From: an uncultured Clostridia bacterium
GTDB taxonomy: Bacteria > Bacillota > Peptococcia > Peptococcales > Peptococcaceae
Assembly: GCA_944391625.1 (NCBI GenBank)
Contig: CALXUG010000011.1
Coordinates: 1 to 64,000, forward strand
DNA: 64,000 bases
Direction of reading: 5' to 3'
Position numbers and translations under genes: made by a program. A model generated the notes under the pieces. The model worked only from the letters and a program-made list of their open reading frames with translations. It did not search any database and was not told where the DNA came from. Shown piece by piece: positions 1 through 64,000 of this stretch. Each line of letters begins with the position of its first letter. The first letter of the stretch is position 1.

Positions 1-95
1 CGTATTTTTGTCGCTTTGGACTCCGTCCAGCTCCATAAAATACGCTTGCCGCAGTCCATCCAGAGGTGGACTTTCTGTAAAGAGATTGCCCTCCC
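1..95 (-). repeat. Dispersed palindromic repeat, copy 1 (partial at edge)
   Basis: Read on the minus strand, about bases 57-90 match 49508-49537 nearly base for base (TCTTTACAG-AAGTCCACCTCT-GATGGA, about 27 of 29). Bases 15-35 carry TTTGGACT-CGTCCA, a word also found inverted within 42690-42880. No open frame is convincing here. It looks like an intergenic repeat family rich in GTCCA/TGGAC words; its left end lies outside the window. Confidence 0.5.
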
Positions 96-148
96 AATGA
101 TTTTAAGAAATGCGATTACACATGGAATGAGAGGTATTTGCTAATAGA

Positions 149-187
149 AAGCAGATTGTATTTTAGGATAGGTCTGCCTTTTTCTTC
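149..187 (+). terminator. Weak terminator of a gene left of the window
   Basis: GCAGA (151-155) pairs with TCTGC (173-177), followed by CTTTTTCTT. The stem is short, so this is tentative. Confidence 0.35.
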
Positions 188-226
188 CTTACAGTAAATT
201 TACAACATCACGCAGGAATGCCTTTA

Positions 227-255
227 TTGACAAAGATATTATTTCCTTTTATAAT
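227..255 (+). promoter_or_regulatory. trpS promoter
   Basis: TTGACA (227-232) and TATAAT (250-255) are separated by exactly 17 bp, a consensus vegetative promoter. The leader to the trpS ATG is only about 75 nt and shows no T-box element, so tRNA-sensing control of trpS is not supported here. Confidence 0.85.
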
Positions 256-338
256 TTTTAGATAAGTTATTTTTACTGATACTGATTTCTGTTTGAAAAA
301 AGCAGGAAAAAATTTCGATATAAGGAGTTCTGACAATC

Positions 339-1328
339 ATGGAACAAAAAAAACGTATCTTAACCGGCGACCGCCCTACCGGCAAGCTGCACATTGGTCA
401 TTATGTAGGAAGTCTGCAAAGTCGGGTAGCATTGCAGGATGAATACGAAACTTTTATTTTAATTGCCGACATTCAGGCATTGACCACCCATTTTGAACGG
501 CCGCAGCTCATTCATGACAGTATTTATGAAATTGCTATCGACAATCTGTCCGTTGGCTTGGACCCAACGAAAGTAACATGGGTGCAGCAATCTCACGTGC
601 CGGCCATTGCCGAACTAACCCAGTTCTTCTCTCTGTTAATCAGTGTAAACACGCTGCGCCATAACCCAACCATCAAAACAGAAGCAGCCCAGTATGGCTA
701 CGACGATCTGACCTATGGTTTCTTAGGCTATCCTGTCAGCCAGTCTGCTGATATCACCTTCTGCAATGCAGATCTGGTACCGGTTGGGGAAGACCAGCTG
801 CCCCACATGGAAGTAACCCGCAAACTGGTGCGTCGGTTCAATGAAATGTACGCACCGGTGCTGAAAGAACCAAAACATATGCTGAGCAGCTGTTCTCGCC
901 TGATGGGACTGGACGGCAATGCCAAAATGGGCAAAAGCTTGGGCAATGCCATTTATCTAGCAGATTCGGCAGATGAGGTAGCACGCAAAGTAAAAACGGC
1001 TGTAACTGATCCATCCCGCATCAAAGCCACCGACCCCGGCCATCCGGAGGTTTGTGTGGTAAATAAATATCATCAAACCTTTACCCCGGGCGAATATGAT
1101 AATATCTGCGATATGTGCCGCAAAGGCACCATCGGCTGCGTAGCCTGCAAAAAGATGCTGACTGCCAGTCTGAATACGCTGTTAGATCCATTCCGTGAAA
1201 AACGGGCTTATTACGAAGCACATCGTGATGAAGTGCATGACATCATCAAAACCGGTACTGCAAAAGCCTGTGAAATCGGCAATGAAACGGTACAAAGAGT
1301 AAAAGACGCCATGTTCTTAACCGTATAA
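339..1328 (+). CDS. trpS: Tryptophan--tRNA ligase
   Basis: Charges tRNA-Trp with tryptophan in the cytosol (class I aminoacyl-tRNA synthetase). The 329-residue product has the usual family length. The N-terminus carries the TGDRPTG-LHIGHYVGSL signature (HIGH motif near residue 18), and a KMSKS-type loop reads KMGKSLGNAI near residue 198. The C-terminal anticodon region is intact. The ATG is preceded by AAGGAG at suitable spacing. The gene is monocistronic: a consensus promoter lies upstream and a strong hairpin terminator follows directly. Nothing unusual apart from the absence of a T-box leader, which many Bacillota trp genes carry. Confidence 0.97.
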   Translation: MEQKKRILTGDRPTGKLHIGHYVGSLQSRVALQDEYETFILIADIQALTTHFERPQLIHDSIYEIAIDNLSVGLDPTKVTWVQQSHVPAIAELTQFFSLLISVNTLRHNPTIKTEAAQYGYDDLTYGFLGYPVSQSADITFCNADLVPVGEDQLPHMEVTRKLVRRFNEMYAPVLKEPKHMLSSCSRLMGLDGNAKMGKSLGNAIYLADSADEVARKVKTAVTDPSRIKATDPGHPEVCVVNKYHQTFTPGEYDNICDMCRKGTIGCVACKKMLTASLNTLLDPFREKRAYYEAHRDEVHDIIKTGTAKACEIGNETVQRVKDAMFLTV

Positions 1329-1343
1329 ATTTAAAAACGTAAC

Positions 1344-1388
1344 AAAAAATCCACCGAACGCATCTTGCAAAGTTCAGTGGATTTTTTG
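1344..1388 (+). terminator. trpS terminator
   Basis: AAAAAATCCACCGAAC pairs with GTTCAGTGGATTTTTT (one G-T pair) around a 12-nt loop and ends in a T run. Confidence 0.85.
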
Positions 1389-1474
1389 TTTTTACTCATT
1401 CTATTTACACCGTAATCCACTAAGTGCCTGTTTTCAGTTGTCATAAGTAGATAGATTTCGTTCACCTCATTATA

Positions 1475-1502
1475 TTGACTTTTAATTTTTTCTCAGTATA
1501 AT
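1475..1502 (+). promoter_or_regulatory. Promoter of traX-like gene
   Basis: TTGACT (1475-1480), 16-bp spacer, TATAAT (1497-1502), about 55 bp upstream of the ATG. Confidence 0.7.
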
Positions 1503-1557
1503 TATAGATTATTATGTATTAATAACTATACAGAAATGACACAAGGAGCCACTAAAT

Positions 1558-2256
1558 ATGCAAGAACCACGATTAAGCACAAATCTTGACACAAATCTAA
1601 TTAAACTGGTAGCGATTATAGCGATGACAATAGACCATATCGGGAACGCATTTTTCCCTGATTATCCAGTTTTCCGCTGGATTGGCAGAATAGCTTTTCC
1701 ACTTTTTTGTTATTGTTTAACAGTAGGTATGCTATATACTCGTGATATAAAAAAATATCTACTTCGTCTTGGCGCATTTGCTCTAATTTCACAACCTTTT
1801 TGGATTTTAGCATTTAATTCAGATAATATCCTCGAAAATATTTTTAACTTAAATATCTTTTTCACTTTAATTGTAAGTCTGCTTGCCACTTGGGGATTTA
1901 AGGAGAAAAAATGGTGGTTGTTTATGGCTGGACTCATCTTATTAAATGTTATTAACTTTGACTACGCTATGTCAGGGCTTATTCTGATGATGATTTTTTA
2001 TCTTTGCAGAAACAAACCATGGCTGGGTATTTTAATTTATATACTTACCTACCTGCCCGCACTGAACGGATATATAGATGATCCTCTTGCACTTAAATTT
2101 GGAGGACACGCTATCGGTTTTGAAATTTTTGCTTTATTAGCACTGCCTTTTATTTATATACACACCAAGTCTAATTTGAAAATCTCAAAATGGTTTTTCT
2201 ATATCTATTATCCTGCACATCTTTTTGTAATTTTCCTATTACAATTTATCGTTTAA
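1558..2256 (+). CDS. TraX family membrane protein
   Basis: A 232-residue, very hydrophobic protein with about seven or eight predicted membrane spans. The N-terminal pattern NLIKLVAIIAMTIDHIG followed by FRWIGRIAFPLFCY is characteristic of the TraX family, named after the F-plasmid pilin acetylase but widespread as a chromosomal integral-membrane acyltransferase-like protein of unknown substrate. ACAAGGAG precedes the ATG. It has its own promoter and terminator and no functional partner next to it, so no conjugation role is implied. The family call is firm; the biochemical role is unknown. Confidence 0.85.
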   Translation: MQEPRLSTNLDTNLIKLVAIIAMTIDHIGNAFFPDYPVFRWIGRIAFPLFCYCLTVGMLYTRDIKKYLLRLGAFALISQPFWILAFNSDNILENIFNLNIFFTLIVSLLATWGFKEKKWWLFMAGLILLNVINFDYAMSGLILMMIFYLCRNKPWLGILIYILTYLPALNGYIDDPLALKFGGHAIGFEIFALLALPFIYIHTKSNLKISKWFFYIYYPAHLFVIFLLQFIV

Positions 2257-2304
2257 AAACGGTATTTTATAAAATCTGACTTTAATACCATCTAGCAATA
2301 ATAG

Positions 2305-2380
2305 AAAATAAACGCCTGTTGCAATTTGCCTGTCCTTCAGTGTGATGGAGAACTTTGGCAAAAACAACAGGCGTTATTTT
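2305..2380 (+). terminator. Terminator after traX-like gene
   Basis: AAAATAAACGCCTGTTG pairs with CAACAGGCGTTATTTT around a 40-nt loop. The CCTGTTG/CAACAGG core recurs in the hairpin at 33539-33597. Confidence 0.7.
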
Positions 2381-2446
2381 AACCTCATATTATGTTTTCT
2401 AACCTATTTTCTAATTTATACTTTAAATTGTGTCTCACGCTATTGC

Positions 2447-2487
2447 AAAACGAGAGTGTTCCGATCAGGAACTGCTCTCGTTTTTTT
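2447..2487 (-). terminator. Bidirectional terminator, eamA side
   Basis: AAAACGAGAG pairs with CTCTCGTTTT, flanked by T runs in both directions. It lies just past the stop of the leftward EamA gene. Confidence 0.7.
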
Positions 2488-2499
2488 ATTTGATTCACT

Positions 2500-3354
2500 T
2501 TATTTCTTTCGATACAGCTCACCAAATGCAGACCCGCCTAAAATACAAACTGCGCCCAAAATCTGAATCAGGCTCAGCTGTTCGTGTAAAAAGACAGCGG
2601 AGAAAATCAATGCTGATGCAGGGTCTATATAGCTGCACAGTGCGACTGTTTGCCCCGGCAGTTCCTGCATAGAGGAAATATACAGCAGATAAGCGATACC
2701 GGTGTGTACAAACCCTACCACAAGCAAGGCAACCAATCCAAACCCCTGCGGTAATACCCAACTGCCTTCATGGGCAACAAAAGCATATACACTCATTACC
2801 ACTCCGGCAGACACCAGCTGCACCAGAGTTTTCTCTATGGCAGATACGCCTGTAATTCGTTTATTCAGTAATATCAGCGCTGCATAAAAGAGCGCTGCCA
2901 GCAGACCAAACAAAAATCCTTTTTGCGGATCAATTCCGCCACTCTGCGTACCATTGACTAGCACCATACCAACAAAAGCTGCTCCAATTCCTGCCAGTTT
3001 GCTCCAGGTAAGCCGTTCTCCCAAAAATACCGGCGAAAGAAACAATACGATAACAGGCGCGCAGTAATAAATCAAAGTTGCAACGCTGACAGATGTATAT
3101 TGATAGGCCAAAAACAAAAACATCCAGTTTAAGCCCATGACGATGCCTGTCAACACCAGCATGCCGCCATTTCGCTTGATGGCTTCCCAGTCGGGCCGCC
3201 GTCGGCTGCCAATCAAGACAGCGCATAAAAATAAACTGCCTAATATGGTACGGGCAGCCACGATTTCACTGCTTGCCAACGGTATGGCCTGTACAAAAAT
3301 GCCCACACTACCGAAAATCAACATTGCAATCATATATCTTGAATATGCACCCAT
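2500..3354 (-). CDS. EamA/DMT family transporter
   Basis: A drug/metabolite-transporter superfamily permease with ten predicted membrane helices arranged as two EamA repeats (the second begins near GFLFGLLAALFYAAL). Family members export amino acids, metabolites or drugs; the substrate cannot be told from sequence. I start it at the ATG of MGAYSRYMIAML because GGGGAG sits 6 nt upstream; an ATG ten codons earlier (3384) lacks a ribosome site. The product is 284 residues, normal for the family. A TTGACA-N17-TATAGT promoter lies about 60 bp upstream, and a terminator follows. Confidence 0.88.
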   Translation of the reverse strand: MGAYSRYMIAMLIFGSVGIFVQAIPLASSEIVAARTILGSLFLCAVLIGSRRRPDWEAIKRNGGMLVLTGIVMGLNWMFLFLAYQYTSVSVATLIYYCAPVIVLFLSPVFLGERLTWSKLAGIGAAFVGMVLVNGTQSGGIDPQKGFLFGLLAALFYAALILLNKRITGVSAIEKTLVQLVSAGVVMSVYAFVAHEGSWVLPQGFGLVALLVVGFVHTGIAYLLYISSMQELPGQTVALCSYIDPASALIFSAVFLHEQLSLIQILGAVCILGGSAFGELYRKK

Positions 3355-3412
3355 ATATTGTTCTCCCCAATCCTGATATCTCATGATAGTCTTTCACTTG
3401 TAAGTATTCACC

Positions 3413-3441
3413 ACTATATCAATTATACAAAAGCTTGTCAA
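3413..3441 (-). promoter_or_regulatory. Promoter of EamA gene
   Basis: On the minus strand TTGACA (3441-3436), 17-bp spacer, TATAGT (3418-3413). Confidence 0.75.
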
Positions 3442-3462
3442 TCATTCCCGTATTTTTCCCAG

Positions 3463-3500
3463 AAAAAAAGAACTGCTGTTGATAACAACACACAGTTCTT
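3463..3500 (-). terminator. Terminator downstream of deacetylase/structured region
   Basis: On the minus strand AAGAACTG pairs with CAGTTCTT around a 16-nt loop, followed by a seven-T run. It ends transcription coming from the deacetylase gene and/or the structured RNA candidate. Confidence 0.75.
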
Positions 3501-3520
3501 CGGCAAATATTTTCTATTGG

Positions 3521-3675
3521 GAGGTGTGCCTTGCACGTCCGTCCGGCTGCAAACAATACGCGTTCACTTTATAAAAACAATCTAAACTGCTCTGTCAAAT
3601 CCCGGCAACTATCACATTCACTGTTTTAAGATCCGCAACGAAATCTAATACTGACAGACGCACAAGGCACACCTC
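3521..3675 (-). ncRNA. Structured RNA candidate with long closing stem
   Basis: The two ends form an almost perfect 19-bp inverted repeat: GAGGTGTGCCTTG-ACGTC at 3521-3539 against GACG-CAAGGCACACCTC at 3657-3675. Further inside, CTGTCA (3592) can pair with TGACAG (3651). On the minus strand a Rho-independent terminator follows 20 nt later, so a roughly 210-nt transcript with a closed stem and a large internal loop is possible. That outline resembles 6S RNA, but I cannot confirm the 6S consensus. Alternatives are a long 3' UTR of the deacetylase mRNA or a MITE-like palindrome. Confidence 0.35.
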
Positions 3676-3691
3676 TTATTTGCTGTACGAT

Positions 3692-4609
3692 TTAAGCTGC
3701 TTTCTGCACCGGCACAGAATAATACTGATCGCCTGCCTGCGGTGTAACACCTCTAAACTGCAGCAGCTCGCTGACTGTAACCAGCTGATACCCCTGCGCC
3801 TGCAAAGCCGGCACCAGCTCTACCACCGCCTCAGCAGTAGATTCATAAATGTCATGCATTAAAATAATATCTCCATCTTTTACTGTATTCAAAATATGAT
3901 CTACAACCTTTTGTTTATCCCGCACCTTCCAGTCGCAAGGATCTACCGACCAACCGACCATAATCTTGCCTTCTGCTTTCAGCGCTTGCTGCACCTGATC
4001 ATTCTTGGAACCATAGGGTACACGGAACAATTTAATGGCATATTCATGCTGGCTCTGCATTATTTCATCGACAGGGCGAATCTGGGCAATCAGTTCAGAT
4101 TCTGTGGATATTTTGGCCAGATTTTTATGAGCGACGCTATGACTGCCAATCTCATTGTGATTGTCTAAGACATAATCAATGGCGGCCTGATGGCTGCTGA
4201 CACGATTGCCCAATAAAAAGAAGGTTGCTCTGGCATTGTGGTTTTTTAAAGCATCCACAATGGTCCAGGTATGTTTGGACGGACCATCGTCAAAGGTAAG
4301 GGCAATCATCGGTTTATTGGGATCAATGTTATAGGGATTGGTATTTTCTACAACCGGTTCGGTTTTTACTTCCTGCTGCTCCGTTTTTTGTTCTTCCGGC
4401 TTTTGCGCTTCCGGTTCTTGCTCCACGATAGGCGTTTGAACGGTATTGCCCACCGATGCCACCTGAATACTCTCCGGCGCCTGCGCTGCACTGCCGAACC
4501 AGATTCCTGCGGCAATGGCAAGCACCATCCCTCCATTGCATAACATTCTGATGGAGTTGCGTCTTCTTTTCTTTTTAACCAAACTACTGCGGCTCTCTCT
4601 GATTATCAT
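3692..4609 (-). CDS. Secreted/membrane-anchored polysaccharide deacetylase (CE4)
   Basis: A carbohydrate-esterase-4 (NodB-homology) deacetylase, acting on peptidoglycan or another N-acetylated surface glycan outside the membrane. Residues 1-20 are basic, followed by one hydrophobic span (about 22-42) and a Glu/Gln/Pro-rich linker to about 95. The catalytic domain follows with all CE4 motifs: TFDDGPS, the metal-binding HSVAH, RVPYG, DPCDW and LMHD. Length 305 residues. AAGGA sits 8 nt upstream of the ATG. The gene stands alone; its 3' side runs into the structured region and terminator at 3675-3463. Which glycan it deacetylates is unknown. Confidence 0.93.
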   Translation of the reverse strand: MIIRESRSSLVKKKRRRNSIRMLCNGGMVLAIAAGIWFGSAAQAPESIQVASVGNTVQTPIVEQEPEAQKPEEQKTEQQEVKTEPVVENTNPYNIDPNKPMIALTFDDGPSKHTWTIVDALKNHNARATFFLLGNRVSSHQAAIDYVLDNHNEIGSHSVAHKNLAKISTESELIAQIRPVDEIMQSQHEYAIKLFRVPYGSKNDQVQQALKAEGKIMVGWSVDPCDWKVRDKQKVVDHILNTVKDGDIILMHDIYESTAEAVVELVPALQAQGYQLVTVSELLQFRGVTPQAGDQYYSVPVQKAA

Positions 4610-5030
4610 AGGAAAATCCTTTCTTATTTTTTATGATGATCCATCTGTTTTGTGTATTTCAAGCCCTATTGGTTATGATTGATGTATCCAATTCTTTATT
4701 TTCTGAATGAATTTATCATACTACAAATAACAACAAAATGCTATTGAATCACACAAATTTCTTTTGGTAATTATCGGCATTACGAAGCATTTACCGCTGC
4801 CGTCACACCGTTTTATATCAGTTTTATTTCTCTTTATCTGTTAGACGTACCAGTATGCGATTTTGTTTTGCAAAATTTCATTTATTTTTTCATAAAATCA
4901 GAAAAATCGCCACAAAGATTTCTTACCCATTTTCATTTTTTCTAAAAATAACATGCACAAAAATCACTTTGCGCTCATACATTATACTGAATAAAGCGAC
5001 CAATCGCTTTGAAAGGAGGAGATGATAAAC
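4610..5030. other. Intergenic region between divergent genes
   Basis: A 420-bp AT-rich gap between the leftward deacetylase and the rightward SPOCS-LysM gene. Near the right end, CATACATT (about 4975-4982) matches the -10 consensus of the sporulation sigma factor SigE, and TATACT overlaps it; no convincing -35 partner was found. I see no repeat, RNA gene or open frame in the rest. Confidence 0.4.
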
Positions 5031-6683
5031 ATGCAGCCAATTACCCAAAATAAAAAGCGGATTAAAGTGCAGCATATTGTAGGCAACGGCACTGCGCAGG
5101 TAGATATTGTGCGCAATATTCAACTGCCGGCCCGCGCCCGCAAAATTGTTGACATTCACGCTGAAATTGTAGAATTAGATTATGAAATCATCCCAAATAA
5201 GGTCATTGTAAAAGGGGCTCTGCATAAACAGATTTATTATGTAGAAGAAGGGGACTACGTTGTAAAAGAATTTACCATCATGCGGGAAGAGTTTACCGAC
5301 TTTGTACACATTCATGGCGCCAAACCGGATATGGAAGCCATGCTGGACGGTCATATTTTATTTGTCAACACCAATCCTGCCAACGGTGAGTTCCCTACGG
5401 ATATGCTGTATCAGGTAGCTGTTCTGGCTGTTGATGTAAAAGTTGTAGAACTGATGACGTTAGATGTGGTTACCGATTGTTATGGTGAAGGCATCAGTGT
5501 GCAGAAAGCGCCATTCTCGGTAGAATGTTTAGTAGGCGCTGCCGATAAGCAGTCCACCATTTCTGTGGAGCATATGCTGTGCAAGCCTGCCCGCAAAATT
5601 TATGATATGGATGCGGTCTGCCGTGATCTGGATTATGAAGTTTTGCCAGGGCGTGTCATTGTGCGAGGTACGTTGCATAAGCAGATTTACTATGTAGATG
5701 CCTGTGATGATACGGTGCAGGCCCAATGCTATGACAACGAATTTTCTGTGGTGCTGGATGTTCCGGGCGCCAAACCAGACATGGAAGTGTACACCAAATG
5801 CCGCATGGAATTCTGCGAAGCCAAGCTGATGGGGCCGCAGCCGTGTAATATGGTAAAAGCCAACTGCATTCTTCAAGTATTTGTGAAGGTTACTGACCTG
5901 ACCAAAATGAATATTGTGACCAATGTAGAAGGCGCGCTGGTGGATCGCTGCCGTATCCGCATTGAGGATATTATCGGGCGCAAATGTCATCAGGAAAATG
6001 TCAACCAGACCATTGATGTCAACGCACCGCTGGATGTGGAAAACATGCTGGTCAAAAATACCAAGAATATGACAGCCTGTGTCCGCAATGTCAGCTACGA
6101 AAAAGTATGTAATAAGGTCATCATCAAGGGTATTATTCATGTACAGGTATATTATGTGGCCTGCAACTGCGAGCAGGAGCTGCGGGAAACCAGCGCTGAT
6201 ATTCCATTTACTACCGTTGTCAACTTTGACTGTATCAACGAGGACACCATGATTCGCTGCCGGGAGCGGGTGGAATACACCGACGCCAAAATTGAAGGCG
6301 CACCTTGTGAAACATCCAAAATCCGCGCTGTTGCCATTATGGAAATCTGCGTCTGCGCATTCCAGACCAGAGATTTTATGGTGGTTACCAATGTATGTAC
6401 CAATGGAACCTGCAATCAGCCGCAGCCAAAACCACAGCCAAAACCCATTCCAAAGCCGGAACCCAAACCAGAGCCCAAGCCGGAAGAAGAAGTATGCCCA
6501 AAAGGCGGTTATATTTATGAAGTAAAAGCCGGCGACACATTAGCCAAAATTGCCGCAGGTTTTCAGGCCAAGGTTCCTGGCATTACCTGGCAGCAAATTG
6601 CCCGTTTTAACAATCTGTATGCCCCTTACACATTGCAGATCGGCCAAATATTGCGCATTCCATGTGTAGCAGGCAAAGGCTGA
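5031..6683 (+). CDS. SPOCS (DUF3794) x3 - LysM protein, SipL/SafA-like spore morphogenetic candidate
   Basis: Likely spore-coat or cortex morphogenetic protein. Three tandem SPOCS/DUF3794 repeats of about 150 residues each occupy roughly 1-450; each begins with a VQHIVG/VEHML/VENML-type segment followed by an Asp/Tyr-rich strand and a conserved KVIVKG-LHKQIYYV motif. A Pro/Lys/Glu linker (PKPQPKP, PEPKPEP) joins a C-terminal LysM domain (YEVKAGDTL ... QIGQILRIP) that would bind peptidoglycan. This is the architecture of clostridial SipL. The ATG at 5031 is preferred because AGGAGG ends 11 nt upstream; the in-frame ATG at 5022 is only 2 nt from the ribosome site. The product is 550 residues. 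Possible SigE-type -10 upstream. Confidence 0.88.
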   Translation: MQPITQNKKRIKVQHIVGNGTAQVDIVRNIQLPARARKIVDIHAEIVELDYEIIPNKVIVKGALHKQIYYVEEGDYVVKEFTIMREEFTDFVHIHGAKPDMEAMLDGHILFVNTNPANGEFPTDMLYQVAVLAVDVKVVELMTLDVVTDCYGEGISVQKAPFSVECLVGAADKQSTISVEHMLCKPARKIYDMDAVCRDLDYEVLPGRVIVRGTLHKQIYYVDACDDTVQAQCYDNEFSVVLDVPGAKPDMEVYTKCRMEFCEAKLMGPQPCNMVKANCILQVFVKVTDLTKMNIVTNVEGALVDRCRIRIEDIIGRKCHQENVNQTIDVNAPLDVENMLVKNTKNMTACVRNVSYEKVCNKVIIKGIIHVQVYYVACNCEQELRETSADIPFTTVVNFDCINEDTMIRCRERVEYTDAKIEGAPCETSKIRAVAIMEICVCAFQTRDFMVVTNVCTNGTCNQPQPKPQPKPIPKPEPKPEPKPEEEVCPKGGYIYEVKAGDTLAKIAAGFQAKVPGITWQQIARFNNLYAPYTLQIGQILRIPCVAGKG

Positions 6684-6800
6684 TTATTCCCTTTTATGAA
6701 AGGTCGCTGTACGAACTGTTCTGAGTGAAACACAGTGTAGCTATTACATTGCTAAGCCGAAGAATCTAAACACAGGTGCGATTTACTGTAAAGATTCCTC

Positions 6801-6843
6801 GGCTGCACCCAGCGCAAGCACATACAGCAGCCTTTCTTTTTTC
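6801..6843 (+). terminator. Terminator after SPOCS-LysM gene
   Basis: GGCTGC (6801) pairs with GCAGCC (6827-6832) followed by TTTCTTTTTT. An upstream hairpin, AGCCGAAGAATCT (6755) with AGATTCCTCGGCT (6792-6804), uses part of the same 5' arm, so the two structures exclude each other. Confidence 0.65.
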
Positions 6844-6902
6844 TGTCAAAACCAAAACGCCGCCTCTGTTTCCGAATTACTGAACAATCTGTATTTACAC
6901 CA

Positions 6903-6962
6903 AATGAAAATGAACTGTTTTTATATCCTTCCGCAACAGATAAAAAACAGTCCATTTTCATC
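6903..6962 (-). terminator. Terminator of ybaK-like gene
   Basis: On the minus strand GAAAATGGACTGTTTTTTAT pairs with ATAAAAACAG-TCATTTTC; a long hairpin just after the stop codon. Confidence 0.7.
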
Positions 6963-6974
6963 AACAAACCCGAC

Positions 6975-7463
6975 TTAGGCTTCCACTATAATGTCAGATT
7001 CCTGCACAGGAATCACTTTTTGCAAATCGGCCAGGGACAGCTCTACCTGATAGCCAATTTTGCCGGCGCTGAACATAATGGTTTCATACGCCGCAGCGGT
7101 GTTATGTATCACCGTTTTAAATTGTTTTTTCATACCAATGGGCGAGCATCCGCCATGAACATAACCGGTAAGACCTAACAGTTCTTTCGCCTTTAACATT
7201 TCTATTGATTTTTCCCCCACTGCAGCCGCTGCTTTTTTTAAATCCAGTTCTGCCAACACAGGAACCATAAATACATAATGGGTTTTGGTCTTGCCTGTTG
7301 TCACCAGTGTTTTAAATGCCCGATCCGGGTCCTGGTGCAGCGCCTGCGCTACCTCAGCGCCGCTGACCGCACCGGTATCGGCATAGCAATGATGCTGATA
7401 GGCAATCTTTTTTTGATCTAATACACGCATTACATTTGTTTTTATCTCCGACTTTGCAGCCAT
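6975..7463 (-). CDS. ybaK: YbaK/EbsC-type aminoacyl-tRNA deacylase
   Basis: Probably hydrolyses Cys-tRNA(Pro), a free-standing editing activity that clears mischarged tRNA. The product is 162 residues, the usual YbaK length, and shows the family hallmarks FKTLVTTG, the Lys in DLKKAAAAVGEK, GYVHGGCSPIGMKK and a C-terminal strand ending VELSLADL. I start at the ATG at 7463 because AGAGGG precedes it by about 7 nt; the ATG nine codons upstream has no ribosome site. It diverges from spoIIR. Substrate assignment (Cys-Pro) follows the family and is not shown by the sequence itself. Confidence 0.92.
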   Translation of the reverse strand: MAAKSEIKTNVMRVLDQKKIAYQHHCYADTGAVSGAEVAQALHQDPDRAFKTLVTTGKTKTHYVFMVPVLAELDLKKAAAAVGEKSIEMLKAKELLGLTGYVHGGCSPIGMKKQFKTVIHNTAAAYETIMFSAGKIGYQVELSLADLQKVIPVQESDIIVEA

Positions 7464-7643
7464 TCCAATCCCTCTTTTCTGCTCTTTCATGATGTTTTAT
7501 TATATCATTTGCATCAACATACGGCTACTGCCTGCAAACATAAAATCCTGTATTCTTTTTCAGAAAGCAAAAAATTCTTTTTTCACCAGCAGTTTAATCT
7601 TCATTATTTCGGTCAACACTATTTTCAGAAAGAGGTGTTGATG

Positions 7644-8240
7644 ATGACAAAAAAGAAATGGTTACTTATAACGCTGCTTTGCCTGCTGGGTATCTCTAAT
7701 TTAGAATTGTCTGAACAGATCGAGCAGGATAGCTTAATCCGCATCCATGTGCTGGCCAACAGCGACAGCCAGGCGGACCAACAGCTAAAACTACAGGTAA
7801 AAGATGAAATTGTACAGTTTTTGCAGCCGCAGCTGGCAAATTCTCAATCTATTGAAGAAAGCCGCCGGATTATTCAAAATAATCTGCCTGAGATTGAACA
7901 AACCGCCAAACAAACATTGGCCTCCCTGCACAGCAATTATGACGTTACCTTACAATACGGAAATTTTGATTTTCCGGTAAAATATTACGGCAGCTTTAGC
8001 TTGCCTGCCGGAAACTATGAGGCGCTGCGGGTTTTAATCGGCGAAGGACAAGGACAAAACTGGTGGTGCGTGCTGTTTCCGCCCATGTGCTTTACCGACA
8101 GCAACACATCGGTATCCAATTCGGGAAAATATACACAGCAGCAACCGGATAAAAAAGTTACTGTAAAACTAAAAAGCGTGGAGTTATTCAAAAAATGGAC
8201 AGGTCAGGACCATAAGGACAAACAAGAAAACGCTGTTTAA
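7644..8240 (+). CDS. spoIIR: Stage II sporulation protein R
   Basis: SpoIIR is the forespore-made, secreted signal that triggers the SpoIIGA protease in the mother cell to cut pro-SigE. The 198-residue product has an N-terminal signal/membrane segment (KKWLLITLLCLLGIS) and the family motifs LIRIHVLANSDS, DQQLKLQVKDEI and the C-terminal GQNWWCVLFPPMCF. AGAGGTG lies 6 nt upstream of the chosen ATG; an adjacent ATG at 7641 is the alternative. The reading frame is open further upstream, but that part is low in coding character. Together with the SPOCS-LysM gene it marks an endospore-forming ancestry. It converges on the GHKL kinase with only 10 bp between stops. Confidence 0.93.
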   Translation: MTKKKWLLITLLCLLGISNLELSEQIEQDSLIRIHVLANSDSQADQQLKLQVKDEIVQFLQPQLANSQSIEESRRIIQNNLPEIEQTAKQTLASLHSNYDVTLQYGNFDFPVKYYGSFSLPAGNYEALRVLIGEGQGQNWWCVLFPPMCFTDSNTSVSNSGKYTQQQPDKKVTVKLKSVELFKKWTGQDHKDKQENAV

Positions 8241-8250
8241 TCCATCCCAG

Positions 8251-9543
8251 TCATTTTTCGCCACAGTTTTTCAAAATTACTTTTAATGTAACAACATAAT
8301 CCTGATAATCCAAAGAGGAATGTCCATCATATTTTTGCGCCAATTGTCCAATACTCTCTAAACCGAACCCATGCAGCAGCTTGTCCTGCTTGGTGGTAAC
8401 AATTTTGCCATCTGCAATCACAGGCGCTGCAACAGCATTGTTGCTGATGCGTACTTTTACAAAACCATCCTTTGCATCTACAGTGACAGATATAAACGGA
8501 GCTTGTTCTGTAACCTGCTGCGCTGCTTCTATGGCATTATCCAAGCCATTGGACAAAATGACTGCCAAATCGGTTAAATGAACATAGAGCGGTTCTGTTA
8601 AATTCCAAAACAACTGGGTTTTAATGCCCTGTTCCTGTGCAACCTGAAACTTGTAAGTCAATATCGAATTCAGTACCGGATACCCTGTATCCAATACTTG
8701 GTTTTGGGCAACTTCCAACTGCCGTTTTTTCAGTTCATCCATTGCAGCGTTTATATCGCCCTGCTCCAACAAACTAAACACAACCGAAAGATATTTGTTT
8801 AAATCATGGGACAATTTTCGTATTTCCTGATAAGCATGCTCCAGATACTGTTGTTCTTCTTTTTGTCTGGACAAATAAAAATCAATAAACTGCAGCCGTT
8901 CTCTGGCATTCTCCCCTACCGATAATTGAAAAAACAAATAGTATAACAGTATATTTACCAGCACACACAACAAAATGCAGATACAACCAATGGCATATAA
9001 AAACGGCTGATTCATGGCAATTAATAAAAATTCCAAGAAAGAAACCAAAATTAGAGATGCTGCGGAAAATAGCAACAATGTAATCATATGCGGTACTGAA
9101 AGATTGGCAAAAATCAGTTTCCGTTTTTGGCTAACCAAAAATAAAAACCCAATGATCAAAATCGTTCCCGTTTTCATAATAATATTGATGGCCAAATATG
9201 CACTCTCATTTTGCGGCAGCCAAAACACAAAAGCTGCAAATGATACTGTTATCTCCAAAAAAATCAATATAATTTGAAAAACTGACACTGAAAAAATACG
9301 CTGTCCCCAATTTCCCTGAAATCCAACAGCAATCAACCAGCTGCAAAAAATAAACAAAAACGGCCTCAAATACATATTTTCTACATACTGAGAAAAAAGG
9401 AAGAATAAAATCGGCATACTGATATGGCACAGCCAACGCCATCCTCTGCGCCTGTCATCCAATTTAAAGAATATCCACAAAAACGCAAACAATGCAAAAT
9501 ATTCTACCACAGCACCAAACATATCAATTATAGCCTTTTCCAC
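8251..9543 (-). CDS. AgrC-like GHKL sensor histidine kinase (orphan)
   Basis: Membrane sensor of the HPK10/AgrC type. The first half (about 1-215) has six or seven hydrophobic spans typical of peptide-sensing receptors; a short coiled segment leads to the phospho-acceptor region LSHDLNKYL, and a GHKL ATPase domain follows with the N box LSNGLDNAIEA and the G box HGFGLESI. The start is a GTG with AAGGGGAG 8 nt upstream. The product is 430 residues. No LytTR response regulator or signal-peptide gene lies beside it, so its partner and ligand are unknown; it borders the immunity-type gene block. The domain call is strong, the biological role open. Confidence 0.87.
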   Translation of the reverse strand: MEKAIIDMFGAVVEYFALFAFLWIFFKLDDRRRGWRWLCHISMPILFFLFSQYVENMYLRPFLFIFCSWLIAVGFQGNWGQRIFSVSVFQIILIFLEITVSFAAFVFWLPQNESAYLAINIIMKTGTILIIGFLFLVSQKRKLIFANLSVPHMITLLLFSAASLILVSFLEFLLIAMNQPFLYAIGCICILLCVLVNILLYYLFFQLSVGENARERLQFIDFYLSRQKEEQQYLEHAYQEIRKLSHDLNKYLSVVFSLLEQGDINAAMDELKKRQLEVAQNQVLDTGYPVLNSILTYKFQVAQEQGIKTQLFWNLTEPLYVHLTDLAVILSNGLDNAIEAAQQVTEQAPFISVTVDAKDGFVKVRISNNAVAAPVIADGKIVTTKQDKLLHGFGLESIGQLAQKYDGHSSLDYQDYVVTLKVILKNCGEK

Positions 9544-9575
9544 AGTTGCTTCTCCCCTTGCACAGTTTTATTACC

Positions 9576-10739
9576 TTACAAACTGCTAATCTCCATTTTT
9601 TCAATACGCCAACCGGATTTGATTTCCTCAAATCCAATCTGAAGTTCCTGGTCAAACTGCGCAATGATGCGATTACCATCCCAATGATATGCCGTTTTGT
9701 TCCAATCCAAAAAACTTTCCACAAAAACTTTATGGTCTATCTTATGATAATTGATACATTTCATCGTAATATCTGCAAATTTCTGTAGATTTACCGGTGC
9801 AAATACTTCCTGCGGTACTTCTGTCAAAGCCACAAAAGCTGCTCCCCCACTATGCGGACAACGGTAATAACAAAGCGGCGGTTCCTGCAAACCGCAAACC
9901 ACTGTAGCTAAATTATGTCCATTGATGCTGTTATTCAAAGCCACTTCCGCCACTCCAAAGGATTCCAGACCCAGGGCTTCCCCCTGCTGTTTTGCTGTTT
10001 TCACCAATTTCAGCAGTTTTTCGTCAAACTGATTCACATTTTCCCATCCCCAAAGCCAGGTTTCATCTTCCCGAGATTCGCTGCCAAGAAGCTGAATAGG
10101 ATATTCATCATTCCCAAATCGTATGATACCTTTTTGGAAATTTATTTCCCAATTCTGCTCTCCTACTACGTGTTCTCCACAGGCTAATTGAATCGCTGTC
10201 ATCTTTCCCAGACAGGATGAAAATACCTGACGCCATTTTTTTATATTTTCTTTTTCTAATTCGCTAAACATTTTCTTGGGGGCACGACCTTCTACCGGCT
10301 CCTGCCCATGTTCTATCTTTAACTCATTTAACCAGGAGGTTGGGGCATACCAATAAAAGTCTTCATCTTCTGGTATATCAAAGAAATGAAAAATATCTAC
10401 AGATTGAGTATGGACATCATAAGTGATTCTTACTTCCATACAATAGTTAAAAATATTTTCATCCCAAATTTGTTCTAACTCACAAGTATAGTTATGAGCT
10501 GCCATCATATTTCTTTGCAACTCCATAATTTTAGAATCATAAGGGTATTCTAATAAAGAAATCATCTCGATACTAGAATAAATCTGATTTTCTTTTTCAT
10601 AGAAAAAATTATAAGTCGTAGCCATATTTTCTCGAAAGAAATACACATATACTTTATCAACTTGATAATCCACAAAACGAGATACTAAGTCTATCAATGG
10701 CTCACACAACTCTTTTTCTGTTTTTTCCCATTCTCTCAT
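9576..10739 (-). CDS. YezG-like plus DUF6882 fusion, probable immunity protein
   Basis: A 387-residue protein that seems to join two domains. The N-terminal third (about 1-150, with DKVYVYFF and acidic/aromatic strands) resembles the YezG/DUF600 antitoxin family of polymorphic-toxin systems. Residues about 170-330 resemble DUF6882, with ETWLWGWENVN, a Ser-Ile-Asn-Gly-His pair and CYYRCPHSGG. A short third segment closes the chain. AGGAGG sits 7 nt upstream of the ATG. It is the last gene of a five-gene leftward block of small, acidic, AT-rich genes, a usual setting for immunity genes. No function is demonstrated; the domain assignments come from pattern memory. Confidence 0.6.
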   Translation of the reverse strand: MREWEKTEKELCEPLIDLVSRFVDYQVDKVYVYFFRENMATTYNFFYEKENQIYSSIEMISLLEYPYDSKIMELQRNMMAAHNYTCELEQIWDENIFNYCMEVRITYDVHTQSVDIFHFFDIPEDEDFYWYAPTSWLNELKIEHGQEPVEGRAPKKMFSELEKENIKKWRQVFSSCLGKMTAIQLACGEHVVGEQNWEINFQKGIIRFGNDEYPIQLLGSESREDETWLWGWENVNQFDEKLLKLVKTAKQQGEALGLESFGVAEVALNNSINGHNLATVVCGLQEPPLCYYRCPHSGGAAFVALTEVPQEVFAPVNLQKFADITMKCINYHKIDHKVFVESFLDWNKTAYHWDGNRIIAQFDQELQIGFEEIKSGWRIEKMEISSL

Positions 10740-10869
10740 AATAAAAACCTCCTAAGTTTAATAAAAACTTGAAAATTGCAGAATACTCTACGCTAAACTA
10801 ATCTTCATAATAAACAGAAATGATATGTTTACTGATTGCAAGACAACAAGTTATTGATTTTCTAAAGGA

Positions 10870-11199
10870 TTAAATCACATTCGGGTTATTCCCTGAAAAC
10901 CGTTTTAATTTGGGATATTCCAGTGGATAAAATTTAAAAATCACCAGTCCTTCATCAAAATATTCTGGACAATTTTTTATTTTCACTACACCAAATTCCA
11001 GTTTATAATCTACTATCTCATTCTTAACATATTTGGGTAATTCATCTGGATTGGAATAGCTAATTATAAATTCTTCTTCATACTGAGCATCAAAAAGGCG
11101 TTTTCTCCACAGAGCACTCAAACTAATTTCTAACGCTACATCTTCTATGATGGCCTGATATATTTTTTTCTTATACTTTTTTCTTTGTCGACAGTTCAA
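10870..11199 (-). CDS. Small hypothetical protein in immunity-type block
   Basis: A 109-residue protein I do not recognise. The N-terminus is strongly basic (CRQRKKYKKK), the rest acidic with aromatic strands (VVKIKNCPEYF). It starts at TTG, supported by AGGAGG 8 nt upstream. It sits 35 bp after the DUF3969-like gene and 130 bp before the YezG/DUF6882 gene, on the same strand. Size, composition and context suggest a cognate immunity protein, but this is inference. Confidence 0.55.
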   Translation of the reverse strand: MNCRQRKKYKKKIYQAIIEDVALEISLSALWRKRLFDAQYEEEFIISYSNPDELPKYVKNEIVDYKLEFGVVKIKNCPEYFDEGLVIFKFYPLEYPKLKRFSGNNPNVI

Positions 11200-11234
11200 G
11201 TATCGCGCCTCCTATTCACACAATGATAAAAGCA

Positions 11235-11540
11235 CTAAATCCAATGCGATTCTTCAAACTTGGGATATTCTTTTAACAGTTCCATCGCTTCATCCTCTAA
11301 TTCATTAATCACTTGCTCCAATCGATCGGGCAATAAAGACAATATGTCTTCCAATTCACACCCCTTTTCCAATAAGAGTAAAATTCTATGATTACAATTT
11401 TGTTCTTTTAACAAAGAAACCATATATGGCGAAAACAAAAATTTTTCTGCTTCGTTGACATGCAGCGCTTTTCTTTTTACAGCTTCTAAAGTACCTATTA
11501 TGTCCAGAAGAAGCCGTTTTTCTTCAATTTCACTTATCAC
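11235..11540 (-). CDS. DUF3969-like small protein, probable immunity protein
   Basis: The region ISEIEEKRLLLDIIGTLE ... EAEKFLFSPYMVSLL ... LLEKGCELEDILSLLP resembles the DUF3969 family of short, all-helical proteins common in toxin-immunity arrays. The open frame extends to an ATG at 11639 (134 residues), but that ATG has no ribosome site. A GTG at 11540 has AGGTGG 7 nt upstream and gives 101 residues, close to the expected family size. I therefore take 11540 as the start and treat the upstream in-frame part separately. Function unknown. Confidence 0.6.
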   Translation of the reverse strand: MISEIEEKRLLLDIIGTLEAVKRKALHVNEAEKFLFSPYMVSLLKEQNCNHRILLLLEKGCELEDILSLLPDRLEQVINELEDEAMELLKEYPKFEESHWI

Positions 11541-11699
11541 AACAGCGCCACCTTGGCTTTTACTCAAACTGTTATATCTTCGGATATATAAAACATATTC
11601 TCCAGAAGTACCTTCGTTGTAATATAACTTCACGCGCATTCCATCAGCTAAAATAATCCCTGTTTTTTCGTGGCTATAGCCATAATCACATTCTACCCT
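11541..11699 (-). pseudogene. In-frame coding remnant upstream of DUF3969-like gene
   Basis: Between the TAA of the preceding gene and the GTG start of the next, the same frame stays open for about 53 codons and reads like protein (GYSHEKTGIILADG, RVKLYYNEGTSGEYV, LYIRRYNSL). It lacks its own start signal. It could be the C-terminal tail of a lost toxin or immunity gene, or a true N-terminal extension of the DUF3969-like protein. Confidence 0.35.
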
Positions 11700-12665
11700 T
11701 TAGCTTTTAGTTAGTTCTGTTAATTTTACAAGATACTCTTTAAGTATTTCATTTGTAAAAACATATTCCCCATTTTCATTTTTGCGATCAATAATTGCCA
11801 AATGTTTTAACTCACGATCAATCAATCGACATCTATCCCAATTATCAACATATACATACCAATTCGCCCATATCGCTGCATTCTCTCTGGTAATCTGTTC
11901 ATCTAAAATTTTTTGTATGAGTTTTGCCACATCTGCTTTACTTAAATTTCGCTCTCGCATTTCTTTTATCATTACTTTATATTGATTCCGGTCAGGTAAT
12001 TCTGCACAGCAAATTTTCATCGTTGCAGAATCTTCTGCCAACAGCAATCCTCGAAAACCATCTGCATTTTCTTGTAACGCTTTTACATTATGGCAAAAAG
12101 AAAATCCCTTTCCTTTTTGAAAATTATGAGCAATTCTAATTAAAGTAACCCCTAAACCTAACATACCTTCCCTATTCAAGCGAAAAAGCGTATCCCCATA
12201 GACTCGATTGCCTGTAAGCTGTTCATAAATTTCAATCTCCGCTGTATTGGTAAAAAGATCTTCATATTGCGCTTCAATATCTTTATCAAGGTTTATTGAA
12301 AAAGTCTTTCCTGTACAGATTTTGCACTGATTAGCCGCCAAAATGGTTTCACAGCTTGTTTCTGCTTCTGTCTGTTCAAAAAACAAAGAACCACTAAGCG
12401 GTGAAGGTCTTACACCCATGCTGATTGCTTCATCATCTCCTACCGGATTATTACGCATACAACCCCATTGGTCATTGGCCGCCATATAAACCAGATGAAC
12501 ACCTAAACACAGCATAGCATCTTTGGTTAAAGATAAAATTACCTGATAAGTCGATTCATTGTGCGTAAGAAGTTCCAACTTACCGTAGCTGTTCCCCACG
12601 AAAGTTAAATCACTATCGTCATCTTCTAATGAAAATTCTATTTTTCTGCCGTCATAATATATCAT
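11700..12665 (-). CDS. Hypothetical duplicated-domain protein in immunity-type block
   Basis: A 321-residue acidic protein with an internal duplication: VILSLTKDAMLCLGVHLVYMA near residue 40 and TLFRLNREGMLGLGVTLIRIA near residue 165 occupy equivalent places in two roughly 110-residue halves. A C-terminal helical region follows (NAAIWANWYVYVDNWDRC, KHLAIIDRKNENGEY). AAGGG lies 7 nt upstream of the chosen ATG (MIYYDG); an upstream in-frame ATG at 12704 lacks one. I do not recognise a family. Its place among probable immunity genes suggests a related role, by inference only. Confidence 0.6.
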   Translation of the reverse strand: MIYYDGRKIEFSLEDDDSDLTFVGNSYGKLELLTHNESTYQVILSLTKDAMLCLGVHLVYMAANDQWGCMRNNPVGDDEAISMGVRPSPLSGSLFFEQTEAETSCETILAANQCKICTGKTFSINLDKDIEAQYEDLFTNTAEIEIYEQLTGNRVYGDTLFRLNREGMLGLGVTLIRIAHNFQKGKGFSFCHNVKALQENADGFRGLLLAEDSATMKICCAELPDRNQYKVMIKEMRERNLSKADVAKLIQKILDEQITRENAAIWANWYVYVDNWDRCRLIDRELKHLAIIDRKNENGEYVFTNEILKEYLVKLTELTKS

Positions 12666-12746
12666 AATTGTACCCTTCATCCATTCATAAAACAGCAGCA
12701 GCATTGCTTACCACATAAAATTATCCTGCCGATTTTCTGGTCTATC

Positions 12747-13046
12747 TCACCTATCCATTGCAAACTCAATTATAATCTGATCTCCGGAATTCAATAAAAT
12801 ATCCAATGTATATAGCCCTTTGTCTGCATCTTCTTTTAAATCAGAGTTGTAAATGTATTTGCCTTTGCCCCACGCTTCTTTATGTGTGATGCTAAAATAG
12901 TTAAACTGATCAACGCAAAAATCACAGCTTTCATTTTCAGGAGTTTTTAGCACAAATATTATTTTTTCTTCTTCATAATTGACGGTAATATGTCCAATTT
13001 CATAATCATGAGCACCTGAATTTTTAAATACATCCAACTTGTGCAT
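12747..13046 (-). CDS. Small hypothetical beta-rich protein
   Basis: A 99-residue protein predicted as alternating beta strands (IGHITVNYEEEKIIFVLKT, LYTLDILLNSGDQIIIEFA), not recognised. TAGGAG is about 10 nt upstream of the ATG. Only 7 bp separate it from the preceding gene, so they are co-transcribed. Likely part of the immunity-type block. Confidence 0.55.
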   Translation of the reverse strand: MHKLDVFKNSGAHDYEIGHITVNYEEEKIIFVLKTPENESCDFCVDQFNYFSITHKEAWGKGKYIYNSDLKEDADKGLYTLDILLNSGDQIIIEFAMDR

Positions 13047-13053
13047 ATCCCAA

Positions 13054-13404
13054 TCAGCTCCTAAAAATTATATTTTCACCAATTAATACTCGGTTTTCCT
13101 TCGGCCAAATACTTTCTCCGTCTTCTAATTCTATTTTTGTTGGTTCATTATATCTTGATAGTTCTATCAACATACCTGGCTTATAGTTATATGAAAAACT
13201 ACCTTCGGCAATATAGCTAATTTCAAATGCACAAGCATAATCTTCTCTATATCTGCTATCGTCTTCATCAAAATCATTACACGTTTCATAAATGGTATCA
13301 ATAACTCCACTAATAACACATCCATCTTTTAAAAGTATTTTTAACCAAGTTCCATTCGGATAATGATTTAAAACCTTTATTATATTGGTTACATCCGGCA
13401 ACAT
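13054..13404 (-). CDS. Small hypothetical acidic protein, first gene of the block
   Basis: A 116-residue protein of unknown family, with a predicted SH3- or Sm-like strand pattern (GTWLKILLKDGCVISGVIDTI) and an acidic middle (DFDEDDSRYRED). GGAGGG lies 4 nt upstream of the ATG. It heads the leftward block 13404-9576. The flanking 13405-13590 is an AT-rich gap in which I found no strong promoter. Confidence 0.55.
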   Translation of the reverse strand: MLPDVTNIIKVLNHYPNGTWLKILLKDGCVISGVIDTIYETCNDFDEDDSRYREDYACAFEISYIAEGSFSYNYKPGMLIELSRYNEPTKIELEDGESIWPKENRVLIGENIIFRS

Positions 13405-13590
13405 ACTACCCTCCTGTCTATGATTTTAATTTTACAGATAAATTCATGATATTATTCTATTACTATAGTATCATATTACCCTGGTTTCTTACAAATTTTT
13501 TCAATCATCGTGCTGATTCTTTTTAGTGAATCTGCCAATGAAAACCCATCTCTCACCGAATCAGCGCGCTTTCTAAAGTTGTAAGAGCAA

Positions 13591-13637
13591 CAAAAAAAGC
13601 CGCCAGTCTTGTTGTTCTCACAACAAAACTGACAGCT
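13591..13637 (-). terminator. Terminator of the secG/glycolytic run
   Basis: On the minus strand AGC-GTCAGT-TTGTTGT pairs with ACAACAA-GACTGGCGGCT, then seven T. It lies 15 bp after the secG stop. Confidence 0.85.
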
Positions 13638-13651
13638 CACAAGTACGATTC

Positions 13652-13876
13652 TTATTTCGCTAACATGGACAATACAAATGTCAGCACCATAAAGGCAACT
13701 GCAAAAATTTTAGACCATGTTGCAAATTTGTCATCCATCCCTTTTTTACCGAAAAAGGTTTCTGCGCCACCGGTAATTGCGCCGGATAAGCCAGCACTTT
13801 TACCAGATTGCAGTAAAACGGTAGCAATCAAACCAATGCACGAAATAACCTGCAAAATTGTTAACAGAATTGTCAC
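13652..13876 (-). CDS. secG: Preprotein translocase subunit SecG
   Basis: SecG stabilises the SecYEG protein-export channel in the membrane. The 74-residue product has two hydrophobic spans (about 4-23 and 53-72) around the family loop LLQSGKSAGLSGAI-GGAETFFGKKG, a textbook SecG. It starts at GTG with GGAGG 7 nt upstream. It follows eno after 130 bp, the eno-secG linkage often seen in Bacillota, and is closed by a strong terminator. Confidence 0.95.
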   Translation of the reverse strand: MTILLTILQVISCIGLIATVLLQSGKSAGLSGAITGGAETFFGKKGMDDKFATWSKIFAVAFMVLTFVLSMLAK

Positions 13877-14006
13877 TGTAAATCCTCCTTCATCAAATTC
13901 TACTCCACATATCAGTTTATTATAACGGATATGTTTAAAAATTACAATGAAAAATTCTTTTTTTAAGCAATTATATTTCTGTTTTTCAACAGCAATTTAT
14001 GGTAGG

Positions 14007-15335
<1,329 letters not shown>

Positions 15336-15506
15336 TTATTGTCTCACTTTTAAAAAGTGGGAAATTGCCTATAGCGTGTTCCAAAAGCGTTGGACAAAAC
15401 GAAAAACAAAAATGAGATATTTTGAGCTAACAGAAATGATACCGCTGCTGTTTTTGCTATAAATATGTTTATTTACTAAATCGCATTATCCCAGGACGCA
15501 GGAAAA

Positions 15507-15602
15507 TTTTCGCAGAACAAGGCGGCTTTTAAAACGGCGAAGTGAGGCTATACAAAAGGTATGCGAACGAGCCGTTTTAAAAACAACGCAGTTATGCGGA
15601 AA
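15507..15602. repeat. Long imperfect palindrome between gpmI and eno
   Basis: TTTTAAAACGGC (15527-15538) is inverted exactly at 15571-15582 (GCCGTTTTAAAA), and an outer pair, TTTTCGCAGAAC with GTTATGCGGAAA, extends the stem. The element abuts the gpmI stop codon. It could be an mRNA-processing or stability structure between gpmI and eno, or a dispersed palindromic repeat. No second copy was seen in this window. The rest of the gap (15297-15506) is AT-rich with no clear gene. Confidence 0.5.
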
Positions 15603-15603
15603 T

Positions 15604-17142
15604 CTAACAAGTCCGAATCAAATTCTTACCGGTCATCTCTTCCGGCTTCTCAATTCCCAACAAAGCCAGTACCGTTGGTGCCACATCCTGCAGGGAACCG
15701 TCGGTCACCTGGCATGGTTGCGGAGTCATTGCAATAAACGGCACCGGATTAGCGGTGTGAGCTGTATGGGGTGTTCCTTTTGCTGTATCCAGCATCTTCT
15801 CTGCATTGCCGTGGTCAGCTGTAATCAGCAGAACACCGCCTGCTTTTTTTACCGCTTCTGCCACTTCGCCAACACATTGATCTACTGTTTCCACCGCCTT
15901 GCAGGCAGCTTCCAATATTCCGGTATGACCAACCATATCCGTATTGGCAAAGTTCACTAACAAAAACGGATATTGGCCGCTTTCTATCGCTTGAACCAAG
16001 TTATCTTTTACAGCCATTGCACTCATCTCCGGCTGCAAATCATAAGTGGCTACTTTTGGTGACGGCACCAGCAATCTGTCTTCCAGCGGATTGGGTTCTT
16101 CCAGCCCGCCATTAAAAAAGAACGTCACATGGGCATATTTTTCAGTTTCTGCCACCCGAAATTGCTTCACACCATGGGCGGCTAATACCTGTCCCAATGT
16201 GTTGGTCAACTCCTGCGGCGGAAACGCTGTCATCACATCTAATCCTTCTTCATACTGGGTCATTGCTACAAAATGAACACCCAGATACTCTCTGGCAAAT
16301 CCATCAAAGTTTTTGTTCACAAAAGCCTTTGTAATTTCACGGGCGCGATCACCACGGAAATTGAAAAAGATGACGCCATCTCCATTGCCAATCATTGCAA
16401 CCGGACTGCCATCGGCATGTTGGATTACTGTAGGCAATACAAATTCGTCGGTTTCACCTTTGTCATAAGATTGCTGAATGGCTTCTGCCGCGCTGCCTGC
16501 TGTCTGCCCTTGGCCTGCAGTCATAGCAAGATAGGCTTTCTCCACACGCTCCCAGCGATTATCTCTGTCCATCGCATAGTAACGGCCCGACACTGTAGCA
16601 ATTTGGCCAATCCCCAGCTGCTGCAGTTTTTCTTCCAGTTCCTGCACAAATCCCAGCCCGGTGGCAGGGCCTACATCACGGCCATCTAAAAAGCAATGCA
16701 CATAGACTTGGGTCAACCCTTTGGCCGCGGCCAGTTCCAACAAACCATACAAATGACTGCTGTGACTGTGTACGCCGCCCGGTGATACCAAGCCCATCAG
16801 ATGCAATGGCTTGTTTTGCTGCAAGCAATTCTCCATAACCTGCTGAAAGGCTTTGTTTTCTTGCAGTGTTTTTTCCCGCACAGCCTTATTAATTCTGGTC
16901 AGTTCCTGATACACGATTCTTCCTGCGCCTAAATTCAAATGACCAACTTCCGAATTACCCTGCTGGCCTTCCGGCAGACCTACAAACTCGCCGGAACATA
17001 GCAACTGACTATGCCCGCAGCTATTAAAAAGACGCTCCATGTTTGGCGTGTTTCCCTGAACGATAGCATTGCCCTCAGTTTGTTTACTGATGCCCCAGCC
17101 ATCCAGGATCATCAGCACAACGGGCGTTTGCTGCTTATCCAC
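15604..17142 (-). CDS. gpmI: 2,3-bisphosphoglycerate-independent phosphoglycerate mutase
   Basis: Interconverts 3- and 2-phosphoglycerate using two Mn ions. The 512-residue length is standard. Motifs: VLMILDGWG with the metal Asp, GNSEVGHLNLGAGR with the catalytic Ser, the HSHSSHLYGLL and HCFLDGRDVGP segments, and ITADHGNAE plus HTAHTANPVPF near the end. It begins at GTG with AGGAGG 7 nt upstream. It follows tpiA by 11 bp, so the two are co-transcribed. Confidence 0.97.
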   Translation of the reverse strand: MDKQQTPVVLMILDGWGISKQTEGNAIVQGNTPNMERLFNSCGHSQLLCSGEFVGLPEGQQGNSEVGHLNLGAGRIVYQELTRINKAVREKTLQENKAFQQVMENCLQQNKPLHLMGLVSPGGVHSHSSHLYGLLELAAAKGLTQVYVHCFLDGRDVGPATGLGFVQELEEKLQQLGIGQIATVSGRYYAMDRDNRWERVEKAYLAMTAGQGQTAGSAAEAIQQSYDKGETDEFVLPTVIQHADGSPVAMIGNGDGVIFFNFRGDRAREITKAFVNKNFDGFAREYLGVHFVAMTQYEEGLDVMTAFPPQELTNTLGQVLAAHGVKQFRVAETEKYAHVTFFFNGGLEEPNPLEDRLLVPSPKVATYDLQPEMSAMAVKDNLVQAIESGQYPFLLVNFANTDMVGHTGILEAACKAVETVDQCVGEVAEAVKKAGGVLLITADHGNAEKMLDTAKGTPHTAHTANPVPFIAMTPQPCQVTDGSLQDVAPTVLALLGIEKPEEMTGKNLIRTC

Positions 17143-17153
17143 AACAATACCTC

Positions 17154-17927
17154 CTATGCAGTTTCATCATGATTCTGATATTGGAGCAATTGTAAAAAAC
17201 TTTCCACTTTTAAGCTTGCTCCGCCAACCAATGCACCATCAATATCGGGCTGCTGCATCAGTTCTCTGATATTTTCCGGCTTTACGCTCCCGCCGTACTG
17301 AAAGCGCACGCAATCGGCAACGGCTTGTCCATACTGGGCAGCTATAGCTTCACGCAATGCGCCGATAACTAGCTGGGCGTCAGCAGCTGTGGCAGTTTGG
17401 CCTGTGCCAATGGCCCAAATTGGTTCATAGGCTACAATCAGCGTTTTCATCTGCGCTTCTGTCAATCCTTGCACAGCCGACAACATCTGTCCGCTGCACA
17501 CACTGATGGTCAGATTATTTTTGCGCTGCTCCAAATGCTCTCCCACACACAAAACGGGCTGTATGCCGGCCTGATAAGCAGCCTGCACCTTTTGCTGGAT
17601 TAATGGCCCATCCTCGCCAAAAATTTCACGGCGCTCAGAATGGCCCACAAGCACATATTGTACACCCAATTCTTTGAGCATGGGCAAACTGACTTCACCA
17701 GTATAAGCACCCTCATCTACCGGATAAAAGTTTTGCGCGCCAAAACCAATCGCACTGCCTGTCAGGTTCTCCGCCAATACATCCAATTGGGTGAATGGCG
17801 CACAGATGGCAGCATCTACCTTTTGCTGAACATGCTGCACTTGCGGCAAAAGCTGCTGACAAAACTGCGCTGCTTCTGCCCTTGTTTTATACATTTTCCA
17901 ATTCGCTATAATAATGGGTTTCCGCAA
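17154..17927 (-). CDS. tpiA: Triose-phosphate isomerase
   Basis: Interconverts dihydroxyacetone phosphate and glyceraldehyde-3-phosphate. The 257-residue TIM barrel has ANWKMYKT at the N-terminus (catalytic Lys), LVGHSERRE (catalytic His), VAYEPIWAIGTG (catalytic Glu) and the phosphate loop GGSV/GGAS. It starts at TTG with GGGGG about 8 nt upstream; no ATG is near. It sits 23 bp after pgk and 11 bp before gpmI, within one operon. Confidence 0.97.
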   Translation of the reverse strand: MRKPIIIANWKMYKTRAEAAQFCQQLLPQVQHVQQKVDAAICAPFTQLDVLAENLTGSAIGFGAQNFYPVDEGAYTGEVSLPMLKELGVQYVLVGHSERREIFGEDGPLIQQKVQAAYQAGIQPVLCVGEHLEQRKNNLTISVCSGQMLSAVQGLTEAQMKTLIVAYEPIWAIGTGQTATAADAQLVIGALREAIAAQYGQAVADCVRFQYGGSVKPENIRELMQQPDIDGALVGGASLKVESFLQLLQYQNHDETA

Positions 17928-17950
17928 AGAGATATACCCCCATTCAAAAA

Positions 17951-19138
17951 TTATTTGTCTAACAATACTTCAATACCCGGCAGTTTTTTACCTTCCAGAA
18001 ATTCCAAAGATGCACCGCCGCCGGTAGAAATATGATTGATTTTATCGTTCAAACCTGCTTTTTCAATAGAAGCAACCGAATCGCCGCCGCCTACGATAGA
18101 ATAAGCGCCGGAGGATGCCACAGCCTGCGCAACTGCGCCGGTACCCACTGCAAAAGCATCTACCTCAAATACGCCCATCGGGCCATTCCAGATCACAGTT
18201 TTGGCATCGGCCACTGCCTGCTGATACAATTTTACAGTTTCCGGCCCGATATCCAAAGCCATTCTGTCGGCAGGAACCTGATCCACAGTTACAGTTTGAG
18301 CAGTTTCCGGCTGGTCAATCCCGGCAGCAACAGTCAAATCTACCGGAATCAGCAATTTCTTACCCAATTTCTCAGCATGATCCATGATTTCCAACGCCAA
18401 CGCTGTTTTATCATTTTCCACCAGAGAAGTACCCATTTCGTACCCTTTGGCTTTCAGGAATGTATTGGCCATACCGCCGCCGATCATCAGGCAGTCCACT
18501 TTTTCCAGCAGATTCTGTACAACGCCGATTTTATCCGAAATTTTAGAACCGCCTACAATGGCCACAAAAGGATGCTCTGCTTCTTCCAGTGCTTTGCCCA
18601 GAACGGTGATTTCTTTATCCATCAAAAAGCCCATAACGCCCGGCAGAATATGTCCTACCCCTTCCGTAGAGCAATGAGCCCGATGCGCCGTTCCAAAAGC
18701 ATCGTTTACAAACACATCGCCAAGCGCTGCCAGCTGTTTAGACAATTCTGGATCATTTTCTGTTTCTCCAGGTAAAAACCGTACATTTTCCAGCATCACA
18801 ATGTCACCGTTCTGCATAGCAGCCACTGCTGCTTCTACATCCGGTCCTACTGTCTGATTCAGTTTTTTTACAGGCAAGCCTACCAATTGGGATAAACGCT
18901 CTGCCACCTTGTCCAAACGCAGCTCCTCTTTTACCTCACCCTTTGGTCTGCCCATATGCGTCATGATAATAACCTTAGCGCCCTGTTCCACCAGATATTT
19001 TACAGTAGGAACACCGGCCTGTATTCTCACGTCATTGGTAATTTCTCCTGTTGTTTTACTTCTTGGTACATTAAAATCAACACGAATCAAAACCCGTTTC
19101 CCTGCAAGTGCTACATCTTGCATTGTTTTTTTGCTCAT
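17951..19138 (-). CDS. pgk: Phosphoglycerate kinase
   Basis: Transfers phosphate from 1,3-bisphosphoglycerate to ADP. The 395-residue chain has RVDFNVP, THMGRPKG, FVNDAFGTAHRAH, VGGSKISDKIG and the C-terminal GGGDSVAS/ STGGGASLEFLEGK nucleotide loop. Start ATG with GGAG upstream. It heads the leftward run pgk-tpiA-gpmI-eno-secG. A consensus promoter is 40 bp upstream. The gapA gene that usually precedes pgk in Bacillota is not in this window; a divergent, broken LysR gene occupies that place. Confidence 0.97.
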   Translation of the reverse strand: MSKKTMQDVALAGKRVLIRVDFNVPRSKTTGEITNDVRIQAGVPTVKYLVEQGAKVIIMTHMGRPKGEVKEELRLDKVAERLSQLVGLPVKKLNQTVGPDVEAAVAAMQNGDIVMLENVRFLPGETENDPELSKQLAALGDVFVNDAFGTAHRAHCSTEGVGHILPGVMGFLMDKEITVLGKALEEAEHPFVAIVGGSKISDKIGVVQNLLEKVDCLMIGGGMANTFLKAKGYEMGTSLVENDKTALALEIMDHAEKLGKKLLIPVDLTVAAGIDQPETAQTVTVDQVPADRMALDIGPETVKLYQQAVADAKTVIWNGPMGVFEVDAFAVGTGAVAQAVASSGAYSIVGGGDSVASIEKAGLNDKINHISTGGGASLEFLEGKKLPGIEVLLDK

Positions 19139-19177
19139 AGCTTTATCTCCATCCTCTCAGAATTCAATACTATTTTT

Positions 19178-19206
19178 ATTATAAACATTTTTTCCAATGA
19201 TTTCAA
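19178..19206 (-). promoter_or_regulatory. Promoter of the glycolytic operon
   Basis: On the minus strand TTGAAA (19206-19201), 17-bp spacer, TATAAT (19183-19178), about 40 bp before the pgk ATG. Confidence 0.85.
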
Positions 19207-19300
19207 CATGAAACTCACGCTTCTCGCATCTACACAACATTCATTTTTTATGCTATACTGGTAAAAAATTTACACTATATTTTAACAGGGAGGAGCTTTC

Positions 19301-20244
19301 ATGCGAATTGAACAATTAGAAGCATTTGTTGAAGTTGCCAGCTCGAAATCCATTAGTATCGCAGCTGAAAATTTATATATCACGCAACCTTCGTTAAGTC
19401 GCTCCATGAAACTATTAGAAGATGAACTGGGGTTAACTCTGTTTATCCGTTCATCCGATGGAGTACGTCTGACAGATTCAGGAAAATCGCTTCTGCCTGC
19501 TGTACAAAATATCCTATCTCAGTTAGACAGTTTGAAACAACAAGCGCTGGCTTTGACAGAAGTACAAAAACACCCCATACAGAGCCAACTCAAAATCTAT
19601 ACATTACATTCTGTAGCAGACAGTATTTTGGTATATGCTTTTGAAGAAATGCGGCAAGCATTTCCTACGACTGAAATTTCAATTAAAATTCCAGATAGCT
19701 CCGACCCATATCAACTGCCTGATTTATCTGATTATGACCTTTATATTGGATTAAACATTGGCCATACCTTCGATCACGCACTCCAGAACAGTGTCTGCAA
19801 ATGGAATCGGTTTTCATGGATAGCTTTTCTGTTGTGGTAAACAGACTCCATCCTTTAGCCAATCGTAAAATCGTATCTATCGAAGATATACTGGATTATA
19901 AACTAATTCTGCACAATTATGATTTTACTATTGAGGAATTTTATAAACAAATTATTACTGTGCCGGAGAAAAAGTTGGATGTTACTTTGCGCAGCAATAA
20001 TTCCCGCGTGATTACACAGTTACTGCTATCATCAAATAATATTTTAATTACCAATAACATTATGGCTTCTGTCGATTACGCACCAAACACTGATTTAATA
20101 GTAATTCCACTACGCAATTTTAAATATCATTGTTTCTGTCTGTATCATCAAGATACTGCACAGTTGCCACTCATTCAGGGAATCATTAAAATTTTACAAA
20201 ACACACGTTTAAATTTATCTTTAAATTCTCCAAACGCAATCTAA
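19301..20244 (+). pseudogene. LysR-family regulator, frameshifted
   Basis: The first frame (19301-19840) gives a complete winged-helix N-terminus (MRIEQLEAFVEVASSKSIS, LYITQPSLSRSMKLLE, ELGLTLFIR) and the start of the ligand-binding domain, then ends abnormally. The second frame (from 19801) continues the same domain as MESVFMDSFSVVVNRLHPLANRK. Adding one A to the run at 19799-19801 restores CKMESVF, which aligns with the LysR gene at 26725 (SLKLINLFTENFQLIL). So a single base is missing in an A run: either a true mutation, a slippage site, or a sequencing error. GGAGG precedes the ATG. It faces the GRE1-MFS unit and diverges from pgk. Confidence 0.85.
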
Positions 20245-20247
20245 ACT

Positions 20248-20294
20248 AAAAGGGGCTGCAAAAAACAATTTCTTGTTTTTTCACAGCCTCTTTT
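20248..20294. terminator. Bidirectional terminator, LysR / MFS
   Basis: AAAAGGGGCTG with AAAAACA pairs with TTGTTTTT and CAGCCTCTTTT, T-rich on both strands, between the convergent LysR remnant and the MFS gene. Confidence 0.85.
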
Positions 20295-20303
20295 ATAAAC
20301 TTA

Positions 20304-21638
20304 CTACTTATTCAGTTCTTCTAAATTTACGCCGCTGGTACTCTTACCGAATACACCGATAGCAATAGCAACAATTACATAGAATGCAGCCAGAACCATA
20401 TACGCTTTAGAGAATCCTAACCCTGCATATAATGCTGGGAATACACTCATCATCACAATATTGAAAATACGGCCAATTGCAGTTACCACACCAACTGCCG
20501 CATTTCTGATTTTAGTTGGATACATTTCTGGCGCATAGGCATTCAAGATAATTAATGCTGTCTGGCTCAATGCAGAGAATATAACCGCTGCCACACACAT
20601 AATGGTAAAGCTGTCAGCATAAGCATATAATACAACACAACCAACCAATACAACTGCGCAACCTGCGATTGGAATCTTGCGCCCGCCCCAGTCAGCAATA
20701 ACAGATGCCACAACTGGACCTAAGAACATCCCGACGGATAACAGGGAAGTCAGTTTTAAGCCTTCTTCCATGGAGAACCCTCTGTCTACCAGAATGGTAG
20801 ATGCAAAGTTTACGAACAATAAACCAGCAGAGATAACCAGAGAATAAGCAACGATTAACATAATTGTGGTTTTTAAAGATTTCTTTGCAAACAATTCACG
20901 GAATACTACACCAACAGGAATTTTATTGTCTTTTACAACGGCTTTGCTCAAATCTGCCTTATATTCAGGACCAGCAATGGCTTCTACAACTTCTTCTGCT
21001 TCTTTGATTCTGCCGCGCTGTACTAACCAACGCGGAGATTCTTTTAACCAGGCAGCACCAAAAAATACAATCAATAAACCCACAGAACCCAAAGCATAAA
21101 CGATTCTCCAGTGTTCACCGCCCATAGGCAGGATAATGTTACAAAGGAAAGCAATTGCAGGAATCCCCAAGAAACCTACGGTAGTAGCGATACCAAAATA
21201 TCTGCCGCGTCCTTTAGATGGCAGCATTTCCATCATATAAGAAGGAGCTACAATCAGTACACCGGAAATACCTACACCTGTTAAAACACGCATAACTGTA
21301 AAAATTTCTGGATTTGGCGCTAAACCATTCAATAAAGAACCTGCTGAAAAAATAAATGCCGAAATTAATAATGTTTTCTTGCGACCAATCATATCCGAAA
21401 CAAGACCAAATACAAATGTACCAATCAACATACCCATTGCAAACAAAGAGTTAATAAATCCAATTTGCTGAATGGACAAACCCCAATATTCCCGCAAAAC
21501 TGGTGCGATAAAAGAGAAGTTATAATTATCTGCCTGTTCAAATACCATTGCAATGGCAATGATAACAATTAACCGGATGTGCGCTTTACTTAGTGGCACA
21601 TCATCAAAGAAGTTAGAAATAACTTTACGCTCTGCCAT
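20304..21638 (-). CDS. MFS transporter (metabolite:H+ symporter type)
   Basis: A 444-residue major-facilitator protein with twelve predicted spans. It shows the MFS loop motif GLVSDMIGRKKTLL between helices 2 and 3 and ESPRWLVQRGR after helix 6, plus a second-half copy ADWGGRKIP, typical of the sugar/aromatic-acid symporter branch (AAHS/NiaP-like). It lies 160 bp downstream of GRE1 on the same strand with only a hairpin between, so it probably brings the GRE1 substrate into the cell or exports a product. Glycyl-radical decarboxylase loci for arylacetates are known to carry an MFS gene, which is one reason to keep that alternative open. Confidence 0.88.
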   Translation of the reverse strand: MAERKVISNFFDDVPLSKAHIRLIVIIAIAMVFEQADNYNFSFIAPVLREYWGLSIQQIGFINSLFAMGMLIGTFVFGLVSDMIGRKKTLLISAFIFSAGSLLNGLAPNPEIFTVMRVLTGVGISGVLIVAPSYMMEMLPSKGRGRYFGIATTVGFLGIPAIAFLCNIILPMGGEHWRIVYALGSVGLLIVFFGAAWLKESPRWLVQRGRIKEAEEVVEAIAGPEYKADLSKAVVKDNKIPVGVVFRELFAKKSLKTTIMLIVAYSLVISAGLLFVNFASTILVDRGFSMEEGLKLTSLLSVGMFLGPVVASVIADWGGRKIPIAGCAVVLVGCVVLYAYADSFTIMCVAAVIFSALSQTALIILNAYAPEMYPTKIRNAAVGVVTAIGRIFNIVMMSVFPALYAGLGFSKAYMVLAAFYVIVAIAIGVFGKSTSGVNLEELNK

Positions 21639-21710
21639 CTTTCATACCCCCAAATAACTCATATTCATATTCATATTAATTTAAGTATAAAAAATAATTA
21701 CCGTTATATT

Positions 21711-21749
21711 TGTGGATGTGCAGAGGGAAATGCCCCCTGTACATCCACA
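21711..21749 (-). other. Intercistronic hairpin between GRE1 and MFS
   Basis: TGTGGATGTGCAGAGGG pairs with CCCCCTGTACATCCACA around a 5-nt loop. On the transcribed (minus) strand no T run follows, so it looks more like an mRNA-stabilising or partial-readthrough structure than a full terminator. A counterpart sits between GRE2 and its transporter. Confidence 0.6.
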
Positions 21750-21796
21750 TTTTATTTTTCTTGCAATTTAAAACTTACCACTGTTTGAACACCCAA

Positions 21797-24283
21797 TTAA
21801 ACAGCTTCATGTTCGGTACGAGCAATAATTTCATCCTGCAATTCTGGAGAAAGTTCTGTAAAGTAAGCGCTGTAACCAGCTACACGTACTACCAGGTTTC
21901 TATATTTATCAGGTTCTTTTTTAGCAGACTGCAATGTTTCCTGATTGATGATGTTGAACTGAATGTGGTTAATTTTCAAATCACACCAGCTGCGAACCAA
22001 ACTCATCATACGTCTGGTCCCTTCTTCACCAGCTACTGTACCAGGACTCAGTTTCATATTTAACAGACGAGCCTGACGGTTTCGGATACCTCTTGTTTTG
22101 GAATGGGCATTGGATGCCAACAGACCTGTTGGACCGTGGGTATCACAACCATGGGTTGCGCCAGTGCCTTCCGACAATGGAGTAGTGGCCTTACGACCGT
22201 TTGGTGTAGCGCCTACTACTTTACCCAGCGCAATGTGCAGGGTGATTGGCAAGAACCGCAGGGAAATAACTTCACCTGGTTGGTCTACCTGAGTTTCCAA
22301 ATAGTCACAGTGGAATTTTTCGATTGCTCTGGCAAAGCCATCTACATAAGGATCATCGTTGCCGTATTTTGGTGCATTCAAGCATAACTGCTGAATCACT
22401 TCATAGCCTTCAAAGTCCGCATCCAGCGCTTTAATCAGTTCATCCATAGTAAAACGTTTTTCTTTGTAAACCAGTGTGTCAATGGCTGCCATAGAATCTG
22501 CAAAAGTGCCTAAGCCGCAAATATCTACAAATGCTTCACGCATACCGCCGGTTACATTGCCGTGCAGGTCTTCGCACTGTTCATAAGCCAAATCATGCAG
22601 CATAGAGGTGAATGGACAAGCCAAATATTTTGGGAACACTACATCCAGCGCTCTCTGCTGAACCAGAGCCTGCTTCGCCAAATAAATATGCTGTTGTTTG
22701 TAAGCTTCAAAGAATTCTTCAAATGTCTTAAATTCTCTTGGGTCCCCTGTTTCCAGACCCATCAAAGTATCACCGTATTTAGGAACACGACCATTGTGCA
22801 GCACCATCTCTAATGCAGAACCTGCATTGACAATTCCACCTGGATGAATGTAGGTTTCAAAGTTTGGTACACGATGTTCTGCGCAACCGGTTACCACATA
22901 GTCCAAAGCTTTTTCATAGGGAACACCCTTTGCCAAATACATTGGAATAATTTCTTCGTCATTAAATAATTTAGGATAACCCTGACCGTCTTTGATTACT
23001 TCTACTACTTTGTGCAGGAATTTTTCTGGTGTACCGGCGTGGATACGTACAGCCAAGTCAGGATAGTTGATTGGCACACCCTGTTTGGATTCCAGAATCA
23101 AATAAGACAGGTCATTGGTAGCATCTTCGCCGGTTACCAACTGACCGCCAATGGTAACACCTTCAAAGTGGGCATATCCTTCTGTGAAAGAACCGCCAGC
23201 AGGGCTTACCAGAATAATCATAGCTTCGGACATATTTACCCATGTACTTTCCAAAAGTTCACGAGCTTCATCACGAGTGATGCGTCCTTCTTCAATATCT
23301 TTTTTATAGTAAGGATACAAAATCTGGTCTAAACGGCCCAAGCTCAGAGAACCTGCTACCAACTGTTCCAGACGAGTAAACATGTAAGCGAACCATTCGC
23401 TCTGTAATGCTTCCTGGAAGGTTTCTGCCGGATATTCCGGCACACGACGGCAGATTTTTGCAATGTTCTGCAGTTCTGCTCTACGTGCTTCTGAAGTAGC
23501 CGGGTCATTTGCCTGACGTTCTGCTTCATCAGCATACCGGTTTGCCCATGTTACAATAGCATCACAGCTAATGATGCAGGCATTCAGGAATACGCCTTTT
23601 GTCATCAAATCACGGGGACGATCAATAGCAGCCAGCCGTTTCTGCGCATCTTCTTTGATTGCTTTAATACCACGTTTGATAACCTTTTCCCAGTCCGTTA
23701 CCCAGTTCTGAGAAGAACGATTGTTGCCAGACGAAAATACAACACCAGCCTGATAGTAAATATTATCTTTGTTTGGCCCATAAATAACTCTGCGGGTTTC
23801 TTCCGGCAGAATTTCAGCATAAGCTTCCGGGAAGGATTTATGATTCCAGTATGGCGCTACTTCTTCATCTAAAACACGTCTGTCTTCTTCTGGCACAATG
23901 TAAGCTGCGTCAGCACGGTCGCACAGATTTGCGCCGCCTACCAGATTCATATAACCACCGTCAACTTCCGGGTGCAGCGTACCGCAGCGGCCCGGTCTGC
24001 TTTCTACACGACCAACAATTAAATCGTCCGGCCCAATGTATACCGGCATTTTTTCTGCCATATTTTTCAGAGCCAGCGCATAACGCAGTTCCATCGGTTT
24101 ATCTTCGGTTTCCCGCATAGATTCTGTAAAGTATTTGGCTCTGTCAGTACACAACATAATTGGTGTTTTGCGAACCGCATCCAACCGTTTAAAAGTTCTT
24201 TCTCTTTTTGGATCGGTATTGGTCATAAAACCTTTTTCTAGCCAGTCTTCCTGTGGGGTAAACACTTTTTCACAACATCCCAT
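21797..24283 (-). CDS. Glycyl radical enzyme 1, Cys-x-Glu lyase/dehydratase type, substrate unknown
   Basis: A pyruvate-formate-lyase-fold radical enzyme of 828 residues. Key residues in my numbering from the ATG at 24283: thiyl Cys467 and Glu469 in VTGCAEHR; radical Gly803 in VRVAGYSAY; Arg189 and Gln192 in NNRSSQNW; Arg676 in SLRFLPIT; and the ATPNGRKA loop. The Cys-x-Glu motif excludes PFL (Cys-Cys) and marks the C-X lyase/dehydratase/decarboxylase branch. Length and positions agree closely with isethionate sulfite-lyase (about 830 residues, Cys468/Glu470, two Arg), but the pocket differs: Phe at the IslA Trp374 place and no Phe four residues after the second Arg. AAGGAGG is 9 nt upstream; the ORF is open to 24310. 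It is followed by an MFS gene and divergent from its activase. Paralogous to GRE2. Confidence 0.9.
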   Translation of the reverse strand: MGCCEKVFTPQEDWLEKGFMTNTDPKRERTFKRLDAVRKTPIMLCTDRAKYFTESMRETEDKPMELRYALALKNMAEKMPVYIGPDDLIVGRVESRPGRCGTLHPEVDGGYMNLVGGANLCDRADAAYIVPEEDRRVLDEEVAPYWNHKSFPEAYAEILPEETRRVIYGPNKDNIYYQAGVVFSSGNNRSSQNWVTDWEKVIKRGIKAIKEDAQKRLAAIDRPRDLMTKGVFLNACIISCDAIVTWANRYADEAERQANDPATSEARRAELQNIAKICRRVPEYPAETFQEALQSEWFAYMFTRLEQLVAGSLSLGRLDQILYPYYKKDIEEGRITRDEARELLESTWVNMSEAMIILVSPAGGSFTEGYAHFEGVTIGGQLVTGEDATNDLSYLILESKQGVPINYPDLAVRIHAGTPEKFLHKVVEVIKDGQGYPKLFNDEEIIPMYLAKGVPYEKALDYVVTGCAEHRVPNFETYIHPGGIVNAGSALEMVLHNGRVPKYGDTLMGLETGDPREFKTFEEFFEAYKQQHIYLAKQALVQQRALDVVFPKYLACPFTSMLHDLAYEQCEDLHGNVTGGMREAFVDICGLGTFADSMAAIDTLVYKEKRFTMDELIKALDADFEGYEVIQQLCLNAPKYGNDDPYVDGFARAIEKFHCDYLETQVDQPGEVISLRFLPITLHIALGKVVGATPNGRKATTPLSEGTGATHGCDTHGPTGLLASNAHSKTRGIRNRQARLLNMKLSPGTVAGEEGTRRMMSLVRSWCDLKINHIQFNIINQETLQSAKKEPDKYRNLVVRVAGYSAYFTELSPELQDEIIARTEHEAV

Positions 24284-24363
24284 AATAAAATTCCTCCTTA
24301 AAACGATCAAATTATGAATTCATTGAATATTATTATTCGCACTATCCTTTTGCATAATCTCAT

Positions 24364-24395
24364 TTTATACGTTTTATCTGCATTTGAGAAATACC
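24364..24395 (-). promoter_or_regulatory. GRE1 promoter element shared with GRE2
   Basis: On the minus strand GGTATTTCTCAA (24395-24384), 14 bp, TATAAA (24369-24364). The same arrangement with the same 14-bp gap is found upstream of GRE2. The -35 region is poor, as at activator-dependent promoters, so the upstream block may be a LysR site. Confidence 0.6.
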
Positions 24396-24538
24396 TATTG
24401 GCACACATCATTTTCAGTCCATATTCATTTTTTCTATACCTGTCAACATTCTTCGATAAAATCTGCCAAACAATACAAATCGCTAATTTGACAGGCTATT
24501 CATTTTTGTCATATTCAATCTGTTGCTTATGACGATTA

Positions 24539-24562
24539 AGTATTTTTCAATCAGGCTATAAT
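24539..24562 (+). promoter_or_regulatory. Activase-gene promoter element
   Basis: AGTATTTTTCAA (24539-24550) resembles the block upstream of both GREs; TATAAT follows at 24557-24562. A short palindrome TCCTATAGGA lies at about 24574-24583. The remainder of the 24284-24623 divergent region is AT-rich and has no gene. Confidence 0.45.
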
Positions 24563-24623
24563 CAGATAAACTATTCCTATAGGATATATTGAACTCAACA
24601 TAACAATTTAGGAGATGATACTT

Positions 24624-25559
24624 ATGACAGCAGAAAAAGGTTTGGTATTTAACATTCAAAAATACTGCGTTCATGACGGTCCGGGAATTCGCAGTATTGT
24701 GTTCTTTAAAGGTTGTCCATTGGCTTGCAAATGGTGTTCTAATCCAGAGGGTATGGCTGTGGAACCGGAAATTTCTTACAAAAAGAATAAATGCATCAAA
24801 CTGGAACACTGCGGCTACTGCGTAAAAGTTTGTAAACAGAATGCCATTACCGCTGATGCTGACGGAGTGGCGCAAATTGACCGCCAAAAATGTAATGGTT
24901 GCATGGCCTGTGTAAATGCCTGCCCAGCTAAGGCTATTGAAGAAATGGGACGCTGGATGACTGTAGAAGAAATTTTAGAAGAAGTTACTGCTGACCAGAC
25001 ATTTTATAAACGTTCCGGCGGCGGCATGACATTAAGCGGCGGTGAACCGTTATTGCAGGCAGATTTTGTGGTAAAACTATTAAAACAAGCCCACGAAGAC
25101 GGACTGGAAACTGCCATTGAAACAACGGGCTGCGCGCCTTGGGAAAAGATCGAACCGGTATTCCGTCAGTTAGATTTCATTCATATGGATATCAAATCGG
25201 TAGATCCTGTAAAACACAAAGCATTTACCAATCAGGATAATGCCCTGATTATGGAAAATTTCGCAAAACTGTGCGCTACCTTCCCTGATAAACCAATTAT
25301 CGCCCGCACTCCGGTCATTCCCGGCTTTAATGATACACTGGAAGAATTGCAGGCCATTGTAGATTTCATCAATGAAGTAGGCGGCAATGCCAAAAACCTG
25401 CAATACGAATTACTGCCATTCCATAACTTCGGCAGCAGCAAATATGAATTTCAGGGTAAACCTTATGCCTTTGAAGGCTATAAAAATATGGATAAAAACT
25501 TTGTAAGCGAATTAAGAAGCAAACTAAAATCCACTGTTCCTATTCTTGAAGTGAGATAA
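24624..25559 (+). CDS. Glycyl radical enzyme activase (radical SAM)
   Basis: Installs the glycyl radical on a GRE by cleaving S-adenosylmethionine. The 311-residue product has the radical-SAM cluster CPLACKWC (Cys31, 35, 38), the SAM motif LSGGEPLL, and an inserted ferredoxin-like domain with two 4Fe-4S sets (Cys57, 63, 66, 70 and Cys90, 93, 96, 100). That insert is typical of activases for Cys-x-Glu GREs and is absent from the short PflA. AGGAG is 9 nt before the chosen ATG; the in-frame ATG at 24615 overlaps the ribosome site. It diverges from GRE1. Since no second activase lies near GRE2, it may serve both enzymes. Confidence 0.93.
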   Translation: MTAEKGLVFNIQKYCVHDGPGIRSIVFFKGCPLACKWCSNPEGMAVEPEISYKKNKCIKLEHCGYCVKVCKQNAITADADGVAQIDRQKCNGCMACVNACPAKAIEEMGRWMTVEEILEEVTADQTFYKRSGGGMTLSGGEPLLQADFVVKLLKQAHEDGLETAIETTGCAPWEKIEPVFRQLDFIHMDIKSVDPVKHKAFTNQDNALIMENFAKLCATFPDKPIIARTPVIPGFNDTLEELQAIVDFINEVGGNAKNLQYELLPFHNFGSSKYEFQGKPYAFEGYKNMDKNFVSELRSKLKSTVPILEVR

Positions 25560-25579
25560 CAACGCATAAAACACAAAAT

Positions 25580-25632
25580 ATAAGAGCTATGGCTGATAAA
25601 CTTATCTTTTTATCAGCCATAGCTCTTATTTC
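25580..25632 (+). terminator. Activase terminator
   Basis: A perfect 20-bp stem, ATAAGAGCTATGGCTGATAA with its inverse at 25610-25629, then ATTTCG. It is strong in both directions. Confidence 0.9.
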
Positions 25633-25725
25633 GTTAAACAGTATGTTTATACTGCCTGTTGCACAAAACCATCGCATCCGTTTCTAGCCATTTCTCTAAC
25701 TTTTCCATTGCGAAAAATAATCCCC

Positions 25726-25756
25726 AATGATATTATAGTTATAAATAGTTATCATT
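25726..25756 (+). promoter_or_regulatory. Palindromic LysR-type site upstream of LysR gene
   Basis: AATGATA (25726-25732) and TATCATT (25750-25756) form exact 7-bp arms around 17 bp, with an inner TTATAGTTATAA. It ends 21 bp before the LysR ATG, a place suited to autoregulation. Confidence 0.45.
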
Positions 25757-25777
25757 AAGGTAAAAGGAGTGTTCTAC

Positions 25778-26695
25778 ATGCGTTTGGAACAGCTACAATA
25801 TTTTATTGAAATCGCACACACAAAATCCATCAGCATTGCTGCAGAACACTTATATGTGACGCAACCAGCTTTAAGCCGTGCTATCAAAGCGCTGGAAGAT
25901 GAGTTGGGGGTAATTTTATTTACCCGTACTGTAGAAGGCGCATTTCTGACCAAAGAAGGAGAAACACTTCTTCCAGAAATTTTAGAAATACTGCAAAAAA
26001 CAGAACTTTTGCAAAATCATGCCGCGCAGCTTTCCAGCCCCATTCAACACAAACCTGTTACCAAATTACACATTCTAACATTGTCTACACTGGCAGATAC
26101 GCTCTTTGTGCCCGCTATTACCCAGTTGCAGCAAAAGTATCCGGACACCATGATTACCATTTCCAATTTAAAATTAAATTCTTTCTCTGAACAATTAGAT
26201 TTTAGTGATTATGACATGATTGTTGTCACCGATATTGCCGATTTACTGCAGCCTCTGTTTGCCAATTTACAATTCTATCAGGAAGAACTGTTTTTTGAAA
26301 ATTACTTTGCGGTTGTACATCATCAACATGCTTTTGCTATGAAAAAATCCATTTCACTTACAGAAGCATTCGCCTACAAAGTGATTATGCCGCAAAACGG
26401 TTTGCCAATGGATGCATTATTAAATAAATTAGTACCGGAACAAAAAAATCTTCGACTTTTCATGCAGAGTAATAATGCTCGTATTACAACGGCTGCTCTT
26501 TGTCAACAGCAAGCTGTATTGACTACTACTGGTGCCATTATTCAACAGGATTATCTGCAAAATCCTGAATTGACTATGATACCTATCAAAGAACTCCACG
26601 GCAATTGTTTTGCATTATATGACCCGGAGCATCCATATCGTCACCTGTTACGCACCTTATTAACCAACTTGAAAGCAAGCCGCTTTACAATCTAA
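25778..26695 (+). CDS. LysR-family transcriptional regulator
   Basis: A 305-residue LysR protein: N-terminal winged helix (MRLEQLQYFIEIAHTKSIS, LYVTQPALSRAIKALEDELG, LFTRTVEGAFLTKEG), coiled linker, and a two-lobed effector-binding domain ending LHGNCFALYDPEHPY. AAGGAG is 8 nt before the ATG chosen; the frame also offers GTG at 25769. It stands between the activase and a second LysR gene (30 bp apart, same strand) and is clearly paralogous to the LysR genes at 19301 and 26725. Likely target: the GRE promoters, by position. Confidence 0.92.
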   Translation: MRLEQLQYFIEIAHTKSISIAAEHLYVTQPALSRAIKALEDELGVILFTRTVEGAFLTKEGETLLPEILEILQKTELLQNHAAQLSSPIQHKPVTKLHILTLSTLADTLFVPAITQLQQKYPDTMITISNLKLNSFSEQLDFSDYDMIVVTDIADLLQPLFANLQFYQEELFFENYFAVVHHQHAFAMKKSISLTEAFAYKVIMPQNGLPMDALLNKLVPEQKNLRLFMQSNNARITTAALCQQQAVLTTTGAIIQQDYLQNPELTMIPIKELHGNCFALYDPEHPYRHLLRTLLTNLKASRFTI

Positions 26696-26724
26696 TTATC
26701 TAGTACCCATAAAGGAGTATTTTT

Positions 26725-27678
26725 ATGCATTTGGAACAATTACAATCCATTTTAGAAGTTGCTTCCACCGGATCTATCAGCGCAGCGGCCAGAAATCTTG
26801 AAACCAATCAACCATCTCTAAGCCGCACCATTAAAACATTAGAAAAAGAATTGAATGTTAGTTTTTTTGAACGCACATCAAACGGTGTCCAACTTACAGA
26901 AGCAGGTGAACGTCTGCTTCCTTATATCTCACAAATCATTCAGGATGTTTATCAGCTCTCTAAAGAAGCATTTCGTATCACCACTGATACTTGCCCGGAA
27001 CTATCGGCAGAACCCATTATTATACAACTTTACACCCCACCTGTTATTGTAGATTCTTTACTTAGTACTGTTCTAACTGAAATTTCTCAAACATTGCCAC
27101 AAATTCAGTTAAATCTAAATTTAATAGATTTTTTAAATCCAAATGAATTATTGAAATTACCAGATTATGATTTATTTATCGGCCATAATATCGCACATAC
27201 ACTGGACAATACTTTAGCAATCTTGCAAAACAATAATTCTTTAAAATTGATTAACCTATTTACAGAAAATTTTCAGCTTATTTTACATCATACTCATCCT
27301 TTAGCTGGCAACAAAGTTGTCTTTTTGGAAGATACCTATGACTATCCTTTGATTTTACACGATAACGGTTTCTCGTCTAATGAATTCTACCAAAATTATT
27401 TAACAACGCCAAAACAAATGACTGTTTTATTCAAAAGCAACAACCCACGCACTATCATTGAATCATTACAAAAAAGATCCACTGCATTATTCATGACCAC
27501 TGATTCGCTTTGTTATAAAGACTATACACAATGCCCCGATTTACGTATTCTACCAATTCGTAATCATCAAGTAGAATACTTTGCTCTATACAAAAAAGAA
27601 CGTACTACAGAATGTGCTATTAAAGAAATTATATCCATTTTAAAATTCGTTCATGCTAAAATGAATATATCAAAATAA
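26725..27678 (+). CDS. LysR-family transcriptional regulator
   Basis: A 317-residue LysR protein. The DNA-binding part reads MHLEQLQSILEVASTGSIS, NQPSLSRTIKTLEKELN, FFERTSNGVQLTEAG; the effector domain includes DYDLFIGHNIAHTL and HTHPLAGNKVVFLED. It is closest in this window to the broken LysR at 19301, sharing YDL-IG-NI-HT and HPLA-K. AAGGAG precedes the ATG. It follows the other LysR gene by 30 bp, so both may be translated from one mRNA. It converges on tauE/safE with a shared terminator. Confidence 0.92.
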   Translation: MHLEQLQSILEVASTGSISAAARNLETNQPSLSRTIKTLEKELNVSFFERTSNGVQLTEAGERLLPYISQIIQDVYQLSKEAFRITTDTCPELSAEPIIIQLYTPPVIVDSLLSTVLTEISQTLPQIQLNLNLIDFLNPNELLKLPDYDLFIGHNIAHTLDNTLAILQNNNSLKLINLFTENFQLILHHTHPLAGNKVVFLEDTYDYPLILHDNGFSSNEFYQNYLTTPKQMTVLFKSNNPRTIIESLQKRSTALFMTTDSLCYKDYTQCPDLRILPIRNHQVEYFALYKKERTTECAIKEIISILKFVHAKMNISK

Positions 27679-27724
27679 AAATATCACGGGATAAGTTGTT
27701 ATACTTACTCCGTGATATTTTTAC
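27679..27724. terminator. Bidirectional terminator, LysR / TauE
   Basis: AAATATCACGG-TAAGT pairs with ACTTA-CCGTGATATTT, T-rich on both sides. Confidence 0.85.
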
Positions 27725-27725
27725 T

Positions 27726-28454
27726 TCAAGCAATTACCAACCATATACCATTCAAGATCATGACCCCATATACAATTCTACACAAAACCTGGCTGTCTAT
27801 TTTATCAAATAGCTTCTTACCCAACCAGATTCCAAGAATAATACAAGGCAGACAGCTAATACCATACTGTAATGTAATACCTGACACCATACCATTACCA
27901 GCACGCAAAGCGAAATCAAATAAAATGGTTAAAAAGAAAAACATCTGCAATGTACTGATATATTCTTCTTTATCATCTAAGATTGCCATAAAATATAGTA
28001 CCACCAGCACACCGCCCGCACCAAACAATCCATTGATTATACCGCCAACTCCATTGATGAGAAGTGCATTTAACAAACTTGGCTGAATTTTGATCTTACC
28101 TTGTCCAAAAAACAAGTATACAGCCATTACAACAAAAAGAATCCCCAGTAATTTCAGCCAGATTGGATCATTGCCCACACTCTTTAATAAACGAATTGCT
28201 AAAAAATTGGTTGCCACAAACACCACAGAAGGAACTGCAAGATACTTCCACACAATATGTTTCCGGTGCAGATACACATTAAATGACACCATAAAAATAC
28301 AGGTAAACGATGCTACTGCTAAAGCATCGGTGTATGGAATAAAATAAGGCATGATCATCATCAAAATAATGGCAAATCCAAACCCACTTGCCCCCTGAAT
28401 CAACGCCCCAGTAAACGCTGAAACACACAAAACGAAAGCAATACCGAAATCCAT
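27726..28454 (-). CDS. TauE/SafE family anion exporter
   Basis: An integral membrane protein of 242 residues with seven or eight predicted spans and the two-repeat pattern of the family: FTGALIQGASGFGFAII in the first half and NGVGGIINGLFGAGGVLVV in the second. TauE/SafE proteins export sulfite, sulfoacetate or other small organosulfur anions, though many have unknown substrates. GGAGGG lies about 8 nt before the ATG. A transposon-like element ends just 23 bp upstream of the start, separating this gene from the DASS gene. Its place beside two GREs is the main hint that sulfite could be a product of the pathway. Confidence 0.87.
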   Translation of the reverse strand: MDFGIAFVLCVSAFTGALIQGASGFGFAIILMMIMPYFIPYTDALAVASFTCIFMVSFNVYLHRKHIVWKYLAVPSVVFVATNFLAIRLLKSVGNDPIWLKLLGILFVVMAVYLFFGQGKIKIQPSLLNALLINGVGGIINGLFGAGGVLVVLYFMAILDDKEEYISTLQMFFFLTILFDFALRAGNGMVSGITLQYGISCLPCIILGIWLGKKLFDKIDSQVLCRIVYGVMILNGIWLVIA

Positions 28455-28477
28455 ATAAATCCCTCCTGTTTTTCTGA

Positions 28478-28721
28478 GGTAGTGTCAAATTTATATACCT
28501 AAAATCGGCTCAACCCCAGTAAAATCAATGGTTTCAGAGGCTATGAGCCTTTACTTTCCCTTTCCTTGGCTTAACTCCCCCCAATTTTACATCGGAAAGC
28601 CAGTCAAGGTCGGGCTGAAAGCCCGCTAGATTCAGCCTTGACGGGGTTTCCGTAAGTAAAATATAATCGGCTAAGCCAACGGAAAAGGACACGATTTTTT
28701 CATACGCTACTTGACACTATC
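28478..28721. mobile_element. MITE-like element with TIRs and 8-bp target duplication
   Basis: The 244-bp element starts GGTAGTGTCAAAT and ends ACTTGACACTATC, terminal inverted repeats matching at 11 of 13 positions. It is flanked by direct repeats TTTTCTGA at 28470-28477 and 28722-28729, an 8-bp target duplication. Internally it is almost wholly palindromic: CTTTCCTTGGCTTA against TAAGCCAACGGAAAAG, and GTCAAGG-GCTGAA against TTCAGCCTTGAC. There is no transposase frame. TIR ending in AGTGTCAA and an 8-bp duplication fit a non-autonomous derivative of an IS256-like element (inference). Confidence 0.8.
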
Positions 28722-28817
28722 TTTTCTGATAAAAATTCACTGCTATTTTGTATAACACCAATATACTCTCTATACAATTTAACACATCTATTTTTAGATT
28801 CCTTAATATAAAAACCC

Positions 28818-28848
28818 TAAAAATATAGGGACTGGTTTTCCAGTCCCT
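28818..28848 (-). terminator. Terminator of the GRE2-DASS unit
   Basis: AGGGACTGG-TTTT-CCAGTCCCT, a perfect 9-bp stem just after the DASS stop; on the minus strand TATATTTTT follows. Confidence 0.85.
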
Positions 28849-28870
28849 AATGAAAGCTATATAAAAACAA

Positions 28871-30319
28871 CTATACTAATGCCATAATAATCGGTGCACT
28901 CACCGCTACTAAAGTAATGGTAAGTATTTCAATAGCAATCCCACATAACACACCATATTTGGCTGGAATCCACTCTTTGAAACTAAACATATAAGTTGCA
29001 CCGCCAGAAGCTGTTGGAGTACAGAAAGAAATATTTAAACAATAAGATGCCAGAATAGCAATAACCACTGGATTTATTCCCAAAGTAAGACCAAAACTAT
29101 ACATAACTGGTGTAAAAGCCAAAACAATTGCCACATTGTTAACAAACTGTGAAATAACCATCGCAATGAAGAAGAAGGACACCATAAATGTAATTGGACC
29201 CATGCCATCAAGTAAACCACTCAAACTACTTACAACGGTCGGCATGATATTGGAATTTTCAGAGTTAATTGCACTTACTAATGGAGCAATTGTAGCAAAC
29301 ATAATAATTAAGTCCCAGTTAATTCCTGCAGCTAATTTTGCAAAAGGAACCGCACGTCCTGGTGTTCCCAGATTAATAATATAATACAAACCTAATGTTA
29401 ATACAATAGCACCCGGAACACTTAAGTTTTTCAACCAACCCGTAATTACCCAATCTACAGGCATAATACCTGGCATAAATAATAAAAGCATTAAAACAAC
29501 AATTAAACCTGTCAGTTGCTTTTGATCTGCCGTCATTTTATCATTTCGATAACATGCAAAACGGTCATCTACATTCAGCAATGGAGTTACATCCGGTTTT
29601 AAGATATATTTTACTGCCAGCACTGCAATCAACATTGTCACAAATGCGTATACCAACTGTACAACAGTAAATAACACATAATTCATTACTGCACCCGTTG
29701 TTTTTTCCATTACGCTGTTAACTACAAAAGACTGTCCCATAAATGGGAAAATGCCGCCACCTACAGTAACTGCTAAAATAATCATAATACTTCCGAAAGC
29801 TGGAAATTTATCTCCGGATTTAAAACCAGCCTGACGACAAAATTCGCCAAAAATAACGGTTACTAATACCAAAGATGCAAACAAATTAACAAAAGTAGAT
29901 AAAATAAATCCGGCCAATGAGAACATAATTAACATCACATATGGTCTACCAGTTGCAAATTTACGACTAATACACCAATTGGCAATATAGGTTGTTAAAC
30001 CAATCTCCTGTGTAATCTGTGCAAAACAGAAAATAAATAATGTTGTTAATACTAAATTATCACTAAAACAAATACCTAAAGTGCCAAATACAGTATTTCC
30101 TTCTAAAAAACCTAATGCACAGATGCCTAAAAATCCAGGCCAGAAAATACTACTGGTAGTCCAACCGTAAAGAACACCAATAAAAATACCAATTACCTGC
30201 ATACCATATGGTGTGATATCACCAATTGGCGGCAAATAACGAAACCCAAACATAAACAATAATACAATTATGAAGTGAACAAATGCTTTTAAATCCAATT
30301 TTTTTGTGTCAGATACCAT
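28871..30319 (-). CDS. SLC13/DASS family anion carrier, GRE2-linked
   Basis: A 482-residue divalent-anion:Na+ symporter-family protein with about 11-12 spans. Family features are the two half-repeats ending in the conserved SQFVNNVAIVLAF (substrate/Na site) and NISFCTPTASGGATYM. SLC13/DASS members move dicarboxylates, sulfate, citrate and some sulfonates. It is 116 bp downstream of GRE2 on the same strand with a hairpin between, so it probably imports the GRE2 substrate. Two close paralogues lie at 58126 and 59702; all three share LGMKVLGVF-G-LYGW and NWCISRK motifs. Confidence 0.9.
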   Translation of the reverse strand: MVSDTKKLDLKAFVHFIIVLLFMFGFRYLPPIGDITPYGMQVIGIFIGVLYGWTTSSIFWPGFLGICALGFLEGNTVFGTLGICFSDNLVLTTLFIFCFAQITQEIGLTTYIANWCISRKFATGRPYVMLIMFSLAGFILSTFVNLFASLVLVTVIFGEFCRQAGFKSGDKFPAFGSIMIILAVTVGGGIFPFMGQSFVVNSVMEKTTGAVMNYVLFTVVQLVYAFVTMLIAVLAVKYILKPDVTPLLNVDDRFACYRNDKMTADQKQLTGLIVVLMLLLFMPGIMPVDWVITGWLKNLSVPGAIVLTLGLYYIINLGTPGRAVPFAKLAAGINWDLIIMFATIAPLVSAINSENSNIMPTVVSSLSGLLDGMGPITFMVSFFFIAMVISQFVNNVAIVLAFTPVMYSFGLTLGINPVVIAILASYCLNISFCTPTASGGATYMFSFKEWIPAKYGVLCGIAIEILTITLVAVSAPIIMALV

Positions 30320-30388
30320 AAATCTTCCCTCCTGCTCAAACTTATTTCTTTATTTTATATTACTTGATTAAACAAAATTTATAACAAG

Positions 30389-30416
30389 GGCGGAGTAAAC
30401 AAGTACTTACCCCGCC
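30389..30416 (-). other. Intercistronic hairpin between GRE2 and DASS carrier
   Basis: GGCGGAGTAA pairs with TTACCCCGCC around an 8-nt loop. No good T run follows on the minus strand. The same position is occupied by a hairpin in the GRE1-MFS unit. Confidence 0.6.
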
Positions 30417-30435
30417 ATATTAAAACTACATCATC

Positions 30436-32934
30436 TTACGCTGTATGTTCCGTACGAGAAATAATCTCATTTTGTAAATTCGGGGACAATTCTGTAAAGT
30501 ATGCACTGTAACCAGCCACACGAACTACCAGGTTTCGATATTTTTCTGGATCTTCCTGGGCAGCCAATAAGGTTTCCCTGTTGATAATATTAAATTGAAT
30601 ATGATACAGCTTTAAGTCACACCAGGTTCTGATTAACTGCATCAGCTTTTTGGTACCCTCGTCCCCTGCTACAGATGATGGACTCAACTTCATGTTCAAT
30701 AATCGCGTACACCGATTTCGATACTGTACATTTTTAGTTTTATAGTTCGAAATCATATTAGTTGTTGGCCCATGACTATCGCAACCATGAGATGGAGAGG
30801 AACCTTCTGACAATGGTAGACCCGCGTTTCTGCCATTTGGTGTTGCTCCAGTTTCTTTCCCAATAAAGATATGAATGGTTACTGGAACCATACGCATGGA
30901 AACAATTTCTCTTGGCTGAACTGGTACCAGATTATTTAAATAATCAAAATGCATTCTATCCATTTCTTTTGCGATTTCATCCACATACGGATCATCATTC
31001 CCATATTTTGGCGCATTCAAACACATCTGACGAATGGCTTCATAACCTTTAAAATCAGCATCCACAGCATTAATCAGCTCATCCATTGTAATTTTTTTGT
31101 CATCAAAAACCAATTTTTTCACTGCTGCCAGAGAATCTGCACCTGTACCATAACCAGTCATATCACAGAATTTTTCGCGCAGACCATCTTCACCTGGATC
31201 TACATAATCATTGATATCCTTGCACTGTTCAAAACATTTATCATGTAACATAGACGTTAATGGAGCGGCCAGGAATTTTGGTTTTACCACATCCATAGCA
31301 GTCTGTTGAACAACAACATGATTCAAGAAATACAGATGCTGCTTCTTGTATGCTTCAAAGAATTCATCAAATGTTTTAAAGTCTCGTGGATCACCAGTTA
31401 CTGGCCCATACTGAATATTGTTGTATTTTACAGAACGCCCATTGTGTAATGTCATTTCCACCATCGCACCTACATTTACAGTACCAGCTGGGTGGATATA
31501 GGTTTCTTTATTTAGTACACGGAATTCTGCACAACTGCAGATTACATAGTCCAAAGCATCTTCATATTTAATTCCTTTACCTAAATACAATGGTATAATT
31601 TCTTCATCGTTGAATAATTTTGGATAGCCCTGCCCATCTTTAATTACTTCCGCTACCGCTTTCAAGAATTTATCCGGTGTTTTATTGTGAATACGAACTG
31701 CTAAGTCTGGATAATTGATTGGAATCCCTTTTTTGGAATCCAGAATTACATAAGACAATTCATTAGTTGCATCAAAACCATCTTTTGTTTGACCACCAAT
31801 GGTAACACCTTCAAAGTGGGCGTACCCTTCCGAGAATGCACCACCGGCTGGGCTTACTAAGATTGTCATTGCTTCGGACATATTTACCCACAAACTTTCA
31901 AACAATGCTCTAGCTTCGTCTCTGGTGATTCTGCCATCCTCAATATCCTTTTTATAGTACGGATAGAACATCTGATCCAAGCGACCTAAGCTTAAAGAAG
32001 CACCTACCAACTGTTCCATACGAGTGAACATATAGGTAAACCAATGAGACTGCATAGCTTCTTTAAAGGTTCTGGCCGGATTTTCCGGTACCCATTCACA
32101 GATTTCTGCAATTTCCAACAGTTCTGCTTTTCTACTTTCGCTCTGTTCAGTTTCAGCCATTTCGCGAGCCAGTTTGGCATAACGCTGTGCCCAGATAGAC
32201 ATTGCATCACAAGTTACAATACAAGCTTCCAAGAAATACCCTTTCTCTGCCAGCTGAATTGGTTGATCCTGCATTTCATCTAGTCTCTGCTGCGCCTTTT
32301 CTCTCAATCCTTTCAGACCTAATTTCAGAACTTTTTCATAGTCCTGTACCCAGTTCTGGGAAGAACGAGTATTGCCACCAGCAAAAATCATATTTTGCTG
32401 TTTGTATAAATTATCTTCTGATTCACCAAACAAAATTCTTCTGGTCTCATCTGGCAATGCCATCGCATAGGCTTCCGGCCAGGATTTATCTTTCCAATAT
32501 GGCGCAATTTCATTTGCCATCACTTCATAGTCTTCTTCGGTATAGTAATATGGAGCATCTGGACGGTCGCACATATCTCTGCCTACAGTATCCAAGTAAG
32601 CGCCGTCTACTTCTGGATACAGCATCCCGCAGCGACCTGGCTTGCTTTCACCACGACCAACAATCAAATCATCTGGGCCAATGTATAATGGCGTATTTTC
32701 TGTTACATGTTTCATTGCTAACGCCCAACGCAACACCAACGGTCTACGTTCATTCATTCTCATCCCTTCGGTGAATAAACGAGCACGGTCTGTACACAGA
32801 TAGATTGGAGCTTTTCGAATTGCATCTAAACGTTCCATAGTACGTTTTCTGCTCTCATCTACATTTGTTAAAATACCTGCTTCCAACCATTTTTCCTGTG
32901 GAGTTAAGATTAAATCATTACATTGACATGGCAT
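30436..32934 (-). CDS. Glycyl radical enzyme 2, Cys-x-Glu lyase/dehydratase type, substrate unknown
   Basis: Second PFL-fold radical enzyme, 832 residues from the ATG at 32934 (AGGAGG 9 nt upstream; the ORF opens at 32943). Key residues: thiyl Cys468 and Glu470 in ICSCAEFR; radical Gly808 in VRVAGYSAY; Arg190 and Gln193 in NTRSSQNW; Arg681 in SMRMVPVT; Phe374 in AHFEG; ATPNGRNA loop. Cys468/Glu470 fall at exactly the numbers I recall for Bilophila isethionate lyase IslA. However, Phe replaces its Trp374 and Val replaces its Phe682, so the substrate is probably different. It is collinear with GRE1 throughout, with differences near the active site (SCAEFRVLNK against GCAEHRVPNF). Followed by a DASS carrier. 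Decarboxylase, dehydratase and C-S lyase activities all remain possible. Confidence 0.9.
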   Translation of the reverse strand: MPCQCNDLILTPQEKWLEAGILTNVDESRKRTMERLDAIRKAPIYLCTDRARLFTEGMRMNERRPLVLRWALAMKHVTENTPLYIGPDDLIVGRGESKPGRCGMLYPEVDGAYLDTVGRDMCDRPDAPYYYTEEDYEVMANEIAPYWKDKSWPEAYAMALPDETRRILFGESEDNLYKQQNMIFAGGNTRSSQNWVQDYEKVLKLGLKGLREKAQQRLDEMQDQPIQLAEKGYFLEACIVTCDAMSIWAQRYAKLAREMAETEQSESRKAELLEIAEICEWVPENPARTFKEAMQSHWFTYMFTRMEQLVGASLSLGRLDQMFYPYYKKDIEDGRITRDEARALFESLWVNMSEAMTILVSPAGGAFSEGYAHFEGVTIGGQTKDGFDATNELSYVILDSKKGIPINYPDLAVRIHNKTPDKFLKAVAEVIKDGQGYPKLFNDEEIIPLYLGKGIKYEDALDYVICSCAEFRVLNKETYIHPAGTVNVGAMVEMTLHNGRSVKYNNIQYGPVTGDPRDFKTFDEFFEAYKKQHLYFLNHVVVQQTAMDVVKPKFLAAPLTSMLHDKCFEQCKDINDYVDPGEDGLREKFCDMTGYGTGADSLAAVKKLVFDDKKITMDELINAVDADFKGYEAIRQMCLNAPKYGNDDPYVDEIAKEMDRMHFDYLNNLVPVQPREIVSMRMVPVTIHIFIGKETGATPNGRNAGLPLSEGSSPSHGCDSHGPTTNMISNYKTKNVQYRNRCTRLLNMKLSPSSVAGDEGTKKLMQLIRTWCDLKLYHIQFNIINRETLLAAQEDPEKYRNLVVRVAGYSAYFTELSPNLQNEIISRTEHTA

Positions 32935-33027
32935 AATAAACATCCTCCTTTATAGATAAAAAAGTTACACCTCATCATCACAATCATCAGATGATGAGAA
33001 TTATTTGTTCTTTGCTTATGAACACAG

Positions 33028-33058
33028 TTTATACTATTTATCGACATTTGAATAATGC
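33028..33058 (-). promoter_or_regulatory. GRE2 promoter element shared with GRE1
   Basis: On the minus strand GCATTATTCAA (33058-33048), 14 bp, TATAAA (33033-33028). Over about 32 positions it matches the GRE1 upstream region at roughly 26. The rest of 32935-33219 is AT-rich with no gene. Confidence 0.6.
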
Positions 33059-33219
33059 TTATCAGTTCTATAAACCAATCTCACCTATACACTTTTTGTA
33101 TATCCAAGAACATGTCCGCATCTGTCACGGTTCATACTGGCATCTTATCCCGGACGGTGCTATAATGAACATAACAACCGATTCACACAATCTGTTTGCT
33201 GCAAAGGAAGGGGATTTTT

Positions 33220-33531
33220 ATGAAGATAACACAAGACAGAAGTATTTTTCATCTGGATCTGGACGCGCTCAAGCAGCAGCCTATCTGGTCTGTGCGGCGT
33301 CGTTCAGCCGAATATTACATGGGCACCTCTTTATATATGCTGGGCACTGTCGCTTTTCGTGAAACGGAAGATGCGCCCTGGAGCCATTACTGTGTATCGC
33401 TCACCGAGATGCTGCCCTGCACCAACATCCCCCGTTGGAGTCCGCTCAATGCAACACTCCTGTATGACAACACTTTAATTGAGCAGGTAACTTACGAAGA
33501 AGCGGAAAAAGTTTTTCAATCTCAAATGTAA
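33220..33531 (+). CDS. Small hypothetical protein divergent from GRE2
   Basis: A 103-residue protein of unknown family, rich in Trp/Tyr (QQPIWSVRRRS, EYYMGTSLYMLGTVAF, NIPRWSPLNATLLYD). AAGGAAGGGG precedes the ATG chosen; an in-frame ATG at 33196 lacks a ribosome site. It diverges from GRE2 and converges on the ECF locus with a shared terminator. Position allows a link to either, but nothing in the sequence shows one. Confidence 0.65.
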   Translation: MKITQDRSIFHLDLDALKQQPIWSVRRRSAEYYMGTSLYMLGTVAFRETEDAPWSHYCVSLTEMLPCTNIPRWSPLNATLLYDNTLIEQVTYEEAEKVFQSQM

Positions 33532-33538
33532 AAAACAC

Positions 33539-33597
33539 AAAAATGCCTGTTGCTTTTGTAAAATTATCAAAACTTTACAAAAACAACAGGCATTTTT
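33539..33597. terminator. Bidirectional terminator
   Basis: AAAAATGCCTGTTG-TTTTGTAAA pairs with TTTACAAAA-CAACAGGCATTTTT. It serves the small rightward gene and, on the other strand, the end of the ECF operon. The interval 33598-33726 has nothing else recognisable. Confidence 0.85.
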
Positions 33598-33726
33598 GTG
33601 TACAATCAAACTCGTATTATGTTCTAATCAGGCTCTTAATCCATTCATACCCATGCTAAACTGACTGACAATCATGAACAAAAGCAGCATCTATCGAACA
33701 TATACAGAAAGTGCAGCGCTTTTTCA

Positions 33727-36369
33727 TCAACATTCTTGTTCTTCCCTGCATTCCACCAGCCCATACTTGATTTTCACCCGCTCCAGCTTTTCCAGCATGG
33801 GTTCGGAAGCAAACCACAAAAAAAAGACAGTAGCAGCGGCATGAATACAATCCATGGGAAAGCCTGTGATATAGTAGGTCAATAACAGCTTCCAGTTTAA
33901 GCTGCTGCTCCACAGCAATGCGGAGGCAGGGTTCATAATGCCGCCGTAAATCAAAATAGCTGCCAGAGCGCCGAACAAGCACAATGATATTTTTTGACGG
34001 GATAACGGACCCCGCGAAAATAATAAACCTGCCAAAAAACCGCTGATACCCATGGCAAACATCTGCCACGGCGTCCAAGGCCCTTGCGAAAACAAAACAT
34101 TGGAGGCCAGCATGGTCATTGCACCAACCAAAAATCCTGTTTCTGCGCCCAAGGCAACCCCGGCAATGATGGTAAACGCCAGCACCGGTTTAAATTGGGG
34201 CAGCATATAAAACACCGCCCGTCCGGCTACACCAATGGCGCAAAGCACAGCAATCACCACCAATTCTCTGGCCTGGGGCTTGCGGCCTTCAAACAGCAGA
34301 AAAAACGGCAGCATACATTCCAGCAATACCAGCATGGCAATCAAATAATATTTCCTGCCTTCCAGATAGTATTGCCCCCACAGCAGCGTAAGGGGAATGA
34401 AAAGAAGGATACAGAGCACCGCAGCCTTTGTCCGCTTGGGCAGCTTTTGTTTTTTGATTGACTGCTGTCCTTGCAGCTTGCCGGTGCAGCCGACAAACAC
34501 CAATATTGCTGCCAAAAACAACACATACAGCCAAATCTGCCGAAAGGACAGCATGGTAAAACCATTGGCCTGAATAAGCGTTGTCATATCAGTAAAGAAA
34601 AGAAATCGAATCAATAATATTACAATCACCGCGCCGGATAAAACAGCGCCGCACCGTTTCCACCAGGGCAGCTTTTTGTCCGGTTTGGATGACGGCCCAT
34701 TTGTCGGAGCCGAAACTGTTATTTGCGGCAGTTCCGGCGGTGTCGGCGGCTGACCGCCGCAGGCCAAAATTACGTCATCAGTTGTAACTGCATCCGGCAG
34801 CATGGTGCGAGCCATGCGATTAGCCGCAGTGGTGTAAAAACGATTGCCGGAGAAAAATTTCCGCGGCGTATCTTCGGCAACAATGGCACCATCAAAAAAT
34901 AATGCGCAGCGATGGGCATAACGGGCGCAAAATTCGATATCGTGACTTACCATCACAATGGTAATCCCCTTTTGCAATAACTGCTGCAAAATCTGCGCCA
35001 ATGTTTGCGCAAACTGGGCATCTAAACTTTTACTCGGTTCATCCAACAATAAAATTTGCGGCTCTAATAATAAAATTTTTGCCAGCGCCGCTCTCTGCTG
35101 CTCACCGCCGGAAAGGTCATACGGGTGACGCTGCAATAAATGGGACAAACAGCACAGCGATATTACCTGCTGCAAGCGGATTTGCTGCTCTTCTTGCGGT
35201 AAACTGCTTGTTGCAAATAATTCCTGTAAATCCTCCCACACCGTTTTTCCGATAAACAATGCCTGGGGATTTTGCGGCAGTAAACCAACGGTCCCTGTCA
35301 GTTGAATCTTGCCCCTGTCCGGTTTTAAAAGTCCTTGCATTAATTTCAAGCTGGTGGTTTTGCCGGTGCCGTTGCTGCCCAACAAGGCCAGAAATTCTCC
35401 CTGTTTTACGGTCAGCGACAACCCTTTTATCACATCCGGCGCTCCCTTGTCATAACCATACCAGACTTCCTCCATCTTTATCACTGCAGGCCCCTCAGAA
35501 TGCGGTATGGATTCGGGCGGCAATGGTTGCAGCTCATGGTCTTCTGCATAGCACTGCAGCCAATCTCGGCCATCCCGCACAGTCAGCGGACAGGGCAAAT
35601 CATTTTCCACCGCAGCCCATATCTGCATGGCAGCGGGCATGGCCTGAAACATGTGGTGGCCTGCATCTTTCAAAGATTGTCCCACCTGCTGCGGCGTTCC
35701 GGCATAGAGCAAGCTGCCCTGCTCCATCACAACAACCATGGTAGCCAACGCCATCACTTCTTCCAGATGATGCTCTGTGATGATAATGGTGGTACCCAAC
35801 TCCCTGTTGATTTTACTCAGCATAGACAAAAAATCAGAAGCGGCAATGGGATCCAGCTGGCTGGTGGGTTCATCCAAAATTAACACATGGGGCTGCAATA
35901 CCATAACAGCCGCCAGATTCAAAATCTGCTTTTGCCCGCCGGAAAGGGTCTGCACATCTTTATAAAACCAATTCTGTATGCCAAAAAAGCTAGCCATCTC
36001 TGCCACTCTGCGGCGAATTTCAATGCTGGGCACTCCCAGGCTTTCCAAACCAAAAGCCAGTTCATGCCATACTTTATCGGTTACAATCTGGTTATCCGGC
36101 GACTGCATGACAAAGCCAATCTGCTGGCTTTGCATCCGCTGATCCATTTGCTCTATGGGCTGTCCCTCAAACAGAATGGTTCCGGTTCGTTTTCCATGAG
36201 GAGCCAGCAATGGTTTCAGCTGGCACAGCAGCGTTGATTTGCCGCTGCCCGAAGAACCGCACAACACCACAAAAGCGCCTTGCTCTATGGTCAGGTCCAT
36301 CTGCTTTAAGGCAGGCTGCTGTTGTTGGGGATAGGAAAAACTTAGCCCTTCAATTTGATAGGTGTGCAT
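33727..36369 (-). CDS. Single-chain ECF transporter: two ATPases plus membrane S-like part
   Basis: An 880-residue energy-coupling-factor protein. Domain 1 (about 1-240) has Walker A GSSGSGKST, signature LSGGQKQ and Walker B LILDEPT; domain 2 (about 300-510) has GSNGTGKTT, LSGGEQQ and LLLDEPS. After a linker (APTNGPSSKPDKK) the C-terminal 330 residues form eight or more spans; the last part (ARELVVIAVLCAIGVAGRAVF to FAMGISGFLAGLLFS) resembles an S component. Natural ECF systems usually split these into EcfA, EcfA' and S. The start at 36369 has GAGGGAGGG upstream and overlaps ecfT by 28 bp. Corrinoid uptake is inferred from the upstream B12 riboswitch and DUF4430 partners. Confidence 0.88.
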   Translation of the reverse strand: MHTYQIEGLSFSYPQQQQPALKQMDLTIEQGAFVVLCGSSGSGKSTLLCQLKPLLAPHGKRTGTILFEGQPIEQMDQRMQSQQIGFVMQSPDNQIVTDKVWHELAFGLESLGVPSIEIRRRVAEMASFFGIQNWFYKDVQTLSGGQKQILNLAAVMVLQPHVLILDEPTSQLDPIAASDFLSMLSKINRELGTTIIITEHHLEEVMALATMVVVMEQGSLLYAGTPQQVGQSLKDAGHHMFQAMPAAMQIWAAVENDLPCPLTVRDGRDWLQCYAEDHELQPLPPESIPHSEGPAVIKMEEVWYGYDKGAPDVIKGLSLTVKQGEFLALLGSNGTGKTTSLKLMQGLLKPDRGKIQLTGTVGLLPQNPQALFIGKTVWEDLQELFATSSLPQEEQQIRLQQVISLCCLSHLLQRHPYDLSGGEQQRAALAKILLLEPQILLLDEPSKSLDAQFAQTLAQILQQLLQKGITIVMVSHDIEFCARYAHRCALFFDGAIVAEDTPRKFFSGNRFYTTAANRMARTMLPDAVTTDDVILACGGQPPTPPELPQITVSAPTNGPSSKPDKKLPWWKRCGAVLSGAVIVILLIRFLFFTDMTTLIQANGFTMLSFRQIWLYVLFLAAILVFVGCTGKLQGQQSIKKQKLPKRTKAAVLCILLFIPLTLLWGQYYLEGRKYYLIAMLVLLECMLPFFLLFEGRKPQARELVVIAVLCAIGVAGRAVFYMLPQFKPVLAFTIIAGVALGAETGFLVGAMTMLASNVLFSQGPWTPWQMFAMGISGFLAGLLFSRGPLSRQKISLCLFGALAAILIYGGIMNPASALLWSSSLNWKLLLTYYITGFPMDCIHAAATVFFLWFASEPMLEKLERVKIKYGLVECREEQEC

Positions 36370-37238
36370 GCCTTTCCCTCCCTCTGATTTAACAATACCG
36401 GTGTTGCACACAAACTAAGATATACAACCTGCGCCAATACAGCGGTCGGTGTTACCGCAAGCTGCTGCACGGTAGGATAATAGCGCCATGTAAACAAGCC
36501 CGCTGCCCAGCTGACGAAAATGACTGCTCCGCAGCCAATCAGCCACACCAGCATTTTTTTATCCCGCTTCTCCATTCGATAGATAGAAAAAGCTGTTCGC
36601 CCCGGCAGGCCATAGCCTCTGCTTTTCATGCTGTCTGCCGTTTCAATGGCAGTTTCCAGCGCCCAGGTTATCAAGATAGAGCAAACGCCCATGGCGTATT
36701 TCATGCGTTGAAAAACGGAGCCGGTTCCCATATCCCGCCCCACACAGCGCTGCGCTTCTATCACCGTTTGCAGCTGCATTTTAAAACGGGGAATAAACCG
36801 CAGCGTCATGGACAGCACCAGCGACAACGCCGGAATGATGCGCCCAAACAGGTAAATAAACTTATCCGAACACATCACAGCAGAATAACAGACAAACCAA
36901 AGAATCACGCAAGCCAGCATAACAGCAGCGGCAAATCCGTATACAATACTTTCCAAAGTTAACGGATTGCCTGTAGGCAAATAGCACAGGATGGTGATGC
37001 CCTCATGGTTAAAGACCGGATTCAGCAACGCCGCCAACAGCAGCATCGGCACCAAAAACACTAATGTGCGGCCAACGGCCTTTTTGCCTTTCAGCTGCAA
37101 CGCATACACCAAAGCAGCCGCTAACGAAATACCCAGACTGACAGGATGCCAAAAACACATGGCAAACAGCAGCATCAGCATAAAATATATAAAATTGACT
37201 ACCGGATGGTATCCCGAAAAGACATCTCTCCCATCCAT
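36342..37238 (-). CDS. ecfT: ECF transporter transmembrane subunit EcfT
   Basis: The 298-residue transmembrane coupling subunit of an ECF importer, about six to eight spans. It carries the cytosolic coupling-helix motifs of EcfT: RFIPRFK followed by EAQRCVGRD, and the family-defining DSMKSRGYG. Its 3' end overlaps the start of the ATPase gene, so the two are translationally coupled. No strong ribosome site is visible before the ATG, suggesting coupling to the upstream DUF4430 gene (30 bp away). Confidence 0.9.
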   Translation of the reverse strand: MDGRDVFSGYHPVVNFIYFMLMLLFAMCFWHPVSLGISLAAALVYALQLKGKKAVGRTLVFLVPMLLLAALLNPVFNHEGITILCYLPTGNPLTLESIVYGFAAAVMLACVILWFVCYSAVMCSDKFIYLFGRIIPALSLVLSMTLRFIPRFKMQLQTVIEAQRCVGRDMGTGSVFQRMKYAMGVCSILITWALETAIETADSMKSRGYGLPGRTAFSIYRMEKRDKKMLVWLIGCGAVIFVSWAAGLFTWRYYPTVQQLAVTPTAVLAQVVYLSLCATPVLLNQREGKACTPIKLKG

Positions 37239-37268
37239 ACAATATCACATCATTTCCCGTTTCATTCT

Positions 37269-38075
37269 TTACACATCTTCACTCATATCCCGTCCTACAT
37301 CTGCGCCCAGGTCACAGCTATACACCCAGCAAATCACATCGCCATTTTGCAAAGTGTACTGACTGCAACCATAATTGGGAAACCAGTCATTGACTTTGTA
37401 CATCCAGCCCGATTGGGCGCCTGCGTCAAACTCGTACAGATTGGCAATCCCTTCAATGTAAGCGCTGTTGTAGCCCGGTGTATCTTCATACTCCATGTGT
37501 ATTTTATTGGCTTTGCAAACACGCTGCAGCACATCAAAGACCGTTTCACCCTCCGAAAAAGAAATGGTTGTAGCCGGCAAAATCCACCCGTCCGACGGCA
37601 CCAGTTCTTTTTTGTCCGGATCGCACAAGTCCAGCTGTTTAACAAGGGCAGCGCAGGAGATAGAAATGGTGCAGCTGTTCTCTGTTGCTGGTTGGGCAGT
37701 CTGCTCCGGCACTGTCGCTGTGTTATCGGTTACAGGCGCTGTACCTGCTGCTTTTTTATTATCTGTATCCGTTTCAGCTGCTGTCTCTTTTCCATTTTTA
37801 ACATCGGTTGCAGGCTTGGTATCTGTTTCAGATTTTGCTTCCTGCTGAATAGTTTTTGATTCTGTTTCTGTTTTTGCATCTGTCCCGGCTTCTGTTTCCG
37901 ATGGCTCCGACTGGATACCCACTGTCTGCTCATCTGCTGTGGCAGCCAGCATGGCATCATCTGGCTGTTCTGACGCAGCAAAAAATGAATTGCCGCCCAA
38001 ACCAAACAACCCAAGAAGCGCAACCGCTATCACAACAACTGACAGCAGAAAAGTTTTTAATTGCTTTTGCGACAC
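37269..38075 (-). CDS. Secreted DUF4430 protein (transcobalamin beta-domain-like)
   Basis: A 268-residue exported or membrane-tethered protein: hydrophobic N-terminus (TFLLSVVVIAVALLGLFGLGG), a long Thr/Glu/Lys-rich disordered stretch to about 130, then a DUF4430 domain (about 132-262) with TISFSEGETVFDVLQRVC, the GIANLYEFDAGAQSGWMYKVND core and YTLQNGDVICWVYSCDLGAD. DUF4430 shares its fold with the C-terminal corrinoid-binding domain of animal intrinsic factor/transcobalamin. It lies 15 bp after the alpha/alpha-barrel gene and 30 bp before ecfT. Role as a corrinoid-binding surface protein is inferred. Confidence 0.85.
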   Translation of the reverse strand: MSQKQLKTFLLSVVVIAVALLGLFGLGGNSFFAASEQPDDAMLAATADEQTVGIQSEPSETEAGTDAKTETESKTIQQEAKSETDTKPATDVKNGKETAAETDTDNKKAAGTAPVTDNTATVPEQTAQPATENSCTISISCAALVKQLDLCDPDKKELVPSDGWILPATTISFSEGETVFDVLQRVCKANKIHMEYEDTPGYNSAYIEGIANLYEFDAGAQSGWMYKVNDWFPNYGCSQYTLQNGDVICWVYSCDLGADVGRDMSEDV

Positions 38076-38090
38076 AACCTCATCCCCTCG

Positions 38091-39209
38091 CTAAACAAAC
38101 AATCTGCCGCTTAATCCGGCAGTCCCATACCATAAACCAACTTGCAGCGCAGGCTGGGACAATGCGGCAAGCATCTGTTTGTTATCCGGCTTTTCTTCCC
38201 GCTGACCGGTTGCAGCATTTGCTTTGGCATTATCAGTCATATCATACAAACTGCTTTTTCCCTCCATGGCTCGCAGAGCAGCGGTCATTCCGTATAATCC
38301 CTGTTCCGTAGCCATCCGGCTATTGCCCTGGCCATGTTTGGTATGCAGAAAACTGCCGTCGGCCTGTCGATAGGTCAGCAAAAAATCCAAAATGCTGTTG
38401 CCCTGTTTCACAAACCGAGCATCTTCCAAATCAATACCCAATGCGGACAAGCCTACAATCACCTGCACCGCACTCTCTGAGCTGTCTCCGTAGCCGCCGT
38501 CAGCTTTCTGCAGCTGAGATAAACAATCCAATGCTTTCTCTGTTGCTGCTTTTACTTTGGGCTGATCTTGATAAGGTACCAGCGCCTGCAGCACCATACC
38601 GGTAATATCCGCACCGGCCTGACCGGCACCGCCTGCCGCCGTTAAATTCCAGCCGCCGTTATCCAACTGTCGGGACAAAATATAATCAACATACATCTGT
38701 CGGCTGGCCTGTTTTTTGGCAGATGCGTTAACCGGCATGGCGTATTCCTTACTGTCCAGCGCAATCAACGCCCAGACGGCACCATTGATGCCCTGCTGAA
38801 CAGTTTTGTCAAAGTCGCCCAACGGCGTCAACAAATTGTATCCGCCCACATTGGCCGGATTGGCTCCAATGGCGCTTAACGCCAAAATAACCCGAGAATA
38901 TTCTGTATATTTTTTAGTATGCAAAATCCCATTCTTTTCTTTTACATAGGTCGCAACGGTTTGATAATAGTTATCCTGATATGCCTGTGAAACAGCATAC
39001 TCACTGCGCACCAAACCAAGCACCGCCCATTCCCCGCCAATAACGGCAATCTGCGGCTCCGGCGTAACACCCAGCACATACGACGCGCTTTTTTCTATAG
39101 CCTGCTCCAATTGCGCGTCCATCACCGCCGCCGTGGCCGGAAAACTGATACTCCACAGCAGCACCAACAGTAACACTACACATAGTTTTTTGTTTTTGAT
39201 ACTATTCAT
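38091..39209 (-). CDS. Secreted prenyltransferase-fold protein (intrinsic-factor alpha-barrel-like)
   Basis: A 372-residue exported protein with a signal peptide (KKLCVVLLLVLLWSISFPATAA) and repeated helical pairs of the squalene-cyclase/prenyltransferase alpha6-alpha6 barrel: NGGWNLTAAGGAGQAGADITGMV, DGGYGDSSESAVQVI, DGSFLHTKHGQGNSRMATEQG. Intrinsic factor and transcobalamin use exactly such a barrel as their N-terminal domain. Start at 39209 with AGGAGGAGGGA upstream; the frame opens at 39299. The next gene supplies the matching DUF4430 half. No catalytic DxDD of cyclases is seen, favouring a binding role. Confidence 0.82.
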   Translation of the reverse strand: MNSIKNKKLCVVLLLVLLWSISFPATAAVMDAQLEQAIEKSASYVLGVTPEPQIAVIGGEWAVLGLVRSEYAVSQAYQDNYYQTVATYVKEKNGILHTKKYTEYSRVILALSAIGANPANVGGYNLLTPLGDFDKTVQQGINGAVWALIALDSKEYAMPVNASAKKQASRQMYVDYILSRQLDNGGWNLTAAGGAGQAGADITGMVLQALVPYQDQPKVKAATEKALDCLSQLQKADGGYGDSSESAVQVIVGLSALGIDLEDARFVKQGNSILDFLLTYRQADGSFLHTKHGQGNSRMATEQGLYGMTAALRAMEGKSSLYDMTDNAKANAATGQREEKPDNKQMLAALSQPALQVGLWYGTAGLSGRLFV

Positions 39210-39338
39210 AAAAAGTCCCTCCTCCTGTTCATACTGCAAACCACCCATGTCTTTGCCTGCAAATTTTTTAGTCAACTGCCACAGCGGGCAAGCTAACATC
39301 GTTTATGCCAACTCACCCGCTGAACAGAGTATTAATCC

Positions 39339-42300
39339 TTATTTATTGTTATTGTCTTTGGCAACTGTCTGCATATACCGCATCAGAATGGCGGCTGCTT
39401 CCGCTCTTGTCACAGTGCCTTGCGGCGCCATAGTTGTTTTTCCCCGTCCTGTTATCAGACCTTCTGCATTGGCCCAGGCAAGGGCAGGCGCAGCCCAGCT
39501 GCTGATTTGTTCTCCATCAGCAAAGCGGCTTAAATCGGCAGTTTTGCTGGTGTCATAATTTTTATACTGACTGTAACGCAGCAATACTGTTGCCAGCTGC
39601 TCTCTGGTCATGCCATCTTCCGGTCCAAACTGATTTTTACCATAACCGCTGACCAGATGATTGGCGCTGGCCCATAAGATAGACTCGGTGTACCAGCTGT
39701 TATCGGCCACATCGGCAAAAGAATTGCTTGTTGTTGCAGTTGGCGTTCCATCCAACCGATACAGCATGGTAACCAGCATGGCTCGGTTGACCTCTGCCTC
39801 CGGCGCAAACTGATTGTCATCCACACCGCGCATCAAATCCTTGCTGTAGATATAATGAATGGCTTCCTGCGCCCAATGTTTCTCCGGCACATCTGCAAAA
39901 GGCAGCGGACTGGTTAACCGTTGATATTCCTGCTCGGCTGCCACCAACTGATCATAATTTTCCACCAGTTTCTTTTCTTCCTCACTCAGTTTATCGTATG
40001 CTTCACGGGCAGCTTTCAATGCTTCACCGCTGTTTTTATCAATAACGCCGATAGAACCAATCAAATCCGTCACGCCAGTGCCGGTGGTTGGCAGTTCCGC
40101 AGGTACTTTACCGTCTTCCGGTTTAACAGCACCGCCGCCTCCGCCAATATCTTCACCCAGCGCGCTGGTATATTTCCAGCAAACAGTATTCACGTCTTCT
40201 GCAAGAATATCTGCTGCTCCCACTTCCGGGAACACTCCATCACAGGTAAACATCCAGCCCGAACCACTGCCCGCATCAAATTCGCCTAACGGTCCATCCG
40301 GTGTCTCAATAGATGTCAAATAGAAATTGCCGGTTGTGCTGCCTGTATACGCTGCTTCCATATGGTAAGCATCCAGCAAGCGCAATGTTACCTCTGCTAC
40401 AGTATCACCAGCGGCATATGGCACGTCCACCGACGCAATGATAGTCCCCAACGCAACAGGGCTATTGGAGCCAGCCGGCCGTTTGGCGTTGTCCACAACG
40501 CTCATGGTGATGCGGCCGGCAATGGGCTGACCATCCATATCAAAATCGCTATCACCATCAGTATCCCCGCCACCACCGGAAGAACCGGAGCTGGTTACAG
40601 TTAAAGTTACTGTATAAGCAGGACTATCAGCCTGCCCATCGTTGGCTTTGAATACTAGCTTGTATGTGCCAACTTCACTTGGTTTAAACTCATAGTCTGC
40701 GTTTATAGTTTGCGCAGCTGCTCCGTTGACAGAAACGGTATAAGTTAGTGCATCATGATCAACATCTTTGAAAAACTCATTCACATATGCAAAATACGGT
40801 TTTCCTAATTCAATGGATTCCTGTGCAGAATCAGCACCAACTAATTCCGGCGCACGATTGGCAGATGGCTGTTGACCAACGGTCACTGTTATATCCGGCA
40901 AAATACTGCGGGTATAATGAACAGTATTCGCAGCCATATTGGCACCTGTACCAAAATCATCTAATCCGCGATGATTTTTTTCATAAATTAAATCACTTCC
41001 CCATAAATCACCAGAAATATAGCCATTATTTAATAAATATTCTCCCTGTCCATCATCTGGAAGTACAATAGAGACATAATTTGCTTTCGTAATTAATTCA
41101 TACTGTTCTCCCTGTTCTGGATACACACGATTATCCATTAAAGAATAGGATATTTTTGCCGCTGAAGTTGTCCATTCAGGATTGTTCTTATCATCATAAT
41201 CCCAACATGGATTATATATTCCAGCCATTTTCCCAACTGGAATATGCAGCCCATCTAACATTACACAAACTTTATCGCCTGCTGCCAATGCTTCGCCTGG
41301 GTTTGTACGGTTATAGACTCTCACATCTACTTTTTCACCGCGCACTACCTGATACGCAGATGATGTGGTGGAATTATTCGATTTTGTTGCCCGAATCAGA
41401 TTATTACCTGCTGCAATCTTTGCCGTATAACAACTGGTAGCGCTATCTTTTTGCAATTCAGTCCACTGTTCACCATTATCACGGCTGACCTCCAGTTTAC
41501 TGATGGTCACAGCACTGCCGGTCGTCACAGTTGGTTTTAACTGCAACTCACCTTCATTGCCTGTAAAATACAAGGTATCAAACTCACTGTCCCAAGGCTG
41601 TGCATGTTTTTTATCGTAAGTAAGCGCATTGCTGCTGTAGCACTCAATGCCAAAATCTACATCATCAGCAGTATCGCCTACTTGTACCACTACCAATCCT
41701 GTACGTTTAGGGTCGCAAGCACCATAAACACCTTGCTTTGCAATATCTATCGCATCATAAGTCACTTCAAGAATTGCAGTACCTTCTTGTTTTGCTGTGA
41801 TATCCAGCCAATTACCAGTGGCATTTCCATTACCGGAAATCACAGGATCTATAGAAATTACATTTTTACCGGACAATACTTTATAATGAAAATCCGGCTC
41901 AATCATAATATCACTGCTACTAATCTGCCAGCTGCGATAAGCCCGCAAACGGAATTTTTCACCTTGCTGCAATCGTAAATGATTTTGCTTATTAATGTTC
42001 AATAATACATTTGCTTCTTTATATGTTTCTACAGTCGGTTTTACATTGGAGTACAAATCATTATCTGTATAAACAACCGTAAGCTGATCACCAGCATTTA
42101 TATAGCCAGCTTTTGTGATATAGTGTTCCTTACTAATTCGATATGTCAAACTATTAGCATTGGTTGCAAACTGATAGGTAACTGTACCGTCCGCATTATT
42201 AATAGTGTCTATTGACTCTATTTTTTCACTGACATAATTTTTAGTCTGTGTAAACAACTGTACCGCAGCGCCCTCACTAGCGGTAATACTGACTGTTGCT

Positions 42301-42392
42301 GCTTCTGTTTCCGCCATTGCCGCTGTCGGCAGCAGGGTAAACAGCATGGCCATCAGCAATAGTAGTGCGACTAATTTTTTCTTTTGCATCAT
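39339..42392 (-). CDS. S-layer-anchored protein with DUF4430 domain
   Basis: A 1017-residue surface protein. After the signal peptide (LVALLLLMAMLFTLLPTAAMA) comes a long Ig-like beta region (about 30-530), a cadherin-like unit (about 535-610, DVDHDALTYTVSV), a Gly/Ser-Asp linker, a DUF4430 domain (about 625-750, ending GWMFTCDGVFPEVGA and VNTVCWKYTSALGEDIG), a short helical FIVAR-like segment (LSEEEKKLVENYDQLVAAE) and three SLH repeats (about 830-1005, first FADVPEKHWAQEAI). SLH repeats bind secondary wall polymers. It is the first gene after the B12 riboswitch and would display the putative corrinoid-binding domain on the cell surface. AAGGGG precedes the ATG. Confidence 0.88.
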   Translation of the reverse strand: MMQKKKLVALLLLMAMLFTLLPTAAMAETEAATVSITASEGAAVQLFTQTKNYVSEKIESIDTINNADGTVTYQFATNANSLTYRISKEHYITKAGYINAGDQLTVVYTDNDLYSNVKPTVETYKEANVLLNINKQNHLRLQQGEKFRLRAYRSWQISSSDIMIEPDFHYKVLSGKNVISIDPVISGNGNATGNWLDITAKQEGTAILEVTYDAIDIAKQGVYGACDPKRTGLVVVQVGDTADDVDFGIECYSSNALTYDKKHAQPWDSEFDTLYFTGNEGELQLKPTVTTGSAVTISKLEVSRDNGEQWTELQKDSATSCYTAKIAAGNNLIRATKSNNSTTSSAYQVVRGEKVDVRVYNRTNPGEALAAGDKVCVMLDGLHIPVGKMAGIYNPCWDYDDKNNPEWTTSAAKISYSLMDNRVYPEQGEQYELITKANYVSIVLPDDGQGEYLLNNGYISGDLWGSDLIYEKNHRGLDDFGTGANMAANTVHYTRSILPDITVTVGQQPSANRAPELVGADSAQESIELGKPYFAYVNEFFKDVDHDALTYTVSVNGAAAQTINADYEFKPSEVGTYKLVFKANDGQADSPAYTVTLTVTSSGSSGGGGDTDGDSDFDMDGQPIAGRITMSVVDNAKRPAGSNSPVALGTIIASVDVPYAAGDTVAEVTLRLLDAYHMEAAYTGSTTGNFYLTSIETPDGPLGEFDAGSGSGWMFTCDGVFPEVGAADILAEDVNTVCWKYTSALGEDIGGGGGAVKPEDGKVPAELPTTGTGVTDLIGSIGVIDKNSGEALKAAREAYDKLSEEEKKLVENYDQLVAAEQEYQRLTSPLPFADVPEKHWAQEAIHYIYSKDLMRGVDDNQFAPEAEVNRAMLVTMLYRLDGTPTATTSNSFADVADNSWYTESILWASANHLVSGYGKNQFGPEDGMTREQLATVLLRYSQYKNYDTSKTADLSRFADGEQISSWAAPALAWANAEGLITGRGKTTMAPQGTVTRAEAAAILMRYMQTVAKDNNNK

Positions 42393-42570
42393 TTTTACGC
42401 CCCTTTATTTTTTGTAATGTATGTAAAACGCAAAACAATTTTTGCCCAACCAAGCACAGAACGCAGCTCGTTTATCTGGTAACAGCAGACTATATTTTCC
42501 ATTATTTAGTGTAAAAAAGAGCAGACACTCTTTCATTCCTACTTGTATTAGCTGAAATTTGGCTAATATG

Positions 42571-42590
42571 ATTGTTTCACGTGAAACAAT
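42571..42590. other. parS centromere site (ParB binding)
   Basis: The 16-mer TGTTTCACGTGAAACA at 42573-42588 is a perfect match to the parS consensus bound by ParB/Spo0J, and the palindrome extends to 20 bp (ATTG...CAAT). parS sites cluster around the replication origin, so this suggests that the window is origin-proximal. It lies in the noncoding leader between the B12 riboswitch and the SLH gene. Confidence 0.88.
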
Positions 42591-42639
42591 TTTGTTCGCA
42601 ATGTTCCATCGTCAGGAGATTGTTTGTTGCCTGCCCTCC

Positions 42640-42935
42640 TACCCGACCAGAAAGGCGTCGGGCAGTGGACATCTGCTTGTCGGTCTGCTTCACTTTGGAC
42701 TGCGTCCAGTTCAGCAAGACAGACTGCGCATCTGTCCGCTTCAATGTCGACAACGGCAACAAAACATCTCCCTGACTTGCGTACATAAGGCTGGCCTATC
42801 CTTTGCCAAAATTCCGAATTGGGATGGATTATCGCGCCAAATGTCTGAACCGAAGTGGACGCAGTCCAAACTGAGGCAGACATTTCAGCGATTGTCCAGC
42901 ACCACTGAGGGATCGGCAAAGATAGGACAGCCGAC
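42640..42935. repeat. Nested inverted repeat, relative of the dispersed repeat
   Basis: TTTGGACTGCGTCCAGTT (42694-42711) is inverted as GTGGACGCAGTCCAAACT (42855-42873), and GGCTGGCCTATCCTTTGCC (42789-42807) as GGCAAAGATAGGACAGCC (42915-42932). The TTTGGACT-CGTCCA word is shared with bases 15-35 of the window. Open frames through it on both strands are by-products of the symmetry. It separates the riboswitch terminator from the first gene it should control. Confidence 0.6.
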
Positions 42936-42962
42936 AAACACAATCTTTCACACAAAACAATG

Positions 42963-42999
42963 AAAAAAACACGCCAGCTTTCCGCAAAAAGCTGACGTG
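42963..42999 (-). terminator. Riboswitch expression-platform terminator
   Basis: On the minus strand CACGTCAGCTTT pairs with AAAGCTGGCGTG, followed by seven T, about 40 nt after the B12 aptamer. Ligand-dependent termination is the natural reading. Confidence 0.85.
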
Positions 43000-43039
43000 C
43001 CCGTTTTTTCGCACGACAAATAAGGCTCTCGCCCTGTCT

Positions 43040-43245
43040 GTTACCAAAGAAGCGTACGTCTTCTGACTCGCGTTAGGAGCAGGTTTGCTCTGCGGATTTG
43101 CCTTACCTTCCCATGACTTTGTCACAGTGGCGGCCTTTCGGCTCACACCTTATGGTGCTTCAGGTTATCCTCACGCCTACAGCGTCGGTGAACGCGGGGC
43201 TTGTACCCCATTCCTTTTACATCGCGCCTGACCAAAATAGCCGTT
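43040..43245 (-). promoter_or_regulatory. Cobalamin riboswitch
   Basis: The minus strand shows the class elements in order: AAAAGGAAT near 43218, the paired GGGGT/ACCCC region, GCCGCCACTGTGA (the conserved B12 CCACTG core), GGGAAGG, and the B12 box CGAGTCAGAAGAC at about 43065-43050. A Rho-independent terminator follows. It would shut off the leftward corrinoid-uptake genes when cobalamin is plentiful. Confidence 0.93.
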
Positions 43246-43361
43246 ACGGCAACGATGACCACCTCTTTCTATTTTGTTTTCGTTTTATTGTATCACAGAA
43301 TGGGCAATTATTTAAGTACATTTTTCCACTTTTTACAACAAACAAAATAATACAGAACATA

Positions 43362-43408
43362 AAAATCCCCCAAGTGCCGAATTTTATTATCCGGCATTGG
43401 AGGATTTT
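43362..43408 (-). terminator. Terminator of PepSY gene
   Basis: AAAATCCCCCAAGTGCCG pairs with CGGCATTGGAGGATTTT (two mismatches); T-rich on the minus strand. It insulates the riboswitch unit from the gene upstream. Confidence 0.85.
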
Positions 43409-43451
43409 ATCATAAACAATATTTTATAAAACTACTGCTCACATCTGCTGT

Positions 43452-44714
43452 TTAATCGTCGTAATCTTTATCCCAATCTAAAATTTTTCCGTTAAGCCCA
43501 TTAATTTCATATTCATATTCTACTCCGTTTACATGGAAATCCACTTCATACTTATAGTGTCCATCATCACGGTCTAATTCGGCTTTAATCCACTCTACAT
43601 GCTTCTGTGCTATACCGGCATGCTTCAAGGCAATCCGTTTGGCTTCATCAACGCCGATTACTTTATCTTTTTCAGGAGTATAGGCTTCTGCATCGTAGTC
43701 AAAATCCAGAATTTTTCCGTTTTCTGCATTGATTTCGTAGTCGTATTCACCTTTATTGGTGTAAAACTCGATTTCGTACACTTTGCGGCCATCGTCATAA
43801 TCAGCGCGGGTTCTGACAAAAGTAACATCCTTTTCTCTCAAATCGGCATCTTCCAACGCAATATCCTTAGCTTTTGCCAAACCAATATCCTTCACTTCGG
43901 CAGAAGGACGTTTCCAGTTGTCAATATCGTAATCATAATCCAACACTTTGCCAGTTTCCGCATTAATTATGAAGTCATATTCTCTACTATCTGTATAGAA
44001 TTCCACATCATAAACCCAACGGTTATCCCGATAGGTTAATGCCGCTGTCAGGAAGGTGACATCCTTTTCTAAAAGACTGACATAACCCAAGGCAATATTT
44101 TTGGCAGATTCTCGGCCAATATATCCTTTATCAATCTCATCCTGCTCTGTAACAAAGCTGTCAGCATCTGTCACAGTATAATCGCCAGTTAATGTAACAA
44201 CTTTATTTTTGGCATCCCAGCTTACATCGTTGCCCATCAGTTCTCCAATGGCGCGCAATGGTAAATAGGTACTGCCATTATACAAAATTGGATTTAAACG
44301 AGCGCCGTTTGCAGCATAAAACTTGCGTTCTTTGCCATCCACAATAATGGTGAAGTCAGGCCGTTCTTGTACACGGATATCTTTTCTGCCAATGTTGGGA
44401 TTATCCCGATTAGAAGAAAGGGTATCGCGGGTGCCGCTAATGGTAATGGTTTTATTTTTTTCATCCCAGTTTACATTTTTGCCCATCAATTCTCCAATGG
44501 CGCGCAATGGCAAATAGGTTCTGTCTTCATACAAAATAGGATACACTGCGTTTCCGCTGGATGTTTTAAAGTCAACATCATTGCCGTCCATCACAATGGA
44601 AAAATCGGCGCGAAGCTGCGCATCTGCAGTAAATACCGTATCTGCTGCAAAGGCAGGCATTGCCAGCGCTGTTGCTAAAACAGCTGTGGTAAGCATTACA
44701 ATTGGCTTTTTCAT
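43452..44714 (-). CDS. Secreted protein with copper-amine-oxidase-like and PepSY domains
   Basis: A 420-residue exported protein: signal peptide (KKPIVMLTTAVLATALAMPAFAA), two copper-amine-oxidase N-like repeats (about 30-100 and 105-170, each with LPLRAIGELMG and a following beta hairpin), then three PepSY repeats (about 190-415), each with an IALGYVSL/IALEDADL/IALKHAGI helix and a YEFYT-GEYDYEINAENGKILDFDYD strand pair. PepSY domains bind or inhibit peptidases at the cell surface. GAGGGG is upstream of the ATG at 44714; the frame opens at 44732. A TTGTAT-N17-TAGAAT promoter may lie about 75 bp upstream. It is monocistronic. Confidence 0.88.
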   Translation of the reverse strand: MKKPIVMLTTAVLATALAMPAFAADTVFTADAQLRADFSIVMDGNDVDFKTSSGNAVYPILYEDRTYLPLRAIGELMGKNVNWDEKNKTITISGTRDTLSSNRDNPNIGRKDIRVQERPDFTIIVDGKERKFYAANGARLNPILYNGSTYLPLRAIGELMGNDVSWDAKNKVVTLTGDYTVTDADSFVTEQDEIDKGYIGRESAKNIALGYVSLLEKDVTFLTAALTYRDNRWVYDVEFYTDSREYDFIINAETGKVLDYDYDIDNWKRPSAEVKDIGLAKAKDIALEDADLREKDVTFVRTRADYDDGRKVYEIEFYTNKGEYDYEINAENGKILDFDYDAEAYTPEKDKVIGVDEAKRIALKHAGIAQKHVEWIKAELDRDDGHYKYEVDFHVNGVEYEYEINGLNGKILDWDKDYDD

Positions 44715-44922
44715 AAAACATTCCCCTCTCATTGTTCCTTGTGTTAAATAGTGTCTAGCTATATACTGATTCTACCATAATTATGTTAGTTATACAATAA
44801 ATATTTTACTAAAACAAAATTAATCATCACAAATTCATCACATATTGGTGCAAACCATCTTTGCCTCAAAGCTACACTCCATATTCTATCTTATTCTCAT
44901 AGAAAGCAAAACAACTTGCTAC

Positions 44923-44965
44923 AAAAAACGCCTCACCAGCAAATGTGTGCTGACGAAGCGTTTTC
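44923..44965 (-). terminator. Terminator of amidase gene
   Basis: On the minus strand AACGC-TC-CAGCA pairs with TGCTG-GA-GCGTT, followed by TTTTT. Confidence 0.75.
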
Positions 44966-44976
44966 ATCTTACCATT

Positions 44977-47250
44977 CTAAAATTGATTCAAATAATTTAA
45001 AATACCCTGGTAAATACCATTGGCTAATTTTTGACGATAGGCATCGCTGGCAAGCAATGCTTCTTCTTCTGCATTACTCAAAAATCCGGTTTCTACCAAA
45101 ATGCTGGGACGGTCATTTTCCCGCAGAACAGCATAATTGGCTGTTTTTACAACGGAATCTGTGCCGGTTGCCGCCTGCATACTATCACTAACCTGGGTAG
45201 CCAGTTCTTTGCGTACATAACTCTGCGCATATAAATTGGCATTGCCGGATGGCGCATAGTAATATATCTGTATGCCTTTTGGTGTTGTCTTGGTGGAAGA
45301 ATTGGCATGTACACTGACAAACAAATCTGCCTCTGCCCGATTGGCCATCGCAGGTCTGTCATTTAACCCCACGCGGATATCGGTATCTCTGGTCATAATC
45401 ACGGTCGCACCCTGCGCTTCCAGCAGATCCCGCAATTTCTGACTAACAGTCAGGCCCACATCGGCATCGGTTACACCCAATACTAGACCAACAGCGCCCG
45501 GATCACTGCCTCCATGCCCCGGATCCAATACAATGGTTTTCCCCTGTAATCCCCGTTCTCCATCGGCATGCTGGTTATAGGCTGTTATCACCAAATTATC
45601 TCCGCTCTCTTTGACTGTACAGTAAGCGCCTTTTTGCAGCGTCAATGTTGCCTTTAACGTGTTGGCGCCTGCCTCCTGAACCTGTAAATGACGCAATGGA
45701 CCGGAAGCATGGCTTTCATTGATGCTGTCATTTGTATTCAGATAATTATTTTGCAGCGAGATTACCAGTTCGGTAGCGCTTGCTTTGGTTGTGCTGTAGC
45801 CGTTGCCTTTTCCATGCTTCAAGGTCACAATGGTTTTATTGCCCTGCTGCTGTACAGATTGCAGTGTCAGCCGTGTTGCCTGGGTCACAGCACTGCCGGA
45901 ACCATCTGCTTTATTGGTTAACCAGCTGGCAATCCAAACCTTATTGCCGCTGACATCCTTTACCTGATACCACTGTTGCCCGTCCACTGTTTTCACCGTT
46001 AACACTGTAAATTCCATGCCTTTGTTGACAGTGCCTGCGCTTGCTGCACTGGTGCCGGGTTCTTTGCGCAGATTCACGCCATTGGCATTGACTACAACTT
46101 TTTTCCCTACAATATCATAATTTTCAGTAACTGTAGTGTTATTGTTGCCGCTATTACCGGTTCCCTCCTTGGTTAACCAGCCGGCAATCCAAGCTTTGGC
46201 GCCATTTTTCATCGTAACCTGATACCACACATCGCCATTTACCGTCTTTGCCGCCAGAACAGTATAAGTGTCGCCCTTGTCTGTCTGGCCGATTACAGCG
46301 CTGCTGGTACTGGCACTGGCCCGCAAATTAACAGTAGTACCTGTTACCGTAATTGTTTTTCCCACCATATTGTTGGCATTATCATTGTTGCCGGCGGTAA
46401 TGTTTCCATTGTTAGAAGTATCAATATTCCCTGATCCGGTGCTGGTATTGACAGAGGAATCTCCGCTGCTTTTTTGAGTCAGCCAGCCGGCAATCCAGGA
46501 TTTATCCGAACCGTCCATTTTCATTACCTGATACCATTCCTTGCCATCCACAGTTTTGGTACCCAACACAAGCAGTTCTGTCCCTTTCTGCACCATACCC
46601 ACAGAGCTGTGACTGGTTCCTGCACCGGAACGCAGATTAACATCACTGCCTGTTACCGTTACCTTTTGACCTACAATATCACTTTTGGTATCCACCGGAG
46701 TTTCTTCCGCAGAACCGGTGGCTTTTGGTGTAATTACCAAACCATGTTTCTGATCAAAACTATATTCCCAACCAAACTCATTTACTGCAAAACGCCAGGT
46801 TAATGGAAAATATGTCACATCGCGAAATAACAGCAAAGGATATTCTTCACTGCTATTGGTGATTGTTTTTCCGTTTACGGTTATCTTGCCGCTGGCCGTA
46901 GTTGCCTGATAACTGTTTTTATTGGCGCTGGATACTTTATAAGGCTGATAATTTTTTTTGGCTGTTGCTGCATCCTGCACAGTATCCGCTTTTTGAATTA
47001 CCAACCCGCTCTGCTGGGTCCAGTTGGATTCCAAGCCCAATAATCGCGTATCGGCCCACGTCATCGGCACATATGTAATATCTTTATACACCAGCATGGG
47101 ATATTGACTTTTGCTTTGCTCCATAGTTACACCATTCAGCGTAACAGAAAAGGCAGGCAATGTAACAGTTACATCCGCTGCCGCTGCCGGAGCAGCAAAC
47201 AATCCCATAGCCAGAAGTGCAGTACATACCGCACCTGCTGCTTTCTTCAT
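44977..47250 (-). CDS. N-acetylmuramoyl-L-alanine amidase with CuAO-like, SH3b and AMIN domains
   Basis: A 757-residue secreted cell-wall hydrolase that cuts the amide between muramic acid and L-Ala. Order: signal peptide (1-24); two copper-amine-oxidase-like repeats (about 30-165, YKDITYVPMTWAD and FRDVTYFPLTWRF); three bacterial SH3 repeats (about 190, 295 and 385; each with VNLR ... WYQV ... IAGWLT/IASWLT); an AMIN domain (about 455-545); and an Amidase_3 catalytic domain (about 570-755) with zinc ligands in DPGHGGSDPGA and VSVHANS and the catalytic Glu in ILVETGFLSN. It is monocistronic, upstream of the PepSY gene on the same strand but separated by a terminator. Confidence 0.93.
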   Translation of the reverse strand: MKKAAGAVCTALLAMGLFAAPAAAADVTVTLPAFSVTLNGVTMEQSKSQYPMLVYKDITYVPMTWADTRLLGLESNWTQQSGLVIQKADTVQDAATAKKNYQPYKVSSANKNSYQATTASGKITVNGKTITNSSEEYPLLLFRDVTYFPLTWRFAVNEFGWEYSFDQKHGLVITPKATGSAEETPVDTKSDIVGQKVTVTGSDVNLRSGAGTSHSSVGMVQKGTELLVLGTKTVDGKEWYQVMKMDGSDKSWIAGWLTQKSSGDSSVNTSTGSGNIDTSNNGNITAGNNDNANNMVGKTITVTGTTVNLRASASTSSAVIGQTDKGDTYTVLAAKTVNGDVWYQVTMKNGAKAWIAGWLTKEGTGNSGNNNTTVTENYDIVGKKVVVNANGVNLRKEPGTSAASAGTVNKGMEFTVLTVKTVDGQQWYQVKDVSGNKVWIASWLTNKADGSGSAVTQATRLTLQSVQQQGNKTIVTLKHGKGNGYSTTKASATELVISLQNNYLNTNDSINESHASGPLRHLQVQEAGANTLKATLTLQKGAYCTVKESGDNLVITAYNQHADGERGLQGKTIVLDPGHGGSDPGAVGLVLGVTDADVGLTVSQKLRDLLEAQGATVIMTRDTDIRVGLNDRPAMANRAEADLFVSVHANSSTKTTPKGIQIYYYAPSGNANLYAQSYVRKELATQVSDSMQAATGTDSVVKTANYAVLRENDRPSILVETGFLSNAEEEALLASDAYRQKLANGIYQGILNYLNQF

Positions 47251-47424
47251 TCTGTTCCCCTCACTTTCCTCATTGACACAAATACACCGTATTTTCTTAT
47301 TATACTGAATAAATTTCTCTCTGAAAACCGGTAATACTTACCGTACTCTATTTAGACGCCAATATTCGCCAAACAGTTGCATTAAAATATCTTATGCTGT
47401 ACAATTTACCGCCGCTTCCAAAAG

Positions 47425-47688
47425 TCATATGGAATAAGGGTAATAAAAAATCAACTTTTTTGTCTCGATCATTTTCGTGACCTCACGAAAATGATCTGAC
47501 ACTTTAATTTCACTGGTTTCACAGGATTCCATTGCACGATGAATCACTCTAGCAAAGTTCTCCCAACGCTCATAACCAAGCAAAGGCATCAACTCACGAG
47601 CCAACCAAAATTCAATATTTACGGTTTCATCACTATGTATCACAAGGTCAAACTGCTCTTTAATCTGACCAATTCTCTTCTTATCCAT
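47425..47688 (-). pseudogene. Truncated DinD/BRO-like gene remnant
   Basis: The 87-residue frame has the N-terminal motif of DinD-family proteins (FWLARELMPLLGYERWENF, VIHRAMESCETS, DHFREVTKMI) but stops right there; full-length relatives continue for about 200 residues. AGGAG precedes the ATG. The break coincides with a perfect 30-bp palindrome at 47467-47496. Most likely a decayed DNA-damage-inducible/phage-type gene; the 5' end and ribosome site are intact so a short peptide could still be made. Confidence 0.7.
47467..47496. repeat. Perfect 14-bp-arm palindrome inside dinD remnant
   Basis: GATCATTTTCGTGA, two bases CC, TCACGAAAATGATC: every base of both arms pairs. It encodes the DHFREVTKMI motif at the very point where homology ends. 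Confidence 0.8.
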
Positions 47689-47880
47689 GATTTCTCCTCC
47701 GTATTATCAGACAAACATTCTAATAATCATTTAACTGACAGCTATGTCTACACTTTCCAGAAATTGTTATATAACATTATTTCACAATTTTGTGAAAATT
47801 TCAATAGATTTTGAAACTTCCATTTGTAATCGCTCCTACCTATTAAAATTTTATTCACATAACCAACCTGCCCGATATAA

Positions 47881-47920
47881 AAAATCGGCATAGCTGGATT
47901 TCTCCGAACTATACCGATTT
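47881..47920 (-). terminator. argG terminator
   Basis: On the minus strand AAATCGG-ATAG pairs with CTAT-CCGATTT, then TTTT. The rest of 47689-47972 holds no gene. Confidence 0.8.
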
Positions 47921-47972
47921 CTCCCCAATATATTTTATCTTTTAGTCAGCTTTTTATCACATTATACTGTTA

Positions 47973-49193
47973 TTATTTGTTGTTTTCTTTTATCATTGCC
48001 CGCACTTTTAAGGACAGACCAAACAGATTGATAAACCCTTCTGCGTCGTGATGGTCATACAAATCCCCTGTGGTAAAGGAAGCCAGACTTTCGCTGTACA
48101 TGCTGTATGGAGAAGTGGTTCCCTGTTTGATAATGTTGCCTTTATACAGTTTCATTTTTACTTCACCGGTCATATTTTCTTCAGTGGAAGTGATGAATGC
48201 CTGCAATGCTTCACGCAACGGAGTGAACCATTTGCCTTCGTACACAATATCGGAGTATCTGGTTGCTACCATTTTTTTGAACGCAAAGGTATCACGGTCG
48301 GTAATCAGTTCTTCCAGCTGTTTGTGCGCTTCCATCAGGATGGTGCCGCCTGGTGTTTCGTATACACCGCGAGATTTCATACCAACTACACGGTTTTCTA
48401 CAATATCAACAATACCGATACCATGTTTACCGCCCAGTTCATTCAGCGCAATAATAATTTCGGATACTTTCATAGCTTTGCCATTTAATGCTACCGGCAC
48501 ACCTTTTTCAAAAGTCAAAGACAGTTCTTCTGCCTGATCCGGCGCTTTTTCCGGAGATACACTTAGCACCAGCACATGATCATAGTTTGGCGCACAAGCC
48601 GGATCTTCCAGTTCCAGACCTTCATGGCTGATATGCCACAGATTGCGGTCACGGCTGTAGCTGGAATCGGTGGAAAATGGCAGCTGAATACCATGTGCTT
48701 CACAGTAAGCGATTTCATCTTCACGGGACTGCATGTTCCAGGTTTCATTACAACGCCATGGAGCGATGATTTTTAAATCCGGAGCCAGCGCTTTGATACC
48801 CAATTCAAAACGAACCTGGTCATTCCCTTTACCGGTTGCACCATGACAAATAGCCACAGCGCCTTCTTTACGAGCCACTTCTACCAGTTTTTTGGCAATC
48901 AGCGGACGAGCCATAGAGGTGCCCAGCAGATATTTATTTTCGTAAACTGCGCCAGCCTGCACACATGGCATAATATATTCTTCGCAGAATTCATCTACAA
49001 CATCTTCAATATATAATTTGCTGGCGCCGGAATATAAAGCGCGTTCTTCCAGACCGTCCAGTTCTTCACCCTGGCCTACATTCACGCAGCAGCAAATAAC
49101 ATCATAATCATAATGTTCTTTCAACCATGGAATAATGGTAGTGGTATCCAAACCACCGGAATAAGCTAATACAACTTTTTCTTTTTCAGACAT
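47973..49193 (-). CDS. argG: Argininosuccinate synthase
   Basis: Joins citrulline and aspartate with ATP in arginine synthesis. The 406-residue product shows the N-type ATP pyrophosphatase loop AYSGGLDTTTII, CHGATGKGNDQVRFE, and the EVARKEGAVAI and DPACAPNYDHVLVLSV regions. GAGGAG is about 12 nt upstream of the ATG. It is on the same strand as argF, 530 bp downstream, but the gap contains repeats and its own probable promoter, and argH is not here, so the arginine genes are split in this genome. Confidence 0.96.
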   Translation of the reverse strand: MSEKEKVVLAYSGGLDTTTIIPWLKEHYDYDVICCCVNVGQGEELDGLEERALYSGASKLYIEDVVDEFCEEYIMPCVQAGAVYENKYLLGTSMARPLIAKKLVEVARKEGAVAICHGATGKGNDQVRFELGIKALAPDLKIIAPWRCNETWNMQSREDEIAYCEAHGIQLPFSTDSSYSRDRNLWHISHEGLELEDPACAPNYDHVLVLSVSPEKAPDQAEELSLTFEKGVPVALNGKAMKVSEIIIALNELGGKHGIGIVDIVENRVVGMKSRGVYETPGGTILMEAHKQLEELITDRDTFAFKKMVATRYSDIVYEGKWFTPLREALQAFITSTEENMTGEVKMKLYKGNIIKQGTTSPYSMYSESLASFTTGDLYDHHDAEGFINLFGLSLKVRAMIKENNK

Positions 49194-49229
49194 TGTTACA
49201 TTCTCTCCTCATTCAATTATACTTCTAAT

Positions 49230-49247
49230 TCGTTTGGCAACGAATAT
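49230..49247 (-). promoter_or_regulatory. argG upstream palindrome and -10
   Basis: ATTCGTT-TGGC-AACGAAT is a perfect 7-bp-arm palindrome. TATAAT on the minus strand lies between it and the argG ATG (about 49219-49214). No good -35 or classical ARG box was found, so the regulator is uncertain. Confidence 0.4.
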
Positions 49248-49356
49248 AAAACCTTTATTTTTACAGTACCATAGTGGTATTACTTTGGCAAGGCCTTCAG
49301 CGCATTCGCACAGAAAAGCATGCTTCAAACGCGCTAGCAAGTAGGCAAAGGCCGAG

Positions 49357-49411
49357 CGGGGGGGTTGCGAGACGGCACGCCTTTCTGGTGCCGTCCCCCC
49401 GTACCCCCACA
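49357..49411. repeat. GC-rich hairpin element between argF and argG
   Basis: GACGGCAC (49371-49378) pairs with GTGCCGTC (49388-49395), and outside it a run of seven G faces two C runs. Base composition differs sharply from its AT-rich surroundings. The leftward open frame at 49412-49209 that crosses it has no ribosome site and looks like repeat sequence, not a gene. Confidence 0.55.
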
Positions 49412-49489
49412 AACGCTCAACCGCATACCCAGATAGATAATAAAAAATCCTACGGCTATTATCTCCACTGAAATCAGTCGAACCAGTTT

Positions 49490-49625
49490 ATGAGAGAGGG
49501 CAGATTATCTTTACAGGAAGTCCACCTCTAGATGGAGATTTTTGCAAGCTGTCCAAATCGTGGCAGACAAAGTCTGACAAAGATGGACAGCTAAAAAATG
49601 TCCAGAGTAGCGTGTGGACGTTGTA
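49490..49625 (+). repeat. Dispersed palindromic repeat, copy 2
   Basis: Bases 49508-49537 match the minus strand of 57-90. Downstream, the words CTGTCC, GGACAGCT, TGTCC and GTGGAC continue the family pattern, with AAGCTGTCC (49546) inverted as GGACAGCT (49585). No gene is present. Confidence 0.5.
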
Positions 49626-49723
49626 AAGTATAATCGCGCCCGATATACAAATAATTTGCCATGTAAAGCAACCATTAATAGCATATAGTTCGTAGAAAAT
49701 TTGTAAACAATCTATGCAAACTA

Positions 49724-50653
49724 CTACTCTACTACAGTTGCTAAAATAGCTTTGTGTGCGTGCAGACGGTTTTCCGCTTCGTCAAATACCACGGACTGGG
49801 CGCTTTCCATCACTTCTTCGGTAACTTCCCAACCGCGATATGCCGGCAAACAATGCATAAAGATTGCATCCGGTTTGGCCAATGCCATCAGCGCGCTATC
49901 CACCTGATAACCGGCAAAGGCTTTTTTGCGGATTTCTTTTTCTGCTTCCTGCCCCATACTGGCCCAAGTATCGGTATAAACCACATCTGCACCAGCAACT
50001 GCTTCTTTTGGATCATGCAGCACAGTGACACTGCCGCCGTATTCAGCTGCATATTGCTGAGCCTGCGCCACAATTTCAGGATTGGGCATGTACCCGTCCG
50101 GACAAGCTACCACCACATCCATTCCCGTTTTGGCGCCGCCAATCATCAAAGAATGGGTCATGTTGTTACCATCGCCTACATAGGCAAACTTGATCCCCTT
50201 TAAATGCCCTTTGTGTTCCTGAATTGTAATCAAATCGGCAATCACCTGGGTTGGATGATAATCATCAGTCAGTCCGTTGATAACCGGCACATCCGCATAT
50301 TTAGCCAAATCTTCCACTTCTTGATGGCTAAAAGTACGAATCAAAATGGCATCCAGATAACGGGACAACACCCGCGCTGTATCCTGAATGGGCTCGCCGC
50401 GGCCAATCTGCAAATCATTGCTGCTCAAAAACAACGCCTGTCCGCCCAACTGATACATTCCTACTTCAAAGGATACTCTGGTTCTGGTAGAAGATTTCTG
50501 AAAAATCATACCCAGACTTTTGCCTGCTAAAATAGGGGTTGGAATACCGGCTTTCAATTTTGCCTTCAGGTCAATCCCCAATTGAACCATATCCATAATT
50601 TCCTGACCGGTAAAATCTTTTAATGTTAAAAAATCTCTGCCTTTTAAACTCAC
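49724..50653 (-). CDS. argF: Ornithine carbamoyltransferase
   Basis: Makes citrulline from ornithine and carbamoyl phosphate. The product has the carbamoyl-phosphate loop SSTRTRVSFE, HCLPAYRG near the C-terminus (ornithine/cysteine site), and FQKSSTRT preceding. The frame is open to 50710, but GAGGAG followed 10 nt later by GTG at 50653 (VSLKGRDFLTLKDF) gives a 309-residue enzyme, the normal length; the ATG at 50671 overlaps the ribosome site. A consensus promoter overlapped by ARG-box-like sites lies directly upstream. Confidence 0.95.
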   Translation of the reverse strand: MSLKGRDFLTLKDFTGQEIMDMVQLGIDLKAKLKAGIPTPILAGKSLGMIFQKSSTRTRVSFEVGMYQLGGQALFLSSNDLQIGRGEPIQDTARVLSRYLDAILIRTFSHQEVEDLAKYADVPVINGLTDDYHPTQVIADLITIQEHKGHLKGIKFAYVGDGNNMTHSLMIGGAKTGMDVVVACPDGYMPNPEIVAQAQQYAAEYGGSVTVLHDPKEAVAGADVVYTDTWASMGQEAEKEIRKKAFAGYQVDSALMALAKPDAIFMHCLPAYRGWEVTEEVMESAQSVVFDEAENRLHAHKAILATVVE

Positions 50654-50675
50654 AATACTCACACTCCTCATGTAT

Positions 50676-50710
50676 TGAATAATAATACACCTTAAAGCAT
50701 AATAATTCAA
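50676..50710 (-). promoter_or_regulatory. argF promoter with ARG boxes
   Basis: On the minus strand TTGAAT (50710-50705), 17 bp, TATTAT (50687-50682). TGAAT-AATA-ATACA (50676-50689) differs from the ArgR consensus TGAATwwwwATTCA at one position and overlaps the -10; a weaker copy (TGAATTATTATGC on the minus strand) overlaps the -35. ArgR repression by arginine is likely. Confidence 0.7.
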
Positions 50711-50901
50711 TAGAAAATCCAGAACTTTCTAAAAATTTTCTAAAATTTATAATAACAGATATTGTGGATATTTTCCACGAAAAATCAGTATTTTCTCTAT
50801 AAATTTCTTTTAAAATTCCTAATCTGCCCTCATTTACACACTGTTCACAACAAAATCAGCATAAACAAATTCAGCAAAAAACTCAAAACAATATTTTTTT
50901 C

Positions 50902-50930
50902 TTGCCAAAATTCTGAAACTATGTTACAAT
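50902..50930 (+). promoter_or_regulatory. Promoter of MarR-SMR pair
   Basis: TTGCCA (50902-50907), 17 bp, TACAAT (50925-50930), about 50 bp before the MarR ATG. The rest of the 50654-50980 gap is AT-rich without other features. Confidence 0.75.
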
Positions 50931-50980
50931 TCCAATTAGTCCGAAAACAGACAATATTAATCAGGAAGGAGTTGTTTTTC

Positions 50981-51436
50981 ATGAACCATCTTCGGCAAGT
51001 GCTGGATCAGTATTATAATTTCTGGTTTTCGCTTGATGCTCTATATGAAAATTGGGCAAAAACAAAAAATCTCACTTGTACAAGCTTGATGATCCTATAC
51101 CTCATCTATCAAAATCCAGATACCTGTACACAGCACTTTATCTGCCAGCGGCTGTCCTTGCCCAAACAAACTGTGAACAGTATTTTGCACGGACTGGAAC
51201 TAAAAGGATACGTACAGAAGATTACCAATAATCAGGATAAACGAAGTAAACTGTTATCCTTCACCGATGCAGGTCTTTCTTATGCAGAGCCAATCTTACA
51301 GGAAATGTTTCAATTAGAAGAATTGGCCCTTTCCCGTTTTTCCCAACAAGAGCAGGAAAATTTGCTGCATTCCAGCAGTCAGCTTGTGGAACAGTTGACA
51401 AAAACCTTTTTTCCGGAAAAACAATCCCAGCCCTAA
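50981..51436 (+). CDS. MarR-family transcriptional regulator
   Basis: A 151-residue winged-helix repressor. The DNA-binding part reads LTCTSLMILYLIYQNP, FICQRLSLPKQTVNSILHGLELKGYV and the wing KITNNQDKRSKLLSFTDAG, typical of MarR. AAGGAG is 9 nt upstream of the ATG; the open frame before it is noncoding in character. It is followed 105 bp later by an SMR efflux gene, which it presumably controls, with CTAGA repeats in the gap as possible operators. Confidence 0.92.
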   Translation: MNHLRQVLDQYYNFWFSLDALYENWAKTKNLTCTSLMILYLIYQNPDTCTQHFICQRLSLPKQTVNSILHGLELKGYVQKITNNQDKRSKLLSFTDAGLSYAEPILQEMFQLEELALSRFSQQEQENLLHSSSQLVEQLTKTFFPEKQSQP

Positions 51437-51540
51437 AATACGGCAGCAAAAAATAATGTTTAACCGAACATTCAATACACGCACTAGAATTATTTCAGAC
51501 TAGACATTTAATCATTTAATATAGAAGGGAAGTATTTCAT

Positions 51541-51864
51541 ATGCATTATCTTTTTTTAACATTAGCCATTGTAGGTGAATTAATCGGTACTACCTGTTTA
51601 AAATATTCTGCCGGCTTCACCAAGTTGGTTCCGACTCTACTGACAATTGTTGCTTATACCATTTGTTTCTTTTTCTTTTCTCGGGCTTTAAACGGCATTT
51701 CTTTGAACATCGCCTATGCCACATGGTCCGCACTGGGCATTATTGTTGCCACCTTGCTTTCCGTTTTCTTATTCGGCGAGCAAATTACCCCTATGGGTAT
51801 CATCGGCACCATCATCGTTATTATCGGCGTTGTCATTTTAAATTTATTCGGCGCTGCCCACTAA
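51541..51864 (+). CDS. Small multidrug resistance (SMR) efflux protein
   Basis: A 107-residue four-helix membrane protein of the EmrE/QacC type, with the essential membrane Glu at residue 13 (IVGELIGTTCLKYS) and the family motif IAYATWSALGIIVATLLS in helix 3. Such dimers exchange protons for cationic drugs or guanidinium. The typical GVVILN closes helix 4. GAAGGGA precedes the ATG. It is paired with the upstream MarR gene. Substrate unknown. Confidence 0.93.
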   Translation: MHYLFLTLAIVGELIGTTCLKYSAGFTKLVPTLLTIVAYTICFFFFSRALNGISLNIAYATWSALGIIVATLLSVFLFGEQITPMGIIGTIIVIIGVVILNLFGAAH

Positions 51865-51881
51865 ACAATGTTTACCCACAC

Positions 51882-51934
51882 AAAAAGGCTTTTTCCAATC
51901 TTGTAATCGTGCAACGATTGAAAAAAGCCTTTTA
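51882..51934. terminator. Bidirectional terminator
   Basis: AAAAAGGCTTTTT-CAATC pairs with GATTG-AAAAAGCCTTTT, between the convergent SMR and GH10-like genes. Confidence 0.85.
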
Positions 51935-51959
51935 TTTTGCTGTTTTATCGGTAATATGC

Positions 51960-53183
51960 TTATTGGAATGCCGCCGCTACACTGTTCTGAATGCCCAGCG
52001 TATTATTTTTTAATGCGCCATACCCATAAAAAATACTGCCATCCACACCGCCATTGGCGCGATTATATGCAATCTGCCGCTGCAGTTCCAGGCCATCCAT
52101 CCACTGCGTACCCTGAGCGCTGTCTCCGGTTTTGTAAGCGGCATGACCAATATACAGTTTTACATCCGTGCCCTTTGTCACATTACTCCACCAATCAACC
52201 AAAGTGGCATAATCGCATTGTTTATGGCCAATCTGCCAATAAATCTGCGGTGCAATATAATCCAGCCAGCCCTTTTGCACCCATTTACGGGTATCCGCAT
52301 AATGGTCATAATAGGTTTCTACACCAGCGCTGGTGTTAGAGCCGGCGGCATTGGTAGTCTGATTGGCCCACACCCCTGCCGGACTGACACCAAATACAAC
52401 GCCCTGCTTCTGATGCACTAGCTGATAGGTTTCCTGTATCAACAAATCTACATTATGTCTCCGCCAGTCTTCAATGCTGGCATAGCCTTGCCCATATTTA
52501 GCAAAGGCATCCCCATCATCAAAACTGCCTGTCGGATAAAAATAATCATCATAGTGAATGCCTGCTAAGTCATAACGATCCAGCAATTCTTTTACACCCT
52601 GCAGCACCAGATAGCGGGACATTGGCTCACCGGGATTAAAATACAACTCCCCGCTGGAATGGGGCACTACCAAATCAGGATATAACCGCGCCGGATTTTC
52701 TTTACTTAACTTGCTGACATCCAAGTTGGGCTTGGCAGCACTGCCTCTGGTAATTTTATATGGATTAATCCAGGCATGCACACTGATTCCCCGTTTTTTT
52801 CCTTCAGTAATCAGATACGCAAGCGGATCAAACCCCTGAGCAGGCGCCTGCCCCTGCGTTCCTGTCAGATAAACCGACCAGGGATATAAGTCAGACCGAT
52901 AGAGGGCATCTGCGGTTGGACGCACCTGAAAAAATACCGCATTGAAATGCATGGCTTCCGCTTTATCTAAAATATCAGTCAGCTCCTGTTTCATCTGCGC
53001 TGTAGAAACCCCCTGCCTGCTGGGGAAATCAATATTGTATACGCTGGCAATCCATACGCCGCGCAGTTCCTCCTGCACCGCAGCCTCGGCCTGCTGCCCA
53101 TTATCACCGGGCAGATAATAACCGGCAAACAAAAAACTAACGACAACTGTCACAAGACATAGTTTTGCAATCCATTTCTTCAT
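51960..53183 (-). CDS. Secreted GH10-like (DUF187/GHL10) glycoside hydrolase
   Basis: A 407-residue exported protein with signal sequence (KKWIAKLCLVTVVVSFLFAGYYLPG) and a TIM barrel of the GHL10 family: LRGVWIASVYNIDFPSR, NAVFFQVRPTADALYRS, ISVHAWINPYKI, GIHYDDYFYP and DYIAPQIYWQIGH. The family acts on surface or extracellular glycans; the exact substrate is unknown. The ATG at 53183 is preferred (GGGAGG 6 nt upstream), not the ATG six bases earlier, which abuts the ribosome site. Monocistronic. Confidence 0.9.
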   Translation of the reverse strand: MKKWIAKLCLVTVVVSFLFAGYYLPGDNGQQAEAAVQEELRGVWIASVYNIDFPSRQGVSTAQMKQELTDILDKAEAMHFNAVFFQVRPTADALYRSDLYPWSVYLTGTQGQAPAQGFDPLAYLITEGKKRGISVHAWINPYKITRGSAAKPNLDVSKLSKENPARLYPDLVVPHSSGELYFNPGEPMSRYLVLQGVKELLDRYDLAGIHYDDYFYPTGSFDDGDAFAKYGQGYASIEDWRRHNVDLLIQETYQLVHQKQGVVFGVSPAGVWANQTTNAAGSNTSAGVETYYDHYADTRKWVQKGWLDYIAPQIYWQIGHKQCDYATLVDWWSNVTKGTDVKLYIGHAAYKTGDSAQGTQWMDGLELQRQIAYNRANGGVDGSIFYGYGALKNNTLGIQNSVAAAFQ

Positions 53184-53383
53184 GTACATCCTCCCACTTT
53201 TCTCATTTCAACACTTCATCATTTCAACACTTCAACAAAAAATTCAGACTTTTCCCATCCATTTACACAATCATTTATCATCCGGATGGTTTTTGAACCA
53301 ACGCCGTTAAACGCGCCATCACAGGTAGTGTATGCTTTCACTGACGATATGGTGGTTCAAATTGTTCCAAACAGTATGTAAAT

Positions 53384-53424
53384 AAAAAGCACCGTTTCGT
53401 TTTATTATAACAAAACCGATGCTT
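53384..53424 (-). terminator. Terminator of the zinc-ribbon/ABC operon
   Basis: On the minus strand AAGCATCGGTTTT pairs with AAAAC-AAACGGTGCTT, then TTTTA. The gap 53184-53449 also holds the inverted pair TTTGAACCA/TGGTTCAAA (53292, 53353). Confidence 0.8.
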
Positions 53425-53449
53425 CCTGCCAATACGGAATTTACTTATA

Positions 53450-54385
53450 CTACTTTCTGTTCCACATGCGGCAATAATAATCCAATACAGCCACAGCTTC
53501 TGCCGAAGCGGTTTTCTGCAATGTATCTCTTGCTTCTACAAACGCAGCCTCTGAAATAACACCGGGCAACTGTTTTAACTGCTGCAAATAAGCAATATAG
53601 GCTTCATCTTGCAAATTTTTCAGTTCCCGCAAAAACTGAGCCTTCACTTCTCCCATTTGTCCCACTGTGCCAAACCAGTATTTCTTTTGCAGCATCGGAC
53701 AAACAAAATTTCCTGCCAACGCAAATTTTTGCCAACGCTCTTGTGTCATTAATTTTTGCGCATCACAAAAATATTTCACAGTACCGGTTTCATCTATATA
53801 AGCAAAGCCATAAAAAGTACGTTCACAACGGTCTGCTACAACAGGATCATCTTCCATCTGTTTCCGTTCCCGCTCCATCCATTGCTGCAGCTCTTGCCAA
53901 CCGGCATCATTCAAAATTTTACATTCATAGGCAAATTGCATGGTTCCTGCAAACCGCTGCAATGCCATATCATCAAAATGACCTTCCAGTTGTTCTGCCT
54001 CCTGCCTTAAGTATGGCAAACTTTCGTTATTTGCTTCCGTATCCGCCAATGGCTGCAATACTGCAAACAAACCCCGATAAGTTTCTTTCATCTGCCGTGC
54101 CAGTTTCATCTTTGTCTGCTCGGAGAACTTCTCCCGCATTTCAACAGGAACCACTGTCTGATAAGTATACTGTTTAATTGGTGTTGGATAAATGCCCTTT
54201 CTTCCGCAGGCCGCCACAAAATCAAACATAGCTTCTCCGTTACTGCTCACTCTGTAATATTGCTTGCCTTCCTGCCAGTAGGTGCAGCCATAAGCATCAA
54301 ATTCTACATCAAATTTGCCCAATGCTGCCATTCTACCTACATCACCAGCACATCTTACATCTCGACTTTCCGGACCAAAACCCAT
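53450..54385 (-). CDS. Hypothetical protein, last gene of ABC operon
   Basis: A 311-residue soluble protein I do not recognise, rich in Gln, Glu and aromatic residues, with helical stretches (QTKMKLARQMKETYRGLF, WQELQQWMERERKQME) and an N-terminal MGFGPESRDVRCAGDV segment. I start at the ATG at 54385 (GAGG 9 nt upstream), 4 bp after the ABC gene stop; the frame extends to a TTG at 54406. No signal peptide or membrane span is seen. Its tight coupling to the ABC ATPase suggests shared function, unknown. Confidence 0.7.
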   Translation of the reverse strand: MGFGPESRDVRCAGDVGRMAALGKFDVEFDAYGCTYWQEGKQYYRVSSNGEAMFDFVAACGRKGIYPTPIKQYTYQTVVPVEMREKFSEQTKMKLARQMKETYRGLFAVLQPLADTEANNESLPYLRQEAEQLEGHFDDMALQRFAGTMQFAYECKILNDAGWQELQQWMERERKQMEDDPVVADRCERTFYGFAYIDETGTVKYFCDAQKLMTQERWQKFALAGNFVCPMLQKKYWFGTVGQMGEVKAQFLRELKNLQDEAYIAYLQQLKQLPGVISEAAFVEARDTLQKTASAEAVAVLDYYCRMWNRK

Positions 54386-54389
54386 ATAT

Positions 54390-55208
54390 TCATACCTCTT
54401 CTCCAAAGTAAATTTTTCTTATGTTGGATGGTGCCTCCATCTTCATACGCAACATGCCATCTTCACTGCGCAACACTTCCACTTCTTCTTCCATCAATGC
54501 AGATATCTTTTCGCTGGTCAATACATCAACTGTATTCCCCTGCGCATAAATTCTGCCATTTCGTAATAACATTGCTTTGGTAAACAACGGCTGGATTTCT
54601 TCTGGATAATGGGTCACATATAAAATGGTCATATCACTCTCTGCCAGCTCTCTCACTGTATTCATCATATGTTCCCTTGCATATACATCTAGTCCTGTAC
54701 CTGGTTCATCCAGCACCAGTATTTCCGGTTTGGATATCAAAGCACGGGCAATTAATACATTCTGCCGTTCCCCTTTACTCATAGTGTCAAAGGGACGGTC
54801 CATTTTGCCATCCATGCGCAGCTCCCGCAGCAATGCTTTTGCTCTGCGCACATCAGCAGGAGTAATGTTATAGTCTAGCCCCAATGTACCGGATAACCCA
54901 GACAACACAATATGCAATGCCGATTCTTCTTTTAAATAACGATCAAAAAAAGAACTGCTCACCCACCCAATTTTACGCCGCAACTGCAATATATTTTTAT
55001 CACTGTAATGCTGCCCAAATACCTCCAAATCACCGCTGGTATACGCTTTAAAGCCAGCTATGATACTCAACAGCGTGGTTTTTCCGCTACCATTCATACC
55101 AAAAATAACCCAGCGTTCACCTTTTTTTACTTCCCAATTGATTTGTTTTAACAAATGCCGTTTTCCCGATTTGCAGCTTAAGTTTACTGTTTTGATAATT
55201 GTTTCCAT
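54390..55208 (-). CDS. ABC ATPase without a permease partner
   Basis: A 272-residue nucleotide-binding protein with Walker A FGMNGSGKTTL, Q loop near VSSSFFDRYL, signature MSKGERQNVLIARAL, Walker B ILVLDEPGTGLD and switch YVTHYPEE. It is closest in pattern to YlmA/ModF-like or iron-complex-type ATPases. The signature Ser-Lys-Gly-Glu differs from the canonical SGGQ. No membrane gene accompanies it; it sits between a zinc-ribbon protein (2-bp gap) and a soluble hypothetical protein, so a transport role is not established. Confidence 0.88.
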   Translation of the reverse strand: METIIKTVNLSCKSGKRHLLKQINWEVKKGERWVIFGMNGSGKTTLLSIIAGFKAYTSGDLEVFGQHYSDKNILQLRRKIGWVSSSFFDRYLKEESALHIVLSGLSGTLGLDYNITPADVRRAKALLRELRMDGKMDRPFDTMSKGERQNVLIARALISKPEILVLDEPGTGLDVYAREHMMNTVRELAESDMTILYVTHYPEEIQPLFTKAMLLRNGRIYAQGNTVDVLTSEKISALMEEEVEVLRSEDGMLRMKMEAPSNIRKIYFGEEV

Positions 55209-55210
55209 GG

Positions 55211-55639
55211 TTATTCCGCCTCCTCAGGAACTTCATCGTCACTGAGCACTATACATTCCTCCCAGCTGTGTTTTCGTTCCGGCAGGATTACTGTAAAACC
55301 GTTTTCATCGGTCACAGCCAAATCCTGATACCCCCAAGCCATAATTTCACATACTTTGGCTATATTCATTCTCTTTGTTTTTTCATTGCTGTCCAAATCA
55401 CTGTAATAGTTAAATTCCAGCTGCTCTACAAACCGTTTGGCACTGGCATAAATTTCTGGCTCAATACCATATTCCAACCGTTCACAATGTTCACAGTATA
55501 TTTCGATGCGGGCATCCTCATAATCACTGAACATAATCCGCTTTACCCGCAGTTCACCACCGCAATATTTACAGACACACCGTTTGGCTCTGCCTTTCAA
55601 GGTTTCTACACGGCCTTCTTTACAATATAATTCATTCAT
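55211..55639 (-). CDS. Zinc-ribbon hypothetical protein
   Basis: A 142-residue acidic protein with two CxxC knuckles, CVCKYCGGEL (residues about 21-28) and YCEHCERLEYG (about 50-53), forming a probable zinc ribbon, then a helical part (AKRFVEQLEFNYYSDLDSNEKTKR broken here by family-unknown sequence) and an acidic tail. GAGAGGA precedes the ATG at 55639. First gene of a three-gene operon with the ABC ATPase. Function unknown. Confidence 0.75.
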   Translation of the reverse strand: MNELYCKEGRVETLKGRAKRCVCKYCGGELRVKRIMFSDYEDARIEIYCEHCERLEYGIEPEIYASAKRFVEQLEFNYYSDLDSNEKTKRMNIAKVCEIMAWGYQDLAVTDENGFTVILPERKHSWEECIVLSDDEVPEEAE

Positions 55640-55709
55640 TTTATTCAGTCCTCTCTTAAATAATCCTCTACACATACTAAAACAAACCAATCAAACACAC
55701 AAATAAATC

Positions 55710-55748
55710 AAAAAGGACTGTACATCCCCCTTGCCATGTACAGTCCCT
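55710..55748 (-). terminator. Terminator of AlkP-like gene
   Basis: GGACTGTACAT pairs with ATGTACAGTCC (perfect 11 bp); on the minus strand TTTTTGATTT follows. Confidence 0.88.
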
Positions 55749-55778
55749 CATATAATTGCTGTTTCACACAGCCTTTTA

Positions 55779-57797
55779 TTAATATTCTTCTGTCAAAATC
55801 TGATATACTGGTGCGCCTTCGCATTGTGCAGGCATTCTTACGCCACCCAATACAGCCAGAGTTGGAACCAGGTCTACCTGACGAATAATACGATCTGTAT
55901 AACCCTGTTTTAACCCAGAACCCGCACCGATAAAGATTGGAGATACGGAAGTACCAGCATAACCGTAGGTAGTGGATAAGATATCACAGTGGTCATAGTT
56001 ATAGCCTTCTGCATTCCAGAACAGAATATCACCGGATTCAGGACCACCCTGGCCTAGCAAAACAGCATCTCTGTTACGCAGTGCCAGTGCAATAATTCTC
56101 TTACCTGTTTCTTCATCACGCAGACCATACAAATCAGTCATAATCTGTTCTTCTAATTCATACTGGTCTTCAGGGTCTACAATACCATGTTTGTCACGAC
56201 CTTTGATGTTCAGATAAATATGGTTCCCACGGTTTTGAATTGCTCTTGTATTTTCCCAGTCAATTTCATATAAATCGTTACCATTTTCATCTTTTTTAAC
56301 TGCTGTGTAGCCTAACTGTTCCATAACACGAACATTTACACCACTCATATCACCAATCATATGCGGACGATGTTCTGGACAGCACTGAGCATGGTCAGAA
56401 ATAACAACAAGAGTCCAGCCTTTGTCTAACAAATGCATATATTTACCAATGTATTCATCTGTCTGTAAATAACCCAGTTCTAAAACATGAGCATATTCTT
56501 CTTCACTCAAACGGCTGTTTTCTCTTTTCTTCAGGTTCTTCAGAAACATATGCCCCTGCGCATCAACATTGTGTACCTGAGAGAAAATAACATCATAATC
56601 TTCTGCTTCAATCAAGTAATTGATTGCATTCGCATTCCAGTTTAATACAGCATCCCAAGCACCAATCATACATTCTTCTAATAGTTGTTTATCTGCACCG
56701 CCTAACAAAGCTGGTAAGCATGGATGACCAACATTTTCTGCTACTTTTTTGTATAAACTATGTGGATGCCATAAGGTATCATTATTGATTTCTGCAGCAG
56801 TGGATGACCACAATCTGATACGGTTACCATCCTCACTTACTTGTAACAACTTCATAGTACGGTTTGCCATAACCTTGTTATCGCCTTTTACAGTTTCATC
56901 AATAATGTCGGTTACTAACACACCTAATGGCAGTACATACAGTGATTCTGTATCTTTTTTGGATTTATAAACTGCTACATGATCATATTTACCGTCTTCA
57001 TTTTTCAGAATCAAAGATGGACGACGAATCAAACCATGTCCGAATAAAATCATAAATTCTTTTGCATCTGCAGGTGCATCTGCCCAACCGGTAGCTTCTT
57101 TCACCGGAGATACCACCAAGTCAAACGGATTGTCAGAAAGAACATTTTCACCATCTTCCGGTCTGAGGATCAGTTTGCTCATTCCTTTACTCAAAACTCT
57201 ATCCATAAGACCCTTTTCATTTGCTTTTTCATCTACTTCCAAGTCTGTGATTACACAAGCCATGTTTTCATCAGAAGATGATTTTGCTCTAAACTGAGCG
57301 GTCTTAATATCTGGATTTGCTACCAAAACAAAGTCCAATTCAGTTGCTGCTACACCCATATTAACAGCACCAGGCTGAGTGCCGTCTACTACATGCAGAT
57401 TTGGATTATCACTGGTTGGAGGCCAGCTAGAACCCGGCCAATGCCATACCAATGTTTTTTTGCCGGCTTCGGCAAATACATTCCACAATGGTTCTGCTTT
57501 ACAGTTAGTGGAATCCAGATTATATTCACGTACATCTAAATCTTCTTTGGATTGACGATAAAAACAGGTGATACCATGGGTTACAGGATAAGCACCTGTA
57601 GCCATAGTGGTCCACATTGGTGGGGTTACAGTTGGCTGTGCACCTAACATTACTAAATCTTCACGACAAGCACCTAACTCAATTAATTTTTTGGTATTAG
57701 GCATTTTGCCTTCATCCACATACTTTCTGGTCAGTCTTGGATCCATACCATCAACACCGATGACCATGATTTTGTTTGTTAAAGCTTCTCTTTTCAT
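55779..57797 (-). CDS. Alkaline-phosphatase-superfamily phosphohydrolase/phosphodiesterase
   Basis: A 672-residue metal-dependent hydrolase of the AlkP superfamily (predicted phosphohydrolase/phosphomutase, COG3379-like). Metal ligands and nucleophile are visible: Asp16/Asp19 in IGVDGMDPR, probable nucleophile Thr58 in QPTVTPPMW, a VHNVDAQGH pair, VVISDHAQCCPEHRPH, and NRGNHIYLN. Thr at the nucleophile place points to phosphoester or phosphonate chemistry; sulfatases use a Cys or Ser. No signal peptide, so it is cytosolic. AAAGGAAG is 6 nt before the chosen ATG. It ends its own transcript and lies downstream of two DASS carriers; a GCAACC-N4-GGTTGC palindrome upstream is shared with the DASS/LysR intergenic region. 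Confidence 0.87.
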   Translation of the reverse strand: MKREALTNKIMVIGVDGMDPRLTRKYVDEGKMPNTKKLIELGACREDLVMLGAQPTVTPPMWTTMATGAYPVTHGITCFYRQSKEDLDVREYNLDSTNCKAEPLWNVFAEAGKKTLVWHWPGSSWPPTSDNPNLHVVDGTQPGAVNMGVAATELDFVLVANPDIKTAQFRAKSSSDENMACVITDLEVDEKANEKGLMDRVLSKGMSKLILRPEDGENVLSDNPFDLVVSPVKEATGWADAPADAKEFMILFGHGLIRRPSLILKNEDGKYDHVAVYKSKKDTESLYVLPLGVLVTDIIDETVKGDNKVMANRTMKLLQVSEDGNRIRLWSSTAAEINNDTLWHPHSLYKKVAENVGHPCLPALLGGADKQLLEECMIGAWDAVLNWNANAINYLIEAEDYDVIFSQVHNVDAQGHMFLKNLKKRENSRLSEEEYAHVLELGYLQTDEYIGKYMHLLDKGWTLVVISDHAQCCPEHRPHMIGDMSGVNVRVMEQLGYTAVKKDENGNDLYEIDWENTRAIQNRGNHIYLNIKGRDKHGIVDPEDQYELEEQIMTDLYGLRDEETGKRIIALALRNRDAVLLGQGGPESGDILFWNAEGYNYDHCDILSTTYGYAGTSVSPIFIGAGSGLKQGYTDRIIRQVDLVPTLAVLGGVRMPAQCEGAPVYQILTEEY

Positions 57798-57964
57798 TCT
57801 AATCTTCCTTTCATTTAATGTAGTTATTATAAATCGGATTTTATAAAACATTTTCGCTGACTCTTTTACTGCTTATTTAAAATCAGCTCTTCTTGATGTT
57901 TTTATTATATCTATAAACAAAAATTTTGCGTAGACTTCAGATTTTCTCTTATTTTAACTTATTC

Positions 57965-57980
57965 GCAACCTTTTGGTTGC
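57965..57980. promoter_or_regulatory. LysR-type operator candidate, AlkP side
   Basis: GCAACCTTTTGGTTGC is a perfect palindrome 168 bp before the AlkP gene start. Similar palindromes occur at 61457 and 61539. The rest of 57798-58051 is AT-rich without a gene. Confidence 0.55.
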
Positions 57981-58051
57981 AGTATAAATTACGTACAATT
58001 TTCTACTACCCAAAACATCACAACGCATTATGATTTTACGTTTTGATACAT

Positions 58052-58095
58052 AAAAAAACTATCGTTCAACAATAGAAACTGTTGAAACGATAGTC
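58052..58095 (-). terminator. Terminator of DASS carrier 2
   Basis: ACTATCGTT-CAACA pairs with TGTTG-AACGATAGT; on the minus strand a TTTTTTT run follows. Confidence 0.88.
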
Positions 58096-58125
58096 TTTCT
58101 AATAAGACATAACCTTTTTTTGACT

Positions 58126-59574
58126 TTAAAAAATCAAATTACCCCAAAACAAACCGAATGCAATAATAACAATATTCAGAAGAATAATTAACAAACCACC
58201 CATTGTGTAAATATCTTTCCCTTTAATCCACTCTGTATTACCAAATATCATAGCAGAAAAAGCAGAAGCAGCAGGCGTATAAAATGCCAGATTACAACAA
58301 ACCATCAACACTAACACCATTGGAGTCATGTTTACACCCAGTGGTTCTGCTAATGTACAAATAATCTGCAAAAAGATCATCGCAACCACAATATTATTTG
58401 CAAAGTTTGTCAGTATCGCTGGTAATATTAATGCTACCACCGTAAATACTAACGGCGATACTCCACTAAATACTGGCTGTAACGCTTCTACCATAAACGC
58501 TTTAATGCCAGTATCATCTCCCATCATCAAACCAGACAACGGGAAAATGATAATGAATAGAAATAACATATCCCAGATGATGCCGTTTTTTGCTAGTTCC
58601 GGCAAATTAATCAACGGCGCATCGTCCACTTTCAACCACAGCATTATCAGCAACATTGTCATAACAATACCAGTTGTAGTCAATCTGTTTAAAATTGCCC
58701 CTAAAATAAAGCTCTGCGGCAGAATAGATTGCAACATAGCTAACGCAACAAACACTACCAAAAATAGCATCACTACTTTTTGCCGTTTTGTCATAATTAA
58801 ATCTTCTGGATTAATGAAATTCATATCAATAGTTTTTAAAGCATTCAAATTAATCCTTAATGCATAACGGCAAACTGCCAAGTATACTACAATCGCTAAT
58901 AAGAACGTCGGAATCACAAAAAACATAAATCTAACATAATCAATAGTAACACCAGTTAATGAATTGTATGCCCCCAACAGAACCAGTGGACCAGTACGAT
59001 AAGGTAATAAACAACAACCTAAAACTGCAAACATTGCGATCCCCAATATCATTACAGTTGGATATTTTTCATACGGTTTATAACCAGCCTGTTTACATAT
59101 ATTATAAAAAATGCTCCAGAAAATCAAAATAGCAGCAAAAGAATTAGTAAACCCAGAAGTCAACATAGCACCCAACAAAAGCATAAAGGAAAGCAACCAA
59201 GGACGGCCAAGTAAAATTTTACGGCTAATACACCAGTTTGCCATATAAGCAGTTACACCTTCCTGTTCAATGGCTGTTGTAAACATAAAGATAAACAGCA
59301 GAAACACTACCGTGTCATTGGCAAACCCCATGGTCAACAATTCTTTAAATGTGACACAGTCTGTTATCACAAGCGCTAACATACCCATAATACTTGGCCA
59401 GATTAAGGTGCTAAATGACCAACCATAAATTAAACCCAGAAAAACACCCAGCATTTTCATACCCAACGGTGTTAGCGGCCCTGGTGCTGGCAATGTGCCA
59501 AATCCAAACATAAAAAATGCTGTAACCAAAACATGAATCCAAAGTAAATCTTTTTTTCCTGTAATTTTCGACAT
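58126..59574 (-). CDS. SLC13/DASS family anion carrier 2
   Basis: A 482-residue membrane carrier with about 11-12 spans. It has LGMKMLGVFLGLIYGW, NWCISRKILLGRPW, the helix-hairpin NFANNIVVAMIF and AFYTPAASAFSAMIFGNTEW, matching the two-repeat SLC13 layout. Substrates in the family are di- and tricarboxylates, sulfate or sulfonates. It follows DASS carrier 3 by about 130 bp with a hairpin between them, and precedes the AlkP gene with a terminator and a separate operator, so expression may be uncoupled. Substrate unknown. Confidence 0.9.
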   Translation of the reverse strand: MSKITGKKDLLWIHVLVTAFFMFGFGTLPAPGPLTPLGMKMLGVFLGLIYGWSFSTLIWPSIMGMLALVITDCVTFKELLTMGFANDTVVFLLFIFMFTTAIEQEGVTAYMANWCISRKILLGRPWLLSFMLLLGAMLTSGFTNSFAAILIFWSIFYNICKQAGYKPYEKYPTVMILGIAMFAVLGCCLLPYRTGPLVLLGAYNSLTGVTIDYVRFMFFVIPTFLLAIVVYLAVCRYALRINLNALKTIDMNFINPEDLIMTKRQKVVMLFLVVFVALAMLQSILPQSFILGAILNRLTTTGIVMTMLLIMLWLKVDDAPLINLPELAKNGIIWDMLFLFIIIFPLSGLMMGDDTGIKAFMVEALQPVFSGVSPLVFTVVALILPAILTNFANNIVVAMIFLQIICTLAEPLGVNMTPMVLVLMVCCNLAFYTPAASAFSAMIFGNTEWIKGKDIYTMGGLLIILLNIVIIAFGLFWGNLIF

Positions 59575-59642
59575 TCTAATATTCCCTTTCTTACTGTTAT
59601 ATACAAAAAATTCGCTATCGCATCGCTTTCTGTCATTGTTTC

Positions 59643-59678
59643 AAAATATGTTAGGGTGGTATCACTCGCCCTAACATA
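59643..59678 (-). terminator. Hairpin between DASS carriers 3 and 2
   Basis: TATGTTAGGG pairs with CCCTAACATA around 12 nt; on the minus strand ATATTTTG follows. A terminator or attenuator of moderate strength. Confidence 0.65.
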
Positions 59679-59701
59679 AACTATATCCTATTTCTAACTA
59701 T

Positions 59702-61168
59702 TTAACCAAATAAGAAATTACCTAGTGGAATACCTACAACAATGGTAACTAGCCAATATATCAATGCAATAATTACTCCCAAACTATAGGCTTGTTTCGG
59801 TTCAACCCACTCAGTATTACCAAAAATAATTGCTGCATTGGCCGACGCAGCCGGTGTCATAAATGCAGATCCTGCTGTTGCAACTAGTGCTAGTGTCATA
59901 ACTACTGGTGAAATGCCAAAAGATACTGCCATACCACTAAGAACAGGTGTAAATACCACAACCAAAATCAAATTATGTGCTACCTGCGTTACCAAACCAA
60001 ACAATATTATTACACCTACTAAAAACATATACGGACTTAACTCACCAAAAACACTGGTTAACCATGCTACTACAGTTGCAATAATCCCTACATCAGCAGA
60101 TTCTAAAGCTTCTCCTAACGGCATAGTAGCCGCTAGAAGAAGAATAATGGTCCAATTAACACCTGTACTCAATAATTCTGTAATATTAGTAACAGATTCT
60201 CCATTATTCAATTTCAAAATGGACAAGCCAATCATACAAAGGCTGATACCACCGAGCACATCTAAATTTTTCAATAAAACCATACCTGGTACCGTTTGAG
60301 GTAAAACACCTGGCAAGAACATCATTAATAAAAAAATAGTCAAAACAATCGCCGCTATTTTTTGATCTTTATCCATTTTTTGATTACGTAAATGGGCAAA
60401 TTTTGCACCTGCATCTTTTAATAAACTAACATCTGGCCTAAGAATAAATCTGGCTACTGACACATATACCGCAATTATAGCAATAGACCAAATAAACTGA
60501 AAAAAGAACCAAGAAAAAAAGTTTACTTCTATAGCAACACCGACACCTTTTTGCATCAACCCAATCGCTAAAGCTGCCATTGGCTTAAACGAAAACATCA
60601 AAGCAGTAACGGAACAAACCAATATCATTCCAAACAATGTAATCGCAGCATACCAACTTTTCTTTTTAATCCCAACCTTATCACAAACCTGATAAAAAAT
60701 CCCCCACATTATGATAATCGTACACAAAGCACTGCTAAAAACTGTAGATAGTACATATGAAGCTGCTAATATCAAAATTGTAAACACCCAAGGGCGACCT
60801 TCTCCAATTTTGCGACTAATAAACCAGTTAGCAATATAACTACTCAAACCACTTTTTTCTAAATAACTTGCCAACATATAAGAAAGAACAACCAATAAAA
60901 CAATATTATTTCCAAAAGCCATAGCAAAAGATTCTTTCACAGTACAAAAACCCGTACAACCTAACATTACAATGCCCCATACACTGGGCCATAGCATACT
61001 TACTGTACACCATCCATAAAGCACACCCACAAATACCCCAAGTACCTTCATTCCCAAAGGTGTAATAGCTCCAAACGGTGGTAAAAAACCAATTCCAACC
61101 GTAAGCAAAATAACCAACACACTGTTTACATACCACATTACATTTTTACTTCCTATTGCTTTTGACAC
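59702..61168 (-). CDS. SLC13/DASS family anion carrier 3
   Basis: A 488-residue paralogue of the carriers at 28871 and 58126, about 11-12 spans, with LGMKVLGVFVGVLYGW, NWFISRKIGEGRPW, QVAHNLILVVVFTPVL and FMTPAASANAAIIFGNTEW. At the Na/substrate hairpin it reads THAHN-type QVAHN where carrier 1 has QFVNN and carrier 2 NFANN, so specificity may differ. It diverges from the LysR gene at 61654 with two operator-like palindromes in the shared upstream region, which makes it the most likely direct target of that regulator. Confidence 0.9.
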   Translation of the reverse strand: MSKAIGSKNVMWYVNSVLVILLTVGIGFLPPFGAITPLGMKVLGVFVGVLYGWCTVSMLWPSVWGIVMLGCTGFCTVKESFAMAFGNNIVLLVVLSYMLASYLEKSGLSSYIANWFISRKIGEGRPWVFTILILAASYVLSTVFSSALCTIIIMWGIFYQVCDKVGIKKKSWYAAITLFGMILVCSVTALMFSFKPMAALAIGLMQKGVGVAIEVNFFSWFFFQFIWSIAIIAVYVSVARFILRPDVSLLKDAGAKFAHLRNQKMDKDQKIAAIVLTIFLLMMFLPGVLPQTVPGMVLLKNLDVLGGISLCMIGLSILKLNNGESVTNITELLSTGVNWTIILLLAATMPLGEALESADVGIIATVVAWLTSVFGELSPYMFLVGVIILFGLVTQVAHNLILVVVFTPVLSGMAVSFGISPVVMTLALVATAGSAFMTPAASANAAIIFGNTEWVEPKQAYSLGVIIALIYWLVTIVVGIPLGNFLFG

Positions 61169-61456
61169 AATAATTCCCCCTTAACTTATCAATTTTTTAA
61201 TCACATCATAAACTATACTGTATATAAAATGATCGCGATCACGATTCAATTGAACAAGAGGTAACCCCATCCTACAAATACAACGCCTATTAAATGTGTT
61301 AAATCCTTATTTATATAATACCTTAAAAAATTCTATTCTTTCTTGGCTATATATTCGATTACAGCATAGGTTCTATAACCACCTTGTCTAATTTTTATTT
61401 TATACATAAATAATTCTTTTTGTAGGTCCCAGTTTTTTTTCAACTCGCACATTCTA

Positions 61457-61472
61457 GCAACCAAATTGTTGC
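61457..61472. promoter_or_regulatory. LysR-type operator candidate 1, DASS/LysR divergent region
   Basis: GCAACCAAATTGTTGC, palindromic apart from the centre, in the 485-bp divergent gap. Same arms and spacing as at 57965. Confidence 0.55.
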
Positions 61473-61538
61473 ATCCCCTGTAATCACATTTGTTTCATTT
61501 CTCTTTTGTATACACCTACCCTATGTGGTAACTCAGCT

Positions 61539-61553
61539 GCAATCTATTGTTGC
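61539..61553. promoter_or_regulatory. LysR-type operator candidate 2, DASS/LysR divergent region
   Basis: GCAATCTATTGTTGC, a third, one base shorter version of the GCAAC/GTTGC palindrome, about 100 bp before the LysR ATG. The rest of 61169-61653 is AT-rich without a gene. Confidence 0.45.
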
Positions 61554-61653
61554 TTGCACTTTTTGGTATTCAATGATATGATTGTTATAAAATTTTTATC
61601 AATACTGTAATTAAATAAAACAACATCTCAAAAAATGCTAGGAGGAATGTAGC

Positions 61654-62568
61654 ATGAATACAGAACATTTAAAATATATTCTGGAAATTGCATCCTGTGA
61701 ATCTATCAATCAAGCTGCAGAAAATCTCAATTTTCAACGACAATATCTCAGCAAAGTTCTGAATAACGTGGAGAAGCAACTAGGCATTACTATTTTTGAG
61801 CGTAATCCCAAAGGCGTTGTCTTAACAAATGAAGGCTCTTATTTTGTAACACAAGCTGAACAGATTGTTACTTTAACTGACAAATTGGAAAAACATTTTC
61901 ATCACGCCACTGCTGTATATCCAGAATACAAAGATGCTATAACCTGTTTTATTCCTAATTTTACTACACCACATCTCACACCTTTTCACATTATTGAAGA
62001 GTTTCAAAAACAATTTCCTAATGTTAAAATTTCATTACTCACAAAATCAGGCACAGAAATCATATCAGCTATTCAGGAAAATCCTACGACACCTGGTACA
62101 TTTCTAACGGCTTCTCCGATTGAAGATTCTATTGCAGAAAATATCCATGTTCGACCATTAAAACAGTTACCTTTAGTGGCAGTCGCTGCCGCTAATAATC
62201 CTGTAGCTAAACGCTACAGAACGATTTCACTGGAATTACTAAAACAGTATGATTTGGTTTCCTATGACGGTGAGCTTGAACAGCCAAGATTGCTGTTTCC
62301 ACCATCCTGCAAAAAATTGCTGCAGGAAAGTGTAAAATATCATGTCACCACAACCAATTTATTTTACGGAATGTTGGAACAGCGACAATGTTTTTCTGTA
62401 GCACTGTTTGATGAAAATATCAATGATCGACTTATACAAATCCCATTGGAAGAAACTGTTCCTGTTACACTATATCTCGTCTACCATCAGGAAGCATTAC
62501 GTTCCTTTCCCACAAAAGCATTTTTAAACAAAGTCCTTTCATTTTATCGTAAACCCTTATTGTTATAA
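61654..62568 (+). CDS. LysR-family transcriptional regulator of the AlkP/DASS cluster
   Basis: A 304-residue LysR protein: HTH region MNTEHLKYILEIASCESINQAAENLNFQRQYLSKVLNNVEKQLG, here split by function into recognition helix RQYLSKVL and wing IFERNPKGVVLTNEG, then a two-lobed effector domain. The usual TQPALSR of the recognition helix is replaced by FQRQYLSK, setting it apart from the three LysR proteins of the GRE region. AGGAGG precedes the ATG. It diverges from DASS carrier 3; the shared palindromes suggest control of both that operon and the AlkP gene. Confidence 0.91.
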   Translation: MNTEHLKYILEIASCESINQAAENLNFQRQYLSKVLNNVEKQLGITIFERNPKGVVLTNEGSYFVTQAEQIVTLTDKLEKHFHHATAVYPEYKDAITCFIPNFTTPHLTPFHIIEEFQKQFPNVKISLLTKSGTEIISAIQENPTTPGTFLTASPIEDSIAENIHVRPLKQLPLVAVAAANNPVAKRYRTISLELLKQYDLVSYDGELEQPRLLFPPSCKKLLQESVKYHVTTTNLFYGMLEQRQCFSVALFDENINDRLIQIPLEETVPVTLYLVYHQEALRSFPTKAFLNKVLSFYRKPLLL

Positions 62569-62570
62569 AT

Positions 62571-62630
62571 AAAAAAGTACCGTTACATGCATACCACTTC
62601 AAAAGGATATACATATAACGGTACTTTTTT
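62571..62630. terminator. Bidirectional terminator
   Basis: AAAAAAGTACCGTTA pairs perfectly with TAACGGTACTTTTTT, between the convergent LysR and metallopeptidase genes. Confidence 0.9.
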
Positions 62631-62665
62631 ATTTCATTGCATTTGTCTTTTTCATTTGCATCTTA

Positions 62666-63370
62666 TTACTCTGCCAATTCCCGCAAATCCACCAGCACAG
62701 ATAACTGCTGCTTTAATTGGCGATATTCCGGCACATATCGTTCCATCAGTGCGTAAAATTGCGGTCCGTGGTTACTCTGGCAAAAATGCAGATATTCATG
62801 TATCAGCACCTGTTGGATACAATCCGGCGGTGCCATGGCCAGCCACAAATTTAAAACAATTTTATGGCTCTGGCTATAGCACAACCCCCAGCTGGCCCGC
62901 ATCTTCCGCACAGTAAACTCCGGCTGCGGCAGTGAGAGAGATTGCAAACGCTGACGCACTGCCAGATCCAATTGGGGCAATATCACTGTACTTAGCTGCG
63001 TGCGATAAAAGGTCTCTACCATCTGCCGGCACTGTGCCCCATTGCTGCAGCCCTGCACCAACAGCGCAGTTTGATTCCACTGCCAGCTTCGTTTGCCCTG
63101 CTTTTCTATATGCAGCGGATACATCTGCCCCAAATAAGCAATTTGCCCGCCGTCCACATATTGATTGTGCAGCCCTTGCTGCTCCCGTTGCTGCTGTAAT
63201 TGGGCAATTTTTTGCTGATGCTGTACAATCCACTGCTGTTTCTGCTGAATAAACTGCTCCACTCTTTTTTTGTCAGTTCTATAAGGCGCTGTCACTTCAA
63301 TGTGGCCCTGAGCAGTAATCCGCAATGTAATATTTTTTACTTTTTTATAGTGTAATGTATATTCGGTCAT
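62666..63370 (-). CDS. YgjP-like (DUF45) metallopeptidase
   Basis: A 234-residue soluble protein of the YgjP/DUF45 family of M48-like zinc proteases. It has an N-terminal beta region (KKVKNITLRITAQGHIEVTAP), a Gln-rich helix, and the C-terminal signature WGLCYSQSHKIVLNLWLAMAP followed by the zinc site HEYLHFCQSNHG with its downstream Glu. The family motif is usually WGSC; here it is WGLC. GGAGAAGG is just upstream of the ATG at 63370; the frame opens at 63436. Physiological substrate unknown. Confidence 0.9.
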   Translation of the reverse strand: MTEYTLHYKKVKNITLRITAQGHIEVTAPYRTDKKRVEQFIQQKQQWIVQHQQKIAQLQQQREQQGLHNQYVDGGQIAYLGQMYPLHIEKQGKRSWQWNQTALLVQGCSNGAQCRQMVETFYRTQLSTVILPQLDLAVRQRLQSLSLPQPEFTVRKMRASWGLCYSQSHKIVLNLWLAMAPPDCIQQVLIHEYLHFCQSNHGPQFYALMERYVPEYRQLKQQLSVLVDLRELAE

Positions 63371-63492
63371 TTTTCCTTCTCCATCAAATTTGATAGAACC
63401 AGTTACTGCAAATAGGGACTGCCGCGCAAAAGCCATGTGATAACTTTCTGCTGCGCAACAGCCCCCAATTTTACTTTATGATGAGATACAAC

Positions 63493-64000
63493 TTATTTCT
63501 TTTCCTGATCTTCCAGTACTGCTTTGGCCAGATTTACCGCGTGATCGCCAATTCGTTCCAGGTTGGACAAAATGTCCAGATAAACCGCACCGGCTGCCGC
63601 ACTGCAAGCACCGGCATTTAACCGGGCGATGTGGCCCTTCCGCAAATTGCTTTCCATGTCATCAATAATGTCATCCTGCTCAATTACCTGCTGCGCCAAT
63701 GTTACATTATTGTTTCGCAGCGCGGTCAAACTGTCGGCCATAGCCTTATTGACAGCCTGCATCATCTCCCGCAGACCCTCGTTGGCCTCTTTGGACATTT
63801 CAATTTTATTTTCTTTACAATAATCGGTCAGTTCTACCAGATTTTCCGCATGATCGCCCACTCGTTCCAAATCGCCTACTGCCTGCAAAATCATGTAACT
63901 GCGCTGTGACAGCACATGATTGACATCATGCCCATAGGTGGCATCAATGACATAGTGAGTGATAGCCTGTTCCAAAATATCTACAATATTTTCCCGGCGC
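63493..64000 (-). CDS. Na/Pi cotransporter family protein, C-terminal PhoU part (partial)
   Basis: The frame runs off the right edge; the visible 168 residues are the C-terminus. They contain the paired PhoU-type helices with the metal-binding signatures GDLERVGDHAENLVEL and SNLERIGDHAVNLAKAV, spaced as in NptA-like Na/phosphate cotransporters that end in a PhoU domain; a free PhoU protein is the alternative. The apparent start at 63975 is only an internal TTG (Leu), since reading continues upstream as RRENIVDILEQ. Stop at 63493. Confidence 0.85.
   Translation of the reverse strand, partial: RRENIVDILEQAITHYVIDATYGHDVNHVLSQRSYMILQAVGDLERVGDHAENLVELTDYCKENKIEMSKEANEGLREMMQAVNKAMADSLTALRNNNVTLAQQVIEQDDIIDDMESNLRKGHIARLNAGACSAAAGAVYLDILSNLERIGDHAVNLAKAVLEDQEKK

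Follow-up and report, generated by a model that had tools for sequence, protein, structure and literature searches.

An operon headed by a cobalamin riboswitch in an uncultured Clostridia bacterium is, in our judgment, likely to encode a cell-surface system that captures corrinoids and relays them to a CbrT-type ECF importer. Two of its adjacent genes, coding for a secreted alpha/alpha toroid protein and a DUF4430 protein, correspond as a pair to the one-chain B12 carriers of animals, and by analogy this pair has a good probability of working like a carrier. We base this reading on the genes, the riboswitch, the predicted folds, the CbrT-like S part of the importer, the conserved gene order and the natural fusions of the two domains found in relatives. 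The DNA analyzed (hereafter, the window) is a stretch of 64,000 nucleotides (positions 1 to 64,000 of contig CALXUG010000011.1, assembly GCA_944391625.1, family Peptococcaceae in the GTDB), and coordinates refer to it unless another locus is named.

The operon appears to be a single transcription unit on the minus strand, running from 43278 to 33545. It begins with a cobalamin riboswitch aptamer (RF00174, 43037 to 43278, minus strand; cmscan 40.7 bits, gathering score 31.5), the only cobalamin riboswitch that the genome search found. Behind the aptamer, as the expression platform, lies a strong hairpin resembling an intrinsic terminator (42967 to 43002, minus strand; a 16-pair stem plus T-run), which was also recovered in the folded RNA. 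Five genes follow on the same strand, 5' to 3': an S-layer-anchored protein of 1,017 aa (39339 to 42392), with Ig/cadherin-like parts, a DUF4430 domain and three SLH repeats; the secreted toroid protein, or alpha half (38091 to 39209, 372 aa), devoid of SLH repeats; the DUF4430 protein, or beta half (37269 to 38075), with an N-terminal membrane anchor and a long low-complexity linker; the ECF transporter T component (36342 to 37238), assigned from a weak match to the CbiQ model TIGR02454 (E = 8.2e-6) and its conserved place in the operon; and a fused ECF A-A-S protein (33727 to 36411, over the cut-off of TIGR04520), with the S component at 33727 to 34344. A terminator-like hairpin (33545 to 33591, minus strand; a 20-pair stem with a T-rich tail) closes the unit.

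A sequence-only reading of this region had proposed that adjacent toroid and DUF4430 genes lie between a B12 riboswitch and an ECF importer. Both genes proved real, with open reading frames on the minus strand, a PF14478 match and a signal peptide on the toroid, and only 15 bases separate the stop of the toroid from the start of the DUF4430 gene. Their position between riboswitch and importer also stood, but the gene of the 1,017-aa protein intervenes as well between the riboswitch and the pair. Outside the unit, upstream of the riboswitch (43452 to 44732), is a gene whose product contains three PepSY domains and two domains of the copper amine oxidase N1 type, and a glycyl radical enzyme adjoining the operon (30436 to 32943) scored over the cut-off of NF048011 ((2S)-3-sulfopropanediol dehydratase).

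To place the operon among its relatives, we scanned GTDB genomes and obtained 468 toroid relatives, 80 loci of which were analyzed. These came from Oscillospiraceae, other Clostridia, Paenibacillus, Fusibacter, Sedimentibacter and others, and named carriers of related loci include Flavonifractor plautii, Paenibacillus, Sporobacter termitidis, and Clostridium viride. Among loci with enough sequence to be scored, the counts were 62 of 67 for DUF4430 directly downstream of the toroid, 53 of 60 for ECF-T and 45 of 51 for a CbrT-like S component. The riboswitch RF00174 was detected in 26 of the 34 related loci tested (14/20 in a first set and 12/14 in a second). We consider this order to be beyond chance because it is kept across many genera. 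A plasmid of Latilactobacillus curvatus (CP117684.1, 592 kb, classified as mobilizable; locus L156, 7917 to 13559) has the same gene order and a CbrT-like S part, with an LPXTG anchor replacing SLH on the toroid protein; a search of this locus for a cobalamin riboswitch found none. The order of toroid, DUF4430 and B12 importer is kept from Clostridia to Lactobacillaceae, and the locus in the window is a real and conserved operon, probably for corrinoid uptake.

The toroid ORF was called as 38091 to 39299 (minus strand). We favored the start at 39209, implied by the sequence-only reading, because AGGAGGAGGG closely precedes the ATG there and the sequence that follows encodes a signal peptide. 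By sequence, the likeness of the protein to squalene-hopene cyclases is weak (its SQHop_cyclase_C match is near the cut-off), and Pfam scans reported no match to PF01122, the model of the animal carriers. Searched against the PDB as single sequences, neither the toroid nor the DUF4430 protein returned a carrier match, and a toroid profile searched against the PDB gave no transcobalamin match. The mature toroid has one cysteine and lacks the disulfide bonds of the toroid in animal carriers, which hold three or four (four in rat transcobalamin; PMC11107200). AF2 predicted an alpha/alpha toroid, a fold common to many other families, and in structure searches with the toroid alone terpene cyclases and sugar epimerases were at least as close as the carriers.

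Since squalene-hopene cyclases come closest to it both in Pfam and in structure searches with the single domain, the toroid might be taken for a terpene cyclase- or prenyltransferase-like enzyme with an incidental DUF4430 neighborhood. We give this almost no credence, and it is largely refuted by the loss of the catalytic box. As the first inspection of the sequence had held, the cyclase residues are missing: the DxDD box reads G-A-D-I-T in the window toroid, and relatives have D-x-D-[ILVM]-T at this place, DxDD being gone in 70 of 71 and found in one. Secretion, the usual wall anchoring and a place beside DUF4430 and the B12 importer that is conserved as far as Lactobacillaceae also argue against a cyclase.

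The DUF4430 protein, whose soluble domain spans 37284 to 37586, is a clear member of PF14478 (E = 3.8e-22) and compares with the beta domain of human transcobalamin (5no0) at TMt 0.74/0.71. Transcobalamin beta was also the best PDB match by sequence of the DUF4430 profile, a weak match (E = 0.064) that is collinear over ~80 positions. Among 61 split-type DUF4430 proteins (region 37284 to 37660 in the window), cysteines recur ~22 residues before the domain start (53 proteins) and ~91 residues after it (55 proteins), a strongly conserved pair that possibly forms a disulfide; an extra YGCS cysteine is present in 43 of the 61.

To model the pair with AF2, toroid and DUF4430 were joined as a single chain by reading the in-frame TAG stop of the toroid as Gln. 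Each half had a pLDDT of ~97, with an uncertain relative placement of the domains (pTM 0.60). When this pair was compared by Foldseek with 350,542 PDB chains, transcobalamin, intrinsic factor and haptocorrin occupied ranks 1 to 15 with both halves aligned (best E 5e-8), and rank 16 was an isolated transcobalamin beta domain. A fusion that a relative naturally encodes as one chain, folded separately (pLDDT 94, pTM 0.76), gave the same picture, with 15 carrier chains on top (best E 1e-10). The two-part corrinoid-binding complex that had been suggested from the letters is partly supported: the match to the two domains of the animal B12 carriers was borne out, the carriers being the best PDB matches and fusions of the two domains being present in neighboring genes of relatives.

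In the ligand-free models, the closed sandwich of the holo carriers is absent and the halves are open or shifted. The ligand-free joined pair differed from holo carriers by a whole-chain rmsd of 12 to 17 Å (with a second aligner, 7.2 to 7.5 Å over 345 to 352 residues at best), and the natural fusion, modeled equally free of ligand, by ~22 Å in a non-holo placement. In transcobalamin, B12 binds the beta domain first and the alpha domain then closes over it; the animal domains also bind B12 when separated, and they associate only in its presence (PMC11107200, PMC5599065). Because the models are ligand-free and the animal domains associate only with B12, the missing closed arrangement neither supports nor refutes a carrier-like assembly. 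What the predictions hold against the capture-and-relay reading is that the AF2 halves are not in the holo arrangement, that the toroid alone does not seem specific to carriers, and that PF01122 has no match.

Anchoring differs between the two halves. In the split form, SLH repeats were found on 68 of 71 toroids and a hydrophobic N-terminal anchor on 60 of 61 DUF4430 proteins, so that the predicted arrangement is usually a toroid in the wall layer and a DUF4430 protein on the membrane. The toroid of the window has no SLH repeats, like its nearest relatives (L038, L045, L046), and this absence of the anchor that most relatives have counts against capture and relay. In the 1,017-aa protein, SLH repeats (PF00395, E = 2.1e-32) accompany a DUF4430 domain at residues 649 to 750 (PF14478, E = 2.2e-10), and it is a possible second DUF4430 partner for the toroid. 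In relatives, the gene at its place often encodes a single chain that joins toroid and DUF4430; the fusions in these neighboring S-layer proteins have the animal order, toroid first, at many loci, with linkers down to ~40 residues. Six loci (L061, L074, L080, L099, L104, and L126) encode S-layer proteins of up to ~3,000 aa that contain multiple DUF4430 and toroid domains, in which DUF4430 sometimes comes immediately before the toroid.

As for the importer, the sole PDB sequence match of the S part of the A-A-S protein was CbrT (6fnp_A, E = 4.2e-10, ~170 residues). CbrT, known from ECF-CbrT of Lactobacillus delbrueckii, is a B12-specific ECF S component that imports cobalamin and cobinamide (PMC5997447). 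This relationship points to a CbrT-like importer that would take up cobalamin and for which cobinamide is, by analogy, a possible extra substrate. Unlike ECF-CbrT, the operon in the window has a dedicated fused A-A-S module and extracellular candidate binding proteins. On contig C53 of the same genome (locus L150, 5265 to 6186), a small DUF4430 gene overlaps a second S component, again with CbrT as its sole PDB match (E = 2.2e-9) and with neither toroid nor ECF module alongside. Searching 149 genomes sampled from the phylum for relatives of this second S component, we found three further matches (L153, L154, and L155), each immediately preceded by a small DUF4430 gene, and in L153 the pair lies below a cobalamin riboswitch. 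DUF4430 and CbrT-like S are adjacent in several genomes and therefore travel together with or without a toroid.

These toroid-free pairs, in the bacterium's own genome and in three others, one of them under a cobalamin riboswitch, bring up a serious rival, although we consider it unlikely: corrinoid capture would be right but the partners would differ, the toroid pairing with the S-layer DUF4430 and the membrane DUF4430 serving the CbrT-like S component by itself, as its lid or docking protein. Known beta-only B12 binders (PMC11107200), the location of the toroid/DUF4430 fusions in the S-layer protein and the usual anchoring of toroid and membrane DUF4430 in different layers would all fit it; the adjacency of these two genes in 62 of 67 loci, their closeness in the window and the lack of a wall anchor on the window toroid itself speak for the pair instead. 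A second alternative keeps the surface system and changes the ligand, the same folds being reused for a cobamide precursor, a haem-like tetrapyrrole, cobalt or a glycan. Beta-grasp domains of the SLBB superfamily bind varied ligands (PMC1796856), toroids are versatile, and cobalt is mentioned in the names of some models matched by the ECF module, but with a cobalamin riboswitch on the operon, a CbrT-like S component and the carriers as top structural matches we regard another ligand as very unlikely.

The cobalamin physiology of the bacterium was sampled by family searches of its genome (2.97 Mb, 96% complete). Methionine synthase is present in the MetH form, together with two radical SAM proteins that bind B12, and no CbiF was recognized in these searches. 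The bacterium thus uses cobalamin and probably lacks synthesis of the corrin ring. The only match to the CbiF-type model, TIGR01465, was rejected as CbiF, as it corresponds to the uroporphyrinogen methyltransferase beside hem genes. One FecCD-type importer is present elsewhere in the genome; the operon may therefore not be the sole uptake route, and this importer is a further observation against the capture-and-relay reading.

If the operon does capture and relay corrinoids, low intracellular cobalamin would let the riboswitch permit its transcription, and two secreted modules would be made as separate chains, the toroid as the alpha half and the membrane-tethered DUF4430 beta-grasp protein as the beta half, with the S-layer-anchored DUF4430 protein as an outer capture point. 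By analogy with transcobalamin, B12 would dock first on the beta half and the toroid would then cover it like a lid, after which the S component would receive the corrinoid for import. We infer that the proteins bind corrinoids, that the two chains assemble upon B12, which way the relay runs and the steps from capture to hand-over. More tentatively, and with somewhat more doubt than confidence, the corrinoid may be the glue of a two-chain trap, made of a wall-layer toroid and a membrane-tethered DUF4430, that relays B12 across the Gram-positive wall to ECF-CbrT, the two-gene state being ancestral or parallel to the one-chain animal carriers.

The idea of a two-domain B12 scavenger is not new, because Burroughs et al. 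(2007) predicted Gram-positive B12-scavenging proteins of this kind, as well as their transfer to animals (PMC1796856). The transcobalamin-like SLBB clade, as described there (PMC1796856; PF14478), comprises secreted DUF4430-type domains, fusions with toroids and operons with CbiO/CbiQ-like (ECF) components, for which B12 scavenging was proposed. The window has a secreted PF14478 domain in an operon with an ECF ATPase and T component and near a toroid, and the pair belongs to this predicted bacterial clade. The part of the account that we could consult stresses fusions, whereas here the chains and their anchors are separate, and it contains neither riboswitch control nor the CbrT identity of the S component. 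We add the separate chains with different anchors as the usual form beside the importer, the control by a riboswitch, the CbrT identity and the structural ranking. A search of open-access literature, which leaves most subscription papers outside, turned up no study that had put a bacterial member to an experimental test.

With transcobalamin, intrinsic factor and haptocorrin, the top 15 Foldseek matches, the pair shares the combination of toroid and beta-grasp domain. Judged by strict features, it falls outside the family of animal carriers, since it consists of separate chains, does not match PF01122 and lacks the disulfide pattern. Its DUF4430 half is also anchored to the membrane, and the pair adjoins an importer, whereas the animal carriers work with an endocytic receptor. 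BtuG and BtuH of Bacteroides resemble the window proteins by role only, in capturing B12 at the surface for an importer, and differ in serving the outer-membrane transporter BtuB (PMC6143338, PMC8941943).

Compared with BtuG/BtuB of Bacteroides, the extramembrane capture of corrinoids by Gram-positive gut bacteria is poorly known. If our reading is true, this operon would provide Gram-positive gut bacteria with a B12 carrier related to the human one, and the 2007 proposal that animals got transcobalamin-like proteins from Gram-positives could be tested with two small proteins. The two-chain form and its tie to a known B12 importer would make the idea directly testable.
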